Assembly: GCF_028550435.1 (NCBI RefSeq)
Contig: NZ_JAQQKV010000002.1
Location: 558,001 to 622,000 of the forward strand
Reading direction: 5' to 3'
Source of the DNA: Asticcacaulis machinosus
GTDB taxonomy: Bacteria > Pseudomonadota > Alphaproteobacteria > Caulobacterales > Caulobacteraceae
DNA: 64,000 nt
Part shown: one piece after another, positions 1 through 64,000 of the stretch
Layout: every line of letters starts with the position of its first letter
Position numbering within the stretch: position 1 is the first letter of the stretch
The notes under the pieces: model-generated
Databases searched by the model: none
Told to the model about the DNA's origin: nothing
What the model saw: only the letters and a program-made list of their open reading frames with translations
Position numbers and translations under genes: made by a program

Positions 1-167
1 TTACCGATGATGAGCAGGTGGGCCAGGGCCGCCTGTTGCCGACCACATCGGTCGATCAGTTTGCGGCAACGCTTGCACGCTGGTTCGGGGTTTCAAACAC
101 CGAACTGCCCGGCGTCCTGCCCAACCTTGGTAACTTTGCCAGCTCAAATTTAGGATTTATGGTGTAA
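1..167 (+). CDS. DUF1501 family protein, C-terminal fragment
   Basis: An open frame enters from the left edge (first full codon at base 3) and stops with TAA at 165-167. The visible 54 residues include RLLPTTSVDQFAATLARWFG and end in NLGNFASSNLGFMV, a tail I recognise from DUF1501 proteins. These are usually Tat-exported secreted proteins often encoded beside a DUF1800 gene; that partner would lie outside the window. The function of the family is not established. The fragment is truncated only by the window edge. Confidence 0.75.
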   Translation, partial: TDDEQVGQGRLLPTTSVDQFAATLARWFGVSNTELPGVLPNLGNFASSNLGFMV

Positions 168-300
168 ATCCGTTAACCTGAAATCTATCCACAAGCTTAA
201 TCTTTTGAGCGCATCTTAAAGATCGGGCGCGCATCGCTAAAGGGTGCGCATGGCGGGGCAACGCATGCGGCGGGGCCTTTTTAGTATCGGATAGAGTACC

Positions 301-516
301 ATGCTGGCTATGAATACAGCCATTGGCGGGCTGATGAGCGCCCAGGCACGCTTTGACAAAAGTGCGGTCAAAACAGTTCAGGACATCACTCAGGGCAAGG
401 ATGTCGTTAGCGATTTCGTCGATCAGATTCAGGCCCGCACCGCCTTCGAAGCCAATATCAGCGTCATCAAGTCAGTCAACGAAGTCACCGGCCGTCTGCT
501 GGATATGAAAGCCTAG
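301..516 (+). CDS. Mini flagellar rod/hook-like protein (FlgC-like C-terminal motif)
   Basis: A 71-residue protein. The N-terminal part (NTAIGGLMSAQARFD) resembles the start of flagellar axial proteins. The C-terminal part (AFEANISVIKSVNEVTGRLL) resembles the conserved C-terminal helix of FlgC/FlgG/FlgE family proteins. The central domain of a true rod protein is missing, so this is either an orphan axial-like protein of the small type seen in Caulobacterales or a remnant. No other flagellar gene is in the window. The start ATG at 301 follows a GAG-containing ribosome binding site; ATG at 310 is an alternative. Structural resemblance is seen; any flagellar role is inference. Confidence 0.6.
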   Translation: MLAMNTAIGGLMSAQARFDKSAVKTVQDITQGKDVVSDFVDQIQARTAFEANISVIKSVNEVTGRLLDMKA

Positions 517-517
517 C

Positions 518-580
518 GCTCAAAAAGCGTAGCGTTAGCGCAACTTAAAATTCCGCTCAAGAAACGCAGTGTTAGCGCAA
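518..580. repeat. 26-bp imperfect direct repeat
   Basis: Two copies of a 26-bp unit (518-543 and 555-580) begin GCTCAA and end GTTAGCGCAA, with a few mismatches in the middle. They lie just after the stop of the flagellar-like gene. Origin unknown; possibly a duplicated 3' end. Confidence 0.6.
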
Positions 581-597
581 GGGGGCAAGCCCCCTTG
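578..597. terminator. Hairpin between convergent genes, terminator candidate
   Basis: A perfect 8-bp stem (CAAGGGGG / CCCCCTTG) with a four-base loop between the flagellar-like gene (+) and pbpC (-). There is no clear T-run on either side, so termination is only plausible. Confidence 0.4.
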
Positions 598-628
598 ACC
601 CGGAACCTGGAACGAACCGTAAAGATTC

Positions 629-2683
629 TTAATCCACCGCCTTAACCCGCACCTTGACGTGGCGGGCGCGGTCTTGTTCATCAACCACCGCCACATCATA
701 GAACCCCTCCTGAGCCGGAGACCATAAGGGTGCACCGTCGGCCCTGGGCAGGGCTTCGCCATTGACATACCATTGCAAGCCCTTACCCCGCGCCGACAGT
801 TTCAGCCCGCGTTTCAGCGTGAAAGCCCCATCGGATGTTCGCGCGGCCACTTCGACAAACACGGTCGATCCATCGGGCGGAAACAGGATCACTGGTCCTG
901 CACTTACGGTTTTCATCTCTTTGAGTGCTTCCGGTGGACGGTCCGGCGTCAGCACGTTCGGCAATTGCGCGGGGGCCTGCAGTTGATCGACGACATCGAA
1001 CAACAGAGGGGCCGCCGCATCACGTCCGGTCATGTCGGCCCGCGCCCCGCCATCAGGCCGCCCCGTCCAGACCAGTATGGCATGACCGCCCGCCACCCCC
1101 ACCGCCAGCGCGTCACGATAGCCGTAGGACGTACCGGTCTTATAGGCCGAACGACCTCCCGACTTCATGAGTGCTCCCGACAAACGCCCTGCCGGTGCCG
1201 GCGTTTCGCGCAGGATCGCCAGCGTCTTTTGCGCTGCATCCGCCGTCATCAGACGTGATCCCGACTGATAGGGCCGCAGCCGTGCCGCAGCCTCCGTCCA
1301 CGCCAGCGGTTTGACCACGCCGTTGTCGCCCAGAGCTGCATAAAGCGATGCCAGATCGGCAAGCTTAATCCCCGCCCCGCCGAGTGCCAGCGCCAGACCG
1401 GCATCCTTCAACCCCGCCTTGGGCCGGATCAGCTGGATGCCCGCCCCTTCCAGCCGTGATGAAAACCCTTCGGCTCCGATCCGGTTCAGCACCGCCACCG
1501 CCGGGACATTGAGCGAATTGACCAGCGCGTCTTTGGCCGAGACCTCGCCATGAAACACCCGGTCGAAGTTTTCCGGCTGATAGTCGCCAAAGCGCGTCGG
1601 CGCATCCATCAGACGGGTTTCCGGCGCGATCACCCCGTCTTCAAAGCCGATGCCATAGATAAAGGGTTTCAGGCTCGATCCCGGCGATCTGATCCGCTGC
1701 ATCATGTCGATCCAGCCGCCAGCGCGGTCCAAACCACCTGAGCCAACACTGGCCCTGACCGCGCGGGTTTTGATATCGATGACCATGATGGCCACCGAAC
1801 TGTTCAGCCCTTGCGTCACAGCTGTCTGCCGTGCCAAAGCCTCCAATCGGGCCTGCAACGGGGCATCAATGGTGGTAATAACGGTCGCCTCCAATCCCCT
1901 GGCCTGCCGCGCCAGACGCCCCGCCGCATGCCAAGCTAAGGCCGGAAAGGCGGCGCGCCGCGTCACCAGTGGTTCCTCCATCGCCTCTTGTGAAACCGCT
2001 GGCGTAATCGCGCCCTTGTCCTGAAGGCGCAGTAACACCTCATTGCGAGCGTTAAGCGCCGCCTTTGGGTGACGATCCGGACGGCGCGCTTCGGGGGCTT
2101 GCGGCAGGGCAATCAGCAGGGCCTGTTCGCCGATGGTCAGGCTTTCCGGCTCATGACCGAAATAGGACAAGGACGCCGCGCGCACCCCCTCAAGATTTCC
2201 GCCGTAAGGTGCCAGGGTCAGATAGATCGACAGAATTTCGTGCTTGCTATATCGCGCCTCAAGCTGCACGGCCCGCAACACCTCGATTAGCTTGGACAGA
2301 TAGGTGCGATCCTTGGGCGACAACAACCGCGCCGTCTGCATGGTGATGGTCGATCCCCCCGACACCACCGAGCCCGCTTGGACATTGGACGAAAATGCCC
2401 GAATGAGCGCCACCGGATCAACACCGTGATGAAGGTAAAACCGCTCATCCTCGACTTTAAGCAAATGGCGCACAAAGCTTTTGTCCGTACGCTGAAGATC
2501 AGCCCTGATACGCCAGCGCCCATCATCGACCGGCAGCGCCCGCAACCACACACCATTCCGATCCAGCGCCACCGCCGAAGCTTTTTGCGCCTTCGACATA
2601 TCCGGCGGCAAAGCGAAATTTACCGCCGCGATCACCACCTGAACCGCGAGGAACATGATCAGGGCTTTGATAGCGATCGACAT
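629..2683 (-). CDS. pbpC: Penicillin-binding protein 1C
   Basis: A bifunctional peptidoglycan glycosyltransferase/transpeptidase anchored in the inner membrane, 684 residues from the chosen start. One membrane segment lies near residues 5-25. A GT51 domain carries the catalytic Glu in EDERFYLHHG near residue 78. The transpeptidase domain has SSLK near residues 336-339, an SLN motif and KTGT. A C-terminal beta domain of the PBP1C type follows. I chose ATG at 2683 because it has a strong GGGGAGGAG site; the frame stays open further upstream only through a palindromic repeat. It lies 115 bp downstream of the alpha-2-macroglobulin gene, the usual pairing for this family, suggesting joint envelope repair and protease defence. 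Confidence 0.93.
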   Translation of the reverse strand: MSIAIKALIMFLAVQVVIAAVNFALPPDMSKAQKASAVALDRNGVWLRALPVDDGRWRIRADLQRTDKSFVRHLLKVEDERFYLHHGVDPVALIRAFSSNVQAGSVVSGGSTITMQTARLLSPKDRTYLSKLIEVLRAVQLEARYSKHEILSIYLTLAPYGGNLEGVRAASLSYFGHEPESLTIGEQALLIALPQAPEARRPDRHPKAALNARNEVLLRLQDKGAITPAVSQEAMEEPLVTRRAAFPALAWHAAGRLARQARGLEATVITTIDAPLQARLEALARQTAVTQGLNSSVAIMVIDIKTRAVRASVGSGGLDRAGGWIDMMQRIRSPGSSLKPFIYGIGFEDGVIAPETRLMDAPTRFGDYQPENFDRVFHGEVSAKDALVNSLNVPAVAVLNRIGAEGFSSRLEGAGIQLIRPKAGLKDAGLALALGGAGIKLADLASLYAALGDNGVVKPLAWTEAAARLRPYQSGSRLMTADAAQKTLAILRETPAPAGRLSGALMKSGGRSAYKTGTSYGYRDALAVGVAGGHAILVWTGRPDGGARADMTGRDAAAPLLFDVVDQLQAPAQLPNVLTPDRPPEALKEMKTVSAGPVILFPPDGSTVFVEVAARTSDGAFTLKRGLKLSARGKGLQWYVNGEALPRADGAPLWSPAQEGFYDVAVVDEQDRARHVKVRVKAVD

Positions 2684-2791
2684 TCTCCTCCCCTGTTTAC
2701 GGGGGAGGTGTCGCCGTCTATTGGCGACGGAGGGGGCGAACCGTCGCAGAAAGCCCCTCACCCTACCCTCTCCCCGCATGCGGGGAGAGGG
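2684..2791. repeat. Composite palindromic intergenic repeat, copy 1
   Basis: It consists of a CCTCCCC...GGGGGAGG hairpin, a GTCGCC...GGCGAC hairpin and a perfect 26-bp palindrome at 2766-2791 (CCCTCTCCCCGCA and its complement). It fills the gap between the alpha-2-macroglobulin gene and pbpC. Related elements lie at 10945-11100, 21398-21525 and 29234-29392. The left arm contains the pbpC ribosome binding site. Confidence 0.75.
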
Positions 2792-2798
2792 AATTTCC

Positions 2799-5700
2799 TT
2801 ACCGTCCGGCAATGGTGATCCTAGATCCCGCCGTGCGGGCATAAAGATCGGCGCGATAAAAATCCTTCACCTCAGCCCCCGGCAGATAAAAATCCCCCGG
2901 CGTGGTCGCCCGCGCAATATAGGCCATCGCAAAACCATTGGCCGCACTGACATCCAGCGCCGCGACATAACGGTCATCGCGCGCTTCCTGAACATCCAGC
3001 GCCGACAGCGCGCCCGCAAAACGGAACGGCCCAGCATTCGTGTCTTCATTGGTCAGGGTCGTCTCGATCTCAAAACCCGCCGGCAAGGCATCATCGACCA
3101 CAATCGGACGGGTCTGGGCATAGGATGAACGTCCGGAGATGACCACCAGAACCTTTTGGCCTTGGGTCAGTTGCGCCGGATTAATCCGCGCCCCGTCAAG
3201 GGTGTAATAGGCCTTGTCCAGCGTAAAGCCTTTGTTTTCCGCGGGCGGGGCGGTCAGGGGATTCCCCGTCACCGTCACTGTCCGCCACAAGGCACCGGAA
3301 CCGGTATTTTTAAAGCGCGCCTGCGCCACCGCGCCGACATTATAACGCGCCAGCGACCCTTGCGACGGGATGGCCGCCACCCCTTGGGCATCAATCTTTA
3401 TCGGCCCCGCAGCCTTGAGCATATAGGACGCGGCCCGCAGGATAAACGCCTGTTCTTGGGTGTTCAGTCGTTCAGGGTCCTTCATCGAGGTTTCCAGACG
3501 TTTGGCCAGATCAGCCGCCATCGTCGCCTCCCCCGCTTCATAGGCCAGAGCCGTCACACCGGCCAGATCGCGCAGCGGCGATTGATACCAGTCATGGGGG
3601 TCTTTGTAGCCCAGCGCCTGCACCGCTTGTCTGAAGCCTGATCGCGCGCGGGCCTTATCGCCCATCATGGAAAGTGCCGCCGCCACCTGCGCGCGGGCCA
3701 GAGGTGAGCGCTCCGACTTGAACTGCACATCGTGATACCAGCGCAGCCGGGCCAGATCGCCATTGCCGCCCTTGGCCATGACATAGAGCGCATAGGCCGA
3801 AGCGCGTGACCGGATCTGGGCGGTAATATCGTCCTTTTGCAGTCCGAACCAGCCGCCGTCATAGGCTTTCAGGCGGTAATTAACGCTGGTGAACCCGTCG
3901 GGGCGCGACATATCACGCATGGCATTCATGGCCTTATCGAGCGCTTCTTGCGGCACATAGACGCCCTGTTTTTGCGCCTCAAGAATGAAATCGGTGGCAA
4001 AGGCCCCGACAAACCCTTCAGCGGCGCCATCACCGGCTTTCCAAAGGCCAAAGGCACCGTCCGCCGACTGACGATCCAGAATCCGGCCCACCGCCTGTTT
4101 CAGGATCATCTGCCCCCGCGACGCGGTTTTGGCATCAGTTAAGGACGGCGACACATAAAGCCACGGATAGGCTGCCGATGATATCTGCTCGGTGCAGCCA
4201 TACGGATAGCGATTCAGCGCCGCTGCCAACGGGGTCGGATCGATCCCGCGGAACGGCGAATAGGACACCTGAATACTGATCGTGCCGGGTTGCAGCCCCT
4301 CAAGCAGAGCGCGCGGCGGCGCATAGGTCTGGTTCACGCCCTGCTGTTCGGTGAAGACCTGCGTGCGCGCGCCCCAACCGTTACGGGTTTGCAGCGGATA
4401 GTCCTCGTTGAAGCTGTAGCCCTCGGCCTTAAGCGACAAATTGACCGCCGAAATCCCGGCCCTTTGCGGTGCATTGATTTCGATGGCTTCCTGCACCCGC
4501 TGGCCGGTGCCCAGATTAAAAGCTTTTTTGAATTGGACGAACAGCCCTTTGAGGCCGGTCACCACCGCTTCATAAAGCCCCGTCTTGCCATCGACATTGT
4601 TAAGCTCCAGCGTCGCAAACGCCTTATCGCCAGGGGCCAGAAAGCGCGGCAGGGCCAGTTCAGCCACCACCGGTTCGCGCACCGTGATCGCCTCTTGAGA
4701 GGAACCCACCGCCTCATCGGTCCAGGCGACGGCCATGACCCTAAGCTCACCATTAAATTTCGGCACCTTAAGACGGACCACTGCCTTACCGTCAAAGCCG
4801 GTTTCCACCACACCCGACCACAGGGCCACGGTCTTGATCGGGGTGACGGTCAGACCTTCGCCGCCGATCTGATCGCCACCATAGTTCAGCTCTGCCGGTG
4901 CGCCGAGGTTAGGATCAAGCAGGCGGCCATAGTCATCGCGGTAATCAACCCCCAGCGCGCGCTTGCCAAAATACCAGCTTATCGGATCAGGCGCCTTAAA
5001 CTTGGTCAGGTTCAATATGCCCTGATCGACCACCGCCAGCGACAGACGGGCCCGCTCACCCAGCTTGGCTCCGGATACCTTGACCGGCACCTCAAGCCAG
5101 GCATCGCCCATCTTATCGATCACCGGCTTTTGCGGCATACCTTTCGGGGTGTCGACGGCGACCGTTAATTTACGCGATTTGGGATCGAGCGGCACATAGA
5201 TCAGGCCCATCGCCCGGCGCGGCTTGGGCGAGGCGACCGGATCACGCGGCTGCATGACCGAGACCATGATATAGACCCCGCCGCCCCAGCTTGCATCGGA
5301 TTTCAGGCGCACCGTTGTGCCATCTTCGCCAACACGGACATGCTTCATGTCTATAAGGCGGTCAGACGCCACCGCAATCTGGGCCTCGCCTTCATATGGG
5401 GGTTTGAGGGTAAGCGTGATGGTGTCGCCTTGCACGTAGGCTTTTGTGCCCGCTGACAGGCGCACGAAATCGGGCGCATCGGCGGATTTCGCCGGATTAC
5501 CCCAACCGGAGGCAAAGCGCACCACGGTGCGCGCGCCGGTTTGCGGATGTTCGATCTCAAGCCGGTAATCGCCCCAGTCGAGATTACGCGCAAAATTCAG
5601 GCCGGTATTGGCGTTAAGATCATAGCTCTTTTCCGACACGACCACATCGCGGGCCGTGCGCCGCCACGCCCAGCGGCCATCCTGCTGATACCAGTCATAG

Positions 5701-7802
5701 TTCCAGTTTTCCGACACCAGTCGTACCTTGACGCCTGAGGCCGCGATCTTTTGCCCCTGCGCATTCAGGCCGATAATATTGAACCCCAGACGCGGCGCTT
5801 CATTGCCCTTAGTGTCCTGAGCGTCGATCTTAACCCCCAGATACAGCGGCTTTGTCCGTATGCGGAGCGTTGTCGATTCCTTGACCGGACGCCCGCCCGG
5901 TTCAAACACCGATGAGGTCAAAAGCACCGATAGCGGCTGATCCGTATCGCCCGCCACACTGGCCTCCAGCGGGAAGGTCGCCTGCCCCTGACCATCAGTC
6001 ACAGTTTCCGGCAGATTGACATATTTTTCCTCAAACGGGCTTTGCTCATTGCCGAAGCGATAGTCCTTAAAGGCCGGGAACGGATTGCTATCGGCGCGCA
6101 CCCGCGCCTCACCGCCCACCGTCAGGCCGGAACCAACAGCCCCATAAAGAAAGCGCGCATTGACCCGCACCGCGCGCGCTTCATCAGGCCGCGTCAGGGG
6201 CTTATCGGCATCCGCCGCAATATCGACCCCCAGACGCTGAGGCGCGAAATCCTCAACCGCAAATGCGGCTGTACCCGCCGCCCCTTCAAGGCCCTCGACC
6301 TCAAGACGGGCCTGCCACTGGCCGCGCGGAGACGATTTCGGCAGGGCAATATCGGCAGCCACATAGCCGTTTTCGGATTTGTCGAACTTGACTCGAAACG
6401 CCTCGACCCCTGACGGGCGGGTGACGACCAAAGCGCCTTTGCGATCCTTGATGGCCTTGCCCTGCGGATCACGCACCATCGCCACCACGTGCACAGCTTC
6501 ACCCGGACGATAGATACCGCGATCGGTATAGAGATAACCATCGACCATGCCCGCACCGGCACGACCCGCCGTCACCGCCTCATCCTGCCGCCCGCCTGTG
6601 CCCTTGGCCGTAAGGTCAACCGGCGCGCGATCAAGGTCAAGCGCGGTAAAGTCTTCGGCCGGGCCGTAAGCCATGACCATCTTCGGCGTCAGAGCGCCTT
6701 CGCCCTTGAGCAGCGCCGGATTGAAGCGCACCCGCCCGTCCGTGCCGGAACGCCCTTCGGCCAGATCCTCGCCGTTGCGCGCGACCAGCGCCACCCGCAC
6801 GCCGCTTAAGGGCTTGGCCGATTTCAGGGAGCGTACCACCACGTCAAGGCCAGCCCCCGACGCCGGATTACCGGAATAGGTCATGAGCGCCATATCGGTA
6901 TAGAGTATCCAGCGCCGGGCCTGCGCCGGTTGGTCATTTTCGGATTTGTCGCGCCCACCCGACGCATCACGCACCTTGACAACATAGGCGCCCGGCTTCA
7001 GATTTTTCAGCACCGCCCCCAGCGGAAATACGGTGGTTATACGCTCACCATTCCCGGCACGCACCGCGACCTTACCCGACCAGACCTTACCGCCGTTTTC
7101 ATTAGGGCTATCCTCGCCCCATTCATAGTCGTAATCGCCCTCAGAGACTGGATCGGGGGCTGAGATATTCTGACGGACCAGATTGCGATCCGCCACCCGC
7201 CAGACCTCAAAGTTAAGCGACGTGACATTGAGCGTTTCAATGGCCACGCCATCGGAGTCTTCGCGCGGCAAAATGACGCCCTCGCCCGCAAAGCCGACAT
7301 AGGGCGGCTTTTCACCAAAGGCGAAGTCCAGATCGACGTTTTTCTCAAGCTTATCATTGCCCTTACCCGGCAGCCCTTTCAGCAGGGTGATGCGCCGGTC
7401 GGTAAAGCCAAAGCCCGACACGCACAGGTTCGCTCCCTTGACCGATACCGCAGGCGTCGACGGCAATTCGGGCGAGACCAGCACATAGTCGCCATAAGGC
7501 TTTGACGGATCCAGATCGCGGCTGAACTCAATACAGGCGCGCGGTGACGCGGTTGAGGTGTCAAGGCTTTGTTTCCAGACTGCAAACCCAGCCGGTTTCT
7601 TATCCGAGGCACGCGGGGCATTTTTATCGCGTGGCTTACCGTACAGATTACCAACGGTCTCACTGATCGACACCGCCTCAGACGAGCGGTTGGCCCGTCC
7701 GCCGCCTTCGGTGGCCTTAGCGGTTAAGAAACCTACGCAAAACCCTGAGATAAGTACCGCCGCAGCCCCCGTGATCACGGTACGGTTTTGCCAATCAAAC
7801 AT
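2799..7802 (-). CDS. yfhM: Bacterial alpha-2-macroglobulin (YfhM/ECAM type)
   Basis: A 1667-residue periplasmic protease trap. An N-terminal hydrophobic segment (residues about 9-29) acts as signal or anchor; the SGFC near its end is a poor lipobox, so lipidation is uncertain. The thioester motif CTEQ in YPYGCTEQ is intact near residue 1200 and marks the covalent-trapping class. Macroglobulin domains precede it and a complement-like alpha/alpha barrel follows. Length fits the family (about 1650). Bacterial members are known to be linked to pbpC, as here, guarding against proteases when the wall is breached. The ribosome binding site at the 7802 start is weak (GGCGGGG). Confidence 0.93.
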   Translation of the reverse strand: MFDWQNRTVITGAAAVLISGFCVGFLTAKATEGGGRANRSSEAVSISETVGNLYGKPRDKNAPRASDKKPAGFAVWKQSLDTSTASPRACIEFSRDLDPSKPYGDYVLVSPELPSTPAVSVKGANLCVSGFGFTDRRITLLKGLPGKGNDKLEKNVDLDFAFGEKPPYVGFAGEGVILPREDSDGVAIETLNVTSLNFEVWRVADRNLVRQNISAPDPVSEGDYDYEWGEDSPNENGGKVWSGKVAVRAGNGERITTVFPLGAVLKNLKPGAYVVKVRDASGGRDKSENDQPAQARRWILYTDMALMTYSGNPASGAGLDVVVRSLKSAKPLSGVRVALVARNGEDLAEGRSGTDGRVRFNPALLKGEGALTPKMVMAYGPAEDFTALDLDRAPVDLTAKGTGGRQDEAVTAGRAGAGMVDGYLYTDRGIYRPGEAVHVVAMVRDPQGKAIKDRKGALVVTRPSGVEAFRVKFDKSENGYVAADIALPKSSPRGQWQARLEVEGLEGAAGTAAFAVEDFAPQRLGVDIAADADKPLTRPDEARAVRVNARFLYGAVGSGLTVGGEARVRADSNPFPAFKDYRFGNEQSPFEEKYVNLPETVTDGQGQATFPLEASVAGDTDQPLSVLLTSSVFEPGGRPVKESTTLRIRTKPLYLGVKIDAQDTKGNEAPRLGFNIIGLNAQGQKIAASGVKVRLVSENWNYDWYQQDGRWAWRRTARDVVVSEKSYDLNANTGLNFARNLDWGDYRLEIEHPQTGARTVVRFASGWGNPAKSADAPDFVRLSAGTKAYVQGDTITLTLKPPYEGEAQIAVASDRLIDMKHVRVGEDGTTVRLKSDASWGGGVYIMVSVMQPRDPVASPKPRRAMGLIYVPLDPKSRKLTVAVDTPKGMPQKPVIDKMGDAWLEVPVKVSGAKLGERARLSLAVVDQGILNLTKFKAPDPISWYFGKRALGVDYRDDYGRLLDPNLGAPAELNYGGDQIGGEGLTVTPIKTVALWSGVVETGFDGKAVVRLKVPKFNGELRVMAVAWTDEAVGSSQEAITVREPVVAELALPRFLAPGDKAFATLELNNVDGKTGLYEAVVTGLKGLFVQFKKAFNLGTGQRVQEAIEINAPQRAGISAVNLSLKAEGYSFNEDYPLQTRNGWGARTQVFTEQQGVNQTYAPPRALLEGLQPGTISIQVSYSPFRGIDPTPLAAALNRYPYGCTEQISSAAYPWLYVSPSLTDAKTASRGQMILKQAVGRILDRQSADGAFGLWKAGDGAAEGFVGAFATDFILEAQKQGVYVPQEALDKAMNAMRDMSRPDGFTSVNYRLKAYDGGWFGLQKDDITAQIRSRASAYALYVMAKGGNGDLARLRWYHDVQFKSERSPLARAQVAAALSMMGDKARARSGFRQAVQALGYKDPHDWYQSPLRDLAGVTALAYEAGEATMAADLAKRLETSMKDPERLNTQEQAFILRAASYMLKAAGPIKIDAQGVAAIPSQGSLARYNVGAVAQARFKNTGSGALWRTVTVTGNPLTAPPAENKGFTLDKAYYTLDGARINPAQLTQGQKVLVVISGRSSYAQTRPIVVDDALPAGFEIETTLTNEDTNAGPFRFAGALSALDVQEARDDRYVAALDVSAANGFAMAYIARATTPGDFYLPGAEVKDFYRADLYARTAGSRITIAGR

Positions 7803-8024
7803 GTTTGCCCCGCCTTGTTTGCTGCACTATGACGCCCCCCGAAGGTTTGCTCGTCTGCAATATTTGTTGCAAAAGAATAGCTGATTTAATGAAAGATCAA
7901 TCTTTGTTTTGTGAATTAATCAAATTATCTTACAGGAAGATTTAAACCCTTTTCAGGCATCCGGTTTAGCCTGTCGGATGGGTTGAGACTTTCGGATCAG
8001 GAATAGCCGTTTGGGTAGACGATT

Positions 8025-8528
8025 TTGAGTAATTTTTCCCGCGTCATGGCGTTGGTGGTGGATGATAACCATTACATGCGGGTTATCGTCTGCACCATGT
8101 TGCGTGCTATGGGGATCACCAATATCCGCGAAGCCTCGGACGGTGCCGAAGCCCTTGAGATCGTGCGCGACTGGCGGCCTGATGTCATCATCGTCGACCT
8201 TGTCATGGAAACCATCGACGGTATCGAATTCACCCGCCTGTTGCGCACCGGCACCGACAGCCCCCACCCTTATGTGCCGATTATTATGATGACCGGCCAT
8301 ACCGACCGTTCCAAGGTCATTGCCGCGCGCGACGCCGGGGTTAATGAGTTTGTCGCCAAACCCCTGACCGCTCAGGGCCTGATCAGCCGCATGAAAAGCG
8401 TCATCGAGAATGAGCGCGCCTGGGTGAAATGCTCAACCTATACCGGCCCGGACCGCAGACGCCGCAAAAACGCCGCCTATCCCGGCCCTTACCGCCGCGC
8501 CTCAGACAAGGCCGAGGGAAAAGCATAG
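8025..8528 (+). CDS. Single-domain response regulator (CheY-like)
   Basis: A 167-residue protein with one receiver domain: acidic pair in VVDDN, phospho-acceptor Asp in IIVDLVME, the conserved Thr in MMTGHTD and Lys in VAKPLT. The tail contains the GPDRRRRK motif common in short stand-alone regulators of alphaproteobacteria. There is no DNA-binding output domain, so it probably works by protein contact. The start is ambiguous: TTG at 8025 or ATG at 8046, which begins just before the receiver fold; neither has a good ribosome binding site. No kinase is adjacent. Confidence 0.85.
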   Translation: MSNFSRVMALVVDDNHYMRVIVCTMLRAMGITNIREASDGAEALEIVRDWRPDVIIVDLVMETIDGIEFTRLLRTGTDSPHPYVPIIMMTGHTDRSKVIAARDAGVNEFVAKPLTAQGLISRMKSVIENERAWVKCSTYTGPDRRRRKNAAYPGPYRRASDKAEGKA

Positions 8529-8570
8529 AAATTCAGCGGTTTTTTATCGCCAAAGCCACGATTTCGGGCT

Positions 8571-9401
8571 ATGGCAAAGGCCATGAGCCAGTCCCAGATT
8601 TCACCCGATCACCTGACACCCGCAGATGCCGTATCGGCAGCCTCAGGCGGTAAAACCTCAACCTTTGGCTTTCGCGAAGTCGATGCCACGGAAAAGGTCA
8701 ATCTGGTGCACGGCGTCTTCAAAAACGTCGCTTCCAAATATGATGTCATGAACGATGTTATGTCGGCAGGCGTTCATCATCTGTGGAAAGATGCCGCCTG
8801 CGCGCGCCTTAATCCGCAACCAGGTGAAATCATCGTCGATTGCGCGGGCGGCACCGGTGATATCGCCCGCAGGCTGGCGAAACTGGCCCGCCACGCCAAG
8901 GCTCGCCGTGGATCGGATAAGGACGCCCAGATCCGCGTCATCGACTATAATCAGGCCATGATCGAAGCCGGTATCGCCAGAGGGACTGAGCCGGAACTGA
9001 CCTGGACGGTTGGAGACGCCATGAACCTGCCGCTTGAGGATCAAAGCATCGACGCCTACATCATCTCGTTTGGTATTCGTAACGTCGCCGATGTCTCTCA
9101 GGCCCTGCGTGAAGCCAAACGCGTGCTAAAACCCGGCGGACGGTTTCTGTGTCTTGAGTTTTCGCACCCGAAATCGGGCGTCATCGCCTCGGTCTATGAC
9201 GCCTATGCCTTCAAGGTCATTCCGTTCATGGGCCAGATGGTGGCCGGTGACCGCGAGTCCTATCAATACCTAGTTGAAAGCATCAAGCGCTTCCCCGATC
9301 AGGATCGTTTCCGCGACATGATGACTGAGGCCGGTTTCAAGCGCGCCACCTATACCAACTTCACGGGCGGAGTCTGTGCGCTGCATCACGGATGGGCGTA
9401 A
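8571..9401 (+). CDS. ubiE: Demethylmenaquinone/ubiquinone C-methyltransferase
   Basis: An SAM-dependent C-methyltransferase of the UbiE/COQ5 family in ubiquinone biosynthesis. It has 276 residues, about 25 more at the N-terminus than the E. coli protein. The SAM-binding motif is [11 protein letters not shown] near residue 87; family signatures include [18 protein letters not shown] and [13 protein letters not shown] 8583 is an alternative start. It is followed after 9 bp by ubiB, an operon common in alphaproteobacteria. Confidence 0.95.
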
Positions 9402-9410
9402 GGCGGAGAT

Positions 9411-10931
9411 ATGGTTTCCACCTTTAGTTCCTTATCGCGCCTGATCCGCTCAGGGCTTGTGCTCCTAAAGCATGATGCCCTGATCCCGGCTGAGGTCAGT
9501 GATCAGTTGCCACCGATCTGGCGCTTTCCGGCCAGCGTCCTGCGGGCACTTTTTGCCCAAAAAGGCCCGAAACTACGGGTTGGTATGCGCTATGCGGCGG
9601 CCTTTGAGCAATTAGGCCCGGCGTTTATCAAGCTGGGTCAGGTCTTATCGACGCGAGCCGATATTTTCGGTGATGAATTTACCGACGATCTGCGCCACCT
9701 TAAGGACCAGTTGCCGCCCTTTCCCAAATCCGTCGCCGAACTGGCGGTGGCGGCTGCATTAGAACGCCCCGTCGATCAGCTATTTATCGAATTTGGCGAG
9801 GTCATTGGCGCGGCCTCAATCGCACAGGCCCACCGCGCGGTGCTGAAAGACGGACGCACCGTGGCGGTCAAGATCCTGCGCCCCGGCATCGAGGATACCA
9901 TCGCCCGCGACACCGCCATGATGCGGCTGGCGGCGAAGATGGTGCACACCCTGTCGCCCGCCTCCCGCCGTCTGGAGCCACAGGCCTTTGTCGAAGCGGT
10001 GGCCCGCTCATTACACCTTGAGCTTGATCTGCGCCTTGAGGCGTCCGCCGCCGACGAACTGGGCAAGATCATCAACGAAGAATCGTTCATGAGCGCACCG
10101 GCGGTCGTCTGGAGCTATGTTTCCAAACGCGTCATGGTCACTGAATGGGCGCGCGGCGTGGCCTTGAGCCGACCGGATGCGATGACCCAGCCCGGCATTG
10201 AGCGCAAAGCCATGGCCGACAACCTGATCCGGGCGTTTTTGTCGCAGGCGCTTAATCACGGCGTTTTCCACGCCGACCTGCACGAAGGCAATCTGTTCTG
10301 CGAAGCGCCTGACAAGCTGATCGCTATTGATTTTGGCATTATAGGCCGCCTGAAGCCCAAGGAGCGGCGTTATCTGGCGGAAATGCTGTGGGGCTTCCTG
10401 CAGCGCGACTATAAGAGGGTGGCCGAGGTTCATTTTGAGGCGGGCTATGTCCCTAAGCATCAGGATGTCGATACGTTCGCTCAGGCCCTGCGCGCCGTCG
10501 GTGAGCCAGTGCTTGGCCTTGCCGCCACCGATGTATCTATGGGTCGGCTGTTGCAGCAACTGTTTGAAATCACGGCTCAGTTTGATATGCACCTGCGTCC
10601 TGAACTGGTGCTGCTGCAAAAAACTATGGTGAGTGTCGAAGGCGTGGCGCGGCGCATGTATCCGACCCACAATCTGTGGGAAGCGGCCGAGCCGGTCGTC
10701 AAGGCGTGGATTTCGCGTGAACTGTCGCCACTGGCTGAAGGACGGCGGTTGTTTGATCGGCTGGTCAAGCGCCTGCGCGAAGAGGAAGACGGTGAAAGCA
10801 CGCTGACGGTCGCCAATGCGCTCAAGATTCAGGAACTGCGGGCGACACTGAAACAAAGTCAAACCTTGGGCTATGTGGCGGTAGCCGCGTCTCTGATTAC
10901 GCTGGTGGCGGTGATCATATTATCCGTGTAA
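9411..10931 (+). CDS. ubiB: Ubiquinone biosynthesis atypical kinase/ATPase UbiB
   Basis: A 506-residue ABC1/ADCK family protein needed for ubiquinone synthesis, probably an ATPase assisting the membrane UBI complex. It shows the family KxGQ region (AFIKLGQVLSTRADIF), an Ala-rich nucleotide loop (GAASIAQAHRA), the catalytic HADLHEGNLF and the metal-binding IDFG. The C-terminus is one hydrophobic helix (YVAVAASLITLVAVIILSV). AAGG lies 7 bp before the ATG. Probably co-transcribed with ubiE. Confidence 0.95.
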   Translation: MVSTFSSLSRLIRSGLVLLKHDALIPAEVSDQLPPIWRFPASVLRALFAQKGPKLRVGMRYAAAFEQLGPAFIKLGQVLSTRADIFGDEFTDDLRHLKDQLPPFPKSVAELAVAAALERPVDQLFIEFGEVIGAASIAQAHRAVLKDGRTVAVKILRPGIEDTIARDTAMMRLAAKMVHTLSPASRRLEPQAFVEAVARSLHLELDLRLEASAADELGKIINEESFMSAPAVVWSYVSKRVMVTEWARGVALSRPDAMTQPGIERKAMADNLIRAFLSQALNHGVFHADLHEGNLFCEAPDKLIAIDFGIIGRLKPKERRYLAEMLWGFLQRDYKRVAEVHFEAGYVPKHQDVDTFAQALRAVGEPVLGLAATDVSMGRLLQQLFEITAQFDMHLRPELVLLQKTMVSVEGVARRMYPTHNLWEAAEPVVKAWISRELSPLAEGRRLFDRLVKRLREEEDGESTLTVANALKIQELRATLKQSQTLGYVAVAASLITLVAVIILSV

Positions 10932-10944
10932 CCTTCAGCTAATT

Positions 10945-11100
10945 CCCTCTCCCCGCTCGCGGGGAGAGGCGGGGCGACCCGTGCCGTTAGGGTGAGGGGC
11001 GTACAACTACATCAACCTCACAGCCTTTGGGTTTTGCCCCTCATCCGGCCCGTTACCTTCGGCACCGAGCCACCTTCTCCCCGTTTTACAGGGAGAAGGA
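10945..11100. repeat. Composite palindromic intergenic repeat, copy 2
   Basis: Opens with a near-perfect hairpin at 10947-10970 (CCTCTCCCCGC / GCGGGGAGAGG) and continues with GGGTGAGGGGCG. It then turns to the inverted form CCCCTCATCC, ending in CTTCTCCC...GGGAGAAGG. It lies between the convergent ubiB and yraN genes and may act as a bidirectional terminator. Confidence 0.7.
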
Positions 11101-11103
11101 CAA

Positions 11104-11478
11104 TTAGGTCATATCGATAAAGGCGTTTTTGATATGCACCGGCCATGCCCGCGGCCCGATGGCATAAAGATCGATATTCAGATCAAACCGCGACAGGTTT
11201 TTGCGTTTGGCCTGTAGCGACAATCCCGCCTGCCACAGCCGTTTTTGCTGATCGGGCGTTACCGCCTCCAGCGCCTCGGCCACCGTGCGACGCTGTTTGA
11301 CCTCGACCATAGCCAGCCGATTGCCTTTCAACGCCAATATATCAATCTCACCCTGCGGGATTTTCAGGCGAAACCCCAGTATGCGGTAGCCTTTGAGCAT
11401 TAAATGTATCAAGGCGATATATTCCGCCCAATGACCGCGCCGGTGGGCCTTTGATCCGCGCTCAATGCGCCTATTCAT
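11104..11478 (-). CDS. yraN: YraN family (UPF0102) nuclease-like protein
   Basis: A 124-residue protein of the UPF0102 family, which has a PD-(D/E)XK nuclease-like fold of unproven function. The core motif is visible as GEIDILALKGNRLAMVEVKQ, with the Glu/Asp/Glu-x-Lys pattern, preceded by the typical GHWAEYIALIHLMLKGYRIL helix region. It overlaps the end of rsmI by 8 bp, the usual arrangement, so it is translationally coupled. Confidence 0.92.
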   Translation of the reverse strand: MNRRIERGSKAHRRGHWAEYIALIHLMLKGYRILGFRLKIPQGEIDILALKGNRLAMVEVKQRRTVAEALEAVTPDQQKRLWQAGLSLQAKRKNLSRFDLNIDLYAIGPRAWPVHIKNAFIDMT

Positions 11479-12337
11479 GGTCTTTCAGCTTCAGCGCCCG
11501 ATTATAAATGTCCTTGCGCGGCAGACCATAAATCTGCGCCAGTTTCTGCGCAGCTTCTGAGGGCGACAGAGTTTCCAGCAGGGATTTCAGGGCCTCATTC
11601 AGATTATCCTCGGACGGCACCACCTCTTCCGGCGGGCCCAGTACCACGACGATTTCGCCTTTAGGTTCCTGCAAGGCCGGATCAGCGACCAGCGCGCTCA
11701 GGCGCCCGCGCACGCAGGTCTCATAAAGCTTGGTCAGTTCGCGGCATACCGCCGCCTCACGGTCGCCCAGAACGGCCAGCATATCGCTTAAACTATCATG
11801 CAGGCGTGGACCGGTTTCAAACAGTACGACCGTCGATGGCAATGATTTGAACTCAGCCAGAAAGCGCTGACGGGCCGTGGTTTTATTGGGCGAAAATCCG
11901 GCGAACATAAACCGGTCGGTCGGCAAACCGGCTATGCACAGGGCCGCCAGCACCGACGACGCACCGGGGATGGGATGGATTTTCAAACCAGCCTCATGAG
12001 CCGCCTGCACCAGCCGGAAACCGGGGTCGGACACCAGCGGCGTGCCGGCGTCGGAGATCTGCGCCACCACCTGACCTTGCCTCAGACGGTCGAGAATTTG
12101 CGGTAAGACCTGCGGCCCGGCATGGTCGTCATAACGCAGCAGCGGTTTTTTGATGTCGTAGGCCCCCAACAACTTTCCGGCCATGCGCGTATCTTCGGCC
12201 AGAACGACGTCGGCGGCTTTGAGCACATCGAGCGCCCGCAAGGTAATATCGCGCAGATTACCGATCGGCGTCGCGACACAATAAAGGCCGGGCTCAACAG
12301 GACGGGGCGGCGGGGCAAATAAGGATTCAGTTGTCAT
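11471..12337 (-). CDS. rsmI: 16S rRNA (cytidine-1402-2'-O)-methyltransferase
   Basis: A 288-residue tetrapyrrole-methylase-fold enzyme that methylates the ribose of C1402 in the ribosomal P site. Family motifs: GLYCVATPIGNLRDIT at the N-terminus, VLAEDTRMAGKLL, QISDAGTPLVSDPG and GASSVLAALCIAGLP. Length is normal. It overlaps yraN downstream, and the small membrane gene ends 1 bp before its start. Confidence 0.96.
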   Translation of the reverse strand: MTTESLFAPPPRPVEPGLYCVATPIGNLRDITLRALDVLKAADVVLAEDTRMAGKLLGAYDIKKPLLRYDDHAGPQVLPQILDRLRQGQVVAQISDAGTPLVSDPGFRLVQAAHEAGLKIHPIPGASSVLAALCIAGLPTDRFMFAGFSPNKTTARQRFLAEFKSLPSTVVLFETGPRLHDSLSDMLAVLGDREAAVCRELTKLYETCVRGRLSALVADPALQEPKGEIVVVLGPPEEVVPSEDNLNEALKSLLETLSPSEAAQKLAQIYGLPRKDIYNRALKLKDHE

Positions 12338-12338
12338 A

Positions 12339-12551
12339 TCAATCTTTTGGACCTACCCACCAATCAAAGTAACCGCGCTTTTTCAAGATTAAATATATCG
12401 GCGTCCATACCGCAAAAAAGGCTACAAAAATAACCAGTGTGCCATACGGAATAAAATCAAATGCGCGATATAAATTGTTGGCAACCATAATTATCAATAG
12501 AGCTATAAATACTATTCCGGTGATGATTTTACCGATTGTAGATTTAGACAT
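12339..12551 (-). CDS. Small two-helix membrane protein, unknown
   Basis: A 70-residue protein not recognised. Two hydrophobic helices (about residues 8-25 and 35-55) are followed by a basic turn (LKKRGYFDWW). The ATG at 12551 has GGTGGAG 5 bp upstream; a GTG 6 bp earlier is less likely. The DNA is visibly richer in A and T than its neighbours, which suggests late acquisition or relaxed codon choice. It sits between hemW and rsmI with gaps of 12 bp and 1 bp, so it is probably transcribed with them. Confidence 0.65.
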   Translation of the reverse strand: MSKSTIGKIITGIVFIALLIIMVANNLYRAFDFIPYGTLVIFVAFFAVWTPIYLILKKRGYFDWWVGPKD

Positions 12552-12563
12552 TTTCACTCCACC

Positions 12564-13697
12564 TCAAGACAATAACTCATAAATCAGACGATCCAAAACC
12601 ACCCGACCTTTGGGTGTGGCGCGTAGGCGACCATTTTCAATGGCCAGAAAGCGATCTTCGATCAGCCCCATAGCCCGAGCGCGGATATCGAGTGTTTTAA
12701 ACCGCTCAAGATCAACACCGTCTTTCAGGCGTAAACCCAGCATCAGGGCTTCTTCGTCGGCATCCTGCGCACTTAGGGCTTCCCTCTCGGCACCCGTTCC
12801 GGTCATCTGAACCTGCGCCGCATAGGTCATAAGATCGGACAGAGCAACGGTGGCATGGCGGGTATCGTCAATTGTCAGCCTGCCGTGCGCTCCGGGCCCG
12901 ATCCCGATATAATCGACGCCTTCCCAGATGGCGCGATTGTGGGCCGACTGGGCGGCGCGGCCCTTTGCGTGATTTGAGACCTCATAGGCCTCAAAACCGA
13001 GCGCCTCCAGCACGGACTGGGTTTTGTTATAAAAGGCCTCACCCATGTCCGGTGGCGGGATTTTAAGCCGCCCCCGTCGCGCCGCCCGGCCAAACGCCGT
13101 CCCCGGCTCAAGGCTTAGCTGGTAAGGCGAGATATGCTCGATCCCCAGCTTTGCCGCGGTTGTCAGTTCATCGGCCCAGTTCGATAATGTCTGATCCGGC
13201 AGGGCATAGATCAGGTCGATCGACACCCGCCCAAACACGGCCCGCGCGGTCTCAAGGCCCGTAAGCGCCTCGCGTGCCGAATGATTGCGGCCCAGAAATT
13301 TGAGCGCCTGATCGTTCAGCGACTGCACCCCCAGCGACAACCGGTTGATGCCCGCAGACTTAAACGCCTCATAACGGGCGATTTCTGCATCGGTCGGATT
13401 GGCTTCTAACGACACCTCTATATCGCCCGTGGGCGGGAACAAGGCCCGCGCCGTCGCCACAATTTCGGCCACCCATTCGGGTTTCATCAGGGACGGGGTG
13501 CCGCCGCCAAAAAAGATACTGACCAGCCTTCGCGGCCCCAGCAGATGCGCATGGTGTTTCAAATCGGTCAGTATGGCCTCGAACAGGGCCGTTTGTCTGG
13601 CCGTCTGACCACGGTCACGCGTGACATTGAAATCGCAATAGGGGCAGATGCGCGAACAATAGGGCCAGTGCACATAAAGGGCGACTGAATCAGTCAA
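12564..13697 (-). CDS. hemW: Radical SAM heme chaperone HemW
   Basis: A 377-residue radical-SAM protein of the HemN-like family. The cluster motif is C-x3-C-x2-C in YCSRICPYCDF, the HemW form with an extra Cys spacing seen in coproporphyrinogen-type enzymes. FFGGGTPSL and EANPTD follow. The N-terminal extension of true oxygen-independent coproporphyrinogen oxidase (HemN) is absent, so heme delivery to respiratory proteins is the better call. It overlaps the end of rdgB by 8 bp, an association often seen for these genes. Confidence 0.94.
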   Translation of the reverse strand: MTDSVALYVHWPYCSRICPYCDFNVTRDRGQTARQTALFEAILTDLKHHAHLLGPRRLVSIFFGGGTPSLMKPEWVAEIVATARALFPPTGDIEVSLEANPTDAEIARYEAFKSAGINRLSLGVQSLNDQALKFLGRNHSAREALTGLETARAVFGRVSIDLIYALPDQTLSNWADELTTAAKLGIEHISPYQLSLEPGTAFGRAARRGRLKIPPPDMGEAFYNKTQSVLEALGFEAYEVSNHAKGRAAQSAHNRAIWEGVDYIGIGPGAHGRLTIDDTRHATVALSDLMTYAAQVQMTGTGAEREALSAQDADEEALMLGLRLKDGVDLERFKTLDIRARAMGLIEDRFLAIENGRLRATPKGRVVLDRLIYELLS

Positions 13698-14304
13698 ATA
13701 ACGCGACCCCTAATTGTTCAAACGCCAGATGGCGGTGGCTTATGCCTTCCTTTTGGGCCTCAGGCATTTCGGCAAAGGTGAGGTCATAGCCTTTGGGCTG
13801 AAAGATCGGGTCATAGCCAAATCCGCCTTTGCCTCTGGGGCTGACGATATCGCCATCAATGCGGCCTTCGAACACCACCGCATGACCTTGCGGCCACGCC
13901 ACCGCCAAAGCACAGGTAAACCACGCGTGGGTCGTGAAGGCATCACTGTCATGAACCTGAACCTGAAGCAGCTTATGGTCGATAATTTCCATCGCCCGCT
14001 CAAAGTCCTTATCCGGCCCGGCCCAGCGTGCACTATAGATGCCCGGATCACCTTTAAGAGCCGTAATGCTCAGGCCGGAATCGTCGGCCAGCGCCACAAT
14101 GCCCGCCGACATGGCGGCATGACGCGCTTTCAGAATAGCATTGCCAATAAAGGAGTTTTCGGTCTCGTCAGGTTCCGGCACACCGGCCTCTTTCGCGCTG
14201 ATGACCGTAAACCGTCCGCCCAGAAGAGACGATATCTCCTTCGCCTTGCCCGGATTATGGGTGGCCGCAATCAGTTTTTCACCGGAGATCAGCTTAAGGC
14301 TCAT
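13690..14304 (-). CDS. rdgB: Non-canonical purine NTP pyrophosphatase
   Basis: A 204-residue Ham1/RdgB family enzyme that hydrolyses ITP, dITP and XTP to the monophosphates, keeping deaminated purines out of nucleic acid. Motifs: ATHNPGKAKEI at the N-terminus, ALADDSGL, and GFGYDPIFQPKG, with SHRHLA near the end. It overlaps hemW by 8 bp. Confidence 0.96.
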   Translation of the reverse strand: MSLKLISGEKLIAATHNPGKAKEISSLLGGRFTVISAKEAGVPEPDETENSFIGNAILKARHAAMSAGIVALADDSGLSITALKGDPGIYSARWAGPDKDFERAMEIIDHKLLQVQVHDSDAFTTHAWFTCALAVAWPQGHAVVFEGRIDGDIVSPRGKGGFGYDPIFQPKGYDLTFAEMPEAQKEGISHRHLAFEQLGVALFD

Positions 14305-14478
14305 GTAAATGTAAGGCTCTGACTATGGAGTTTGGTTTCTTTGTAACGATGCGCCGCAAAATGAAAAGCCCCAAATGTGACCTCGCGCACATTACAAAAC
14401 ATTAGGTGGCAGCCCTGGCCAAAAATGATTATCGTGCCCGTGATTAACGCTTAGGTCTTGAGGTTTAAGGCAATTTCC

Positions 14479-15000
14479 ATGCGGTTTTTAGGGCCCAGAT
14501 CGATTTCCAGCTTGCTGAAAACGGCACTGGATGTTGTCTATTTCGGTCTGTTCGGGCTGATTATCGGTCTGGTTCTGGCTGCCCTGTGTCTGCTGTCGGT
14601 GCCGACTCTTGCCACCGAAGTCGTCACCCGGCTGAATGTCTCGGCCCCGCTCGGCGCCACGGCACAGGCGGCTATGCTTTTGGCGTTTGGCATATCTCTG
14701 GGGGGCTATCTGGTCATTATGCACTGGACGCGTCAGGTCTTTGGCACCCTGGCCGAAGGTGATGTCTTTCACCCGGACAATACCCGCCGCCTGCGCTGGA
14801 TTGGCTTTGGTTTGGGTGGCCTTGAAATTTTCGGCTATGTGGCGCGGTTTCTGGTGGTGCGGTTTTTCGACATGCAGTTTGAACCTGTATACGGGCTTCG
14901 GGCGGTTACCACCTGGTTTTCAGTACTGGTTGTGTTCGTGCTGGCCGAAGTGTTTAAAGAAGGTGCGCGTCTGCGCCGGGAAGCAAACCTCACCATATGA
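14479..15000 (+). CDS. DUF2975 family membrane protein
   Basis: A 173-residue integral membrane protein with four hydrophobic helices, matching the DUF2975 pattern. ATG 14479 is preferred because AAGG lies 9 bp upstream; a TTG at 14458 would add seven residues. It overlaps the next gene by ATGA. DUF2975 genes are typically coupled to a small YozG-like HTH regulator, exactly as here. Function unknown; a membrane sensor or partner of the regulator is inference. Confidence 0.8.
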   Translation: MRFLGPRSISSLLKTALDVVYFGLFGLIIGLVLAALCLLSVPTLATEVVTRLNVSAPLGATAQAAMLLAFGISLGGYLVIMHWTRQVFGTLAEGDVFHPDNTRRLRWIGFGLGGLEIFGYVARFLVVRFFDMQFEPVYGLRAVTTWFSVLVVFVLAEVFKEGARLRREANLTI

Positions 15001-15209
15001 TCCGTATACGTCTTACCGAAATGCTGGCCCAGCGGCGGTTGTCGATCGTCGAACTTTCTGATCGCACCGGCATCAGCGTGCGTAATCTCGAAGTCCTGCG
15101 CGATCAGGACGCGGTGGCGATCCGGCTGCGGACACTCGACGCCCTGTGCCGGGCGCTAAAGTGCCAGCCCCATGACCTGCTGGAATGGACTGAGGCTACG
15201 CCCGAATAG
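14997..15209 (+). CDS. Small Cro/CI-type HTH regulator (YozG-like)
   Basis: A 70-residue HTH protein: MLAQRRLSIVELSDRTGISV is the first half of an XRE-type helix-turn-helix and LDALCRALKCQPHDLLEW is the classical C-terminal signature. It has no other domain. Its start overlaps the DUF2975 stop by 4 bp, so the two are translationally coupled. Confidence 0.88.
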   Translation: MIRIRLTEMLAQRRLSIVELSDRTGISVRNLEVLRDQDAVAIRLRTLDALCRALKCQPHDLLEWTEATPE

Positions 15210-15962
15210 CTACTTACCTAATGCCTTGTTTTGCAGGGCAAACAGTTCCGTGGCTCCGGCATGAGCCAGATCAAACAAGGCATTGAACTCATCACGTGAA
15301 AAGCCGCGCTTTTCACCGGTCGCCTGAATTTCCACGGCATCACCTGAGCCGGTAATCACGAAATTGGCGTCGGTTTCAGCGTTTGAGTCTTCTTCATAGT
15401 CGAGATCCAGCACCGGCGTGCCAGCAAAAATCCCGCACGAAATGGCGGCGATCTGATCCAGAATCGGGTTTTTCGAGATGACCTTTTCTTCCAGAAGATA
15501 ATTACAGGCCATCGACAAGGCGACCCACGCACCCGTGATTGCCGCCGTGCGGGTGCCGCCATCAGCCTGAATGACATCGCAATCGATGGTGATCTGACGC
15601 TCACCCAGCGCTTTCAGATCAACGACCGCGCGCATGGATCGTCCGATCAGGCGCTGGATTTCCTGAGTGCGGCCCGATTGTTTACCGGCAGCAGCTTCCC
15701 GGCGCGAGCGGGTGTGTGTGGAGCGCGGCAACATGCCGTATTCGGCCGTAACCCAACCCTGCCCCTTGCCTTTCAGGAACGGCGGCACACCCTGTTCGAC
15801 ACTGGCGGTCACTAAAACCTTGGTATGGCCGAATGAGACCATACACGAGCCTTCGGCATAGCGCGTCACGCCGGTCTCGATCGTAATGCTGCGCAGTTGC
15901 TCCGGCTTACGGTTAGACGGACGGATGGTTTTGAGCGCGTTTAAAGCTTCGAACTGCGACAT
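15210..15962 (-). CDS. rph: Ribonuclease PH
   Basis: A 250-residue phosphorolytic 3'-5' exoribonuclease that trims tRNA 3' ends. Motifs include [13 protein letters not shown], the RNA-binding [32 protein letters not shown] and [18 protein letters not shown]. About 12 residues precede the usual start ([13 protein letters not shown]), but no better internal ATG is visible. It ends immediately after the HTH gene on the other strand (zero-base gap, convergent). Confidence 0.96.
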
Positions 15963-16040
15963 GGACTTAAGACCCCGAAAATAATGGCCCCTGCCGTATC
16001 AGGTCTGCCCGCAAATCACAACCCAGCCGCAAAATAGCTA

Positions 16041-16074
16041 GATCATTATGGTTTCAGATAGAAACATAATGATC
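16041..16074. repeat. Long hairpin upstream of rph
   Basis: GATCATTAT plus GTTTC pairs with GAAAC plus ATAATGATC, a 14-bp stem with one bulged G and a five-base loop. On the plus strand a T-rich stretch (TCGTTTTATTTT) follows. It lies between the small periplasmic protein gene and rph; terminator, attenuator or repeat element cannot be told apart from sequence. Confidence 0.6.
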
Positions 16075-16140
16075 TCGTTTTATTTTAGCCCCTTGCCGGG
16101 CGGTGGCTCCCCACCTTGGCCGCCGCGCACACGGCGGCTT

Positions 16141-16172
16141 GAGCGGAATGCCTCAGAGCAATCATTCCGCTC
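16141..16172 (-). terminator. Hairpin at the end of the 16172-16525 gene
   Basis: A perfect 10-bp stem (GAGCGGAATG / CATTCCGCTC) starts at the stop codon of the minus-strand gene. No T-run follows, so it may be a terminator or a 3'-end protecting stem. Confidence 0.45.
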
Positions 16173-16525
16173 TAATCCCGGCGCTCCGGCAACTTACGGG
16201 CCACGGCGCAATCCGGACTGGCGCAGATATAGGTGTCATTGTCTTTCAGGAAGATGTTTTCGCTGCTGTCCTGAGTAATGCCGCGCTTTTTCCATTTTTC
16301 TGTGCGGATGACATCTGCCCGCAAAGGCTCAACGCCTTTGTCATCCGGGGCCGCCTCAACGTCATATTTCGGTGGCAGGGGTTTGATGACCTCATCCGTC
16401 TCCGCCAGAGGGCCATAGGCTTGTTTAGGTGTGGGTTCTGACTTTGACACCGTCAGCGCCACCGCTGAGGCGGCTACAGAGGCCCCTACCGCCAGAACCA
16501 CAGCCCTGATTGCCCATTTACCCAT
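16172..16525 (-). CDS. Hypothetical exported protein
   Basis: A 117-residue protein not recognised. It has an N-terminal signal or anchor (AIRAVVLAVGASVAASAVALTV) and a Pro/Asp/Glu-rich middle. The C-terminal region has two Cys in YICASPDCAVA, which could form a disulfide in the periplasm. The start has AGGAGGG just upstream. It lies in the rph/hrcA divergent region; no functional link is evident. Confidence 0.7.
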   Translation of the reverse strand: MGKWAIRAVVLAVGASVAASAVALTVSKSEPTPKQAYGPLAETDEVIKPLPPKYDVEAAPDDKGVEPLRADVIRTEKWKKRGITQDSSENIFLKDNDTYICASPDCAVARKLPERRD

Positions 16526-16573
16526 CGCACCCTCCTGCGTTTGCCGTGCGAGATTTTACCCTATTAATGGCAT

Positions 16574-16602
16574 TTTGAAGACATAAAAATATCTTCCCAT
16601 AG
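16574..16602 (+). promoter_or_regulatory. Candidate sigma-32 promoter for hrcA-grpE
   Basis: TTTGAA (16574-16579), a 15-base spacer and TCCCATAG (16595-16602) resemble the heat-shock pattern CTTGAA ... CCCATnT, ending about 28 bp before the hrcA ATG. Pattern match by eye only. Confidence 0.35.
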
Positions 16603-16630
16603 GCCCATAAGACCCCTATCCTTAAAGGCA

Positions 16631-17713
16631 ATGATCAGATCCCCCTTAAGCGCGTCCACCATATTATCGTCCGGTGCTTCCCTGACCGAGCTGGATGCGC
16701 GGGCGCGTGATATCTTCCGGCAGGTGGTCGAGACCTATTTGGAAACCGGTGAGCCGGTCGGATCGCGCACCCTGTCACGCAGCGGCGTGTCATTATCACC
16801 GGCCTCTATACGCAACACCATGCAGGATCTGGCCCATCTGGGGCTGTTGTCGGCCCCGCACACCTCATCGGGAAGGCTGCCCACCCATCATGGTCTGCGC
16901 CTGTTTGTCGATGGTTTGCTGGAGATCGGCGATCTGAGCGAAGACGCCAAACGCGACATCGAAGCCCGCCTGACGTCCAAAGGCCACAGCTTTGATGTGG
17001 CTTTGCGCGAGGCGTCCTCCATGTTGTCGGGTCTGGCCGGTGGCGCGGGCGTAGTCATGACCCCCAGCTTTGAAGCCGGCGTCAAACATGTCGAGTTTAT
17101 CCTGCTCGGCCCTGATCAGGCGCTGGCGGTACTGGTCTATGATGACGGGCGGGTGGAAAACCGCCTGATGACCGTGGCGCTTGGGACCACGCCGTCGGTA
17201 CTCATCGAGGCCTCGAATTATCTCAATGCCCGTATCCGCGGCCGTACATTGGGGGAGGCCAAGCGCGAACTGGCCGCCGAACTGATTGAGGAACGCCAAA
17301 AACTGGATGAAGCCGCCTCAGAACTGATCAATCAGGGGCTGGCGGCCTGGTCGGGCGAAGAGGGCAACAAGCGCGCCCTGATCGTGCGCGGGCGGGCCAA
17401 TCTGCTGGAGGCCTCAAGTCTGGATGATCTTGAGCGGGTGCGGTCTTTGTTTGAGGATCTGGAGCAAAAAGAAGAGCTGATCGAACTGCTGGATGATGTG
17501 AAAGACGCCCAAGGTGTGCGAATTTTCATCGGATCGGAATCGAAACTGTTTTCTTTATCCGGTTCGGCTGTTATTGCAGCGCCTTACATGGCCGGTCAAA
17601 GTCAGAAGGTCGTGGGCGCCATCGGTGTAATCGGCCCGGCACGGTTGAATTACGCGCGGATCATCCCACTTGTTGACTACACCGCCAAAATTTTAGGCCG
17701 CCTGCTGGACTAA
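16631..17713 (+). CDS. hrcA: Heat-inducible transcription repressor HrcA
   Basis: A 360-residue repressor that binds CIRCE elements (TTAGCACTC-N9-GAGTGCTAA), with GroEL as co-factor. An N-terminal winged helix ([20 protein letters not shown] then [19 protein letters not shown]) is followed by a GAF-like domain and the C-terminal [20 protein letters not shown]. Gene order hrcA-grpE is classical. I see no CIRCE in this window, not even ahead of dnaK, consistent with alphaproteobacteria in which HrcA controls groESL only. Confidence 0.95.
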
Positions 17714-17738
17714 AGGTGGATGGCTTAATTTGTTTAAC

Positions 17739-17781
17739 GCGCATTTGATTCCGAAAACCGCTTACACTTTTCGGAATGCGC
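17739..17781. repeat. Alphaproteobacterial inverted repeat before grpE
   Basis: GCGCAT and TTCCGAAAA pair with TTTTCGGAA and ATGCGC around the loop CCGCTTACAC. This AAAACCG...ACTTTTCGG palindrome type is widespread between genes in alphaproteobacteria (recalled, not searched). It lies in the hrcA-grpE gap and argues against translation starting at the ATG inside it (17776). Confidence 0.65.
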
Positions 17782-17805
17782 TCTGTGATTGATCAAGGGA
17801 CAGAT

Positions 17806-18426
17806 ATGACTGACGAGCATTTGGAAGAGGGCGGCGCGGATCTGGAGCAGGACGCCACCGAAATCCTGCTGGCCGAACTTGAGGCGCTCAAAGCTGAGAA
17901 CGCGGCCCTGAAGGAACAGGCTCTGCGCTATGCCGCCGAGGTTGAGAACGTCAAGCGCCGCACTGAGCGGGAAATGAACGACGCCCGCGCCTTCGCCATT
18001 CAGCGTTTCTCACGCGATCTGCTCGGCGTGGCCGATATCCTGACACGGGCCCTGCAATCGGCGCCCAAGGCTATTGAAGACGCGGCGTTCAAGAACTTCG
18101 TGCTCGGCATCGACATGACCGAAAAAGAACTGGCGCAGGCGTTTGAGAAAAATGGCGTCAAGAAGGTCAATCCGCTCAGGGGCGATAAGTTTGATCCGAA
18201 CCTGCACCAGGCCGTGATGGAAGTTCCCGCCGATGACGTAGCCGGCGGCACCGTCGTCAATGTCATGCAGACCGGCTATGAACTGTTTGGGCGTATCATT
18301 CGCCCGGCCATGGTGGCAACCGCAGCTAAAACGGCTACCAATTCAGCCGCAGCCTCTGCCGCCACCAGCGCCTATGCCCATGAGACTGACACCGGCGAAG
18401 ACCCGGCGGTCGACACAAAAGCGTAA
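17806..18426 (+). CDS. grpE: Nucleotide exchange factor GrpE
   Basis: A 206-residue co-chaperone that releases ADP from DnaK. An acidic N-terminus is followed by a long coiled coil (AELEALKAENAALKEQ). The GrpE signature VNPLRGDKFDPNLHQAVMEV then leads to the beta domain with VMQTGYELFGRIIRPAMV, and the tail is Ala/Thr-rich. Start ATG 17806 has AAGGGA 5 bp upstream; the earlier ATG 17776 lies in an inverted repeat. Downstream of hrcA by 92 bp. Confidence 0.94.
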   Translation: MTDEHLEEGGADLEQDATEILLAELEALKAENAALKEQALRYAAEVENVKRRTEREMNDARAFAIQRFSRDLLGVADILTRALQSAPKAIEDAAFKNFVLGIDMTEKELAQAFEKNGVKKVNPLRGDKFDPNLHQAVMEVPADDVAGGTVVNVMQTGYELFGRIIRPAMVATAAKTATNSAAASAATSAYAHETDTGEDPAVDTKA

Positions 18427-18462
18427 AGGTTTGGGGCTTAATGCTTTAAAATTTCGCAATTT

Positions 18463-18494
18463 AAGGGTGGGCTTTGCGGCTCACCCTTTTATTT
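18463..18494 (+). terminator. Terminator after grpE
   Basis: Stem AAGGGTG / CACCCTT with a 12-base loop, followed by TTATTTT on the plus strand, 36 bp after the grpE stop. Confidence 0.65.
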
Positions 18495-18512
18495 TGTGAA
18501 AGGCCGCCTGCA

Positions 18513-18869
18513 TCATTCCGGTGTCTGAGCGTCCTTGACAACCGGCGTCAGGGAAACTGCCTTTTTAACCCTCATCATGACTTTCAGGATCAAATAGCCC
18601 AGCCCATAGAGCACCACCATCTGAAGCTGAACCTCAAGCTGGGTGATGGCCGGAATAACCATGTCCCCGCCAAAGGTCAGCGGCCACAGGGCATCGATCA
18701 GAATCGCCAGCCCCAGACATATCAAAGCTTTAACGGCATAGTGTGCGGGTTTAGACTGGAAAAGGCCAATAAGTCCCGCCACCATGACCATAGGCACAAT
18801 ATTGAGCGACATGAGGGCGGCCCACACCCCGTCCATGATCAGCCAGAGATATTCCACCATCTGCGGCAT
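18513..18869 (-). CDS. Hypothetical membrane protein
   Basis: A 118-residue protein not recognised, with three hydrophobic helices (around residues 18-38, 47-67 and 82-100) and a basic, soluble C-terminal tail. ATG 18869 is chosen because GGAG lies 8 bp upstream. It is preceded by dut in the same orientation with a gap of about 115 bp. Confidence 0.7.
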   Translation of the reverse strand: MPQMVEYLWLIMDGVWAALMSLNIVPMVMVAGLIGLFQSKPAHYAVKALICLGLAILIDALWPLTFGGDMVIPAITQLEVQLQMVVLYGLGYLILKVMMRVKKAVSLTPVVKDAQTPE

Positions 18870-18985
18870 TGCCAACGCTCCGTACCAAGCGGCGACTCAA
18901 ATATAACATCGTTTTCAGAGTGTCGCGTTTGAACGCCGCCGTAAAGACCGTAAACGTGGCGAATGCGTAACAGGGTGAGGAATTC

Positions 18986-19438
18986 TTAGCGCCCGGTCGA
19001 ACCAAACCCGCCCGCACCGCGCGCCGTATCATCCAGCACCTCAACCACGTCCCAGCCGATGCGGGCGTGCTGAGCCACGATCATCTGGGCGATGCGGTCG
19101 CCGCGGTTGATCACGAAATCTTCCGAACCGAGATTGACCAGAATAACGCCGACTTCACCGCGATAATCGCTGTCGACCGTCCCCGGAGAATTAAGGCAGG
19201 TAATGCCGAACTTGAGCGCCAAGCCCGAACGCGGGCGCACCTGAACCTCATAGCCCAGCGGCACCGACATCTTAAGCCCGGTCGGGATCAGCGCCCGCTG
19301 CAGGGGTTTCAGAGTTACGGGTTCGCCTTCCGGCACGGCAGCGCGCAGGTCGAGACCCGCCGAACCGTCGGTTTCATAGGCGGGCACCGGCAAACCGGCG
19401 GAATGGGGAAGCTGTACGATCTGGGCGGTGATGGTCAT
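18986..19438 (-). CDS. dut: dUTP diphosphatase
   Basis: A 150-residue trimeric dUTPase that hydrolyses dUTP to dUMP, supplying thymidylate synthesis and preventing uracil incorporation. All five motifs are visible: [42 protein letters not shown] and the C-terminal [10 protein letters not shown]. It follows coaBC after 7 bp, a conserved pair in proteobacteria. Confidence 0.97.
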
Positions 19439-19445
19439 TAATATC

Positions 19446-20651
19446 TCAAGTCAGTCGGTTAATTACATAGTGGGTGATGTCCTGCGCCACCTCGGCCTTG
19501 GTCAGGCGCTTGACTGCCGTAGGGCCGTGGGCGTCGATCAGCATCATATTGGTAGTGTCCTGATCAAAAACCTTATCGTCACCGACCTCATTGGCAAAGA
19601 TGGCGTCCGCCCCCTTGGTGCGCAGCTTGGTCTTGCCATAGACCTCAAGGTTCTGCGTCTCTGCGGCAAACCCGATCACCAGGGTTGGACGCATCGTCGT
19701 ATGCAGCCCGATCGAAGCCAGAATGTCAGGGTTCTTGATCAGGGTGACGGTCAGTTCGTCGCTGTTTGCCGACTTTTTTTGCTTATCTGTCGCCACGGCT
19801 TGCGCGCGCCAATCAGAGACGGCGGCGACCCCGATAAACGCATCGGCAGGCAAATGGGCATGGGCGGCATCAAACATCTCTAACGCGGTGCGGACATCAA
19901 TGCGCTCAACACCTTCGGGCGTGGGCAGGGACACCGGCCCGGAAATGAGGGTGACTTTCGCGCCTTCGACCGCCAAGGCTTCGGCAATGGCAAAGCCCTG
20001 CTTACCCGAAGACCGGTTAGTGATGCCGCGCACGGGATCGAGCGGCTCAAAGGTCGGGCCTGCCGTCATCAGAACATGCTTGCCATTCAGCGCGCCAGTA
20101 CGCGGGTTAAGCTGCGCCATTATGGCCTTGAAGATCACCTCCGGCTCAGCCATCCGCCCCAGACCAAATTCGCCGCAAGCCATGTCGCCCTCTTCGGGGC
20201 CAACCATCAGAACGCCATCGCTGCTGAGGGTCACAAGATTACGTTGGGTGGCGGCATGGTGCCACATGCGCACATTCATGGCCGGCGCCATCAGCACACG
20301 CTTATCGGTGGCAAGCATTAGGGTCGAGGCCAGATCATCGGCCAGACCGCCCGCCAGTTTAGCCATCATATTGGCGGTCGCAGGTGCCGCGACGACCAGA
20401 TCAGCCGAGCGTGACAAGGCGATATGCCCCATCTCGGCTTCGTCATTGAGGTCAAACAGGTCGGTATAGACCTTATCATTGCTCAGCGCGCCCGCGCTCA
20501 GAGGCGTGACAAATTCTTTGGCGGCCTCAGTCAGCACGACGCGCACGCCCACACCGGCTGTCCGCAGCAACCGGATCAGGCTCAAGGATTTATAGGCCGC
20601 AATCCCGCCGCCGATAATCAGCAGAACGCGCTTTTGAGCCGGTGCGGCCAT
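19446..20651 (-). CDS. coaBC: Bifunctional phosphopantothenoylcysteine decarboxylase/synthetase
   Basis: A 401-residue Dfp protein of coenzyme A synthesis. The N-terminal flavoprotein decarboxylase half (CoaC) has [16 protein letters not shown], the catalytic His in [13 protein letters not shown] and the PAMNVRMW loop. The C-terminal synthetase half (CoaB) has [21 protein letters not shown] and AAVSDWRAQ. Length is standard. It lies 7 bp upstream of dut. Confidence 0.96.
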
Positions 20652-20731
20652 GCCGTAATTCCCTTTGTTTCTGTGAGAAGTTCATGCCATATCTGGCCCC
20701 CTACATGGCCTGACGGGGGAGGAAAAGCAAG

Positions 20732-21343
20732 GTGCGTGGATTTAAAGCATCTTGGTTTATTGGGGTTTTATCGCTGTTTATCGCCGCTTGTGATGCCGGG
20801 CCGTCAGCGGTACTGCCGGATGGTCAGGGCACCTCGCCGTCCGAGCAGATCGCCCCGCCATCCAAACCACCCGTCTGGGCCGAGCCGGAGGCGGCACCGC
20901 AAGCCCCGCCGCCACCCGATACCGCCCCACGTCCCACTCCCGCCTTTGACAGTCCGGCGCTTAAGGTCAAGGTGCCAAAACCGGCCGGTGAGATCACGAA
21001 GACCCGCTATGCCGACTGGCCACTCTGGTCGACCAACCGCAAATATTCGGCCTATGAAAACGCCACCTATCACTTCGAAAAGCACGGTCCGACTTTTGGC
21101 ATCAAAACCTATGAGGACTATGTCGTCTTTGTGCATGGCTTTGTGCACACGCCGCCCAAGGGCACCCAGACGATCACCCGCAATAATGGCGACACGCTGT
21201 TCTATGATCCGGAGCAAAACATCTTTGCCGTTATGACCAAAAAGGGTGCACCGCGCACCCTGTTTCAGCCCTATGAAGGGGCCGCCTACTGGCAGAAACA
21301 GAAAGAGATCGAAGCCGGACGACGTACCTTGCGCGAGGACTAA
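20732..21343 (+). CDS. Lipoprotein with a toxin-like (BECR-type RNase) domain
   Basis: A 203-residue protein. It has a signal peptide with lipobox FIAAC (Cys20) and Asp at +2, which in E. coli retains lipoproteins in the inner membrane. A Pro-rich linker covers residues 25-75. Residues about 107-195 read YHFEKHGPTFGIKTYEDYV ... RNNGDTLFYDP ... RTLFQP ... AAYW. This pattern (HFxxHG, NGDxxxYDP, FxV, RTxF) resembles C-terminal ribonuclease domains of polymorphic toxins with the BECR fold; resemblance is from memory. There is no obvious immunity gene beside it. GTG start with GGAGGAAA upstream. It is divergent from coaBC. Confidence 0.65.
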   Translation: MRGFKASWFIGVLSLFIAACDAGPSAVLPDGQGTSPSEQIAPPSKPPVWAEPEAAPQAPPPPDTAPRPTPAFDSPALKVKVPKPAGEITKTRYADWPLWSTNRKYSAYENATYHFEKHGPTFGIKTYEDYVVFVHGFVHTPPKGTQTITRNNGDTLFYDPEQNIFAVMTKKGAPRTLFQPYEGAAYWQKQKEIEAGRRTLRED

Positions 21344-21397
21344 ACGCATTACAAAAAGTAGGCTGTGGTAACGATTTAAGATTTGAATGGATTGAAT

Positions 21398-21525
21398 TTC
21401 TCCTCCCTACGCTTGCGTGGGGAGGTGGCAGCCCGATAGGACTGACGGAGGGGTACAACCGCCCGTAAAGATACCCCTCCGCCTCGTAAACTCGGCACCT
21501 CCCCACGATGTGGGGAGGAGAAATG
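21398..21525. repeat. Composite palindromic intergenic repeat, copy 3
   Basis: The clearest copy: two inverted halves. The left half reads CTCCTCCC...GGGGAGG, TGGCAGCCCGA and GACGGAGGGGTA. The right half is its mirror: TACCCCTCCGCC, CTCGGCACCTCCCC and GTGGGGAGGAG. It lies between the lipoprotein gene and the end of glmM, which converge, and may terminate both. Confidence 0.8.
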
Positions 21526-21559
21526 TCGTGAAATTAAATTGTCACCATAGATTAAAAAT

Positions 21560-23185
21560 CTAAGCGGCGATCGTGGCCACGATATCGTCGACCACCGATC
21601 TGACCAGCTTTTCATCATCCCCTTCGGCCATCACGCGGATGAGCGGCTCGGTTCCGCTTGGGCGCACCAGAACACGACCGGCCCCTTTGAGGGCCTCTTC
21701 ACCGGCGGCAATGGCTTTTTTGACCGCGTCTTTTTCCATCGGGTTGTCACCGGAAAAACGGACATTTTTCAGCAATTGCGGCACCGTATCGAACTGCTTG
21801 CCCAGTTCACTCATCGGCTTACCGGATTCGACCAGCACCGCCAGAATTTGCAGGGCTGCCATCAGGCCATCACCGGTCGTGGCGTAGTCGCTCATGATGA
21901 TGTGGCCGGACTGTTCGCCGCCCAGATTAAAGCCGCCTTCACGCATCCGCTCCATGACATAGCGGTCACCGACCTTGGTGCGCTCTAAGCTCTGGCCATT
22001 TGACTGCATCAGGCGCTCTAAGCCGAGGTTCGACATGACGGTCGCCACCAGACCGCCGCCGCGCAGCAGACCCTTTTTCGCCCAGGCGGCGGCAATGATG
22101 GCCATGATCTGATCGCCGTCAATGACCTGGCCCTTTTCATCGCAGATCACCAGCCGATCAGCATCACCATCGAGCGCAATCCCGATATCGGCACGGTAGG
22201 TCTTAACGGCCTCCGCCATAGTCTGCGGATAGGTTGAGCCGCACTTGTTGTTGATGTTCAGACCATCCGGCGACACCCCGATCGGAAACACCTCGGCGCC
22301 CAGTTCATAGAGCGCGAGCGGGGCCACCTTATAGGCCGCGCCATTGGCACAATCGATGACGATGCGCATCCCCTTGAGGCGCAAATGACGTGGAAACGAC
22401 GCCTTGGTGATTTCAACATAGCGCGACTGGGCATCATCTACGCGCACCACCCGCCCAAGCTGATGGGGTTCGGCGACACCATCAAGGATATTGCCATCCA
22501 TGCGCGCTTCGATGGCCAGTTCGACCTCATCCGACAGTTTGTAACCATCGGGCCCGAACAGCTTGATGCCATTATCGGCAAAGGCATTGTGGGATGCTGA
22601 AATCATTACCCCCAGATCGGCGCGCATCGAGCGGGTCATCATGGCCACCCCCGGCGTCGGCAGCGGCCCGAACAGGCGCACATCCATGCCGACCGAGGTA
22701 AAACCTGCCACCAGCGCGGGTTCGATCATATAGCCCGACAGGCGCGTGTCTTTACCGATAACCACCAGATGGCGGCGATCATCGGATGACATGAACATCT
22801 TGCCCGCCGCCATGCCGACGCGGTAAGCGACTTCGGCGGTCATAGGGAAGGTGTTGGCGCGGCCACGGATGCCATCGGTGCCGAAATATTTGCGGGTCTT
22901 GTTCAGGCTGGTCATGTGCGTGGCCAATTCTTCGTTTTTGGATTTGATCGGGTTAAAACCGTAGAGCGTGAGAGCCGAGCGATAGTCGTTGATCTTAGCG
23001 GTCGCCAACGACACAAACGCCGCTTCCATCTTATCGACCGTTTCAGGGCGCGGGGACTTGGTCTGACCGTTCAGGGCGCGAAAGATGCTCGATTGCGCCA
23101 CACCGGCGGCATCGGCCACATCTTTGATCGAGATGCCGGACGCGCCTAAAGCACTTAGCAATCTTTCCCATTTAGGTTCGCTCAT
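21560..23185 (-). CDS. glmM: Phosphoglucosamine mutase with N-terminal HTH extension
   Basis: GlmM converts glucosamine-6-phosphate to glucosamine-1-phosphate for UDP-GlcNAc. The catalytic domain starts near residue 91 ([15 protein letters not shown]). The phosphoserine loop is ISASHNAF near residue 198, with Ala where Pro is usual. The metal loop is DGDADRLV and the phosphate loop [10 protein letters not shown]. The first 90 residues are extra: [20 protein letters not shown] is a convincing LacI/XRE-type helix-turn-helix. The upstream ATG (23185) has CGGAG 8 bp before it, while the internal ATG at 22915 has no good site, so the fused form is favoured. It diverges from glmS. Confidence 0.9.
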
Positions 23186-23235
23186 CTAAGGCTCCGACAC
23201 GAATATGCACGCAATTTACAGCGCACCCCAAATGA

Positions 23236-23262
23236 TTGCAACAAAATCCAAATATTTTGCAA
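23236..23262. promoter_or_regulatory. Paired TTGCAA sites between glmM and glmS
   Basis: Two identical palindromes TTGCAA (23236-23241 and 23257-23262) spaced exactly 21 bp, two helical turns, in the AT-rich 273-bp divergent region. They could be operator half-sites; binding factor unknown. Confidence 0.35.
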
Positions 23263-23458
23263 ATTATTCATTGCGTCATATATATTTAATCGCACAAAAA
23301 TATAAGCGTTAAATAAAAAATGCTTTTTATTCAACTCAATACCGCCAAACCTAGAAACTTTCTGTCACAGGGATTTATGGCGAAGCTTATTTTTATGTGC
23401 TAATTAAAAATCGCAAATTCGCGCTACAGGCATGAAAACTTAACCCGGAGGCTCTCAT

Positions 23459-25300
23459 ATGTGCGGCATTATCGGCATTATTGGCAAATCTGAGGCCGCC
23501 CCGCGCCTGCTGGAATCCCTGCGTCGGCTGGAATATCGCGGCTATGACTCGGCAGGTATTGCTGTGGTCACCCCAAACGGAACCCAGCGCCGCCGCGCCG
23601 AAGGCAAGATCCGCAATCTTGAGACCGTGATTACCGATGAGCCCATCACCGGCACCGTCGGCATCGGCCATACCCGCTGGGCCACCCACGGCGCGCCCAG
23701 TGTGCGCAATGCCCACCCCCATACCTCCGGCGCCGTGACGCTCGTCCACAACGGCATTATCGAAAACTTTGCTGAGCTTAAGGCCGAACTGATCGCCGCA
23801 GGCCATGAATTTACGTCTGATACAGATACCGAAGTCATTGCCCACCTGCTCGATGCCACACTGAAAACGGGTGCCTCTATCAAGGACGCTTTCAAGGACG
23901 TGCTCGATCGTCTGCACGGGGCCTATGCGCTGGCGATCCTTATTGAGGGTGAAAATGAGCTGATGCTGGGTGCGCGGCGCGGCTCGCCTTTGGTCATCGG
24001 CTGGGGCGAAGGTGAGATGTTTTTAGGCTCTGACGCTCTGGCGGTCGGGCCGTTTACCAACCGCGTCTCATACTTAGAAGAAGGCGACTGGGTCATCGTC
24101 ACCCGCACCGACGCCGACGTCTATGACCATAAGGGTTTCCGCGTTAACCGCCCCGCCACCACGGTGCCCACCTCCGCCGCATTGGTCGAAAAAGGCGCGT
24201 TCCGGCATTTCATGGAAAAGGAAGTCCACGAACAGCCCGAAAGCTGCCAGCGCACCCTGTCGGCCTATCTCGACCCGGTCGCCAAATCCGTGCGCGCCGA
24301 TATCAAGGCCAGCATCGACTTCAAAGACATCACCCGCCTGCAGATCATTGCCTGCGGCACGGCCTATTATGCCGGATGTATTGCGAAATACGCTTTTGAA
24401 AAGATCGCGGGCCTGCCCGTCGATGTCGAGGTGGCGTCTGAGTTCCGCTACCGCACGCCGGCCATGACCGCAGGCTCTCTGGCCATGGCCGTCTCACAAT
24501 CGGGGGAGACGGCGGACACTTTGGCCGCCCTGCGCTGGTGTGCCGGTGAAGGCTTGAAAACGGCGGCACTGGTCAATGTCCATACATCCACGATGGCCCG
24601 CGAAGCCGATATACTGTGGCCGACCCATGCGGGCCCCGAAATCGGCGTCGCCTCAACCAAGGCGTTTACCGCGCAGCTATCGGCCCTGCTGTCGCTGGTG
24701 GTCTGCGCCGCCGTTCAGCGCGGTAAGATCGATGCGGCTCAGGAAGCCCACTATGTGCAGTTGCTGCTGGAAACCCCCGGCCTGATTTCGCAGGCTCTGG
24801 TGATGGATTCTGAACTCTCCAAAGTTGCCGCCATCGACCTGTCGAAATCGTCCGACGTCATCTATCTGGGGCGGGGCGCCATGTTCCCGCTGGCGCTGGA
24901 AGGCGCGCTTAAGCTTAAGGAAATCTCCTACATCCATGCCGAAGGCTATGCCGCCGGTGAACTGAAACACGGCCCGATCGCCCTGATTGATGAAAAAACG
25001 CCGGTCGTGGTCATCGCCCCCGATGACGAACTGTTTGAAAAGACCGCCTCCAACGTGCAGGAAGTCGCCGCTCGCGGTGGCCGCGTCATCATGATCACCT
25101 GCGTGCCTGAGAAAGTCCCTGCCCTGTCGGGCGATGCGGCTAAGTCTTTGAAAATCATCAAGGGCCCCGCCTGCGATCCGTTCATCGCACCGATCATCTA
25201 TTCGGTGCCGATCCAGCTTCTGGCCTATCACACCGCTGTCCACAAAGGCACGGATGTTGACCAACCGCGCAATCTGGCTAAGTCGGTGACGGTAGAGTAG
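23459..25300 (+). CDS. glmS: Glutamine-fructose-6-phosphate aminotransferase
   Basis: A 613-residue enzyme making glucosamine-6-phosphate from fructose-6-phosphate and glutamine, the first step of hexosamine synthesis. The N-terminal glutaminase begins MCGIIGIIG with the catalytic Cys2, then GHTRWATHG and HNGIIENF. Two SIS isomerase domains follow (ACGTAYYAG, SQSGETADTLAAL) and the C-terminus DQPRNLAKSVTVE is typical. GGAGG lies 7 bp before the start. There is no glmS ribozyme upstream, as expected outside Gram-positives. Confidence 0.97.
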   Translation: MCGIIGIIGKSEAAPRLLESLRRLEYRGYDSAGIAVVTPNGTQRRRAEGKIRNLETVITDEPITGTVGIGHTRWATHGAPSVRNAHPHTSGAVTLVHNGIIENFAELKAELIAAGHEFTSDTDTEVIAHLLDATLKTGASIKDAFKDVLDRLHGAYALAILIEGENELMLGARRGSPLVIGWGEGEMFLGSDALAVGPFTNRVSYLEEGDWVIVTRTDADVYDHKGFRVNRPATTVPTSAALVEKGAFRHFMEKEVHEQPESCQRTLSAYLDPVAKSVRADIKASIDFKDITRLQIIACGTAYYAGCIAKYAFEKIAGLPVDVEVASEFRYRTPAMTAGSLAMAVSQSGETADTLAALRWCAGEGLKTAALVNVHTSTMAREADILWPTHAGPEIGVASTKAFTAQLSALLSLVVCAAVQRGKIDAAQEAHYVQLLLETPGLISQALVMDSELSKVAAIDLSKSSDVIYLGRGAMFPLALEGALKLKEISYIHAEGYAAGELKHGPIALIDEKTPVVVIAPDDELFEKTASNVQEVAARGGRVIMITCVPEKVPALSGDAAKSLKIIKGPACDPFIAPIIYSVPIQLLAYHTAVHKGTDVDQPRNLAKSVTVE

Positions 25301-25318
25301 GTTTCGCAACAAACTTTA

Positions 25319-25332
25319 TTATCACGTGATAA
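25319..25332. repeat. Palindrome after glmS
   Basis: A perfect 14-bp palindrome, TTATCACGTGATAA, in the glmS-aminotransferase gap, flanked by AT-rich DNA. It could be a regulator site for the downstream gene or a short stem at the glmS 3' end. Confidence 0.4.
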
Positions 25333-25434
25333 AATTTCCTAAAAAGTACCCAATATCGGGATGACAATTCGCCCTGATCGGGTATATGTGCTGGCCACAT
25401 TAGCCCCCGCGTTCCCCGTCTGGATAGCTCTGTC

Positions 25435-26646
25435 ATGCGTGACTTTTACCGTATTCGCCGCCTGCCCCCCTATGTCTTCGAAGAAGTCAATAAGGTGAAG
25501 GCGCGTCTGCGCGCGGCGGGCACCGACGTGATCGACTTCGGCATGGGCAATCCGGACATGGATACCGCCCCGCACATTGTCGATAAGTTGGTCGAGACGG
25601 TCAAAAAGCCCAAGACTCACGGCTATTCAGTCTCAAAAGGCGTGCAGGGCCTGCGCAAGGCTATGGCGGGGTATTATGACCGCCGTTATGGGGTAAAGCT
25701 CAACCCTGACACCGAAGTGGTGGCCACGCTCGGCTCAAAGGAAGGCTTTGCCAACCTGGCTATGGCGATTACGGCGCCCGGCGATACGGTCATCTGCCCA
25801 AATCCGGCCTATCCGATCCATGCCTTTGGCTTCCTGATGGCAGGTGGCGTGATCCGTCACGTTCCGGCCCTGTCGCCGGAACAATATCTGTCGGGCATTG
25901 AGCGCGCCGTGAAGCATTCGGTGCCGACGCCATCGGTGCTGATCGTCTCCTATCCGTCCAACCCGACGGCGCAGTGGGTCGATCTTGATTTCTACAAGGA
26001 AATCATCCGCATTGCCGAAAAGCACGACCTGATTGTGCTGTCGGACATCGCCTATTCGGAAATCTATTTCGACAACAACCCGCCGCCGTCGATCCTTCAG
26101 GTCGAAGGCGCCATCAAGCGCTCGGTCGAGATCAACTCCCTGTCCAAGACCTATGCTATGGCCGGTTGGCGCGTCGGTATGGTCGTCGGCAATTCGGAAA
26201 TCTGCGCGGCACTGGCCCGCGTGAAGTCCTATCTCGACTACGGCGGCTTCACACCGATGCAGGTGGCCGCCGCCGCGGCGCTCAATGGCCCGCAGGATAA
26301 TGTCGAAGAAATTCGCAATATCTATAAGTCGCGCCGCGACGTGCTGATCGACTCGATGAAGCGCGCCGGCTGGGACATTCCACCGCCGCCCGCATCGATG
26401 TTTGCCTGGGCTGAAATCCCTGACAAGTTCAAGCATCTGGGCTCGATCGAGTTCGCCAAGCTGCTGATCGAAGAAGCCCATGTCGCGGTCGCTCCCGGTC
26501 TGGGCTTTGGGGAATATGGCGAAGGCTTTGTGCGCATCGGTCTGGTCGAAAACGAGCACCGGATTCGCCAAGCGGCGCGCAATATCAAGAAGTTGCTCCT
26601 GCCCGAAACCAAATCCTCCGCGCGCGATAAAGCAGACGTGTCCTGA
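25435..26646 (+). CDS. alaC: AlaC-like class I/II aminotransferase
   Basis: A 403-residue PLP enzyme of fold type I. The N-terminal FYRIRRLPPYVFEEVN and DFGMGNPDMDTA match the AlaC subgroup (glutamate-pyruvate aminotransferase), which is close to LL-diaminopimelate aminotransferases. The PLP Lys lies in SLSKTYAMAGWRVG and the cofactor loop in SYPSNPTAQW. Pyruvate/alanine is the best guess for substrate; other 2-oxo acids are possible. The ribosome binding site is weak. It stands 134 bp after glmS. Confidence 0.85.
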   Translation: MRDFYRIRRLPPYVFEEVNKVKARLRAAGTDVIDFGMGNPDMDTAPHIVDKLVETVKKPKTHGYSVSKGVQGLRKAMAGYYDRRYGVKLNPDTEVVATLGSKEGFANLAMAITAPGDTVICPNPAYPIHAFGFLMAGGVIRHVPALSPEQYLSGIERAVKHSVPTPSVLIVSYPSNPTAQWVDLDFYKEIIRIAEKHDLIVLSDIAYSEIYFDNNPPPSILQVEGAIKRSVEINSLSKTYAMAGWRVGMVVGNSEICAALARVKSYLDYGGFTPMQVAAAAALNGPQDNVEEIRNIYKSRRDVLIDSMKRAGWDIPPPPASMFAWAEIPDKFKHLGSIEFAKLLIEEAHVAVAPGLGFGEYGEGFVRIGLVENEHRIRQAARNIKKLLLPETKSSARDKADVS

Positions 26647-26908
26647 CAATATCCCCATCTGCGGGAATTTAAAAACGGCCGTGACCCAATATGCGACAGT
26701 TTCGCGACTTAATGGTCACAGCCGCACCCGTTTACCTTATTTTATTGGGGTTAACGGGCGAAAAGGCTGGCTCGGCCTTTGACTCCGGGTCTATATTAGG
26801 GTTCTATTAACGCATTGTGCATCGCACAAAACCGCTTCGATTATTTATGTCCAATATCGCATATTTATATCGGGTACGGCTTTAATTGTGCCGGTTAAGG
26901 AGAACACA

Positions 26909-27136
26909 ATGGTCAGCCTTCAGTACGACTTGAGTTCAGAATCTGAGAGTGACGCTTTCTTCGGTGCGTTTTTCAAGTTTGTTGAAGCCGCCGCCGTGCA
27001 GGATGCCGATTCCATTTCGATTCATTCCGATCCGGCTGGCGACCATCAGGTCAAGGTCATTACCTTTGAAGACGCGGGTCTGGCTGATCAGTTCGAGACC
27101 TATTGGTCGCAACGCCGCCGCTGGCTTGGGCTTTAA
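26909..27136 (+). CDS. Small acidic protein, unknown
   Basis: A 75-residue protein not recognised. The N-terminal half is acidic and Ser-rich, and the C-terminus is basic and aromatic (YWSQRRRWLGL). No signal or membrane segment. ATG 26909 has AAGGAG 6 bp upstream, a strong site supporting translation; a GTG 21 bp upstream is less likely. The 262-bp upstream gap holds AT-rich DNA that could carry its promoter. The glycosyltransferase follows 56 bp downstream. Confidence 0.65.
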   Translation: MVSLQYDLSSESESDAFFGAFFKFVEAAAVQDADSISIHSDPAGDHQVKVITFEDAGLADQFETYWSQRRRWLGL

Positions 27137-27192
27137 TCGCTCGTATTGAGAGCCGGTCTTTAAATATTTACCGGTCTTTGCCATAAAGGCTT

Positions 27193-28470
27193 ATGCTTAA
27201 TATCCGCAGTATTCCGCTAAAATACCGCCTGCCCCTTATTCATGGCGGCATTCTGGGACTGGCGCGCCTAAAATCCGGTGCATGGCGCAAAGCCTCCGAC
27301 AGCGATACGCCCATTTCGGGCCCGCTACTGGTTTCAGGGTTCCTCACCGAATCCTCCGGCATTGCCCGCGGTGGACACCTCTCGCTGAAAGGTTTTCAGG
27401 TTGCCGGATACACGCCGGTTGTCCATGATCTGCGCCCCGGTTTCCGGCATTTCATCGACGGCAAGGCCCGCCTGCCGGAGATCGCCGACGGCGGAGTATG
27501 GTATATTCATGCCAATTCGCCGGAAGTCATGGTCGCCTTGCTGGCCCATTCGCCGGATCAGTGGGCCAGCCGCTACCGCATCGCTTACTGGGCGTGGGAA
27601 ACACCCAAAGCGCCGGATTACTGGGTGTGGACAGCGGATTATCTGCATGAAATCTGGGTGCCGAGCGTCTTTGTGCGTGACGGTGTGGCGCGCGCTTTTG
27701 AGGCCGCCAACCGTCCGGATCTGACGCCGCGCCTGCGGGTCATGCCGCACCCGATGTTCGATGTTAATCAGGCGCGCCCTGATCGCACCCGTTTTGGGTT
27801 AAGCCATGACCGTGTTGAGTTTCTGTGCCTGTTTGACGCCAAATCTTCCTCGGCCCGCAAGAACCCGTGGGCAGTACTCGATGCGTGGCTCAAGGCCTTT
27901 CCAGTGTCCAGTGACAACGCCCGCCTGACCTTGAAAGTTCAAGACTTAAGCCGCGACCCCGATATTGCCGCCCGTCTTGACACCTATATGTCAGGCCGTG
28001 ACGATATCCGCTTTTTCACCGAGCGCCTGAGCGATACCGATATCAATAATTTCATGGCCTCATTCGATGCCCTGATATCCCTGCATCGGGCCGAAGGGTT
28101 TGGGCTGACCTTGGCCGAGGCCATGACCTTAGGCGTCAGCGTCATCGCCACCGGCTGGTCCGGCAATGTCGATTTCATGGATGACAATTCGGCCTATATG
28201 ATCCCGTCGCAACTGATCGACATCAAAGACCCGACCGGCACCTATGAGCCGTTCCGACCGTTCTGGATCGCGCGCGACCGTGAACAGATCTGGGCCGACC
28301 CGGACGTTTCCGCCGCCGCCGAGGCCATACTGAGCGTCACCAATGACCCTGAATTACGGACACGCAAAGCGGCGGCCGCCAAGGCCCGTATCACAGCCGT
28401 CAATGATGCCTGGACGGCCAAAGCCTTGGGCAGCCTGCCCTTTAATGACTGGTTAAGCCGTAAATCCTAA
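27193..28470 (+). CDS. Glycosyltransferase family 4 (group 1)
   Basis: A 425-residue protein with a GT-B fold. The C-terminal half shows the retaining-GT signature HRAEGFGLTLAEAM (the E-x7-E motif) and GVSVIATGWSGNVDFM. The N-terminal acceptor half is divergent (GFLTESSGIARGGHLSLKGF). No membrane helix. Substrate unknown; capsule, holdfast or LPS decoration is possible. The 3' end overlaps dapB by 18 bp in convergent orientation. Confidence 0.85.
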   Translation: MLNIRSIPLKYRLPLIHGGILGLARLKSGAWRKASDSDTPISGPLLVSGFLTESSGIARGGHLSLKGFQVAGYTPVVHDLRPGFRHFIDGKARLPEIADGGVWYIHANSPEVMVALLAHSPDQWASRYRIAYWAWETPKAPDYWVWTADYLHEIWVPSVFVRDGVARAFEAANRPDLTPRLRVMPHPMFDVNQARPDRTRFGLSHDRVEFLCLFDAKSSSARKNPWAVLDAWLKAFPVSSDNARLTLKVQDLSRDPDIAARLDTYMSGRDDIRFFTERLSDTDINNFMASFDALISLHRAEGFGLTLAEAMTLGVSVIATGWSGNVDFMDDNSAYMIPSQLIDIKDPTGTYEPFRPFWIARDREQIWADPDVSAAAEAILSVTNDPELRTRKAAAAKARITAVNDAWTAKALGSLPFNDWLSRKS

Positions 28471-29211
28471 CACGTCCTGCATGTCGTAGGCCCCGGCAGG
28501 CTTACCGACTGCCCACAAAGCGGCTTCAATAGCACCACGGGCGAACAGGGTACGGTCACGCGCAGAGTGCGACAGGGTGATGATCTCGTCTTCGGATGCG
28601 AACAGCACGCTGTGTTCCCCGATGATACCGCCGCCACGGATGACGCTGAAACCAATCGTGCCGTCTACGCGCTGACCGGTCAGGCCGTCGCGGGCGGCAA
28701 CCTTGGCTTCGCCCAGATCGACCTCACGGCCAATGGCTGCCGCCTGCCCCAGCATCAGGGCGGTGCCGGACGGCGCATCGACCTTACGCTTATGGTGGGC
28801 CTCAAGGACTTCGATGTCCCAGTCTTCGGCGGGCAGCTTGGCCGCCGCCTGTTTGACCAGCCCCATCAGCATGTTGACGCCGAGCGAGAAATTACCGGCG
28901 CGCACAATGGTCACCCGATCGGTCAGGGTTTTCAGCGACTGCTCTTCGGCGGGCATCCAGCCGGTCGAACCGATGATGTGGGCCAAAGCTTTGCCGCGTT
29001 TTTCACCTTCATCGGCACAAGCATGGGCAATATCAATGCTGGCATAGGGGGTGGTGAAATCGATGACCACATCCGCACCCGACAGATCAATGACATCGCC
29101 CTTATCAAAGGCCAGCGCGACCTCAAACCCGCGCTCATTCAGCACCTTAAGCACGGCCTGCCCCATGCGCCCGCGCGCACCGGCCACAGCAAAACGAAGG
29201 GATTGGGTCAT
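28453..29211 (-). CDS. dapB: 4-hydroxy-tetrahydrodipicolinate reductase
   Basis: A 252-residue NAD(P)H-dependent reductase of lysine and meso-diaminopimelate synthesis. The nucleotide motif is AVAGARGRMGQAV; the active-site signature is EAHHKRKVDAPSGTA, with the His pair and catalytic Lys. The start at 29211 is chosen because GGAGG lies 7 bp upstream; the longer reading frame has no support. Convergent with and overlapping the glycosyltransferase. Confidence 0.96.
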   Translation of the reverse strand: MTQSLRFAVAGARGRMGQAVLKVLNERGFEVALAFDKGDVIDLSGADVVIDFTTPYASIDIAHACADEGEKRGKALAHIIGSTGWMPAEEQSLKTLTDRVTIVRAGNFSLGVNMLMGLVKQAAAKLPAEDWDIEVLEAHHKRKVDAPSGTALMLGQAAAIGREVDLGEAKVAARDGLTGQRVDGTIGFSVIRGGGIIGEHSVLFASEDEIITLSHSARDRTLFARGAIEAALWAVGKPAGAYDMQDVLGFTA

Positions 29212-29233
29212 GGGAGCACCTCCAGAATTAAAG

Positions 29234-29392
29234 AACCTCCCCTGTTGCAGGGGAGGGTGGCAGCCCAAATTTATTTGGGATGACGGGTGGGGTAACTATA
29301 CAGGTGGCAGGAAACTGTACAGGCAGTAATTTACCCCCTCTTTCATTTGATGTCATGACATCAAATGAAAGCTCCCCCTCCAAGAGGGGGAG
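29234..29392. repeat. Composite palindromic intergenic repeat, copy 4
   Basis: The left half (CTCCCC...GGGGAGGG, TGGCAGCCC, TGACGGGTGGGGTA) matches copy 3. The right half (TTACCCCCTC, then CTCCCCCTCC...GAGGGGGAG) is interrupted by a 32-bp palindrome at 29340-29371. It separates dapB and dnaJ. Confidence 0.75.
29340..29371. repeat. Perfect 32-bp palindrome
   Basis: CTTTCATTTGATGTCA joined directly to its exact reverse complement, inside repeat copy 4. The arm resembles the arm of the hairpin at 46344-46380 (CTTTCATCTG). Confidence 0.8.
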
Positions 29393-29402
29393 TTCTTAAG
29401 TC

Positions 29403-30566
29403 TTATTGAGCCGCCGCACCCGTGATGTCTTCCCAGAAACGCTTAGCCTTTTTCATAAAGCCCTGACTTTGGGCATTTTGCTCTTCTTCGGCCAAGGTCG
29501 CAAACTCGCGCATCAGCTCCTTCTGGCGGGCATTAAGACGGGTCGGGGTCTCAACAAACAGTTCCACCAGCAGATCGCCTTTTTGACGGCCATTGAGGGC
29601 GGGCATACCCTTGCCCTTGATCTTGACCTTATGGCCGGTCTGCGCGCCTTCGGGGATAGCGACCTCAAGCTTGCACTGGCCATCGCAACCGGCCCCGCCC
29701 ATCAGGCACGGTACTTCGATATTGCCGCCCAGAACCGCCGTCGCCATCGCCACCGGGATGGAACAATGCAGATCAAGGCCATCGCGTTCAAACAGGTCGT
29801 GCTCGGCCACGCTCAGGAAGATATAGAGATCGCCCTTGGGCCCACCGCGCGTCCCCGCCTGACCTTCGCCGGTAAGGCGGATACGCGCGCCATCATCAAC
29901 ACCGGCCGGGATGCGAACATTGAGCTTACGGTCGGCACGCACCTGACCATGACCGCGGCAGTTGGTGCAAGGGTCCTTAATGACCTGCCCCTGACCGTTA
30001 CAGGTCGGGCAGGTGCGTTCCACCGCAAAGAAACCATTGGTCGAGCGCACACGGCCCTGACCACCGCAGGTATGACAGGTCTGGGGCTTTGAGCCGGCCT
30101 TGGCACCCGTACCATCGCAGACTTCACAGGTCAGCGTCGTCGGCACATTAATTTCAACATCCGCGCCAGTATAGGCTTGTTCTAATGAAATTTCGTAGTC
30201 AAAGCGTACATCGGAACCGCGCTGTGGCCCTTGGGGACGACGCCCGCCGCCACCAAAAATATCGCCGAACATTTCCGAGAAAATGTCTTCGACATTGTCA
30301 AAGCCAGCGCCTGCGCGTCCACCACCGAACCCGCCGTTTTGGCCATTTACCCCGGCATGGCCATAACGATCATAGGCCGCGCGCTTATTAGCATCCGATA
30401 GCACCGAATAGGCTTCGTTGACTTCCTTGAAGCGGCCCTCGGCATCGCCATCACCCTGATTGCGGTCAGGATGGTGCTCCATAGCCTTTTTACGAAAGGC
30501 CGATTTCAGCGCCGCTTCGTCCGCATCGCGCGCAACGCCCAGAACTTCGTAATAATCACGCGCCAT
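29403..30566 (-). CDS. dnaJ: Chaperone protein DnaJ
   Basis: A 387-residue type I J-protein that delivers clients to DnaK and stimulates its ATPase. The J-domain has HPD in MEHHPDRNQGD, then a Gly-rich linker (GFGGGRAGAGF). A zinc domain follows with four CxxCxGxG-like repeats (CEVCDGTG, CHTCGGQG, CPTCNGQG, CTNCRGHG), then the C-terminal substrate domains. It lies 150 bp downstream of dnaK with a terminator in the gap, so read-through is partial or it has its own promoter. Confidence 0.97.
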   Translation of the reverse strand: MARDYYEVLGVARDADEAALKSAFRKKAMEHHPDRNQGDGDAEGRFKEVNEAYSVLSDANKRAAYDRYGHAGVNGQNGGFGGGRAGAGFDNVEDIFSEMFGDIFGGGGRRPQGPQRGSDVRFDYEISLEQAYTGADVEINVPTTLTCEVCDGTGAKAGSKPQTCHTCGGQGRVRSTNGFFAVERTCPTCNGQGQVIKDPCTNCRGHGQVRADRKLNVRIPAGVDDGARIRLTGEGQAGTRGGPKGDLYIFLSVAEHDLFERDGLDLHCSIPVAMATAVLGGNIEVPCLMGGAGCDGQCKLEVAIPEGAQTGHKVKIKGKGMPALNGRQKGDLLVELFVETPTRLNARQKELMREFATLAEEEQNAQSQGFMKKAKRFWEDITGAAAQ

Positions 30567-30660
30567 GTGAGGACGTGTCCTTTGATTTCATCTTAAAAAC
30601 ATCTCTGCAAAAGTCGTACCCAACCGCAGACTCACAGAGAGCTTAAATCCGCACTACTCA

Positions 30661-30697
30661 TAAAAAAGGGGAGTCTTCGGATTCCAAAGACTCCCCC
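30661..30697 (-). terminator. Terminator between dnaK and dnaJ
   Basis: On the minus strand, a 10-bp stem (GGGGAGTCTT / AAGACTCCCC) with a nine-base loop followed by six T residues, 20 bp after the dnaK stop. Confidence 0.85.
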
Positions 30698-30716
30698 TGT
30701 TTAGGTAAACGCCGGC

Positions 30717-32618
30717 TTAGGCGCTTTTCTTGTCGTCGCCGTCGACTTCTTCAAAGTCGGCATCGACCACACCATCATCATCCTTAGCGGCATCTTCGGC
30801 GTCTTCGCCAGAGCCTTGCGCGGCATACATGGCTTCACCCAGCTTCATGGATGCCGTCAGAAGCGCCTGATGCTTGGCCTTGATGTCTTCGACATCTTCA
30901 CCGTCCTTGGCTGCCTTCAGGTCAGACAGGGCGGTTTCGATCGCCGCCTTGTCGTCGGCACCGATCTTGGTGCCGAAGTCCTTGACAGCCTTTTCGGTCG
31001 AATGGATCAGGGCATCGGCCTGATTACGGGCTTCGATCAGGGCCTTACGCTTTTCATCCTCAGCCTTGTTGGCTTCGGCATCCTTGACCATTTGTTCGAT
31101 ATCGGCATCCGACAGACCGCCATTGGCCTGAATACGGATCGAGTGCTCTTTGTTGGTCGCCTTGTCCTTGGCGTGAACCTGCACGATGCCGTTGGCGTCG
31201 ATGTCAAAGGTCACTTCGATCTGCGGCACGCCGCGCGGTGCGGGCGGGATACCAACGAGGTCGAACTGGCCCAGCAGCTTGTTATCAGCCGCCATCGGGC
31301 GCTCGCCCTGGAAGCAGCGGATCGTCACAGCCGACTGATTGTCATCAGCGGTCGAGAAGGTCTGAGACTTCTTGGTAGGGATGGTGGTGTTGCGCTCGAT
31401 CAGCGGGGTGAACACGCCACCCAAGGTCTCAATACCGAGCGTCAGCGGGGTCACATCGAGCAGCAGCACGTCCTTGACGTCGCCCTGCAGAACGCCAGCC
31501 TGAATAGCGGCACCTAGGGCCACGACTTCGTCCGGGTTCACACCCTTGTGCGGCTCACGACCGAACAGGTTTTTCACGGCCTCAGCCACTTTCGGCATAC
31601 GGGTCATACCGCCGACAAGGACAACTTCGTCGATGTCAGACGCCTTAAGACCCGCATCCTTCATGGCTTGCTGGCACGGCGCGATGGTCTTCTGGATCAG
31701 ATCTTCGACCAGGGATTCCAGCTTGGCGCGGGTCAGCTTGAGGTTCAGGTGCAGCGGGCCTGAGGCATTCATCGAAATGAACGGCAGGTTCAGGTCGTAT
31801 TGCGCGACCGTCGACAGCTCCTTCTTAGCCTTTTCCGCCTCTTCTTTCAGGCGTTGCAGGGCCAGCTTGTCGGAGCGCAGATCGACGCCGTTTTCCTTTT
31901 TGAATTCGTCAGCCAGATAGTCAACGACACGCATGTCGAAGTCTTCACCACCGAGGAAGGTGTCGCCATTGGTCGACTTCACTTCGAACACACCGTCACC
32001 GATCTCAAGGATGGACACGTCGAAGGTGCCGCCGCCGAGGTCGTAAACTGCGATCTTCTTGTTGTGGTCTTTGTCGAGGCCGTAAGCCAGAGCGGCGGCC
32101 GTCGGCTCGTTGATGATGCGCAGAACCTCTAAGCCCGCGATCTTGCCGGCGTCCTTGGTGGCCTGACGCTGGGCGTCGTTAAAGTAAGCCGGAACCGTGA
32201 TGACGGCTTGCGTCACCGTTTCACCCAGATAGGCTTCGGCATCTTCCTTAAGCTTCATCAGGGTGAAGGCGGAAATCTGCTGAGGCGAATAGTCCTTGCC
32301 GTGGGCCTTGACCCAGGCGTCGCCGCTGGGGCCCTTGGAGATTTCGTAGGGCACCATGCCCTTGTCCTTCTCGACCATAGGGTCGTTGCTCTTGCGGCCA
32401 ATCAGGCGCTTAATGGCAAAGAAGGTGTTTGAAGGGTTGGTGACAGCCTGACGCTTAGCCGGCTGACCGACCAGACGCTCGCCGTCGTCCATAAGGGCAA
32501 CAACGGACGGGGTCGTGCGCACACCTTCGGCGTTCTCAATAACCTTGGGATTCTTGCCATCCATTACGGCCACGCACGAATTGGTGGTGCCGAGGTCAAT
32601 ACCGATGATCTTGCTCAT
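30717..32618 (-). CDS. dnaK: Chaperone protein DnaK
   Basis: A 633-residue Hsp70. Phosphate-1 loop [15 protein letters not shown] at the N-terminus, [25 protein letters not shown], then the substrate-binding domain ([14 protein letters not shown]) and an acidic tail ending [11 protein letters not shown]. Standard length. The 391-bp region upstream holds a proposed sigma-32 promoter. Confidence 0.98.
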
Positions 32619-32750
32619 GAGGTTTAAGTCTACTCCGTTATGGCGAATGGGTTTATCGAGCCTTATGCGTTAAGCGCTGCGAATGTCCATCCCCGAAAAG
32701 CTGAAATTGAGGATTTTTTTCAAGAGGTGTCTCCTGAAAACCTAAAGCCG

Positions 32751-32778
32751 ATATGGGAACACTCATAGGATGCGCAAG
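32751..32778 (-). promoter_or_regulatory. Candidate sigma-32 promoter for dnaK
   Basis: Read on the minus strand: CTTGCG, 14 bases, then TCCCATAT, matching the heat-shock pattern CTTGnn-N14-CCCATnT. It would give a leader of roughly 125 nt before the dnaK ATG. The rest of the 32619-33009 gap is AT-rich near 32900 and shows no RNA gene I can recognise. Confidence 0.5.
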
Positions 32779-33009
32779 GCCTATAGTCACAAATTTCTTA
32801 CGGTCTTTATCGCTGTCGATCGAGCCTAACGGCCCATAGATATGAACCCTCAGCCGTTACACAAGAGGTTGCGCTTGGGGCGCCACCACGTCAAAATAGG
32901 TTAATAAAAATATAATAAAAATATAAGACGATCAGCCTTGCGCCCGTTTACCATACCGCTTTTTTATAAAAATCGTGCCAGATCGTGCCCAAACTATTGG
33001 AGAGTCACA

Positions 33010-33945
33010 ATGTCCCCCGTGCTTAACCTAACGCGCCCAGAGGGCTCAGAACCCGAAGATTTTCACTTAAGCCGTCGCGGTTTGGCAGGACTATTCTTTG
33101 CGGGCTATGCGCTGGCGACCGGGCCTGTGCATGCTCAGGCCATTACGACGCCCACAGAAGGTCTGTTTACCCAGAGCCTGAAAATCAAAACCCTTCGTCC
33201 CGAAGGCAAGTACGAAATCCCGCTTTATATTGCCATGCCGGAAAAGGCCAAAAACCGTCCGGTGATCATTGTCGTCTCCGAAGTGTTCGGGGTTCATGAC
33301 TATATCCGCGATATCTGCCGTCGTCTGGCCCACAAAGGTTATGTGGCCGTGGCCCCTGATTTCTTTGCCCGTAAGGGTAATGCCGCGGCGGTCACGGATT
33401 TTGAAAAGATCAAGGATCTGGTTGAACCGGCCACCAACCGTCAGGTCATTGATGATATCACCGCCACCCTGAACTGGCTCAAGACCGATCCGGATCTGGG
33501 GCAAAAGCGTCCGGTCTTTGGCAAAAAGAACTTTGCCGATATGGCCCGTGTCGGCGTCACCGGCTTCTGCTGGGGTGGGGCGGTGACGTGGATGGCGGCA
33601 GCCAATATCCCCGACGTTAAGGCGGGCGTGGCCTGGTACGGCCGCCTGCAACGCCCGCCGGTCGATCAGTTCTTAGGCCGTGAAGACCGCAAATGGCCGA
33701 TCGATGTCGTACCTGCCCTGACCAAGCCGGTGCTCGGGCTTTATGCGTCGGATGACGCCGGCATTCCGCAGACCGATGTCGATAAGATGAACGCCGCGCT
33801 CAAGGCGGCTGATAAACCGTCGCATATTATTGTCTACCCTAATACCAAGCACGCCTTCCATGCCGATTATCGCCCCAGCTATTCTGAGGCCGCCGCCAAA
33901 CAGGGCTGGGAAGAGTTGCTAAAATGGTTCGATAAGCATCTTTGA
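33010..33945 (+). CDS. Tat-exported dienelactone hydrolase family protein
   Basis: A 311-residue alpha/beta hydrolase. The N-terminus has a twin-arginine motif (LSRRGLAGLFFAG) and a cleavage region VHAQA, so it is likely exported folded to the periplasm. The catalytic Cys-Asp-His triad is visible as GVTGFCWGGA, YASDDAG and NTKHAFHADY. ATG 33010 has GGAGAG 5 bp upstream; a TTG at 32938 is not favoured. True substrate unknown; many members act on esters other than dienelactone. Confidence 0.88.
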   Translation: MSPVLNLTRPEGSEPEDFHLSRRGLAGLFFAGYALATGPVHAQAITTPTEGLFTQSLKIKTLRPEGKYEIPLYIAMPEKAKNRPVIIVVSEVFGVHDYIRDICRRLAHKGYVAVAPDFFARKGNAAAVTDFEKIKDLVEPATNRQVIDDITATLNWLKTDPDLGQKRPVFGKKNFADMARVGVTGFCWGGAVTWMAAANIPDVKAGVAWYGRLQRPPVDQFLGREDRKWPIDVVPALTKPVLGLYASDDAGIPQTDVDKMNAALKAADKPSHIIVYPNTKHAFHADYRPSYSEAAAKQGWEELLKWFDKHL

Positions 33946-33961
33946 TATATTTTTGACTAAA

Positions 33962-33980
33962 CCCCTTTACGTATAAGGGG
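33962..33980 (+). repeat. Small hairpin ahead of the 33987 terminator
   Basis: CCCCTT / AAGGGG with a seven-base loop, 17 bp after the hydrolase stop. Confidence 0.4.
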
Positions 33981-33986
33981 AAATTT

Positions 33987-34030
33987 ATTGCCGCCAGACC
34001 ACCTCCCGGCTAGTCTGGCGGCAATTTTAT
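33987..34030 (+). terminator. Terminator after the hydrolase gene
   Basis: A perfect 13-bp stem (ATTGCCGCCAGAC / GTCTGGCGGCAAT), 13-base loop, followed by TTTAT. Confidence 0.85.
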
Positions 34031-34063
34031 ATGTGCATTCCGTTTGGGGATTGGGGGAAGTGC

Positions 34064-35086
34064 ATGGCCGGAGCTGTATCAGAGGCCGCGATACCAAAAA
34101 CTACCGGTAACGCGCGCCTTGCGGGCATCGATCTGTTTCGATTCATCGCTTTTGTGGCCGTTCTTGTCATCCATACGGTGCCTCAAACCGCCGGCCTGAT
34201 AGAGGCCAATAGTCTGGCATGGCACGCCGCCAGATTTGCCGTGCCGTTTTACTTTATCGTCAGCGGCTATTTTTTCTGCCGGTTCAGCGGCACCGCCTTT
34301 GAGGGTATCAAAAAAGTCGTCTTCAGGATTATGCCGGTCTATTTTATCTGGCTCCTGATCTACACGGTTTTTTTCCCGGAAAGCTGGGGTTGGCTTACAC
34401 AAGCCTACAGGGTCGCTGAATATCTGATCAGTGGTGGCCCTGTCGGCTATCATTTGTGGTTTCTGCCAACCCTGGCTTGTGGCCTTGTGGTTTACCTCGT
34501 GCTGCGCCGTTATGGCTTCAAAGTCATGTTTGCTGTGGCTGTCGTTTTGTTTGCGTTGGGCCTGATCTTCGGGCCGTATCGGGAAATGCTGGGCCTGCCC
34601 CACATTCGTTTCAAGGGCTTTCATTGGTATACGCGCAACGGCCCTTTCTTCAGTTTCTTTTTTGTTGTGGCCGGGGCCTATATAGCAACCTTAAAATTCC
34701 GCATCACCCTTCAAGCCGCTGCGGCTCTGACCGCCCTCGGCCTCGGCCTTCAGATACTGGAAAGCTATCTTTTGTGGCGGTTCGCCGACGGTGCATTTTT
34801 ATCGACAGATTTTACCGTCGGCACAGCCCTGTTTGGTCTTGGCATCTTCTTCTTGGCTCTGAACTGGCCTGGGCACCTGACTCATCCGTGGCTATTGCAT
34901 ATGGGTCGGCTTAACCTGTGGATGTACTGCATCCATATGGCCTTTGTCCAAATATTGCGGCTATGGTTTGACGTCAATGTTCCGGCACAAATGGCTATGG
35001 TCTTTGTTGGCGCCCTTAGCCTGACCATCGCCAGTGCTTATCTGGCCGAACGCGCGCGCGTCATACCCCGGTCGATGATATATTAG
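34064..35086 (+). CDS. Acyltransferase family 3 membrane protein
   Basis: A 340-residue protein with about ten transmembrane helices. It opens with the family signature RLAGIDLFRFIAFVAVLVIH, the catalytic-region His lying in VIHTVPQ. Such proteins O-acetylate or O-acylate surface polysaccharides. ATG 34064 is chosen because GGGGGAAG lies just upstream; ATG 34031 sits against the preceding terminator. Target glycan unknown. No glycan cluster is adjacent. Confidence 0.85.
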   Translation: MAGAVSEAAIPKTTGNARLAGIDLFRFIAFVAVLVIHTVPQTAGLIEANSLAWHAARFAVPFYFIVSGYFFCRFSGTAFEGIKKVVFRIMPVYFIWLLIYTVFFPESWGWLTQAYRVAEYLISGGPVGYHLWFLPTLACGLVVYLVLRRYGFKVMFAVAVVLFALGLIFGPYREMLGLPHIRFKGFHWYTRNGPFFSFFFVVAGAYIATLKFRITLQAAAALTALGLGLQILESYLLWRFADGAFLSTDFTVGTALFGLGIFFLALNWPGHLTHPWLLHMGRLNLWMYCIHMAFVQILRLWFDVNVPAQMAMVFVGALSLTIASAYLAERARVIPRSMIY

Positions 35087-35227
35087 CCAAGCCCTATACT
35101 TACCAAGACTTGACTCTTCCGCTCAAAACGCGCAAAAGGCCCGTCCAATTGGCGCCCTTCGCGCTTTTGACAACAAACCTTCGCCATCATGACCCCGGCA
35201 TTGTGACCGGACAGGGATGGGAGGGAT

Positions 35228-35261
35228 CCCCGACAACGCGTGGCGTTCTCGGGGTCTTTTT
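35228..35261 (+). terminator. Terminator in the ffh leader
   Basis: CCCCGA / TCGGGG plus AACGC / GCGTT with one mismatch and a GTG loop, followed by TCTTTTT, 40 bp before ffh. A GACCCCG about 60 bases upstream could pair alternatively with the CGGGGTC of the 3' arm. Confidence 0.8.
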
Positions 35262-35300
35262 GTTGTTCAAAATCGCGGGCTCCAGATATGAGGATTTTTG

Positions 35301-36899
35301 ATGTTCGACTCGCTAAATGAGCGCCTATCGGGACTATTTGACCGACTGAGTGGCCGTGGCGTCCTTTCGGAAAAGGACGTTGACGAAGCCCTGCGCGAAG
35401 TGCGGGTCGCCCTGCTTGAGGCCGACGTCGCCTTGCCGGTCGTGCGCAAGTTCATGGACAAGGCCCGCGAACTGGCGACCGGCGAAGCCATCATCAAGGC
35501 CGTTAAGCCCGCCGATCAGGTGGTCAAGATCGTCTATGACGGCCTGATCGACATGCTGGGCGGCGAAGAACCGGAACCGCTTAATCTGGCTGCCGTGCCG
35601 CCGGTCGTGATCCTGATGGCCGGTCTGCAAGGGTCGGGTAAGACCACCACCTCGGCCAAGCTGGCGCTGCGTCTGTCCAAATTTGATCGCAAAAAGGTCA
35701 TGATGGCTTCGCTCGATACCCGCAGACCGGCGGCTATGGAGCAATTGAAACTGCTGGGCGATCAGGTCGGCGTTGAGGTTCTGCCAATCGTGGCCGGACA
35801 ATCCGCCGTTGAGATCACCCGCCGCGCCCTGCAATCGGCCAAGCTTCAGGGCTTTGATGTCCTGATCCTCGATACCGCCGGTCGCACAACGCTGGATGAA
35901 ACCCTGATGAATGAGGCGGCTGAGATTGCCAAAATCTCATCGCCGACGGAAACCTTTCTGGTGGCCGACAGCCTGACCGGTCAGGACGCCGTGCGCACCG
36001 CCGAAGCCTTCCATGCCCGTCTGCCGCTGACCGGCCTGATCCTGACCCGCGCCGATGGTGATGCGCGTGGCGGGGCCATGCTCAGCATGCGTGCCACCAC
36101 GGGCCTGCCGATCAAGTTCCTCGGTGCCGGTGAAAAGATCGAAGCGCTCGATGTCTTTGATGCCAAACGGATCGCGGGCCGCATCCTGGGTCAGGGCGAT
36201 GTGGTCGCACTCGTTGAAAAGGCCGCCCAGGAACTGGATGCCGCCAAGGCCGAGCAAATGGCCAAGAAGCTGTCCAAGGGGCAGTTTGATCTCAACGATC
36301 TGGCCGATCAGCTTACCCAGATGCAAAAAATGGGCGGCATGTCGGGTATCATGGGCCTCCTGCCCGGTGTGCAGAAGATCAAAAAGCAGATCAGCGATCT
36401 GGATATGTCCGACAAGATGTTCGCCCGTCAGGTGGCGATTATCTCGTCCATGACCAAGCTGGAGCGCAAAAAGCCCGACCTGCTTAATGCCTCGCGCAAG
36501 CGCCGCGTGGCTGCCGGCGCCGGTGTCGATGTGGCTGAAATCAATCGCCTTTTGAAACAGCATCGCCAGATGGCCGACGCCTTCAAGATGATGGCGCGCA
36601 ACACAGGCGGGCGCGGCGGCGGTATGGGCGCTATGGCCAAGATGCTCGGTATGGGCGGCGGTATGCCGAACATGGCCCAGATGCAGCAAATGGGGAAGGC
36701 GCTGAAAGCCGATCCCAATATGGCCATTGGTGAAAATGCCGCCGTTGATATGGAACGCCTCAAACAACTGGGCGCTGGCAAATTACCCAATCTCCCTTCC
36801 GGCGGACTTCCGGGGTTACCCGGCCTCGGCGGCGGCGGACTTCCCGGTTTACCGGGCCTTGGGGGCGGATCAAATCCGTTCGACCCGAAAAAGAAATAA
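35301..36899 (+). CDS. ffh: Signal recognition particle protein Ffh
   Basis: A 532-residue SRP54 GTPase that targets nascent membrane proteins. N domain (LNERLSGLFDRLSGRG), then the G domain with P-loop GLQGSGKTTTSAKL, DTRRPAAMEQ, DTAGR and TRADGDARGGAML. The Met-rich M domain follows (MGGMSGIMGLLPG). The tail is unusually long and Gly/Pro-rich, carrying GLPGLPGLGGG twice. ATG 35301 has AGGA 7 bp upstream. It heads the ffh-rpsP-rimM group common in proteobacteria. Confidence 0.97.
   Translation: MFDSLNERLSGLFDRLSGRGVLSEKDVDEALREVRVALLEADVALPVVRKFMDKARELATGEAIIKAVKPADQVVKIVYDGLIDMLGGEEPEPLNLAAVPPVVILMAGLQGSGKTTTSAKLALRLSKFDRKKVMMASLDTRRPAAMEQLKLLGDQVGVEVLPIVAGQSAVEITRRALQSAKLQGFDVLILDTAGRTTLDETLMNEAAEIAKISSPTETFLVADSLTGQDAVRTAEAFHARLPLTGLILTRADGDARGGAMLSMRATTGLPIKFLGAGEKIEALDVFDAKRIAGRILGQGDVVALVEKAAQELDAAKAEQMAKKLSKGQFDLNDLADQLTQMQKMGGMSGIMGLLPGVQKIKKQISDLDMSDKMFARQVAIISSMTKLERKKPDLLNASRKRRVAAGAGVDVAEINRLLKQHRQMADAFKMMARNTGGRGGGMGAMAKMLGMGGGMPNMAQMQQMGKALKADPNMAIGENAAVDMERLKQLGAGKLPNLPSGGLPGLPGLGGGGLPGLPGLGGGSNPFDPKKK
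36801..36866. repeat. 33-bp tandem repeat in the ffh 3' end
   Basis: Two copies of a 33-bp unit beginning GGCGGACTTCC, encoding the duplicated GLPGLPGLGGG tail of Ffh. Confidence 0.7.
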
Positions 36900-36939
36900 C
36901 TGAAACTCTGAAATCTATCTCTCTAAAGGATCTTATATC

Positions 36940-37392
36940 ATGTTGAAAATTCGTCTGTCGCGCGGTGGTTCCAAGAAGCGCCCGTACTACCACATCGTCA
37001 TCGCTGACGCCGCCGCCCCGCGCGACGGTAAGTTCATCGCCAAGGTCGGTTCTTATAACCCGATGCTGGCCAAGGACAATGCTGCCCGCGTTACGCTTAA
37101 GGTCGAAGCCATCGCTGACTGGCTGAAAAAAGGCGCCCAACCGACTGACCGTGTCGCACGCTTTTTGGCCAAAGAAGGTCTGGTGAAGTGGGAGCATGGC
37201 AACAACCCGCAAAAGGGCACCCCTGGCAAGAAGGCTCAGGAACGCGCCGCTGAACGTGCGCAACGTGAGCAGGACCGTCTGGACGCCGAAGCCGCTGCCA
37301 AGGCAGAAGCGGCTGCCGCTGCGGCCGCTCCGGTTGTTGAAGAAGCCCCTGCTGAAGAAGCTCCGGCTTCCGAAGAGTCGACCGAAGCTTAA
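36940..37392 (+). CDS. rpsP: 30S ribosomal protein S16
   Basis: A 150-residue protein. The first 85 residues are the conserved S16 core ([20 protein letters not shown], then [12 protein letters not shown]). The remaining residues form an extended tail: basic, then Ala/Glu-rich ([17 protein letters not shown]), longer than the E. coli 82-residue protein. Alphaproteobacterial S16 proteins often have such tails. Followed by a terminator and rimM. Confidence 0.97.
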
Positions 37393-37420
37393 TGGCTTCC
37401 CAAAGCGACTAAATCGTTAT

Positions 37421-37451
37421 AAGGCCGGAACCCGCAGGTTCCGGCCTTTTA
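37421..37451 (+). terminator. Terminator/attenuator between rpsP and rimM
   Basis: A perfect 12-bp stem (AAGGCCGGAACC / GGTTCCGGCCTT) with a CGCA loop followed by a short T-run, ending 12 bp before rimM. It probably lowers rimM relative to rpsP. Confidence 0.85.
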
Positions 37452-37463
37452 CGTGGTGAGCAT

Positions 37464-37997
37464 ATGTCCGAAAAATCCGATCTTGTCTTTGTCGCTCAGG
37501 TGGCCGCCTCATTCGGCGTCAAGGGTGAGTTCAAACTGCTGAGCTACACCGCCGATCCTTTAAGCGTCCTTGAATATAACCCGCTGTTTAACGATAAGGG
37601 CGAGCCCGCTTTAAGTCTCACGGGGGCTCGCGCCCACAAAGGCGCTCTGGTCGTGCGCGCTGATGGGATCGATGATAAGGATAAGGCAGATAAGCTCAAA
37701 GGGCTTAAGCTCTATGTGCCGCGCTCAGATTTTGCCGAACCCGAAGACGAAGACGATTTTTACATCACTGACCTGATCGGCTTAGAAGCGCGCAACGTCA
37801 GTGGCGAGGTGGTTGGGCGCATCAAAAACGTCGATAATTTCGGTGCGGGCGACCTGCTCGACATTCAGCCGAAATCAGGCGCCAGCTTCTATCTGGCCTT
37901 CACGCGCGAGAATGTGCCCGAAGTCTCGGTTACCGGTGGCTATGTCGTGATCGACCTGCCCCCAGAAGTACAGGCCGAGCCATCTAAAGCAGAATAA
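37464..37997 (+). CDS. rimM: Ribosome maturation factor RimM
   Basis: A 177-residue 30S assembly factor. The N-terminal beta barrel has VAQVAASFGVKGEFKLLSYT and the C-terminal PRC barrel has DFYITDLIGLEARN and GAGDLLDIQP. Normal length. The usual downstream neighbours trmD and rplS are absent; a TetR gene on the other strand follows. Confidence 0.95.
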   Translation: MSEKSDLVFVAQVAASFGVKGEFKLLSYTADPLSVLEYNPLFNDKGEPALSLTGARAHKGALVVRADGIDDKDKADKLKGLKLYVPRSDFAEPEDEDDFYITDLIGLEARNVSGEVVGRIKNVDNFGAGDLLDIQPKSGASFYLAFTRENVPEVSVTGGYVVIDLPPEVQAEPSKAE

Positions 37998-38069
37998 AAC
38001 ATTCCGTTAAGGCCACCAAGGCAGCGGCCAAGGCAGAAAAGCCATCGCCCGGCGAGGGACTAAACATAA

Positions 38070-38690
38070 TCAAACGCCGTAAGCCGCGTAAAACACCTTA
38101 ACTGCCGAGGTCACCTCAGCATCAATCTGCGCCTCGCTCGGCGGTTCGCCGTAATTCATAAACCGCGCCTTCAAATGCCGGTTCTGGCATAGGGCTATGA
38201 ACTGATGCGCCGCCAGTTCAACATCATCGAACCTGAATTCACCGGCGGCTTCGGCCTTTTTCAAAAACTCCATCATCCGTTCGGCCCCCCTGAGGGCACC
38301 GGCCTGATAAAACAGACGGGCGACATCGGGCCAGCGCTCGGCGATTGAGGTGATCAGGCGGAAATTGCGCTGGGTCTTTTCGCGGGTCGTGATGCGGGCA
38401 TACTTACGCCCCCATGACAAAAGCGAGTCGCGGTAATGGCCCTTGTCGGCCAGCAGTAAACCCTCGACCTCGCTCTGGTGCATGGCGCAGTGACGCTGGA
38501 CAAAGGCCTCGACCAGATCTTCCTTGCTCTTGAAGTAATTATAAAGCGTGCCTTTAGAGCCGCCAAGACGTTGCGCGATGGTGGACATCGAGGCGGCATC
38601 GAAGCCTTCCTCATAAAAGACTTCGCTGGCCACATCGAGAATGGCCTCACGGCGGGTGTCTTTGTCCAGTTTTACCTTTTGATCCAGCAT
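38070..38690 (-). CDS. TetR family repressor of the adjacent efflux genes
   Basis: A 206-residue repressor. The N-terminal HTH covers about residues 12-58 (ILDVASEVFYEEGFDAASMS then LGGSKGTLYNYFKSKEDLVE). The ligand-binding C-terminal half resembles AcrR-type regulators. It diverges from an outer-membrane factor/EmrA/EmrB operon, and two identical palindromic sites lie between them, so it most likely represses the pump and itself. Confidence 0.92.
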   Translation of the reverse strand: MLDQKVKLDKDTRREAILDVASEVFYEEGFDAASMSTIAQRLGGSKGTLYNYFKSKEDLVEAFVQRHCAMHQSEVEGLLLADKGHYRDSLLSWGRKYARITTREKTQRNFRLITSIAERWPDVARLFYQAGALRGAERMMEFLKKAEAAGEFRFDDVELAAHQFIALCQNRHLKARFMNYGEPPSEAQIDAEVTSAVKVFYAAYGV

Positions 38691-38753
38691 GATCCTGTTT
38701 TCTACGCTTCACGGGCCAGAGTCAAATACGCGACACCGGCATAAAATAATCGT

Positions 38754-38768
38754 ACCGTACCGTACGGT
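38754..38768. promoter_or_regulatory. Operator O1, TetR-type
   Basis: ACCGTACCGTACGGT, containing the palindrome ACCGTACGGT, just upstream of the -35 element of the pump promoter. Confidence 0.7.
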
Positions 38769-38770
38769 CA

Positions 38771-38797
38771 TTGACAAACTATCATGACGGGTATAAA
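38771..38797 (+). promoter_or_regulatory. Sigma-70-type promoter of the efflux operon
   Basis: TTGACA (38771-38776), a 15-base spacer and TATAAA (38792-38797), located between the two operators. Spacer is slightly short. Confidence 0.65.
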
Positions 38798-38812
38798 TGC
38801 GCAAGAAAAATG

Positions 38813-38827
38813 ACCGTACCGTACGGT
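38813..38827. promoter_or_regulatory. Operator O2, TetR-type
   Basis: A second exact copy of ACCGTACCGTACGGT, 59 bp from O1, over the expected transcription start and ahead of the outer-membrane factor gene. Confidence 0.7.
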
Positions 38828-38846
38828 TGTTTTAAGGATAATGAAT

Positions 38847-40229
38847 ATGGATAGTCTTCCTCTTAAGCGCCGGTTTAAACCCGTCCTCGCTTTGTGTGTA
38901 AGCCTTTTGGCTTTGACCGGGGGCGTCAATATCGCCCACTCGGCACCTAAATCCGAAGCACTCGATGTCGCCACAACGTTTAAATTGCCCGCCGCTCCGT
39001 TCTGGATGCGCTATGGCGACCCGCAGCTTGATCGCCTCATGGCCGACGCCATCAATACTTCACCATCCTTAGCCGTCGCTGAGGCCCGCCTGCGCAAGGC
39101 CAAGGCCAGTTTCGACGGCTCAAAAGGCGCCGATGTGCCCACCCTGTCGTTTCTGGGCACGGCGCAGAAATTAGGTTCCTCCGGTGGCCCCGACGGCGAA
39201 GAAGCTCTTAATCTCGATGAACTGGGTGTCGCTGGTCTGAATTTTGGCTGGGAACTGGATTTTTGGGGTAAGAACCGCGCCGCGGTGGCCGCCGCATCCT
39301 CGCAGGCGCGCGCGTCCGAAGCCGACATGATGCAGGCCGGGCTGATCCTGACCACATCGATTGCCACCGCCTATATTGATCTGGCCCGCCTCTATGATGA
39401 ACGCGATCTGGCCGTGCGCGCGGTGGAGGTCCGTGGCGACAGCGCCGATCTGGTGCAGCAAAAATTCGATAACGGCCTGACCAATCGCGCCGAACTGCAA
39501 TTGGCCAATGCCGGTTCCGCCACCGCCCGCGCCGAGGTTGCCGCCATTGATGAGCAAATCGCCGCGACCCGCAATCTGATCGCCGCTCTGGCTGGCCGCG
39601 ATCCCGTCTACGGGCAATCTTTGGCCCGTCCGGCGCTTAAGGCCTCCGCCACATTTGCCCTGCCGGAACGGATCGATCTTGACCTGATTGGCCGCCGCCC
39701 GGATGTGGTCGCCGCCAAATGGCGCGCCGAAGCCTCAACCCAAGGCGTTAAACGTGCCAAGGCCGCCTTTTATCCCAATGTCAATCTGATGGCGTTTGTG
39801 GGCAAGGTCTGGCTGGGCGACCTGAGCGTAGAGGGCACCACCAATTCCAATTTCGGCCCGGCGATCACCCTGCCCCTGTTCGACGGCGGCAAACGCAAAT
39901 CCGACCTGCGCGGTGCCAAGGCCGATAAGGACGCCGCCGTGGCCGATTATAACGCGGCCATCGTCAATGCTATGCACGGCGTGGCGGATGTGGTGGCGTC
40001 TGAGCGGGCTTTAGAGGGCCGCCTGAAGGACTCGCAAGCCGCACTTGATGGCTATGAAGAGGCCTACCGCCTGACCAAGCTGCGCTATGATGGCGGGCTT
40101 AGCAACTACACCACACTGCTTCAGGCCGAACAAAGCCTGCTGACCCAGCGTAAAACCGTCACCGATTTGAAATCCCGTGCCCTTAGCCTTGATGTCGCGC
40201 TGGTACGCGCGCTCGGTGGCGATTACTGA
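38847..40229 (+). CDS. Outer-membrane efflux channel (TolC/NodT family)
   Basis: A 460-residue outer-membrane factor with signal peptide (PVLALCVSLLALTGGVNIAHSA) and no lipobox. Two OEP repeats are visible: LGVAGLNFGWELDFWGKNRA with the typical ELDFWGK, and the second half with IGRRPDVVAAKWRAEA and GPAITLPLFDGGKRKSDL. ATG 38847 is chosen because AAGGA lies 8 bp upstream; ATG 38841 is an alternative. First gene of the pump operon; emrA follows after 23 bp. Confidence 0.92.
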   Translation: MDSLPLKRRFKPVLALCVSLLALTGGVNIAHSAPKSEALDVATTFKLPAAPFWMRYGDPQLDRLMADAINTSPSLAVAEARLRKAKASFDGSKGADVPTLSFLGTAQKLGSSGGPDGEEALNLDELGVAGLNFGWELDFWGKNRAAVAAASSQARASEADMMQAGLILTTSIATAYIDLARLYDERDLAVRAVEVRGDSADLVQQKFDNGLTNRAELQLANAGSATARAEVAAIDEQIAATRNLIAALAGRDPVYGQSLARPALKASATFALPERIDLDLIGRRPDVVAAKWRAEASTQGVKRAKAAFYPNVNLMAFVGKVWLGDLSVEGTTNSNFGPAITLPLFDGGKRKSDLRGAKADKDAAVADYNAAIVNAMHGVADVVASERALEGRLKDSQAALDGYEEAYRLTKLRYDGGLSNYTTLLQAEQSLLTQRKTVTDLKSRALSLDVALVRALGGDY

Positions 40230-40252
40230 TTATTACAGAAAGCGATATTCCC

Positions 40253-41422
40253 ATGTCCACTTCCGCATCTCCCGCCGCTGATGCCCCGCTGAGCCCGCAG
40301 GCTCAGGTTGCCGTTGGTGCCAATCGCCGCAAGCGCCTTTTGACATACCTTGCCGCCGGTGTCGCCGCTGCGGCTGTCCTATGGGGCGGCTATTATATCT
40401 TAGTCGGGTCGCACTATGTTGAGACCGACAACGCCTATGTTGGCGCCGAAACCGCGCAGGTCAATGCCCTGGTCCCCGGCCCGATCGCCAAGATCCACGT
40501 CTCGGATACGCAAACGGTCAAAGCGGGCGATATTCTGGTCGAGCTTGATAATGCCGATGCCCGCATAGCCCTGGCCGAAGCGCAAGCCGATCTGGCTCTG
40601 GCCGCCCGCCGAGTACAGGGATATTACGCCTCTGATGATGCCTTGCAGGCCCAGATGAGCGCCCGTCAGGCAGAGATCACCGCCACTGACACGCAGATCA
40701 AATCGGCCCAGTCCGACTATGAGCGCGCCCAGATCGACCTGAACCGCCGCAAGGCCCTGATCGCATCGGGTGCCGTATCGCAAGAAGAACTGTCCACCGC
40801 CCAGAACCAGTATGCCCGCGCTGCCGCCGCTCTGGCGGCCGCCCAGTCGGTCAGGGCTCAGGCTCAGGCCACCTATCAGGCCGCCATCGGGTCGCGCGAA
40901 AACAACAATGTCCGCATCGCCGGTTTCACTCCCTCCGGCAACCCCGAAGTTCTGGCCGCGCAAGCCAAGGTCGATGCCGCCAAACTGGCCTTTGAACGCA
41001 CGGTGGTGCGCGCTCCGATGGATGGCGTGGTCGCCCGCAAGTCGGTTCAGGTCGGTCAGCAAGTGACTGCGGGGACACCGCTGATGGCTGTGGTGCCGAT
41101 TTCCAAGGCCTATGTCGATGCCAACTTCAAAGAAGTGCAGCTCAAAAACGTTGTGCCGGGCCAGACAGTTGAGCTGACCTCCGACCTCTACGGCGACAGC
41201 GTCAAATTCCACGGCACCGTGCGCGGCATTTCCGGCGGCACGGGCTCGGCCTTTTCGCTGATCCCGGCCCAGAACGCGTCGGGCAACTGGATCAAGGTGG
41301 TTCAGCGCCTGCCGGTGCGCATCGATCTCGACCCTAAGGAACTGAGCGCCCATCCGCTGCGGGTTGGTCTGTCGATGAAGGCGAAGATCGACATCGCCGA
41401 TGCCCCGAAAGCCGTGAAGTAA
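40253..41422 (+). CDS. emrA: EmrA-like membrane fusion protein (HlyD family)
   Basis: A 389-residue periplasmic adaptor. One membrane helix near residues 27-49, then the lipoyl-like half motif VETDNAYVGAETAQVNALVPGPI. A coiled-coil hairpin of about 110 residues follows, with VVRAPMDGVVARKSVQVGQQV as the second half. It bridges the MFS pump and the outer-membrane channel. Operon with its neighbours. Confidence 0.93.
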   Translation: MSTSASPAADAPLSPQAQVAVGANRRKRLLTYLAAGVAAAAVLWGGYYILVGSHYVETDNAYVGAETAQVNALVPGPIAKIHVSDTQTVKAGDILVELDNADARIALAEAQADLALAARRVQGYYASDDALQAQMSARQAEITATDTQIKSAQSDYERAQIDLNRRKALIASGAVSQEELSTAQNQYARAAAALAAAQSVRAQAQATYQAAIGSRENNNVRIAGFTPSGNPEVLAAQAKVDAAKLAFERTVVRAPMDGVVARKSVQVGQQVTAGTPLMAVVPISKAYVDANFKEVQLKNVVPGQTVELTSDLYGDSVKFHGTVRGISGGTGSAFSLIPAQNASGNWIKVVQRLPVRIDLDPKELSAHPLRVGLSMKAKIDIADAPKAVK

Positions 41423-41444
41423 TTTATTATAAGGGAGCGCCATC

Positions 41445-43010
41445 ATGGCCTCACCCGCAACGACTGCCGGTGCTGAACCGGCCTCGCCACCGCCTTTGAC
41501 CGGTGGCACCCTGACCATAACCGCGATTGCGCTGGCGCTTGGCACCTTTATGCAGGTGCTCGATTCCACCATCGCCAACGTATCGCTTCCGACCATTGCC
41601 GGTAACCTTGGGGTATCCTCATCGCAAGGCACATGGGTCATTACCTCCTTTGCCGTCGCCAACGGCATTTCCGTGCCCCTGACTGGCTGGCTGATGGGCC
41701 GGTTCGGCGTGGTGCGCGTCTTTACCTTCTCGGTGCTGTTGTTCACCTTCGCGTCGTTCCTGTGCGGCATTGCCTGGAACATCGAAGGTCTGATCGGGTT
41801 TCGTATCCTGCAAGGGCTGGTGTCCGGGCCGATGATCCCCGGCTCTCAGGCCCTGCTGATCATGATTTTCCCGCCCGAAAAACGGGCAACGGGTCTGGCC
41901 ATGTGGTCGATGACGACGCTGGTCGGGCCGATCTGTGGCCCCATACTTGGCGGCTATATTTCCGATAACTATGCGTGGGAATGGATATTCCTGATCAACG
42001 TCCCGATTGGCCTGTTCTGCGCGTTTATTTGCTGGCAGAACATGAAATCGCGTGAGACCCCGACACGCAAAGTGCCGGTCGATACCACCGGCTTTGCTTT
42101 ATTGGTTATCTGGGTTGGCGCGCTTCAGGTCATGCTCGACACGGGTAAAGAAGCCGACTGGTTCTCATCGCCGGCTATTGTGGTCGAACTGATCGTCGCC
42201 ATCGTGTTCTTCATCGCCTGGGTGATCTGGGAACTGAATGAGAAAAACCCGATTGTCGATTTGTCGATGTTTAAGAACCGTAACTTTACGCTGGGGACGA
42301 TTGCGCTCTGTATCGCCTACGCCATCTTCTTCGGGAATGGCCTGTTGCTGCCGGTATGGCTGCAATCGAACATGGGCTATGTCGCCACCTGGGCAGGCCT
42401 TGTGGCCGCACCCTCAGGGGTCGTCGCCGTCATTCTGACCCCGTTTGCAGCCCGCCTTCTGGGTAAGACCGACGCGCGGATCCTTGCGACCTTTTCGATC
42501 CTGATGTTTGCCCTGTCGTTCTTCATGCGCTCAGGCTACACGCCTGATGCGGATTTCACCGCGCTGGTCCTGCCGCTGCTGGTGCAGGGCGTGGCCATGT
42601 CGACCTTCTTCATTTCGATGATCACCATCGCTATGGCGGACATCCCGGCGCATCAAACCCCCGCAGCCTCCGGCCTGTCGAACTTTGCCCGCATCACCGC
42701 CGGTAGTTTTGCGGCCTCATTAGCCACCACCATCTGGGATCGCATGGAGGCCGTTCATCAGACCCGCCTGTCCGAGACCATGAGTTCAGGATCGCCTTTG
42801 TGGATCGAGACGATCCAAAAGCTTCAGGCGGCGGGTCTTTCACTGCAGCAGGCGGTGGGCGTGATTACCTCACAGGTCATGTCGCAAGCCTATCTTCAGG
42901 CCGCGCTCGATTTCTTCCGGATTTCGGGCTGGCTGACCCTGTTGCTGATCCCGCTCATCTGGTTTGCCAAAAAGTCGATGAGCAATGGCGCCGTTCACGC
43001 GGCCGACTAA
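41445..43010 (+). CDS. emrB: EmrB-like MFS drug exporter (DHA2, 14 helices)
   Basis: A 521-residue proton-coupled exporter of the 14-helix family. Motif C-like and motif A-like regions appear as LDSTIANVSLPTIAGNLG, WLMGRFGVVRVF and GPILGGYISDNYAW. The AAGGGAGC site lies just ahead of the ATG. Substrates are likely hydrophobic or anionic drugs; not determinable here. Two hairpins follow the gene. Confidence 0.94.
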   Translation: MASPATTAGAEPASPPPLTGGTLTITAIALALGTFMQVLDSTIANVSLPTIAGNLGVSSSQGTWVITSFAVANGISVPLTGWLMGRFGVVRVFTFSVLLFTFASFLCGIAWNIEGLIGFRILQGLVSGPMIPGSQALLIMIFPPEKRATGLAMWSMTTLVGPICGPILGGYISDNYAWEWIFLINVPIGLFCAFICWQNMKSRETPTRKVPVDTTGFALLVIWVGALQVMLDTGKEADWFSSPAIVVELIVAIVFFIAWVIWELNEKNPIVDLSMFKNRNFTLGTIALCIAYAIFFGNGLLLPVWLQSNMGYVATWAGLVAAPSGVVAVILTPFAARLLGKTDARILATFSILMFALSFFMRSGYTPDADFTALVLPLLVQGVAMSTFFISMITIAMADIPAHQTPAASGLSNFARITAGSFAASLATTIWDRMEAVHQTRLSETMSSGSPLWIETIQKLQAAGLSLQQAVGVITSQVMSQAYLQAALDFFRISGWLTLLLIPLIWFAKKSMSNGAVHAAD

Positions 43011-43037
43011 CCCGCTAAGTTAGTCGTTCGTATGACT

Positions 43038-43071
43038 GAGGCCGCCCGCTCCCCCCTCGTTGGGCGGCCTC
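43038..43071. terminator. Hairpin after emrB
   Basis: A perfect 10-bp stem, GAGGCCGCCC / GGGCGGCCTC, with a 14-base loop. Confidence 0.45.
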
Positions 43072-43080
43072 AACCCCTAA

Positions 43081-43108
43081 AAAGCCCCCGGATCACACCG
43101 GGGGCTTT
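43081..43108. terminator. Bidirectional terminator between emrB and the SDR gene
   Basis: An 11-bp perfect stem AAAGCCCCCGG / CCGGGGGCTTT with a six-base loop; A-run and T-run flank it, so it can serve both converging genes. Confidence 0.8.
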
Positions 43109-43125
43109 CATTCCATACTCACCGT

Positions 43126-43878
43126 CTAAATCGCCTGACCGCCGGAAACCTCGATACGCTGAGCATTGATCCAGTTACTGTCGGGCGCCAGCAGGTTCGA
43201 GATGGCCCCGCCAATATCATCGGGCAGGCCAACCCGGCCTAGTGCCGTCATTTCAGCGATATGTCTATTGATCTCTTCATTATCGCGCACCCGCCCGCCA
43301 CCAAAATCGGTTTCAATCGCACCGGGAGCGATAGTATTGACCGAGATACCGCGTGGCCCCAGTTCCTTAGCCATATAGCGGGTCAGCACCTCAACCCCGC
43401 CCTTCATCGCCGCATAGGCTGACGCCCCCGGATAGGCAAAGCGCGTCAGACCGGTGGAGATATTGACGATGCGGCCACCGTCTTTGATCAGCGGCAGCAG
43501 CTTTTGCGTCAGGAAAAACGTCCCCTTGAGGTGAATATTCATCAGAGTGTCGAACTGCTCTTCGGTCGTTTCCGCAAAGGGGGCGTGGCCACCAATGCCG
43601 GCATTATTGACCAGATAATCGAACGTGTCGCGGCCCCAGACACGGTTCAGAAGCTTGCCCACCTCAGCCGTAAAATCTGCGAAACCGGCCGATTTGCCGA
43701 CATCAAGTTGGATCGCCACCGCCTTGCGGCCCAGAGCCTCTATCTCGGCCACAGCCTGATCGGCTTCGAACCTGTTAGAATTATAGGTCAGAATGATGTC
43801 GGTGCCCTTGCGCGCCAGATGAACGGCGGTGTTACGGCCTAAGCCTCGGCTGGCTCCGGTGATGAGTGCGATGGTCAT
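43126..43878 (-). CDS. SDR family NAD(P)-dependent oxidoreductase
   Basis: A 250-residue classical short-chain dehydrogenase: cofactor motif TGASRGLGRN, NNAG in LVNNAGIGG, catalytic Ser in NISTGL and YxxxK in YAAMKGG. The NTIAPGAIETDFGG loop follows. Substrate unknown. It diverges from a LysR gene, which probably controls it. Confidence 0.92.
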   Translation of the reverse strand: MTIALITGASRGLGRNTAVHLARKGTDIILTYNSNRFEADQAVAEIEALGRKAVAIQLDVGKSAGFADFTAEVGKLLNRVWGRDTFDYLVNNAGIGGHAPFAETTEEQFDTLMNIHLKGTFFLTQKLLPLIKDGGRIVNISTGLTRFAYPGASAYAAMKGGVEVLTRYMAKELGPRGISVNTIAPGAIETDFGGGRVRDNEEINRHIAEMTALGRVGLPDDIGGAISNLLAPDSNWINAQRIEVSGGQAI

Positions 43879-43963
43879 GAGGATATCTCCAATGGTTTTT
43901 CACTGAAGACCACCATACTGTTTGTCAAAATCATGATAAATATCGTAAATATGATATAACTGA

Positions 43964-43976
43964 TCGTAATTTACGA
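43964..43976. promoter_or_regulatory. Candidate LysR site in the SDR/LysR intergenic region
   Basis: Interrupted palindrome TCGTAA-T-TTACGA, 15 bp ahead of the LysR ATG; a related ATCGTAAAT occurs at about 43942. It fits an autoregulatory site. Confidence 0.45.
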
Positions 43977-43991
43977 ACAATATGAGGCTAT

Positions 43992-44906
43992 ATGGACCGT
44001 CTCGACGCCATGAAAATTTTCACCCGCGTGGCGGAGCTGTCCAGCTTCAGCGGTGCGGCCCTTGATCTTGATCTGCCGCGCGCAACCGTCTCGACCCAGG
44101 TGCAGGCGCTTGAGGCCCATCTCGGCACCCAGCTCTTGTACCGCACGACACGCAAAGTACATCTTACCCATGATGGCGAAGTGTTTTATGCCCGCGCCCG
44201 TGAAGTGCTGGCCGATATGGATGAAATGGAAACCCTGTTCCAGCAAACCCCGGCGTCCCTCAAAGGCCGACTTCGGATCGATATGCCGCAGGGACTGGCC
44301 CAAACCCTGTTCATGCGCCATTTGCCCGAATTTATGGCCCAGCATCCGGAACTGGAGATCGACCTGTCGTGCACTGACCGGCGGGTGGATATCATTGCCG
44401 AAGGCTTTGATTGCGTACTGCGCGTCGGCACGCTTAACGATTCAGCCTTGATGGCCCGGCCTCTGGGGCACATGGAGCTGGTCAATGTCGCCAGTCCGGA
44501 CTATCTCAAAACCTATGGCACGCCGCAGACTCTGGAAGACCTAAGCGGTCACCGGCTGATCCATTATGTCGCCAACATCTCCGCCCGCACTGAGAGTGGC
44601 GAGGCCGGATTTGAGTATTTCGACGGCAGCACATACCAGACTCTGCCGATGCCGGGCGCTATCACCGTCAACAATACCGCCGTCTATAGTCAGGCCGCCC
44701 TGATGGGACTTGGGATCATTCAGGTGCCGCGCATAGGGGCCGCCGTTCATCTTAAGTCCGGCGCATTGGTTGAGGTTTTACCCGACCATAAGGCCGCTCC
44801 CATGCCGGTCAATCTGATCTACCCCAGACGCCGCCATCTGGCGCGACGGGTGCAGGTGTTCATGACCTGGGCCACGGCGCTGGTGAAGCACCATATTGAG
44901 ACGTGA
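43992..44906 (+). CDS. LysR family transcriptional regulator
   Basis: A 304-residue LTTR. HTH: MKIFTRVAELSSFSGAALDL then PRATVSTQVQALEAHLGTQL; effector domain from residue about 90 with GRLRIDMPQGLAQTL. Of the CrgA/AaeR-like subgroup by look. GAGG lies near the ATG. It faces the SDR gene. Confidence 0.92.
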   Translation: MDRLDAMKIFTRVAELSSFSGAALDLDLPRATVSTQVQALEAHLGTQLLYRTTRKVHLTHDGEVFYARAREVLADMDEMETLFQQTPASLKGRLRIDMPQGLAQTLFMRHLPEFMAQHPELEIDLSCTDRRVDIIAEGFDCVLRVGTLNDSALMARPLGHMELVNVASPDYLKTYGTPQTLEDLSGHRLIHYVANISARTESGEAGFEYFDGSTYQTLPMPGAITVNNTAVYSQAALMGLGIIQVPRIGAAVHLKSGALVEVLPDHKAAPMPVNLIYPRRRHLARRVQVFMTWATALVKHHIET

Positions 44907-44987
44907 CGGATTTAGAACTGGTTTTTTGTGAAATTACTCGTAAACAGGGGGTACATTTCGCAGATGCACATTTGAACAGACAGTGAC

Positions 44988-46211
44988 ATGACCGCCCCCG
45001 TAGCCCCCGCGACCCCTGTGTTGAAGAATAAGGTTCTGACGATCCTGATCCTGGGGATACTCACGACCATCAGCCCGTTTACGATCGATATGTATCTGCC
45101 GGCCTTTCAGCAAATTGCCGATGATCTGGGCACCACGACCGGTCAGGTGTCATTGTCGCTGTCGAGCTATTTTGCAGGCATGGCGATCGGGCAGATCATT
45201 TACGGGCCATTATTGGATCGGTTTGGACGCAAAAAGCCGCTCTATGCGGGGCTGGCACTATACGTCGTCTGTTCACTGGGCTGTCTGTTATCGCAGAATG
45301 TCGAAACCCTGATTGGTCTGCGCTTTATTCTGGCGCTCGGCGGCTGCGTCGCGCAGGTGGCGACCATGGCTATGGTGCGTGACTTTTTTCCACCCAAGGA
45401 CTCGGCCAAAATCTTCTCACTGCTGGTGCTGATTTTAAGCGTATCGCCGCTGCTGGCCCCGACCGCAGGCGGGTTTGTGACGACTTATCTGGGCTGGCAC
45501 GCCATCTTTATCTTTCTGGCGGTGATCGTGGCCCTGATCATGGTGCTGACCCACTTTTTCCTGCCAAGTGTTTATAAAGGCGATCCGACCGTGTCGCTGA
45601 AACCGGCGCCCGTCATCGCCAATTTTGCCGCAGTGATTAAGGTGCCGCAATTCTATACCTATGTCTTTTCGTCGGCCTTTGCGTTTACGACCCTGTTTAT
45701 CTATGTGACCGCCTCACCGATTATCTTTCTCGATATCTTCAAGGTTACGCCGGATGTTTACGGGGCCATATTTGCCTTTATTGCGGTCGGCATTATCGGC
45801 TCCAATCAGGTCAATGTCTGGCTGACCCGCTATTACAGCAGCGAGCAGATCTTTAAATGCGCAATGATAGCTTTAGCCATCATCAGCACCGTGTTCCTGA
45901 TCGGCAGCTATCTGGGCTGGTTCGGCTTGTGGCCGACGATTTTTTTCTTCTTTGCCATGTTGTCCTGCCTAGGGATGACCAACCCCAATGCCAATGCCTT
46001 AGCCCTGGCGCCCTTCACCAGCCATATCGGCAGCGCTTCAGCCCTGATTGGGTTTTTGCAGATCGCTCTGGCCACCATTGCGTCCTCGTTCGTCAGCATA
46101 CTGGGCGGTGAGCATGTCTATCCCTTGCTGGGGATCATCGTTGCGGCGGTCTATACCGGCCTGATTATCCTGTGGCTGGGTAAGCGTCAGATGGCGCGTC
46201 AGGCCGCATAA
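44988..46211 (+). CDS. Bcr/CflA family MFS exporter
   Basis: A 407-residue 12-helix transporter. The family signature ISPFTIDMYLPAFQQIADDL covers the first helix, with the motif A-like GPLLDRFGRKKPLY and the domain-specific motif FILALGGCVAQVA. Exports drugs such as bicyclomycin or sulfonamides, or cysteine, in relatives. It lies 81 bp after the LysR gene, in the same direction, and may be co-transcribed. Confidence 0.92.
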   Translation: MTAPVAPATPVLKNKVLTILILGILTTISPFTIDMYLPAFQQIADDLGTTTGQVSLSLSSYFAGMAIGQIIYGPLLDRFGRKKPLYAGLALYVVCSLGCLLSQNVETLIGLRFILALGGCVAQVATMAMVRDFFPPKDSAKIFSLLVLILSVSPLLAPTAGGFVTTYLGWHAIFIFLAVIVALIMVLTHFFLPSVYKGDPTVSLKPAPVIANFAAVIKVPQFYTYVFSSAFAFTTLFIYVTASPIIFLDIFKVTPDVYGAIFAFIAVGIIGSNQVNVWLTRYYSSEQIFKCAMIALAIISTVFLIGSYLGWFGLWPTIFFFFAMLSCLGMTNPNANALALAPFTSHIGSASALIGFLQIALATIASSFVSILGGEHVYPLLGIIVAAVYTGLIILWLGKRQMARQAA

Positions 46212-46343
46212 GGTATCCGGGACAGGATCGGGAGAGTAGCCTGCATAAAAGGGGATAAGACTGAAAAGATATGGCTGAAAACTTAGAGCGTTTTCCCATC
46301 AAATGAATCATTGATGGATGAGAAAGAGCGACCACAAAAAATT

Positions 46344-46380
46344 ACAGCCTTTCATCTGATGCAACCAGATGAAAGGCTGT
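46344..46380. repeat. Perfect 15-bp hairpin
   Basis: ACAGCCTTTCATCTG / CAGATGAAAGGCTGT around the loop ATGCAAC, in the 302-bp gap between the Bcr exporter and the hybrid kinase, which converge. No T-run follows. Nothing else recognisable in the gap except an imperfect CCATCA/TGATGG repeat near 46299-46316. Confidence 0.75.
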
Positions 46381-46513
46381 ATGTAGCCGAATATCATCCC
46401 GCCCCGGATAGTTAATAGCACCACGCGGAAATGCGTTTGTCACCTACAATCCGGTGCATACAGGTGCCACATAGTGAAATTTACGTTACGGAAAGTTACA
46501 GCCTTGGGTAGTC

Positions 46514-48157
46514 TCACGCCCTGACTACACCCAGTTTATTCGACAAAATATCGGGCAGGATGGGCTTTGAGATATAGTCGTCCATACCGGCCTCCAGACA
46601 GCGCTCGCGGTCTCCGGCCAGAGCATGGGCGGTCACGCCGATGATGCGCTGCGGCGGCAAACCGCGCTCAGATTCCAATTCACGTATACGCCTTGTCGTT
46701 TCAAGGCCATCAAGACCGTGCATCTGCACGTCCATGAGAATGGTGTAATAAGGCTTATCGGCTGCGGTAATGACTTCGAGCGCCTCGAGACCGGATTCCA
46801 CGGCCACGGCCTTAAAGCCCATATCCTCCAGCATCAGGGTCGCCACCATGATATTCGGGGCATAGTCTTCAACAATCAGCACCGTCGGCATGGTATCGGC
46901 ATTGACGCTGCGGGCCACCGGCACAGGGGCAACCGGACGCACCGGTGCTGCGGGAGCTGCGCGTTTCAGCTTGAGCCGGACATGAAACACCGACCCGCGG
47001 CCTTCGTGACTGTCGACCTTGATCGTGCCGCCCATAAGCTCGATCAGCGACTTGGCGATCGACAGGCCAAGCCCTGAGCCACCAAAGCGGCGGGTAATGG
47101 TTTCATCGGCCTGGGTAAAGGTATCGAAAATCAGCGGCAGCTTAGAGGCTTCGATCCCGATGCCGGTATCGCGCACACTGATGCTCAGCTCCGCCAGATC
47201 GCCATAGACACTGCGCAGATCGGTTGTAACTTCGATTTCGCCCTGATCGGTAAATTTCAGGGCATTGGACACCAGGTTCATGATGATCTGCTGCAAGCGG
47301 GTGCGGTCGCCCAGCAAGGCGGCACCCTCCGTGCGATCCGTCATGACCAGCTTCAGGCCTTTGCGGGCGATGTCAGACTCAAACATCACCCGGATATCAT
47401 TCAGGATCTCACCGGGCACAAAGGCGATGGTTTCAAGATCGATACGCCCGTCCTCAATCCGGCTGATATCCAAAAGGTCGTTGATTAGCTTCAGCAGCAA
47501 ATCGGCATTGGTGCGCAGTGTATCGACCATCTTTTGCTGATCACCGTTGAGCGGCGATTTGGCCAGCAAGGTCGCCAGACCATTGACCACGTTCATCGGT
47601 GTGCGGATTTCATGGCTCATGGTCGCCAGAAAGCGGCTCTTGGCCTCAGACGCAGCTTCGGCCTTTTCCTTGGCAGCCTTCAGTTCCTCCTGCTGGTGAG
47701 CGTTTTCGCGCAGCAACCGTTCCTTGGTATAGGCCGCCAGCATGATCGCCGGCAACAGGTCGAGATAGGTCTGGTTGACATCCTTAACCGCATAGTCAGC
47801 AGCACCATTTTCCAGCGCCTGCAAAGCGATGCGCTCATCCCCCCCGGCGGTCAGGATCACGGCTGGCGGCACGGGGTCGAGATCGGTGATGTGCGACAGC
47901 AACTCAAGCCCGCTCATGCCCGGCAGATTATAATCGATCAGCAACAGGTCGTAGTCGGTCTTCTGGATCAGGGCCAGCGCCTCTTCGGCGGTTTCGACCG
48001 TCTCGACGATCAGGCCATTGCGGGCCATACGTTTTTGCAGCAGACGCGCCAGAGCGGCATCATCCTCCACGTACAGCACATGCTCAAGCGTCGCCGGCAC
48101 CGCCGATCGGCTTGGGCGTCGGCCATCAGCCGATATCGTCGCGGACACTGGTTTCAT
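46514..48157 (-). CDS. Hybrid sensor kinase, REC-HisKA-HATPase-REC
   Basis: A 547-residue soluble hybrid. First receiver (VLYVEDDAALARLL, Asp in LLIDYNLPGMSG), then a coiled coil (ELKAAKEKAEAASEAKSRFL). HisKA has His near 180 in MSHEIRTPMN, followed by HATPase with N box NLVSNALKF and G boxes DTGIGIE and GGSGLGLSI. The second receiver covers about 425-547 with Asp in ILMDVQMHGLDG. No membrane segment. ATG 48157 is chosen because it lies 4 bp after the preceding regulator gene; the longer frame runs into that gene. Last gene of the three-gene phosphorelay operon. Confidence 0.93.
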   Translation of the reverse strand: MKPVSATISADGRRPSRSAVPATLEHVLYVEDDAALARLLQKRMARNGLIVETVETAEEALALIQKTDYDLLLIDYNLPGMSGLELLSHITDLDPVPPAVILTAGGDERIALQALENGAADYAVKDVNQTYLDLLPAIMLAAYTKERLLRENAHQQEELKAAKEKAEAASEAKSRFLATMSHEIRTPMNVVNGLATLLAKSPLNGDQQKMVDTLRTNADLLLKLINDLLDISRIEDGRIDLETIAFVPGEILNDIRVMFESDIARKGLKLVMTDRTEGAALLGDRTRLQQIIMNLVSNALKFTDQGEIEVTTDLRSVYGDLAELSISVRDTGIGIEASKLPLIFDTFTQADETITRRFGGSGLGLSIAKSLIELMGGTIKVDSHEGRGSVFHVRLKLKRAAPAAPVRPVAPVPVARSVNADTMPTVLIVEDYAPNIMVATLMLEDMGFKAVAVESGLEALEVITAADKPYYTILMDVQMHGLDGLETTRRIRELESERGLPPQRIIGVTAHALAGDRERCLEAGMDDYISKPILPDILSNKLGVVRA

Positions 48158-48161
48158 TCTT

Positions 48162-48608
48162 TCATCCCTGATTATGGGGAACCTTGACGACATTGAGCAT
48201 GAGACCCAGTTTGCGGATGGCATCGGCAAAGGCTTCATAACCCACAGGCTTGGTCATATAGGCATTGCAGCCCAAAGCGTAACATTCGTCTATGTCTTTA
48301 GGGTTATCAGTCGTGGTTAAGACAATGACCGGAATATTTTTCGTGTGCTCATCGGCCTTAAGGCGGCGCAAGATCTCAAACCCGTCGATTTCCGGTAAGT
48401 TAAGATCGAGCAGGATCACGGTTTTATCGTGCTGATCCAGGGTGCGTTTGTCATTAAAGAAATAATCGAGGGCTGCCGCCCCGTTCGGCACATGGACAAT
48501 CTGATTGGCCACCCCGGCGCGCTCAAGGTTCTTGATGATCAAGCGGGCATGGCCTTCATCGTCTTCGATCATCACCAGCTTGAAAGGTTCATTGAACAAC
48601 TTGATCAT
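48162..48608 (-). CDS. Rcp1-like single-domain response regulator
   Basis: A 148-residue receiver of the kind often paired with phytochromes and CHASE/PAS kinases: MIEDDEGHARLIIKNLERAG, LLDLNLPEIDGFEIL with the phospho-Asp, LTTTDN and TKPVGYE. It overlaps the kinase gene upstream by ATGA and the hybrid kinase starts 4 bp after it, so it likely carries phosphate between the two kinases. Confidence 0.93.
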   Translation of the reverse strand: MIKLFNEPFKLVMIEDDEGHARLIIKNLERAGVANQIVHVPNGAAALDYFFNDKRTLDQHDKTVILLDLNLPEIDGFEILRRLKADEHTKNIPVIVLTTTDNPKDIDECYALGCNAYMTKPVGYEAFADAIRKLGLMLNVVKVPHNQG

Positions 48609-50488
48609 GCCTGTTGCGCCTTTCTGGCCGGCAGGACTTGAGTGCCTGCAGCCAGGACCGCTTGCGACTCATCAGCCATATCATTGACCCCGCCACGACG
48701 CGGCAGGCGTACAAAAAAGGTAGTGCCCACACCAACGGCGGATTCAAACCAGATCGCGCCGTCCATCTTGCGCAGGGTGGTTTTGACAAAGCTCATGCCG
48801 ATACCCAAGCCCCGCACATCCGACGTGTTGCGGGCGCGGCGGAATATCTCGAAAATCTTACCGGAATCCGCCGCATCGATCCCGCGGCCATTGTCACGGA
48901 TGTAAAAGACAAAATCGCGGGCCGTTTGCTGACTGCCGATTTCGATGCGGCCCTTGCGCTCAACCGTGAGATATTTGACCGCATTATCGAGCAGGTTGGA
49001 GAACACCTGCTCCAACGCCAGGGCATCGGTCACCAGTTCCGGCAGATCATGAATGATGACCTCGGCGCCCTTGTTCTGGATTTCAAAGCTCTGCGCCCCG
49101 ATACACTTATCGATAATAGCGCGGGAATCGACCCGTTCATAGCGATGCACATAGCGGCCGATCCGCGACAGGTCGAGAATGGCAGTAGTTAAGGTATCCA
49201 TGCGCTCTACCCCCTTGCCGATAAAGGTCAGGGCTTCGGGGATGTCGCGGTGCAGGTTGAGGTCGATCTTTGACCAGTCTTCGGGTTTGATCTTGTCCTG
49301 ATAGGGCGTCAGGGTGTCTGAGACTTCGGCGATCGCCATGTCCAGTTCGCGCGAGAAGCCTTTGAGGTTGACCAGCGGCGAGCGCAGATCGTGCGAGGTA
49401 ATATAGGTGAAGGTTTCCATGTCGGCATGAAGCTGACGCAGTTCTTCCTCACGGTTTTTCTGATCGGTAATGTCAGTATGGGCGCCGACCATAGACCTCA
49501 TCCGGCCATCGTCACCGCGCTGCGCCACCGCCCGCGACATGATCCAGCGCCATGTACCGTCTTTGTGGTGCATGCGAAAGACATTGGTATAGAGCGCCGA
49601 CGGCCCTTCACGGAAGGCCTTAAGCGTCGCCAGAGCCGCATCCTTATCGTCAGGGTGGATCAGGTCGATGGTGGCTTTGAAATCATCCTTGATATCGGCC
49701 TCATCATAGCCCAGCATCGACTTATATTCCGGCGACATATACATGGAATCATTGATGAAATTATATTCGAACACGCCATCATTGATGCCGTTCAGCACGG
49801 TTTTAAACCGCTCCTCTGAACGCCTGTGGGCGTCTTCAAACCGCTGATTGGCGACTTCCAGATTGATGATAGTCACCGTACCTACCAGCAGAATACCGAT
49901 CATCAGAACATTACCGAGCACGATGACGGTCAGAAAATTGTTCTTTTGCGACTGGGCGGCCTTGGATTGCAGCCGCAACGTCACCCCGCGACGGGCAATG
50001 CTCTGATCGAGCATCTGACGCAGTTCATCCATTTGCGCTTTTTGAGCATTCAGTGCCGCACTTGACGGCGATCCGGCACCACGGGTGCGCACATCGGTAA
50101 TTTGATCCGACAAAAGCTTTTGATAATTATCAATAACCTTAAGCCAGCTATTGACCTCTTCGCGGGCAGCCACTTCGGGATAGGTGGTATTGCGAAGGTT
50201 CACAATTCCGCTTTGCAGCCGGGCATAGGCCGTGAAATAGGGATCCAGAAAGGCCTCATCGCCCGTCACCATAAAGCCACGCACGCTGGTTTCCATATCG
50301 ACCAGATCGATAACAATCAGGCGGCTCTGATCAATGACCTGAGATTGATACAGCGAAAAGTCGTTGTGGGTCTGAACCTTGTTGTACTGCTTATAGAGCA
50401 CGTAGCTGAAGGTGACGAACGCCAGGGAAATCAGGCAGAACACCGCTATATAATAGTGTTTTCGCGCGATCGCCCACGGCAGTTTCAT
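48605..50488 (-). CDS. CHASE3-PAS sensor histidine kinase
   Basis: A 627-residue membrane kinase. Helix 1 near 12-32, a periplasmic CHASE3-like four-helix region (SLYQSQVIDQSRLIVIDLVD, METSVRGFMVTGDEAFLDPY), helix 2 near 185-205, and a PAS/PAC domain (FEYNFINDSMYMSPEYKSML). HisKA has His near 364 (ITSHDLRSPLVNLKGF) and the HATPase has DNAVKYL and GLGIGMS. The kinase core is of the bacteriophytochrome type. Start uncertain: ATG 50488 or 50521, neither with a good site. Confidence 0.92.
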   Translation of the reverse strand: MKLPWAIARKHYYIAVFCLISLAFVTFSYVLYKQYNKVQTHNDFSLYQSQVIDQSRLIVIDLVDMETSVRGFMVTGDEAFLDPYFTAYARLQSGIVNLRNTTYPEVAAREEVNSWLKVIDNYQKLLSDQITDVRTRGAGSPSSAALNAQKAQMDELRQMLDQSIARRGVTLRLQSKAAQSQKNNFLTVIVLGNVLMIGILLVGTVTIINLEVANQRFEDAHRRSEERFKTVLNGINDGVFEYNFINDSMYMSPEYKSMLGYDEADIKDDFKATIDLIHPDDKDAALATLKAFREGPSALYTNVFRMHHKDGTWRWIMSRAVAQRGDDGRMRSMVGAHTDITDQKNREEELRQLHADMETFTYITSHDLRSPLVNLKGFSRELDMAIAEVSDTLTPYQDKIKPEDWSKIDLNLHRDIPEALTFIGKGVERMDTLTTAILDLSRIGRYVHRYERVDSRAIIDKCIGAQSFEIQNKGAEVIIHDLPELVTDALALEQVFSNLLDNAVKYLTVERKGRIEIGSQQTARDFVFYIRDNGRGIDAADSGKIFEIFRRARNTSDVRGLGIGMSFVKTTLRKMDGAIWFESAVGVGTTFFVRLPRRGGVNDMADESQAVLAAGTQVLPARKAQQA

Positions 50489-50546
50489 AGGGTAAAACCA
50501 GTCTGTGCGGGTGCAGGTCATCTGCCCCCGCACGTGTTATCTCAAT

Positions 50547-50675
50547 TTATTGCTTACCGGCATCCTGAATGACTTCGCCGGTGGCTTCGACGTCCTTGCC
50601 GACACCCTGAACCGTATTGCAAGCCGCCAGAACCGGCAGAGAGGCTACAAATAACATAATGGCCAAGCGTTTCAT
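50547..50675 (-). CDS. Entericidin-like small lipoprotein
   Basis: A 42-residue protein with lipobox LAAC (Cys19) and the family tail NTVQGVGKDVEATGEVIQDA. Entericidin A/B proteins are small envelope lipoproteins induced by stationary phase or stress. ATG 50675 with GGAG 6 bp upstream. It lies just upstream of the phosphorelay operon in the same direction. Confidence 0.88.
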   Translation of the reverse strand: MKRLAIMLFVASLPVLAACNTVQGVGKDVEATGEVIQDAGKQ

Positions 50676-50847
50676 ATTTGCTCCGATACTTAAGATCGAT
50701 GGGTTGATTGCCAAACCCGTAACCCCGCAACTGAGACAGTAGAGACTCGGAACGTAATGTAACAATAGGCGCACTTACGCGAAAAATAAGGAACCCATAA
50801 ATATGGTTAATATTATTTTAAGCTGTGCTCCAGGAGATACAATGCGT

Positions 50848-51315
50848 CTACAGCTTGCGGCCAGCCTTAAAGCCCTCAGTAAAGGCGTGGATGACGCCTT
50901 CGGGTTTATGGTCATCGGATTTGGAACTGATGCGTTCATCGTGCCGGTCGCGGCCGTCATTGGCGATCAGATCAATATTGTGACGCACATTGCGCCACAG
51001 CCTGCGGGCCGCATAGAGGCCTAATCCCACTACTGCTGCCACTGCGATTATGGCCACAAGCGACGCCGCCAAGGGCCCGTTATCAGGGGCAATCCAGATA
51101 TAAAGTCCAACAATAAGGCCGCAAAAGGCAACCCCCGCAATCAGCATCAGAAATATACCGATCATGACCAAGCCGGTGAGCGAGGCCAGCAGTTTTTCAA
51201 CAAACGGTGAGGCCGTTTTCAGGCGCCGGCTGACGCCAAAAACATCAATCAGTTTGCTGGCCAAAGGCGCCACCACCGGCGCCAGTAACGATAATCCAGC
51301 CAGATTCCAGGCCAT
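50848..51315 (-). CDS. Hypothetical two-helix membrane protein
   Basis: A 155-residue protein not recognised. Hydrophobic helices near residues 45-75 and 83-105 are followed by a basic, hydrophilic tail (RRLWRNVRHNIDLI). The layout resembles phage holin-like/YqjE-type proteins that occur beside DUF883 genes, but I cannot confirm that family. ATG 51315 has GGGGGA 6 bp upstream. Confidence 0.65.
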   Translation of the reverse strand: MAWNLAGLSLLAPVVAPLASKLIDVFGVSRRLKTASPFVEKLLASLTGLVMIGIFLMLIAGVAFCGLIVGLYIWIAPDNGPLAASLVAIIAVAAVVGLGLYAARRLWRNVRHNIDLIANDGRDRHDERISSKSDDHKPEGVIHAFTEGFKAGRKL

Positions 51316-51336
51316 TGAATAGTCCCCCAAAGAATA

Positions 51337-51384
51337 AAAAAACCGGTAATGTCACTTAAAAATAAGCGCCATCACCGGTTTTTT
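51337..51384. terminator. Bidirectional terminator after the DUF883 gene
   Basis: An 11-bp stem AAAAAACCGGT / ACCGGTTTTTT around a 26-base loop, with T-runs in both directions, between the DUF883 gene and the two-helix gene. Confidence 0.75.
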
Positions 51385-51403
51385 AAGGAAAAACAGTCTT
51401 GGC

Positions 51404-51709
51404 TTAACGACGTGTCAAAAGCGCGCCCAGTATAAAGCCAACGCCCAGAGCGACCATGCTGGCACGCACAGGGTTAGACTTGATCTCAGATTCGACATTG
51501 TGCGAAACATGGCTGACTTCATCGACCGCCTGATCATAGAGATGGCGCACTTTCTGGCCTGCGTCCGAAGCATAGTGTGAGACATCATCCAGTACATGCT
51601 TGGCTTCGCGCTCAACCGTCTTGATAGCCTCACGGGCGGACGTCTTCACATCATTTTCTGCCAGACCTTTGGTAACACCGGCGGCGGTTTTGGTGGCTGC
51701 GGACAACAT
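51404..51709 (-). CDS. DUF883 (ElaB/YqjD) family membrane-anchored protein
   Basis: A 101-residue protein: long amphipathic helix (AREAIKTVEREAKHVLDDVS) and a C-terminal anchor ending VALGVGFILGALLTRR, the DUF883 pattern. E. coli relatives bind ribosomes at the inner membrane in stationary phase; whether this one does is inference. ATG 51709 has AGGAGG 9 bp upstream. Confidence 0.88.
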   Translation of the reverse strand: MLSAATKTAAGVTKGLAENDVKTSAREAIKTVEREAKHVLDDVSHYASDAGQKVRHLYDQAVDEVSHVSHNVESEIKSNPVRASMVALGVGFILGALLTRR

Positions 51710-52123
51710 GGGTTGTGCCTCCTGAGGATGTTGAGGGAAAAGAAAGGGTTTCACGTTCACGAGCCATTAAGAACCGGCTATGCAGCAAACCGTAAGGTCG
51801 GGAAACCCTATGGCTTAAGAGTTCGGGGCAAGGGGGGCTGGGGTCGGGGTGAACCCTTAAGGGGTCTGCCTTTCGCCCGTTCCTGAAACCCGTGAACGTG
51901 ATGAACTTAGATTATTGCGCCGGCATTAAGGAAGCCATGTGAGCCTACCTTACGGCATATAAAAAACCCGTAAGCCTTAGGTCGGCTCAATTCCGTTATC
52001 TCATTTTTACGAAGCCCACCCATAGCGGGTGCGTCATACTTATACGCAGCGCCTTATAGTGAACGTCACGCGGTCATCCTTTGTGACCGCTAAACGATTT
52101 CATTCCTTAAAGGAGATATCATT

Positions 52124-52291
52124 ATGTCTATCAAAGGTAAGATCAAGGAAACCGCCGGTGCTGCTGAAGAAGAACTGGGCGAAGCCATACACAATGAAAA
52201 AATGGCCAATGATGGCCGCCGCCTGCGCAACGAAGGCCGCCTCGAAGACGGCAAACTGCCCAAGGTCACCAAGGTCGGCTCTGAAAAGTAA
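52124..52291 (+). CDS. CsbD family stress protein
   Basis: A 55-residue hydrophilic protein opening MSIKGKIKETAGAAEEELGE, the CsbD-like signature. Relatives are induced by general stress. AGGAG lies 8 bp before the ATG. Divergent from the DUF883 gene. The 414-bp region between them (51710-52123) holds a 7-bp hairpin at 52070-52090 (GCGGTCA / TGACCGC) in the likely leader and no other gene I can support. Confidence 0.85.
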   Translation: MSIKGKIKETAGAAEEELGEAIHNEKMANDGRRLRNEGRLEDGKLPKVTKVGSEK

Positions 52292-52320
52292 GCCGCCCCA
52301 AGCATTTCCTCAGAACTCAC

Positions 52321-52352
52321 AAAGCCCGCATGTGATGCGGGCTTTTCTTTTA
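52321..52352 (+). terminator. Terminator after the CsbD gene
   Basis: Stem AAAGCCCGCAT / ATGCGGGCTTT with a GTG loop followed by TCTTTT. Confidence 0.88.
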
Positions 52353-52440
52353 CTCAAAACCTAAAAAAAACCGCCCCGGCCATGCGCAGCCGAAGCGGTT
52401 TGAAAGTAGCAGGGAGGAAACCCATGAATGGGTAATTCCT

Positions 52441-53421
52441 TTATGATCCCACAGTTGAGCGATTGTGAGGCGCGTACATGTCCAGAATGGGGCCATTTGG
52501 CACAATGCCCGTCGGGTTGATGTTCAGGTGGCTCTGGTAATAGTGGCCCTTGATGTGCTCAAAATTGACGGTTGCGGCTATACCCGCCGTCTGAAAGATA
52601 TCGCGCACATAGGCCGACAGGTTAGGATAGTCGGCAATCCGGCGCAGATTGCATTTGAAATGGCCGACATAGACCGGATCAAACCGGATCAGGGTCGTAA
52701 ACAGGCGGATATCGGCCTCGGTCAGAACATTGCCAATCAGATAACGCGTGCGCGACAAACGATCTTCCAGCCAATTCAGACTGTCAAACAGTGGCCCGAC
52801 CGCATCGTCATAGGCATCCTGCGTCGTCGCAAAACCGGCTTTATAGACCCCGTTATTGACCGTATCGTAGACGCGGGCATTGACCGCATCGATCTCAGCG
52901 CGCAGATCATCCGGATAATAGTGGCCCACTTTGGCCCCCAGATCATCGAAAGCCTCATTGAACATGCGGATGATCTCAGAACTTTCGTTACTGACGATGC
53001 GGTTTTGGTGCGTGTCCCACAGAACCGGCACCGTCACCCGACCGCTATAGGCCGGATTATCGCGGGTATAGACTTCATACATGAATTTCGCGCCCAACGG
53101 ATCCGGCACGACCGCGGGACCATCAGCAAACGTCCAGCCGTCTTCGCGCATCAGCCAGTGGACCACACTGACCGAAATCAGATCTTCCAGCCCTTTGAGG
53201 TGGCGCACAATCAGGGTGCGGTGCGCCCACGGACAGGCCAAGCTGACATAGAGATGATAGCGGCCCGCCTCGGCCTTAAACCCGCCCTCACCCGAAGGCC
53301 CCGGCGTGCCGTCTGCCGTCACCCAGTTGCGATACTGCGCCTCCGAGCGAATGAACCGTCCGCCGGATGATTTGGTGTCGTACCACTGATCGTGCCATTT
53401 ACCGTCAACCAACAGGCCCAT
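52441..53421 (-). CDS. yqjG: Glutathionyl-hydroquinone reductase
   Basis: A 326-residue Xi-class glutathione transferase (YqjG/ECM4/PcpF). The catalytic Cys is in SLACPWAHRTLIVR; FNEAFDDLG and the C-terminal helical domain (LIGNVLTEADIRLFTTLIRF) follow. It reduces glutathionyl-hydroquinones back to hydroquinones with GSH. AAAGGAA is placed well ahead of the ATG. Neighbouring azoreductase and pirin suggest a quinone/oxidant-defence neighbourhood. Confidence 0.95.
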   Translation of the reverse strand: MGLLVDGKWHDQWYDTKSSGGRFIRSEAQYRNWVTADGTPGPSGEGGFKAEAGRYHLYVSLACPWAHRTLIVRHLKGLEDLISVSVVHWLMREDGWTFADGPAVVPDPLGAKFMYEVYTRDNPAYSGRVTVPVLWDTHQNRIVSNESSEIIRMFNEAFDDLGAKVGHYYPDDLRAEIDAVNARVYDTVNNGVYKAGFATTQDAYDDAVGPLFDSLNWLEDRLSRTRYLIGNVLTEADIRLFTTLIRFDPVYVGHFKCNLRRIADYPNLSAYVRDIFQTAGIAATVNFEHIKGHYYQSHLNINPTGIVPNGPILDMYAPHNRSTVGS

Positions 53422-53478
53422 CGGAAATTCCTTTTACAGTATGATAGCCTCCCCTGATCACAGGGGAGGCTTAGTTGT

Positions 53479-54087
53479 TTAGGCCGCCAGTTTTAACAAC
53501 TCAGCCGTCGCCGCTTCGATCGCTTCGGCCTTAAACTCCGGCCCGAACGCGATTTTCTCAGCGCGCACCACGGTCACATCGGTGATGCCGATAAAACCCA
53601 GCATAGTCTTGATGTGGCCTTCCTGAAAGTCGATCGCGGCCAGAGGGCCTTCGGAATAGAGACCACCGCGGGCCAGAACGATAATCGCCTTCTTGCCCTT
53701 CAGCAGACCTTCGGGGCCCGACTCCGTATAACGGAAAGTGCGGCCGGCGCGCAGGACATAGTCAAACCAGGTCTTGAGCAAGGCCGAAATACCGAAATTA
53801 TACATCGGTGATCCGATAACCAGAAGGTCAGCCGCTTCCAGTTCGGCGATCAACGCATCAGACGTTTGCGACAGTTCGATCTCGGCAGGATTTTCACCGG
53901 CAGCACCGGCAAAACCGGCGATATTCAGGCTCGACAACGGGGCCAGAGGCGTCTTGCCGAAATCGTGCTCGGTGAAGGTTGCCGCCGGATTAGCCACAGC
54001 ATATTTGGCCTTGAACGCATCGGTCAGATGAGCCGAAACCGAACCGTCGCCCGTGGCGGCAGAATTGATGATCAGGACTTTGGACAT
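53479..54087 (-). CDS. azoR: FMN-dependent NADH azoreductase
   Basis: A 202-residue flavodoxin-fold quinone/azo reductase. FMN-site region PMYNFGISALLKTWFDYVLR, the RAGRTFRYTESGPEGLL loop and ARGG follow the AzoR pattern. Acts as a two-electron quinone reductase in the cytosol. AAGGAG lies 9 bp before the ATG. Confidence 0.94.
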   Translation of the reverse strand: MSKVLIINSAATGDGSVSAHLTDAFKAKYAVANPAATFTEHDFGKTPLAPLSSLNIAGFAGAAGENPAEIELSQTSDALIAELEAADLLVIGSPMYNFGISALLKTWFDYVLRAGRTFRYTESGPEGLLKGKKAIIVLARGGLYSEGPLAAIDFQEGHIKTMLGFIGITDVTVVRAEKIAFGPEFKAEAIEAATAELLKLAA

Positions 54088-54194
54088 AATAAAATCTCCT
54101 TAAGCGTTGGAAACCGTAATGGTTACTGTTATCTATTTGGATCTGATACGGGCATGAAATTGCGCGTCATCAGAGAGGTTGTGAGGGCCTCAAA

Positions 54195-54229
54195 CCCCTC
54201 CCGCACAGTTAGCGGCTCTGCGGGAGGGG
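54195..54229 (-). terminator. Terminator between the pirin and azoreductase genes
   Basis: An 11-bp stem CCCCTCCCGCA / TGCGGGAGGGG with a 13-base loop; a short TTT follows on the minus strand, downstream of pirin. Confidence 0.6.
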
Positions 54230-54272
54230 CATTTGCCTCAGGGCGCACGATTTGTTGTTACGCCCTGCATTT

Positions 54273-55139
54273 TTAGAACTTGCCGCTTTGATAATCGGCA
54301 AAGGCCTGGTGGATTTCCTGCGGCGTGTTCATGACGAACGGGCCGTGGCGAGCAATAGGCTCTTTCAGCGGGACACCGGTCACCACCAGAGCGCGGGCCC
54401 CCTCAGAGCCGGCGGTCAGAACCAAAGACTGACCGGCCGTCAAAACCGCCGCCTGCCCCTTGGTAACAACCGTATGGTCGATCTCAACCGAGCCGTCGAA
54501 GACATAGACAAAGCCGTCATGATCTGTCGGCACCGGCAGGCCGATATCACCATCAGCCTTCAGCGTGACATCAACGATAAACGGCTGCGTCGTCGGCGAG
54601 GCAATCGGGCCTTTCAGGTGGCGATACTCACCGGCAATGACCTTGAGATGGGCATCGTCATAGGTGATTTCAGGGATCGTCGCGGCCGGAATATCCTGAT
54701 ATTTAGGATCAAGCATCTTTTCCTTGGCGGGCAGGTTGAGCCAGAGCTGAAAGCCCTGCATCAGGCCATCTTGCTGCTCAGGCATTTCCGAATGGACCAG
54801 ACCGCGGGCGGTCGTCATCCATTGCACATCGCCCGGCCCTAACAGGCCTTCGTTGCCCTTTGAGTCCTTATGGCGCATCCGGCCAGCCAGCATGTAGGTG
54901 ATGGTCTCAAAGCCACGATGGGGATGATCCGGGAAACCGGCAATATAGGCCGACGGATCATCGGAGCGAAACTCATCCAGCATCAGGAACGGATCAACAG
55001 CGGGCAGGGCCTGAGTGCCGAGCACACGGTTAAGCTTGACACCGGCACCATCGGTGGCCGGAATACCGCGCACCAGACGGGCCACTGAGCGGGTCTTATC
55101 AGTGCTGCTGTCACGAATGACGGAGTTGGTAACGGACAT
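54273..55139 (-). CDS. Pirin family protein
   Basis: A 288-residue bicupin. The metal ligands of the N-terminal cupin are visible in DHPHRGFETITYML and in HSEMPEQ. Bacterial pirins such as YhhW are quercetinases in vitro; others modulate metabolism. AGGAGG lies upstream of the ATG. It diverges from a LysR gene, a common and conserved arrangement, so this LysR probably regulates it. Confidence 0.93.
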   Translation of the reverse strand: MSVTNSVIRDSSTDKTRSVARLVRGIPATDGAGVKLNRVLGTQALPAVDPFLMLDEFRSDDPSAYIAGFPDHPHRGFETITYMLAGRMRHKDSKGNEGLLGPGDVQWMTTARGLVHSEMPEQQDGLMQGFQLWLNLPAKEKMLDPKYQDIPAATIPEITYDDAHLKVIAGEYRHLKGPIASPTTQPFIVDVTLKADGDIGLPVPTDHDGFVYVFDGSVEIDHTVVTKGQAAVLTAGQSLVLTAGSEGARALVVTGVPLKEPIARHGPFVMNTPQEIHQAFADYQSGKF

Positions 55140-55243
55140 TTTCTTTACCCCTCCTTTCGGGGAAATTGATCTTGTGACAAGGTATATAGGCCGCTATGGT
55201 CGTTGCCAGAAGATACTAAATCGGAACACTGGTGTTGCGCTAA

Positions 55244-56149
55244 ATGGAACAGCTCAAAGTCGATATTGACGACCTGTCGGCCTTTTTCCTGGTGATTGAG
55301 ACCGGCAGTTTTGCGCGCGCGGCTGATCGCTTAGGCACCTCAAAATCGATCATCAGCCGTCGGGTAATGCGGCTGGAGGAAACTCTGGCGGCGCGCTTGC
55401 TGACGCGCGGGGCCAAGGGCACGCAGGCCACTGATGTCGGTCAAAACTATTATGAACGCGCCCGCGAAGCTCTGGCTCAGCTTGAGGCCGCCGGTGAAGC
55501 GGTGGCCGAAGCGGTATCAGACGTAGCGGGCCCCATCCGCATGTCCGGCCCCTTGAGTTTTGGCGTCACTCATCTGGCGCGCGCCCTGTCAGAATTTGCG
55601 GCGGCCTATCCGCGGGTCGAGCTTGATATCTCGTTCGACGATCATTCGGTCGATCTGGTCGGTGGGGGCTATGATCTGGCGGTACGTATTGGCGAACTGG
55701 CCGACTCGTCGCTGGTCGCCAAACGCATTGGCAAGGTGCACACGGTCACGGTGGCAAGTCCCGCCTATCTGGACTCCTTTGGCCGGCCCGAACATCCCGA
55801 TGACCTCAGTAACCATCGCGGCATCCACTATACCAATGTCGCCCCGACCGTGAACTGGCGTTATGCCGACGGTGACGGCTTCAAAAGCTACCGGATCAAC
55901 GGGGTCATGCGCTCCGATAATGGCGACATGATGCTGGAAGCCGCGAAATCAGGCTTAGGCATCGCGCGTTTGCCAACCTTTATCGCCAGCCGCGCCATCC
56001 AATCCGGCGAGATCGAGGTCATACTGAAAGCCTATGAACGGCCGCCGGTGCCGATGCACGCCGTCATGCCGCCGGGCCGGGCCACCACCGCCCGTGTGCG
56101 CGCTCTGGTCAGTTTTCTGAACCTGAAGTTCGGTACCGAACTGCTTTAG
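55244..56149 (+). CDS. LysR family transcriptional regulator
   Basis: A 301-residue LTTR: HTH in FFLVIETGSFARAADRLGTS and KSIISRRVMRLEETLAARLL; effector domain from about residue 90 with GPIRMSGPLSFGVTHLARAL. It faces the pirin gene across 104 bp. Its stop abuts the stop of the sulfotransferase gene with no gap. Confidence 0.92.
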   Translation: MEQLKVDIDDLSAFFLVIETGSFARAADRLGTSKSIISRRVMRLEETLAARLLTRGAKGTQATDVGQNYYERAREALAQLEAAGEAVAEAVSDVAGPIRMSGPLSFGVTHLARALSEFAAAYPRVELDISFDDHSVDLVGGGYDLAVRIGELADSSLVAKRIGKVHTVTVASPAYLDSFGRPEHPDDLSNHRGIHYTNVAPTVNWRYADGDGFKSYRINGVMRSDNGDMMLEAAKSGLGIARLPTFIASRAIQSGEIEVILKAYERPPVPMHAVMPPGRATTARVRALVSFLNLKFGTELL

Positions 56150-57718
56150 CTAGATTAGCCCCATAGTCCGCAGACGCTCCTGCAAAGGCGCCAGTTGAGC
56201 CTCATATTTTTTCCACGCCCCAACGCCTTCGCGGTTGATGGGCTTGCGCACCTGCGCGGAACTGGCGGTCGCCACCGCCCCGTTCGCTTCGTGGGGCGAC
56301 AGGCAAGCCTCCTCAAACGGTAGTTCGCAGGCCTTAAGCAACCGCCGGATTTCAAATTCGGGACACTGGATCAGGGTTTCAAGCTTTACGTCGATCACCC
56401 CAAACGCCGCCCAATGATCCATCAGCGCACGATAGTGACCATAGTGGGCGGCCAGATCATCTAAGTTGTAGGACCAGCGGTGGGCATGGGCGAACAGCAG
56501 CTTATAGGCCCCGAATAACGAATCCATCGCATCACGCCGGACATGGATGATCAGGGCATCAGGGTAGGCCCGCCGGATCAGGCCGACATAGTCATGATTG
56601 TGCGGCAGCTTATCGATGGTATGGCCGGCACCGTTGTGCAGATAGGCGACTTCGCGGTCATAATATTGCGCAAAAATTTGGGGATCGGTTTTTGCGGCCT
56701 CGGCAATGGTCGCAGCATCCAAAAGGTTGCGCCCTCCTGCGCCGGAGCCATGTTTGACGCCCAGTCCAAAAGTTTGCAATTCGCCCAAAGCCTGCACATC
56801 GGAATGGGCCGTCAGGATGCGCTCCACCAAGGTCGTGCCTGAGCGCGGCAGGCCGACAATAAAAATCCGGCGGGGCTTATTGAACGTTTTTGCCGCGACG
56901 GGCGGGTGCGGCATATGCGTCCGCCAGGCATCCACGATCGCGGTTTCCTCAGTGGCCCGCCACGGATAAGCCTGCCGTGCGGCTTGCGCCCCCGATTGCA
57001 GATATTCCCATGCCTGAGACGTATCGCCCAGATCATCATGTTCCTTAAACAGGGCATAGTTTAGCCGCGCGGTATCGATAATGGTTGTCGGTTTCAAGGC
57101 TTTCAGCCGGTCGATGTGGTGGCTATCCGCCGACCATTTTTTCAACCGTGCCAGCGCCAAATGGGCCGAAAAATGATCGCCCAAAGCTATGGCGCGTTCG
57201 TAGCCATACTCGGCAGCATCCATAGCCCCCAGAAACTGCTGTACGCCACCGAGATTGTACCAGTAATCGGCCACTTTGGGGTCAGCGCGCACTGCGATCT
57301 CCAGCAGCGGCACGGCATCTTCGGGCCGTCCCGCCTGCGATAAGGCCGTGCCCAGACTGTTCAGACTGGCCCCATCGGTCAGGCCGCAGTTCAGGGCATC
57401 CCTCACCACCTCACAGGTTTCACGGCCGCGGCCCAAGGTGACCAGCGCCCGTGCCCGTTGCACCAGAAACCGGCCCTGCGCCGGGGTCTGAGGCGGTGCG
57501 CGACGTGCCCCCTCGGCCAGCACCTGCTCGGCCTCATTAAACACCCGCGCCATCATGGCCGTGGTGCCCCATATGTACCAGCCATCCAGCCGGTCAGTCG
57601 CCAGCTCAGTCGCCTGACGCGCCGCTGCCATAGCGGTTTTCAGATCGCCCCGCCGTCGTGCGGCGGTCGCCTGCGCGATCAGATTATCGGCGTGAGCATT
57701 AAGCGTCGTCATAAGCAT
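56150..57718 (-). CDS. TPR-domain sulfotransferase family protein
   Basis: A 522-residue protein. The N-terminal half is a tetratricopeptide solenoid (DGWYIWGTTAMMARVFNEAE, LNSLGTALSQAGRPEDAVPL, DYWYNLGGVQQFLGAMDAAE). The C-terminal half is a PAPS-dependent sulfotransferase domain with the phosphosulfate loop IVGLPRSGTTLVERIL near residue 290 and IHVRRDAMDSLFG as the 3'-phosphate motif. It is encoded downstream of a TonB receptor, a pairing often seen in sphingomonads and Caulobacterales. Target unknown. Its ribosome binding site lies in the receptor's terminator stem. Confidence 0.9.
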   Translation of the reverse strand: MLMTTLNAHADNLIAQATAARRRGDLKTAMAAARQATELATDRLDGWYIWGTTAMMARVFNEAEQVLAEGARRAPPQTPAQGRFLVQRARALVTLGRGRETCEVVRDALNCGLTDGASLNSLGTALSQAGRPEDAVPLLEIAVRADPKVADYWYNLGGVQQFLGAMDAAEYGYERAIALGDHFSAHLALARLKKWSADSHHIDRLKALKPTTIIDTARLNYALFKEHDDLGDTSQAWEYLQSGAQAARQAYPWRATEETAIVDAWRTHMPHPPVAAKTFNKPRRIFIVGLPRSGTTLVERILTAHSDVQALGELQTFGLGVKHGSGAGGRNLLDAATIAEAAKTDPQIFAQYYDREVAYLHNGAGHTIDKLPHNHDYVGLIRRAYPDALIIHVRRDAMDSLFGAYKLLFAHAHRWSYNLDDLAAHYGHYRALMDHWAAFGVIDVKLETLIQCPEFEIRRLLKACELPFEEACLSPHEANGAVATASSAQVRKPINREGVGAWKKYEAQLAPLQERLRTMGLI

Positions 57719-57724
57719 CCATAG

Positions 57725-57756
57725 AAAAACCTCCCGCCATCATAAGCGGGAGGTTT
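57725..57756 (-). terminator. Terminator after the TonB receptor gene
   Basis: On the minus strand AAACCTCCCGC / GCGGGAGGTTT with an eight-base loop, then TTC. The 3' arm contains GGGAGG, the ribosome binding site of the sulfotransferase gene, so pairing would also hide that site. Confidence 0.75.
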
Positions 57757-57777
57757 GGTTACGCAATCGAGTTTTGA

Positions 57778-60189
57778 TCAGAACTTTTTGTTAATCGATA
57801 CGCCGATGACACGCGGGCGGATCGGGATGAAGAACTTACCCTGAAGGCCGTAGGTGGCTTCACCCTGCTGAGCGACATAGGCATATTCATCAAAGACGTT
57901 GTTGACGAACAGCTTGACACCGACCGTATCCATAGGCTCCCAACCGAACGACAGATTGGTCTGGCTGAAGCCCTTCAGTTCGGCATAGTCGAGGTTGGCG
58001 TTCTGATTTGCTGAAGCACAGGGCTGAACTGGTTCCTGATAAACAGCGCATCTATATGGCTCGGCTGAAGTCGTGATACCCGAAGAGTAAGAATAATCAG
58101 CATGTAAGGTCATAAGGCCATAGTCGGTAAAGGGCAGAGTATAGTCTGCGGCCAGTGAAATCTGCTGCTCTGGTGTTCCAGGCAATGACGTACCGTCACG
58201 GAAATCCGAGATCACGGTATCGTCTGTAAAGTCAGCGGGGGTGCCATTATCATCAGCTTTGACATAGTCTTCGCTGATCTCGGCATTGGTATAGGCATAG
58301 CCAAAGCTTAAGGTCAGGGCATCGGTCGCTTTCCAAAGGGTTTCCAGTTCAACGCCCTTGGAATTGGCCTCACCGGCATTGGCGATGATCGGCAGATTGC
58401 CGGGCGCCAGTGACGACAACTGCACGTCCTGCCAGTTGATATTGAACAGGGCGGCATTGACGGTCAGCTTACGATCAAACCATTGTGAGCGCACGCCGAC
58501 TTCATAGTTATCGACGGTGTCAGGTGCATACTGACGTTGCGATTCGACGATGCCGACAAACTGGCCGCCGCTCGGCAGCAGGTTGACCCCGCCGCGGCGG
58601 AAGCCTTGCGAGAAGGTGCCGTAGACCATCACATCCGGCGTCCATTGGTAGGACGTGTTCAGCTTATAGATGGTGTCTTCGACTTCGGTTTTACCGACTG
58701 AATCCGGGCAGTTGACCACCGAAGAGTTCGGGTCTTCGTACAGAGGCAGGGCGGTGCATTCGGTCGATTTTTCAATCAGCTTAAACGCCCGTGCCCCACC
58801 GGTAATTTGCCACTGGTCATTGATATGCCAGGTCAGTTCACCAAACGCCGCCCATTCGCTGTAGAGTACATCGGACTTGGCGAAATATTCCAGGTCATCC
58901 GTGCGGGTAGCGCCGATAAACTGGGTGAAGCCCGGCGTATATTCCGACGACGTACCCCAGGTGCCCTCATTAGCGTAGTAAAGGCCAGCGACATAATCAA
59001 AGCTGCCGCCGTCACTGGACACCAGCCGCAGTTCCTGCACGGCCGCTTCGAAATCATCGACTTCGGTCGTAAACGCGCGGAAATCCGGATAGTTCTCATA
59101 GCCAAAGCCAAGGCCCAGCAGAAGGTCAGTCTGGTCGCGGTGGCCAAGGCCGGTTTTCTTGGTGTAAGATGTTGACGAAATCAGATCGGCAAAACCGAGA
59201 TCATATTTCATCTCCAGCGCCGTCAACTGATAGTGCATCGAATAGGGCTCTTCGAAGCGCAGACCGATATCATAATCGCCCAACACCTTGCCCGCGTTGG
59301 CCGGATAGCTAAAGGCCGGATAGGATGCACCGGGCGGAAGTGAGAAGCCCGGATTGCCGCCGGTGCGGCCGCCCGATTTAGAATTGTCGGTATAATAGCT
59401 TAAGGTCGCCTCGAAAGTCTCAGTCGGCGTCCATAATAGTGATGCCCGCGCCGTAGTGCGCTGCTCGAAATCGAGATCGGTCTTCGGGCCGGTGATGACA
59501 AACGGATAGTCGGTAAAGCCGGAATCATCCAGATACTGCGCCGCGACGCGCACCGCCAGCTTGTCCTCGACCAGCGGCATATTGATCATGCCGTTGACCT
59601 CATAAGAGACGTCGTCGGCCTCATTGATCTGGTAAACCTTGCCGCCGGCAGAGGCTTCATACTTCATCTTGGGGTCAGCGACGATATAGCGGATCGCCCC
59701 GCCCAGAGAGCCGGAACCATATAGCGTACCCTGCGGCCCGCGCAGCACTTCGACGCGCTCAATATCGAAAATCTTGGGCTGGTTGGTGACCGGCGTGTCG
59801 TTGATATAGGTTGCCACCGAGCCATTATCGCCCAAGGTCGACGCCCGCAGCGGATCAACCGACAGGCCGCGTAAGATTATCGAAGCATCATCGCGGGAAC
59901 CAACATCGCGCACCGACAGGCCGGGCATGGCGCGGCCCAGTTCCGCAATTTCAGTAATGCCCTTGGTGCTGAGGTCAGACGCCCCGATTACCGAGATATT
60001 ATAAGGTACTTTTTGCACGCTGGTGGCGCGGCGGGTCGCGGTGACAATCACCTCGGTCACATCGGTCGCCGGTTCTTCCTGTGCCATAGCGGGCAAGGCC
60101 GCCCCTATGTTAAGGGCCACGACCGAAGCCGTCGCCAATAAAGCCAGATGAATTCCGGCTTTCCCTGTCACTCTTTTCTGTGTCGTCAT
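57778..60189 (-). CDS. TonB-dependent outer-membrane receptor
   Basis: An 803-residue active transporter. Signal peptide ending PAMAQ, then TonB box-like TDVTEVIVTATRR, a plug domain (about 55-165, with RDDASIILRGLSVDP and RGPQGTLYGSGSLGGAIRY) and a 22-strand barrel. It closes on PRVIGVSINKKF with the terminal Phe. Of the iron-complex outer-membrane receptor class with no N-terminal signalling domain. Substrate unknown. The 380-bp upstream region (60190-60570) is AT-rich, with a TGTGATCACA palindrome near 60488 and no gene I accept. Confidence 0.94.
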   Translation of the reverse strand: MTTQKRVTGKAGIHLALLATASVVALNIGAALPAMAQEEPATDVTEVIVTATRRATSVQKVPYNISVIGASDLSTKGITEIAELGRAMPGLSVRDVGSRDDASIILRGLSVDPLRASTLGDNGSVATYINDTPVTNQPKIFDIERVEVLRGPQGTLYGSGSLGGAIRYIVADPKMKYEASAGGKVYQINEADDVSYEVNGMINMPLVEDKLAVRVAAQYLDDSGFTDYPFVITGPKTDLDFEQRTTARASLLWTPTETFEATLSYYTDNSKSGGRTGGNPGFSLPPGASYPAFSYPANAGKVLGDYDIGLRFEEPYSMHYQLTALEMKYDLGFADLISSTSYTKKTGLGHRDQTDLLLGLGFGYENYPDFRAFTTEVDDFEAAVQELRLVSSDGGSFDYVAGLYYANEGTWGTSSEYTPGFTQFIGATRTDDLEYFAKSDVLYSEWAAFGELTWHINDQWQITGGARAFKLIEKSTECTALPLYEDPNSSVVNCPDSVGKTEVEDTIYKLNTSYQWTPDVMVYGTFSQGFRRGGVNLLPSGGQFVGIVESQRQYAPDTVDNYEVGVRSQWFDRKLTVNAALFNINWQDVQLSSLAPGNLPIIANAGEANSKGVELETLWKATDALTLSFGYAYTNAEISEDYVKADDNGTPADFTDDTVISDFRDGTSLPGTPEQQISLAADYTLPFTDYGLMTLHADYSYSSGITTSAEPYRCAVYQEPVQPCASANQNANLDYAELKGFSQTNLSFGWEPMDTVGVKLFVNNVFDEYAYVAQQGEATYGLQGKFFIPIRPRVIGVSINKKF

Positions 60190-60570
60190 AATCTATCCCC
60201 TGAACACAACAAGCCAGCAGCAAACCCAGCCCGATTTCGGACACACAACCTCGCGCACACAAAAGGTTGCGCGGGATCGCAGACCGCTTACGCAGCCTTG
60301 GGTTCAGCTCTTGGAGAACCTAAGGCTCACACATGTTTTTTGGCAGCGCAATATAAATATTGTTAATAAAACAATTATCAGTATACGGATTATATTTCAT
60401 AAAATTTATATATTTCAGTCTTTTAGCAAAACCTGCCGTGTGGCTTTTATGACGCGCTTTTGAAGTATCGAATTTTTCAACAGCGATGTGATCACAGTGA
60501 CGCACACAGAGATTTAGGTTAAAATACCACCTGACCCCGTCTCAGGCCCACTCACAAGGAGGCGCATACC

Positions 60571-61476
60571 ATGACAACCCATCTTAAAATCCTATCGGAA
60601 GGCTCCTATGCCGGGAACCCCCGCAATGAAGATCGTCTGGGCTATGTCGGCGATGCCGCCTGGCTAATGGATGGCGCAACCGGTCTGGGCCCTTCTAAAT
60701 TTAGCGATAAGACCGACGCCGAATGGCTGGTCGGGGCGGTGTCCGGCTTCCTGACTGAAACCTTTACCAACGACCCGGAAGTGGACACCCTTGATGCCTT
60801 AGGCCACGCCATCGAAGCGGTCGGCGAAGGCTATAGCCGCGCCACCAACAATGCCGAACTTGAGCCCTTTGCCCGCCCGTCGGCCGGTCTGTCGCTGGTG
60901 AGGGTTAATGGTGAGGAGGTTGAATTGTCCCACCTGGCCGATGTGAAGGCCTATGTGTTCGACAGGGCTGGTGGCTATAAGGTTTATGGCGGCGGCCCGC
61001 TGGAAGCCCTCGACAACAGCGCGTTAGAGGCTCTGCGTAAGGTGCAGGCTCAGCAGGCCGAACCTGACCTTAAGGCGGCTCGCGAAGAGATCAATCCGGT
61101 CCTGCGCCAGAACCGGGCCCTGATGAATACGCCCGATGGGTACTGGGTACTGACGCTCGATCCGGTCTGCCTTGAGGGGCTGAAAACCGAATATCTCAAG
61201 GCCGCCGATATCAGCTATATTTTACTGGCGACCGACGGGTTTTACGACCTTTGGGAAAACTATGTCATCGGCGGTTTGCACGACATTAAGCGCCGCCTGA
61301 TTGCCGGAGAGGACGACAGTATCATAACTGAACTTCGCCGTATCGAGACCGATGACCCGCATGGGATCAAGCATACGCGCTTTAAACTGCATGATGACGC
61401 CTCCTGGGTTCTGATGTCGATCGAGGGCTTTGGCGAAAAGGCCAGATCCCGCACCGGCCCCGAACGGCGCGAATAA
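60571..61476 (+). CDS. PP2C-like serine/threonine phosphatase
   Basis: A 301-residue protein of the PPM fold. Metal-binding acids are in RNEDRLG, WLMDGATG, HLADVKAY, LLATDGFYDLW and HDDASWVLM. No sensor or membrane segment. GGAGG lies 9 bp before the ATG. No kinase adjacent; target unknown. It is followed 64 bp later by a phospholipase-D family gene. Confidence 0.85.
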   Translation: MTTHLKILSEGSYAGNPRNEDRLGYVGDAAWLMDGATGLGPSKFSDKTDAEWLVGAVSGFLTETFTNDPEVDTLDALGHAIEAVGEGYSRATNNAELEPFARPSAGLSLVRVNGEEVELSHLADVKAYVFDRAGGYKVYGGGPLEALDNSALEALRKVQAQQAEPDLKAAREEINPVLRQNRALMNTPDGYWVLTLDPVCLEGLKTEYLKAADISYILLATDGFYDLWENYVIGGLHDIKRRLIAGEDDSIITELRRIETDDPHGIKHTRFKLHDDASWVLMSIEGFGEKARSRTGPERRE

Positions 61477-61540
61477 CCAGAATACTATGTGTTTTTAATC
61501 AGAGTGCGGATAGGCTGATGCCGATGAAGGTTTATCCCCT

Positions 61541-62599
61541 ATGAAATTTCACCTGAAAAGCGCTGATGCCTGGGCCGCGATGGCGCAGGCTTGTGAGCAG
61601 GCCACGACCTGCATTGATTTCGAGCAGTATATTGTCCGCGATGATGAGGTCGGTCAGCGGTTTCTTGGTCTTCTGGCCCGCAAGGCCCGCGAAGGCGTGC
61701 GGGTGCGTATTGTGCTGGATGCCTTTGGCAGCCGCACACTTCTGACCAGTAAGGTGCTGGAAGAGACCCGCAAATCCGGCGCGAAAGTCATTTTCTATCA
61801 CATGCAGAAACCGCGCCGATTTGTGCGTATCGGCGGCCTGTTTCCCAGAACCCACGCCAAATTGCTGCATGTCGATGACACCGCCACCTATCTCGGCAGT
61901 ATGTGCATGGCCGAATATATGCGCGATTGGCGCGACACTATGGTCGCCCTGGAAGGGCCCGCCGCCACCGCCGCCCGGCGCGATTTCGATGTGCTGTGGC
62001 GCGATCTGGATGACGGGCAACTGGACGGCGATCCCGGCATTATCGGCGGCAATCGCGGCGGGGTCTATCTGGCGCAAAACCCTAAGGGTGGACAGCGACC
62101 GCTTTATGAAGCGCTTTTGGCCGCGGTCATGACCGCCCGTCATTCGATCCGGCTGGCGACCCCCTATTTCTTTCCGCCCAAGCGTCTGCGCCGCGCTTTG
62201 AAAGAAGCGCAAGGCCGCGGGGTCAAGATCAGCCTGCTCCTGTCGCAACATACTGATGTCGCCATAGCCGATCTGATCACCCATGCCCTGCTGGGGCAGT
62301 GGCGGCGGCTGGACTATGAGGTGCGTCTTTATCAGCCGACCGTTCTGCATGCCAAATATGCGGTGATCGACGACGATTGGGCGACGCTGGGCAGTTGTAA
62401 TTTCGATCACTTAAGCCTGATGCTGAACCGCGAATGTAATCTGGTGATGCGTGATGCAGATGATGTGGCTTTACTGGCCGCGCAGTTCGACGAAGATTGC
62501 CGCCATGCCCTGCCCGCCAGTGCCGCCAAGGCCATGAAATTACGTTGGCACAACCGGTTGATCGGGCACCTTGGCGCCATGATTTCTCAGGCCCTGTAG
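61541..62599 (+). CDS. Phospholipase D/cardiolipin synthase-like protein
   Basis: A 352-residue protein with two HKD motifs: HAKLLHVDD with Gly-Ser-Met downstream, near residue 105, and HAKYAVIDD with GSCNFDHLSLMLNRE, near 270. There is no N-terminal membrane helix, as in ClsB-type enzymes. Most likely transfers phosphatidyl groups; nuclease activity is possible. It ends exactly where the next gene begins. Confidence 0.9.
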   Translation: MKFHLKSADAWAAMAQACEQATTCIDFEQYIVRDDEVGQRFLGLLARKAREGVRVRIVLDAFGSRTLLTSKVLEETRKSGAKVIFYHMQKPRRFVRIGGLFPRTHAKLLHVDDTATYLGSMCMAEYMRDWRDTMVALEGPAATAARRDFDVLWRDLDDGQLDGDPGIIGGNRGGVYLAQNPKGGQRPLYEALLAAVMTARHSIRLATPYFFPPKRLRRALKEAQGRGVKISLLLSQHTDVAIADLITHALLGQWRRLDYEVRLYQPTVLHAKYAVIDDDWATLGSCNFDHLSLMLNRECNLVMRDADDVALLAAQFDEDCRHALPASAAKAMKLRWHNRLIGHLGAMISQAL

Positions 62600-63361
62600 A
62601 TGAAGATACTGTTCAGCAATCTCGGCTATGCCACCGGCATCAGCGGCAGTCTGTATCACCATGTCACGCGCGCCTATCGCCACCTGTATCAACCGCCCGC
62701 CCAGCAACGCCGGGTTCTGGCGCAGTTCCGCCAGATCATGGACATTCACACGCCCGATCTGTGTTGTCTGGTCGAGGTCGATCGCGGCTCACTGCATTCG
62801 GGCTTTTTCAACCAGATTAAAGCCCTGCAATGTGGGCGTTACGAAACCTTCGATATCGCTGACAAATATGGCGAGACGAGCGCCGTTTCACGCCTGCCCT
62901 TTCATGATGGCAAGAGCAACGGCTTTCTGGCGAACGCACCGCTTGCGTTTTCACGGCTTTATTTCCGCAATGGCACCAAACGCCTGATCTACCGTATTGA
63001 GGCCATTAATGGTGTTACGGTTCTGTTCGCCCATTTTTCACTAAAAGCCGCCGTCCGGCAGAACCAGTTCGATGAGATTACCGAACTGGTGGATGACATC
63101 GGTGGCGAGGTTATCGTGCTGGGCGATTTCAACACACTTAACGGACTGGGCGAACTCGACAGCCTGTTGGCACGCGACAGATTACGGCTGCTGAACCGGC
63201 GTGATGAAGCCACCTTCACCTTCCATCAGTGGCGGCATACGCTCGATCTGTGCCTGTATACGCCGGGGCTGGAAAACCGTCTGGCGCTTGAAATTATCCC
63301 ACAGCCCTTTTCCGATCACGCCGGTCTTCTGGTCAGTCTTGATCAGGCGGCCGCCTTGTGA
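62600..63361 (+). CDS. Endonuclease/exonuclease/phosphatase family protein
   Basis: A 253-residue EEP-fold protein. Catalytic residues are visible in CCLVEVDRGSLHSG, the GDFNTL motif and the C-terminal SDHAGLLVSL. No signal peptide. Its start directly follows the PLD stop. The PLD-EEP pair occurs in other bacteria, where the EEP protein may be YbhP-like next to ClsB; this supports a membrane-lipid role rather than DNA repair. Its last 19 bp overlap the nagA 3' end. Confidence 0.87.
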   Translation: MKILFSNLGYATGISGSLYHHVTRAYRHLYQPPAQQRRVLAQFRQIMDIHTPDLCCLVEVDRGSLHSGFFNQIKALQCGRYETFDIADKYGETSAVSRLPFHDGKSNGFLANAPLAFSRLYFRNGTKRLIYRIEAINGVTVLFAHFSLKAAVRQNQFDEITELVDDIGGEVIVLGDFNTLNGLGELDSLLARDRLRLLNRRDEATFTFHQWRHTLDLCLYTPGLENRLALEIIPQPFSDHAGLLVSLDQAAAL

Positions 63362-64000
63362 CCTTCGATACCGATTCCGCCCTGCCAGGAGGCTTTGAGG
63401 TTGAGTTCATGGTCCAGCCAGACGAGGTTGGCGTTGTGGCCGGGGGCGATAGTGCCGTAGTGGGCGTCAAGGCCGAGGAAGCGGGCGGGGGCGGTTGAGG
63501 CCATTACAGCGGCTTCTTCAAGCGTCAAGCCAACCATCTCCACGGCGTTTTTGACGGCGGTGGCCATGTCAAGGTCAGAGCCCGCCAGCGTACCGTCGGG
63601 GCCGACACAGACGCCGTTCTCGACGCGGATCAGCTTATCCTGCAGCATAAAGGTCTTGGTCTTTGAACCGACGGTGGGCATGGCGTCTGTGACGATCATG
63701 AACCGGTCGTGAGGGCGGCAGCGCACGGCGATTTTGAGTGCTACCGGATCGACATGGCGGCCATCAATGATCAGGCCGCAATAGACGCTCTGGTTCTCAA
63801 GGGCGGCCCCGACCACGCCGGGGGCACGGTGCGTGAACGGCGACATGGCGTTAAACAGGTGGGTGATGCCGGTGACGCCTTCGTCAAAGGCCCGCGCCAT
63901 GCGGCCATAGCTGGCATCGGTGTGACCGCCCGCCAGTATAACACCGGCAGATACCAGCGCGCGGATATCGTCCGACGTCGCGGTTTCCGGCGCCAGCGTC
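63343..64000 (-). CDS. nagA: N-acetylglucosamine-6-phosphate deacetylase, C-terminal part
   Basis: About 218 C-terminal residues, open to the right edge; the N-terminus lies outside. Metal-site and substrate motifs: LAGGHTDASYGRMARAFDEG, ITHLFNAMSPFTHR, GLIIDGRHVDPVA, the catalytic Asp in VTDAMPTVG and LAGSDLDMATAV. It converts GlcNAc-6-phosphate to glucosamine-6-phosphate, feeding the pool also made by GlmS. The start of the gene cannot be judged. Convergent with, and overlapping, the EEP gene. Confidence 0.94.
   Translation of the reverse strand, partial: TLAPETATSDDIRALVSAGVILAGGHTDASYGRMARAFDEGVTGITHLFNAMSPFTHRAPGVVGAALENQSVYCGLIIDGRHVDPVALKIAVRCRPHDRFMIVTDAMPTVGSKTKTFMLQDKLIRVENGVCVGPDGTLAGSDLDMATAVKNAVEMVGLTLEEAAVMASTAPARFLGLDAHYGTIAPGHNANLVWLDHELNLKASWQGGIGIEGHKAAA

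Follow-up and report, generated by a model that had tools for sequence, protein, structure and literature searches.

A helix-turn-helix domain fused to phosphoglucosamine mutase GlmM in Asticcacaulis: a candidate trigger enzyme at the divergent glmS/glmM locus

The window analysed here, a stretch of 64,000 nucleotides from Asticcacaulis machinosus (contig NZ_JAQQKV010000002.1, positions 558,001 to 622,000), carries on its minus strand a single open frame (21560-23185, 541 codons, no internal stop) in which a helix-turn-helix (HTH) domain of about 90 residues is followed by a complete GlmM. As described in the initial annotation, these residues precede the conserved GlmM start in the same frame, and the sequence CGGAG (23192..23196, minus strand), a putative ribosome binding site, is located ahead of the ATG at 23185. 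A further in-frame ATG at 22915 encodes Met91, which sits seven residues ahead of the usual GlmM start region and may be a second start or a structural residue. The fusion, referred to here as HTH-GlmM, shares a divergent intergenic region of 273 bp (23186..23458) with the plus-strand frame 23459..25300, which we take from its sequence to be glmS, which was compared with its relatives by tblastn, and which we propose as the second target of HTH-GlmM. GlmM converts glucosamine-6-phosphate to glucosamine-1-phosphate, and GlmS and GlmM together provide the amino sugar for peptidoglycan and lipopolysaccharide. An RNA regulator was set aside for the intergenic region, since a comparison of positions 22800-23600 with Rfam found nothing at E values up to 1. 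Just downstream of glmM lies a long imperfect inverted repeat (21420-21525; CTCCTCCCCAC... / ...GTAGGGAGGAG), perhaps a terminator or a dispersed repeat. The adjacent plus-strand frame of 203 residues (20732-21343) has a lipoprotein-like start and no Pfam match at E 0.01; it is 86% identical in three near relatives and stands beside glmM in no other locus fetched.

The catalytic part of HTH-GlmM begins at residue 98 (21560..22894, minus strand) and matches TIGR01455, the phosphoglucosamine mutase family, over residues 101-540 with 613.3 bits against an equivalog cut-off of 447.55. Alignment of 29 sequences revealed that ISASHN, DGDADR and GEQSGH are invariant, as is SGTE, with the prolines of RPSGTEP varying; we take these four to be the phosphoserine loop, metal, sugar and phosphate motifs. 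HTH-GlmM therefore has the same complete catalytic part and motifs as ordinary GlmM, from which it differs by the roughly 90 extra N-terminal residues with the HTH. No second GlmM was found in the window genome, where the closest further match is a paralogue of 28% identity encoded in a different frame; unless some unrelated enzyme stands in for GlmM, the fusion would therefore have to catalyse the mutase reaction.

Analysis of the N-terminal domain (residues 1-90; 22916..23185, minus strand) placed it among the XRE-type HTHs. Used alone as the query, these 90 residues matched Pfam HTH_3 (PF01381) at 1.1e-7 with 32.2 bits, above the gathering cut-off of 23, and the whole protein scored 28 bits against the same cut-off. 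The LacI-type HTH (PF00356) reached 22.5 bits, below its gathering cut-off of 27, and membership of that family was set aside. Among the 18 aligned domain sequences, HTH_3 matches all (E up to 0.1) and LacI 16. The domain is thus XRE-like with a weaker LacI likeness, in agreement with the LacI/XRE-type HTH named in the initial annotation. AlphaFold2 predicted a helical HTH fold for residues 1-97 (mean pLDDT 82.8), with helices at 5-16, 20-27, 31-38, 47-74 and 79-95; the second HTH helix corresponds to about residues 31-38 (23095-23072, minus strand). A model of the full-length protein had a pLDDT of 41.5 and was set aside. A Foldseek search with the domain model found nothing that reached E 0.001 (best E 0.13), and the nearest useful matches were the Lac headpiece, SinR, DdrO and 434 Cro (E 0.14-0.34); these proteins have the five-helix fold in common with the domain, with weak matches in both sequence and fold. 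In a profile search of PDB sequences, the best match (E 0.041) was a prophage protein. Repressor families of PHROGs matched the domain at 2.9e-8 at best, and tblastn of the 90 residues found no counterpart among 50,697 phage records (E 0.01), indicating that only the type of domain is phage-like; a phage origin of this particular domain was set aside. Compared with XRE and phage repressors, HTH-GlmM would have the GlmM effector part in place of the known repressor partner, and its domain has no significant match among solved structures.

Comparison of the domain among the 18 genomes revealed strong conservation. The alignment has 92 columns, none of them gapped and 40 of them invariant. For residues 2-60, 11 of the 13 genome pairs compared had a dN/dS of 0.143 or less; the other two values were 0.296, in a pair with almost no synonymous change (pS 0.02), and 0.338. 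The segment comprising the end of the long fourth helix, the linker and the last predicted helix (residues 61-97; 22895..23005, minus strand) is the fastest-evolving part, with dN/dS up to 0.41, and the GlmM part ranged from 0.012 to 0.146 in the 13 pairs. These sequence comparisons point to purifying selection and support the HTH domain as a real, selected part of GlmM.

To determine the distribution of the fusion, a domain profile was searched against 390 genomes of the family (E 1e-8). The fusion was found in 19 of the 25 searched genomes of the genus, the named matches being Asticcacaulis, and in none of the 365 other family genomes; all 19 matches lie at glmM, with a constant domain length. 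Eighteen genomes of the genus, among them that of the window, match query residues 1 to 539-541 in one stop-free frame. A search of 61 genomes showed that the match covers residues 1-358 in G004 and begins at residue 87-97 in G005, G007, G008, G009 and G014, and G003 is not callable, with a glmM fragment at a contig end and glmS not found. The frame of G004, a metagenome-assembled genome (locus L091, 3001-5175), leaves GlmM after residue 358, continues into Pfam S1 RNA-binding domains and totals 725 residues, probably an assembly chimera. A scan of named genomes returned 23 loci, namely ten from Asticcacaulis (L091-L100), which were already among the counted genomes of the genus and were not added again, and 13 weak matches in other bacteria. 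No standalone copy of the domain was found in the 390 family genomes at E 1e-8, and in nine genomes, of which six lack the fusion, a search at E 0.001 recovered only the three fused copies. With no stop between the two parts in any of the 18 complete cases, the alternative in the initial annotation, a small separate regulator, was abandoned. The same annotation held that relatives lacking the HTH, or encoding it separately, would speak against the fusion; relatives of the first kind exist (5 of 25, a sixth not being callable), and none of the second kind was found.

Phylogenetic analysis placed one domain-less genome, G005, among the domain-bearing ones. A nucleotide tree of rpoB joined G005 to the window group as its sister, with full UFboot support and inside the domain-bearing species, and an AU test rejected a grouping of all domain-bearing genomes without G005 (p 2e-36), which implies loss of the domain in G005 or replacement of its glmM. 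In the GlmM plus GlmS protein tree, the group of G003, G007, G008, G009 and G014 nests beside the G022 group (UFboot 98), and AU tests rejected neither alternative (p 0.234 and 0.112), so that monophyly of the domain-bearing group (p 0.234) is compatible with these data; on whether the same group lost the domain or never had it, rpoB does not discriminate (0.485 versus 0.516). On these sequences the domain-less relatives point to both gain and loss of the domain, and the most probable history is that the domain was gained once, close to the root of the genus, and lost one or more times since.

The gene arrangement around the fusion is older than the fusion itself. glmS adjoins glmM divergently in all 19 domain-bearing loci (18 fetched plus the window), in four of the six genus genomes for which no domain is established, and, outside the genus, in 11 of 12 loci from other genera of the family, indicating that the domain joined a pre-existing divergent pair. 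The exceptions in the genus are G003, which is not callable, and G005, whose glmS and glmM are some 430 kb apart on a single contig. At the glmM locus of G005 (L053, 4474-8473), the divergent neighbour of glmM is a cmk-like gene, followed by an rpsA-like one (names assigned by eye), which we read as a relocation of glmM.

Two candidate operators were observed in the intergenic region. O1 (23259..23274), on the glmM side, has the sequence GCAAATTATTCATTGC and agrees with GCAAT-N6-ATTGC at 9 of 10 bases; its N6 spacing resembles the operator spacing of 434. O2 (23378..23402), written TGGCG-N15-TGCTA in the window, agrees with TAGCA-N15-TGCTA at 8 of 10 bases and lies over the predicted glmS promoter. 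Both patterns came from a dyad search of the intergenic regions of nine representatives (5-base arms, spacing 0-16, at most one arm mismatch), in which GCAAT-N6-ATTGC ranked first (8 of 9) and TAGCA-N15-TGCTA second (7 of 9). In 200 dinucleotide shuffles the maxima were 3-5, once 7 and never 8, and random sets of nine from 16 domain-less regions gave maxima of 2-4. The shuffles overstate the significance, since a control region, the 275 bp ahead of rpoB in each of the nine representatives, also yielded a dyad shared by 7 of 9 through common descent. At 9 or more of 10 bases, the O1 pattern occurs in 16 of 19 domain-bearing genomes and the O2 pattern in 17 of 19, against none of the 17 genomes without the domain (the 16 of the main scoring plus G005) in either case; the consensus was drawn from the same genomes that were scored, and these counts are a description rather than an independent test. 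Two genomes, G017 and G011, carry the domain and have a best O1 site of 7/10. The window's own O2 (genome G000) is among the weaker examples, with 8/10, as in G013; the best site of the domain-less G045 also scores 8/10. G005 lacks the domain, the neighbouring glmS, O1 and O2. As the domain-less relatives also lack the candidate operators, their existence helps rather than hurts a regulatory reading.

Better evidence than the shuffles comes from conservation measured around the dyads. The mean pairwise identity of the O1 arms is 0.90 versus 0.33 and 0.32 in the 25 flanking bases on each side (eight genomes, G017 being left out for want of O1). For O2 the arms reach 0.91 versus 0.47 and 0.54 in the flanks (nine genomes), a less clear contrast because the region is a promoter. 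The window genome holds 36 copies of the relaxed O1 pattern GCAAW-N6-WTTGC, versus 13 of a backward control, and the pattern outnumbered this control in each of the six genomes scanned; such a word is therefore not rare in itself. Long stop-to-stop frames (at least 126 codons) enclose 34 of these sites, and a wider regulon was set aside on this count. Of the two sites outside long frames, one is O1 and the other separates a transporter-like gene from one resembling atpH (both named by eye), a distribution that suggests a local, dedicated regulator. By eye, and given no weight here, the O1 inner arm could serve as the -35 element of a glmM promoter in G022-like genomes, and in the window the promoter would sit upstream of this position by some 20 bp.

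The TAGCA-N15-TGCTA pattern has 11 sites in six genomes, one to three in each, and the glmS promoter is among them in all six. The others are four sites of the form TAGCACTC-N9-GAGTGCTA, in four of the six genomes, and one more. CIRCE, the operator of HrcA, reads TTAGCACTC-N9-GAGTGCTAA, and we take the four sites to be CIRCE elements. The outer bases and span of O2 presumably equal those of CIRCE; an identification of O2 as CIRCE was set aside because the glm sites have only the outer TAGCA/TGCTA, the inner CIRCE bases being absent. An hrcA-like gene lies at 16631-17713, and about 4-6 kb separate such a gene from O2 in the window, in three near relatives and in G003; the likeness to CIRCE near this gene is probably a coincidence. 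Within the TGCTA arm of O2 lies GCTA, as in a Caulobacter-type -10 box, the RpoD consensus of Caulobacter including GCTA in the available part of its description (PMC8144410). With TGCTA overlapping the predicted -10 GCTA, a protein bound at O2 would block the glmS promoter.

From these features we infer DNA binding by the domain, the dyads as its operators, repression in preference to activation, and the ligand. HTH-GlmM is probably a self-contained, bifunctional trigger enzyme whose binding between glmS and glmM feeds the amino-sugar status back on both genes. An intact enzyme and a nucleic-acid-binding part in one polypeptide, the hallmark of a trigger enzyme, are found here at the level of sequence. 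The GlmM part would still convert glucosamine-6-phosphate to glucosamine-1-phosphate, and the XRE-type HTHs, paired by the GlmM dimer, would bind O1 on the glmM side and O2 at the glmS promoter. GlmM of Staphylococcus aureus is a dimer according to the available part of its description (PMC6368335), from which two HTHs per particle are expected if dimerisation, assumed here, extends to HTH-GlmM. As O2 spans the glmS -35 and -10 elements, bound HTH-GlmM should repress glmS, and at O1 it would adjust glmM itself. The signal would be the occupancy or the phosphorylation state of the GlmM active site, and entry into amino-sugar synthesis would thereby follow GlmM's own load. The initial annotation had suggested regulation of glmS or of glmM itself, a proposal partly supported by the conserved candidate dyads, which track the domain. 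More tentatively, and with the odds somewhat against it, HTH-GlmM may be a flux controller, in which the catalytic cycle, through substrate occupancy or phosphorylation of the active-site serine, sets the DNA-binding state of an HTH pair bridging O1 and O2 over about 120 bp. glmS and glmM would then be set together, the controller would replace, in this genus, RNA-based or other controls of glmS, and the domain would have been added to a pre-existing divergent pair and lost when the pair splits.

Several other explanations were weighed against the trigger-enzyme reading. The HTH might bind DNA or another partner for a purpose other than glm control, such as nucleoid tethering, oligomerisation or the regulation of other genes. 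We regard this as unlikely: the binding of the HTH to O1 and O2 is something we infer, O1 is missing from two domain-bearing genomes, G017 and G011, and the relaxed O1 pattern recurs throughout the genome, but nearly all of its sites fall inside long frames, and both elements are absent from domain-less genomes, G005 included. About as unlikely, in our view, is that a different regulator uses the dyads, or that O2 is part of the promoter, with the match to the HTH reflecting only common ancestry. The overlap of O2 with the predicted -10 GCTA, the agreement of its outer bases and span with CIRCE, the TAGCACTC-N9-GAGTGCTA sites found by the same pattern and the 7 of 9 reached by descent alone at rpoB all fit that explanation; against it, the glm sites lack the inner CIRCE bases, conservation drops to background directly outside the O1 arms, and G005, placed among domain-bearing species by rpoB, lacks both elements.

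Two products from one frame, a scarce full-length HTH-GlmM as the regulator and a short GlmM from Met91 as the enzyme, appear improbable. The ATG of Met91 is invariant and in frame in all 18 fusions of the domain alignment, close before the usual start region, which modifies the initial judgement that this ATG is poorly placed; the judgement stands in that no consistent Shine-Dalgarno sequence was seen by eye 5-9 nt upstream in the 18 sequences. Moreover, the length of the linker and last helix is conserved, and relatives without the domain begin about three residues before RKYFG, not seven. A short product from Met91 would modify, not overturn, the trigger-enzyme reading. That the extension is annotation noise or a functionless relic is scarcely credible, given a frame, length and residues kept across 18 genomes and a mostly low dN/dS.

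Comparison with known systems suggests that HTH-GlmM belongs to a known kind, the trigger enzyme, here in a new enzyme family, GlmM. In the part of the source available, NadR of Enterobacterales combines an HTH with NMN adenylyltransferase and RNam kinase and represses genes of its own pathway, and its HTH-bearing form is limited to one order, most orthologues being without the HTH (PMC12421817). On that partial description, NadR is the closest design, a housekeeping enzyme with an N-terminal HTH in a restricted lineage, but its enzyme and pathway are unrelated and its repression is established by experiment, whereas HTH-GlmM is known from its sequence. The proposed targets also differ, being for HTH-GlmM its own gene and the divergent neighbour. 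With GlmM domains behind the HTH rather than NMN adenylyltransferase and RNam kinase, HTH-GlmM is an analogue of NadR and not a member of its family. BzdR, as far as the accessible text describes it, joins an XRE-type HTH to a shikimate-kinase-like domain whose enzyme activity is lost, and a synthetic chimera of the BzdR HTH with an active kinase has been made (PMC3602430). BzdR and HTH-GlmM would thus have in common an XRE-type HTH linked to an enzyme-derived domain, and the chimera, so described, is a laboratory version of the HTH-GlmM architecture. Unlike BzdR, HTH-GlmM keeps its catalytic motifs and appears to be the sole GlmM of its genome. Among the matches listed in the open-access literature (titles and openings of abstracts), none describes an HTH-GlmM.

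The production of GlmS is controlled elsewhere by the glmS riboswitch-ribozyme and by the small RNAs GlmY and GlmZ, which likewise feed amino-sugar phosphate back on GlmS production but are RNA-based. To our knowledge, the balance of the first amino-sugar step against its use is well known only for such RNA-based systems. On the trigger-enzyme reading, the genus would offer a natural case for studying how enzymes become transcription factors, in related species with and without the domain, and G005 and the group of G007, G008, G009 and G014, without domain and dyads, provide a ready contrast. If the trigger-enzyme reading is true, a pathway enzyme in Asticcacaulis would read its own load and set the transcription of the entry step, a simple feedback device.
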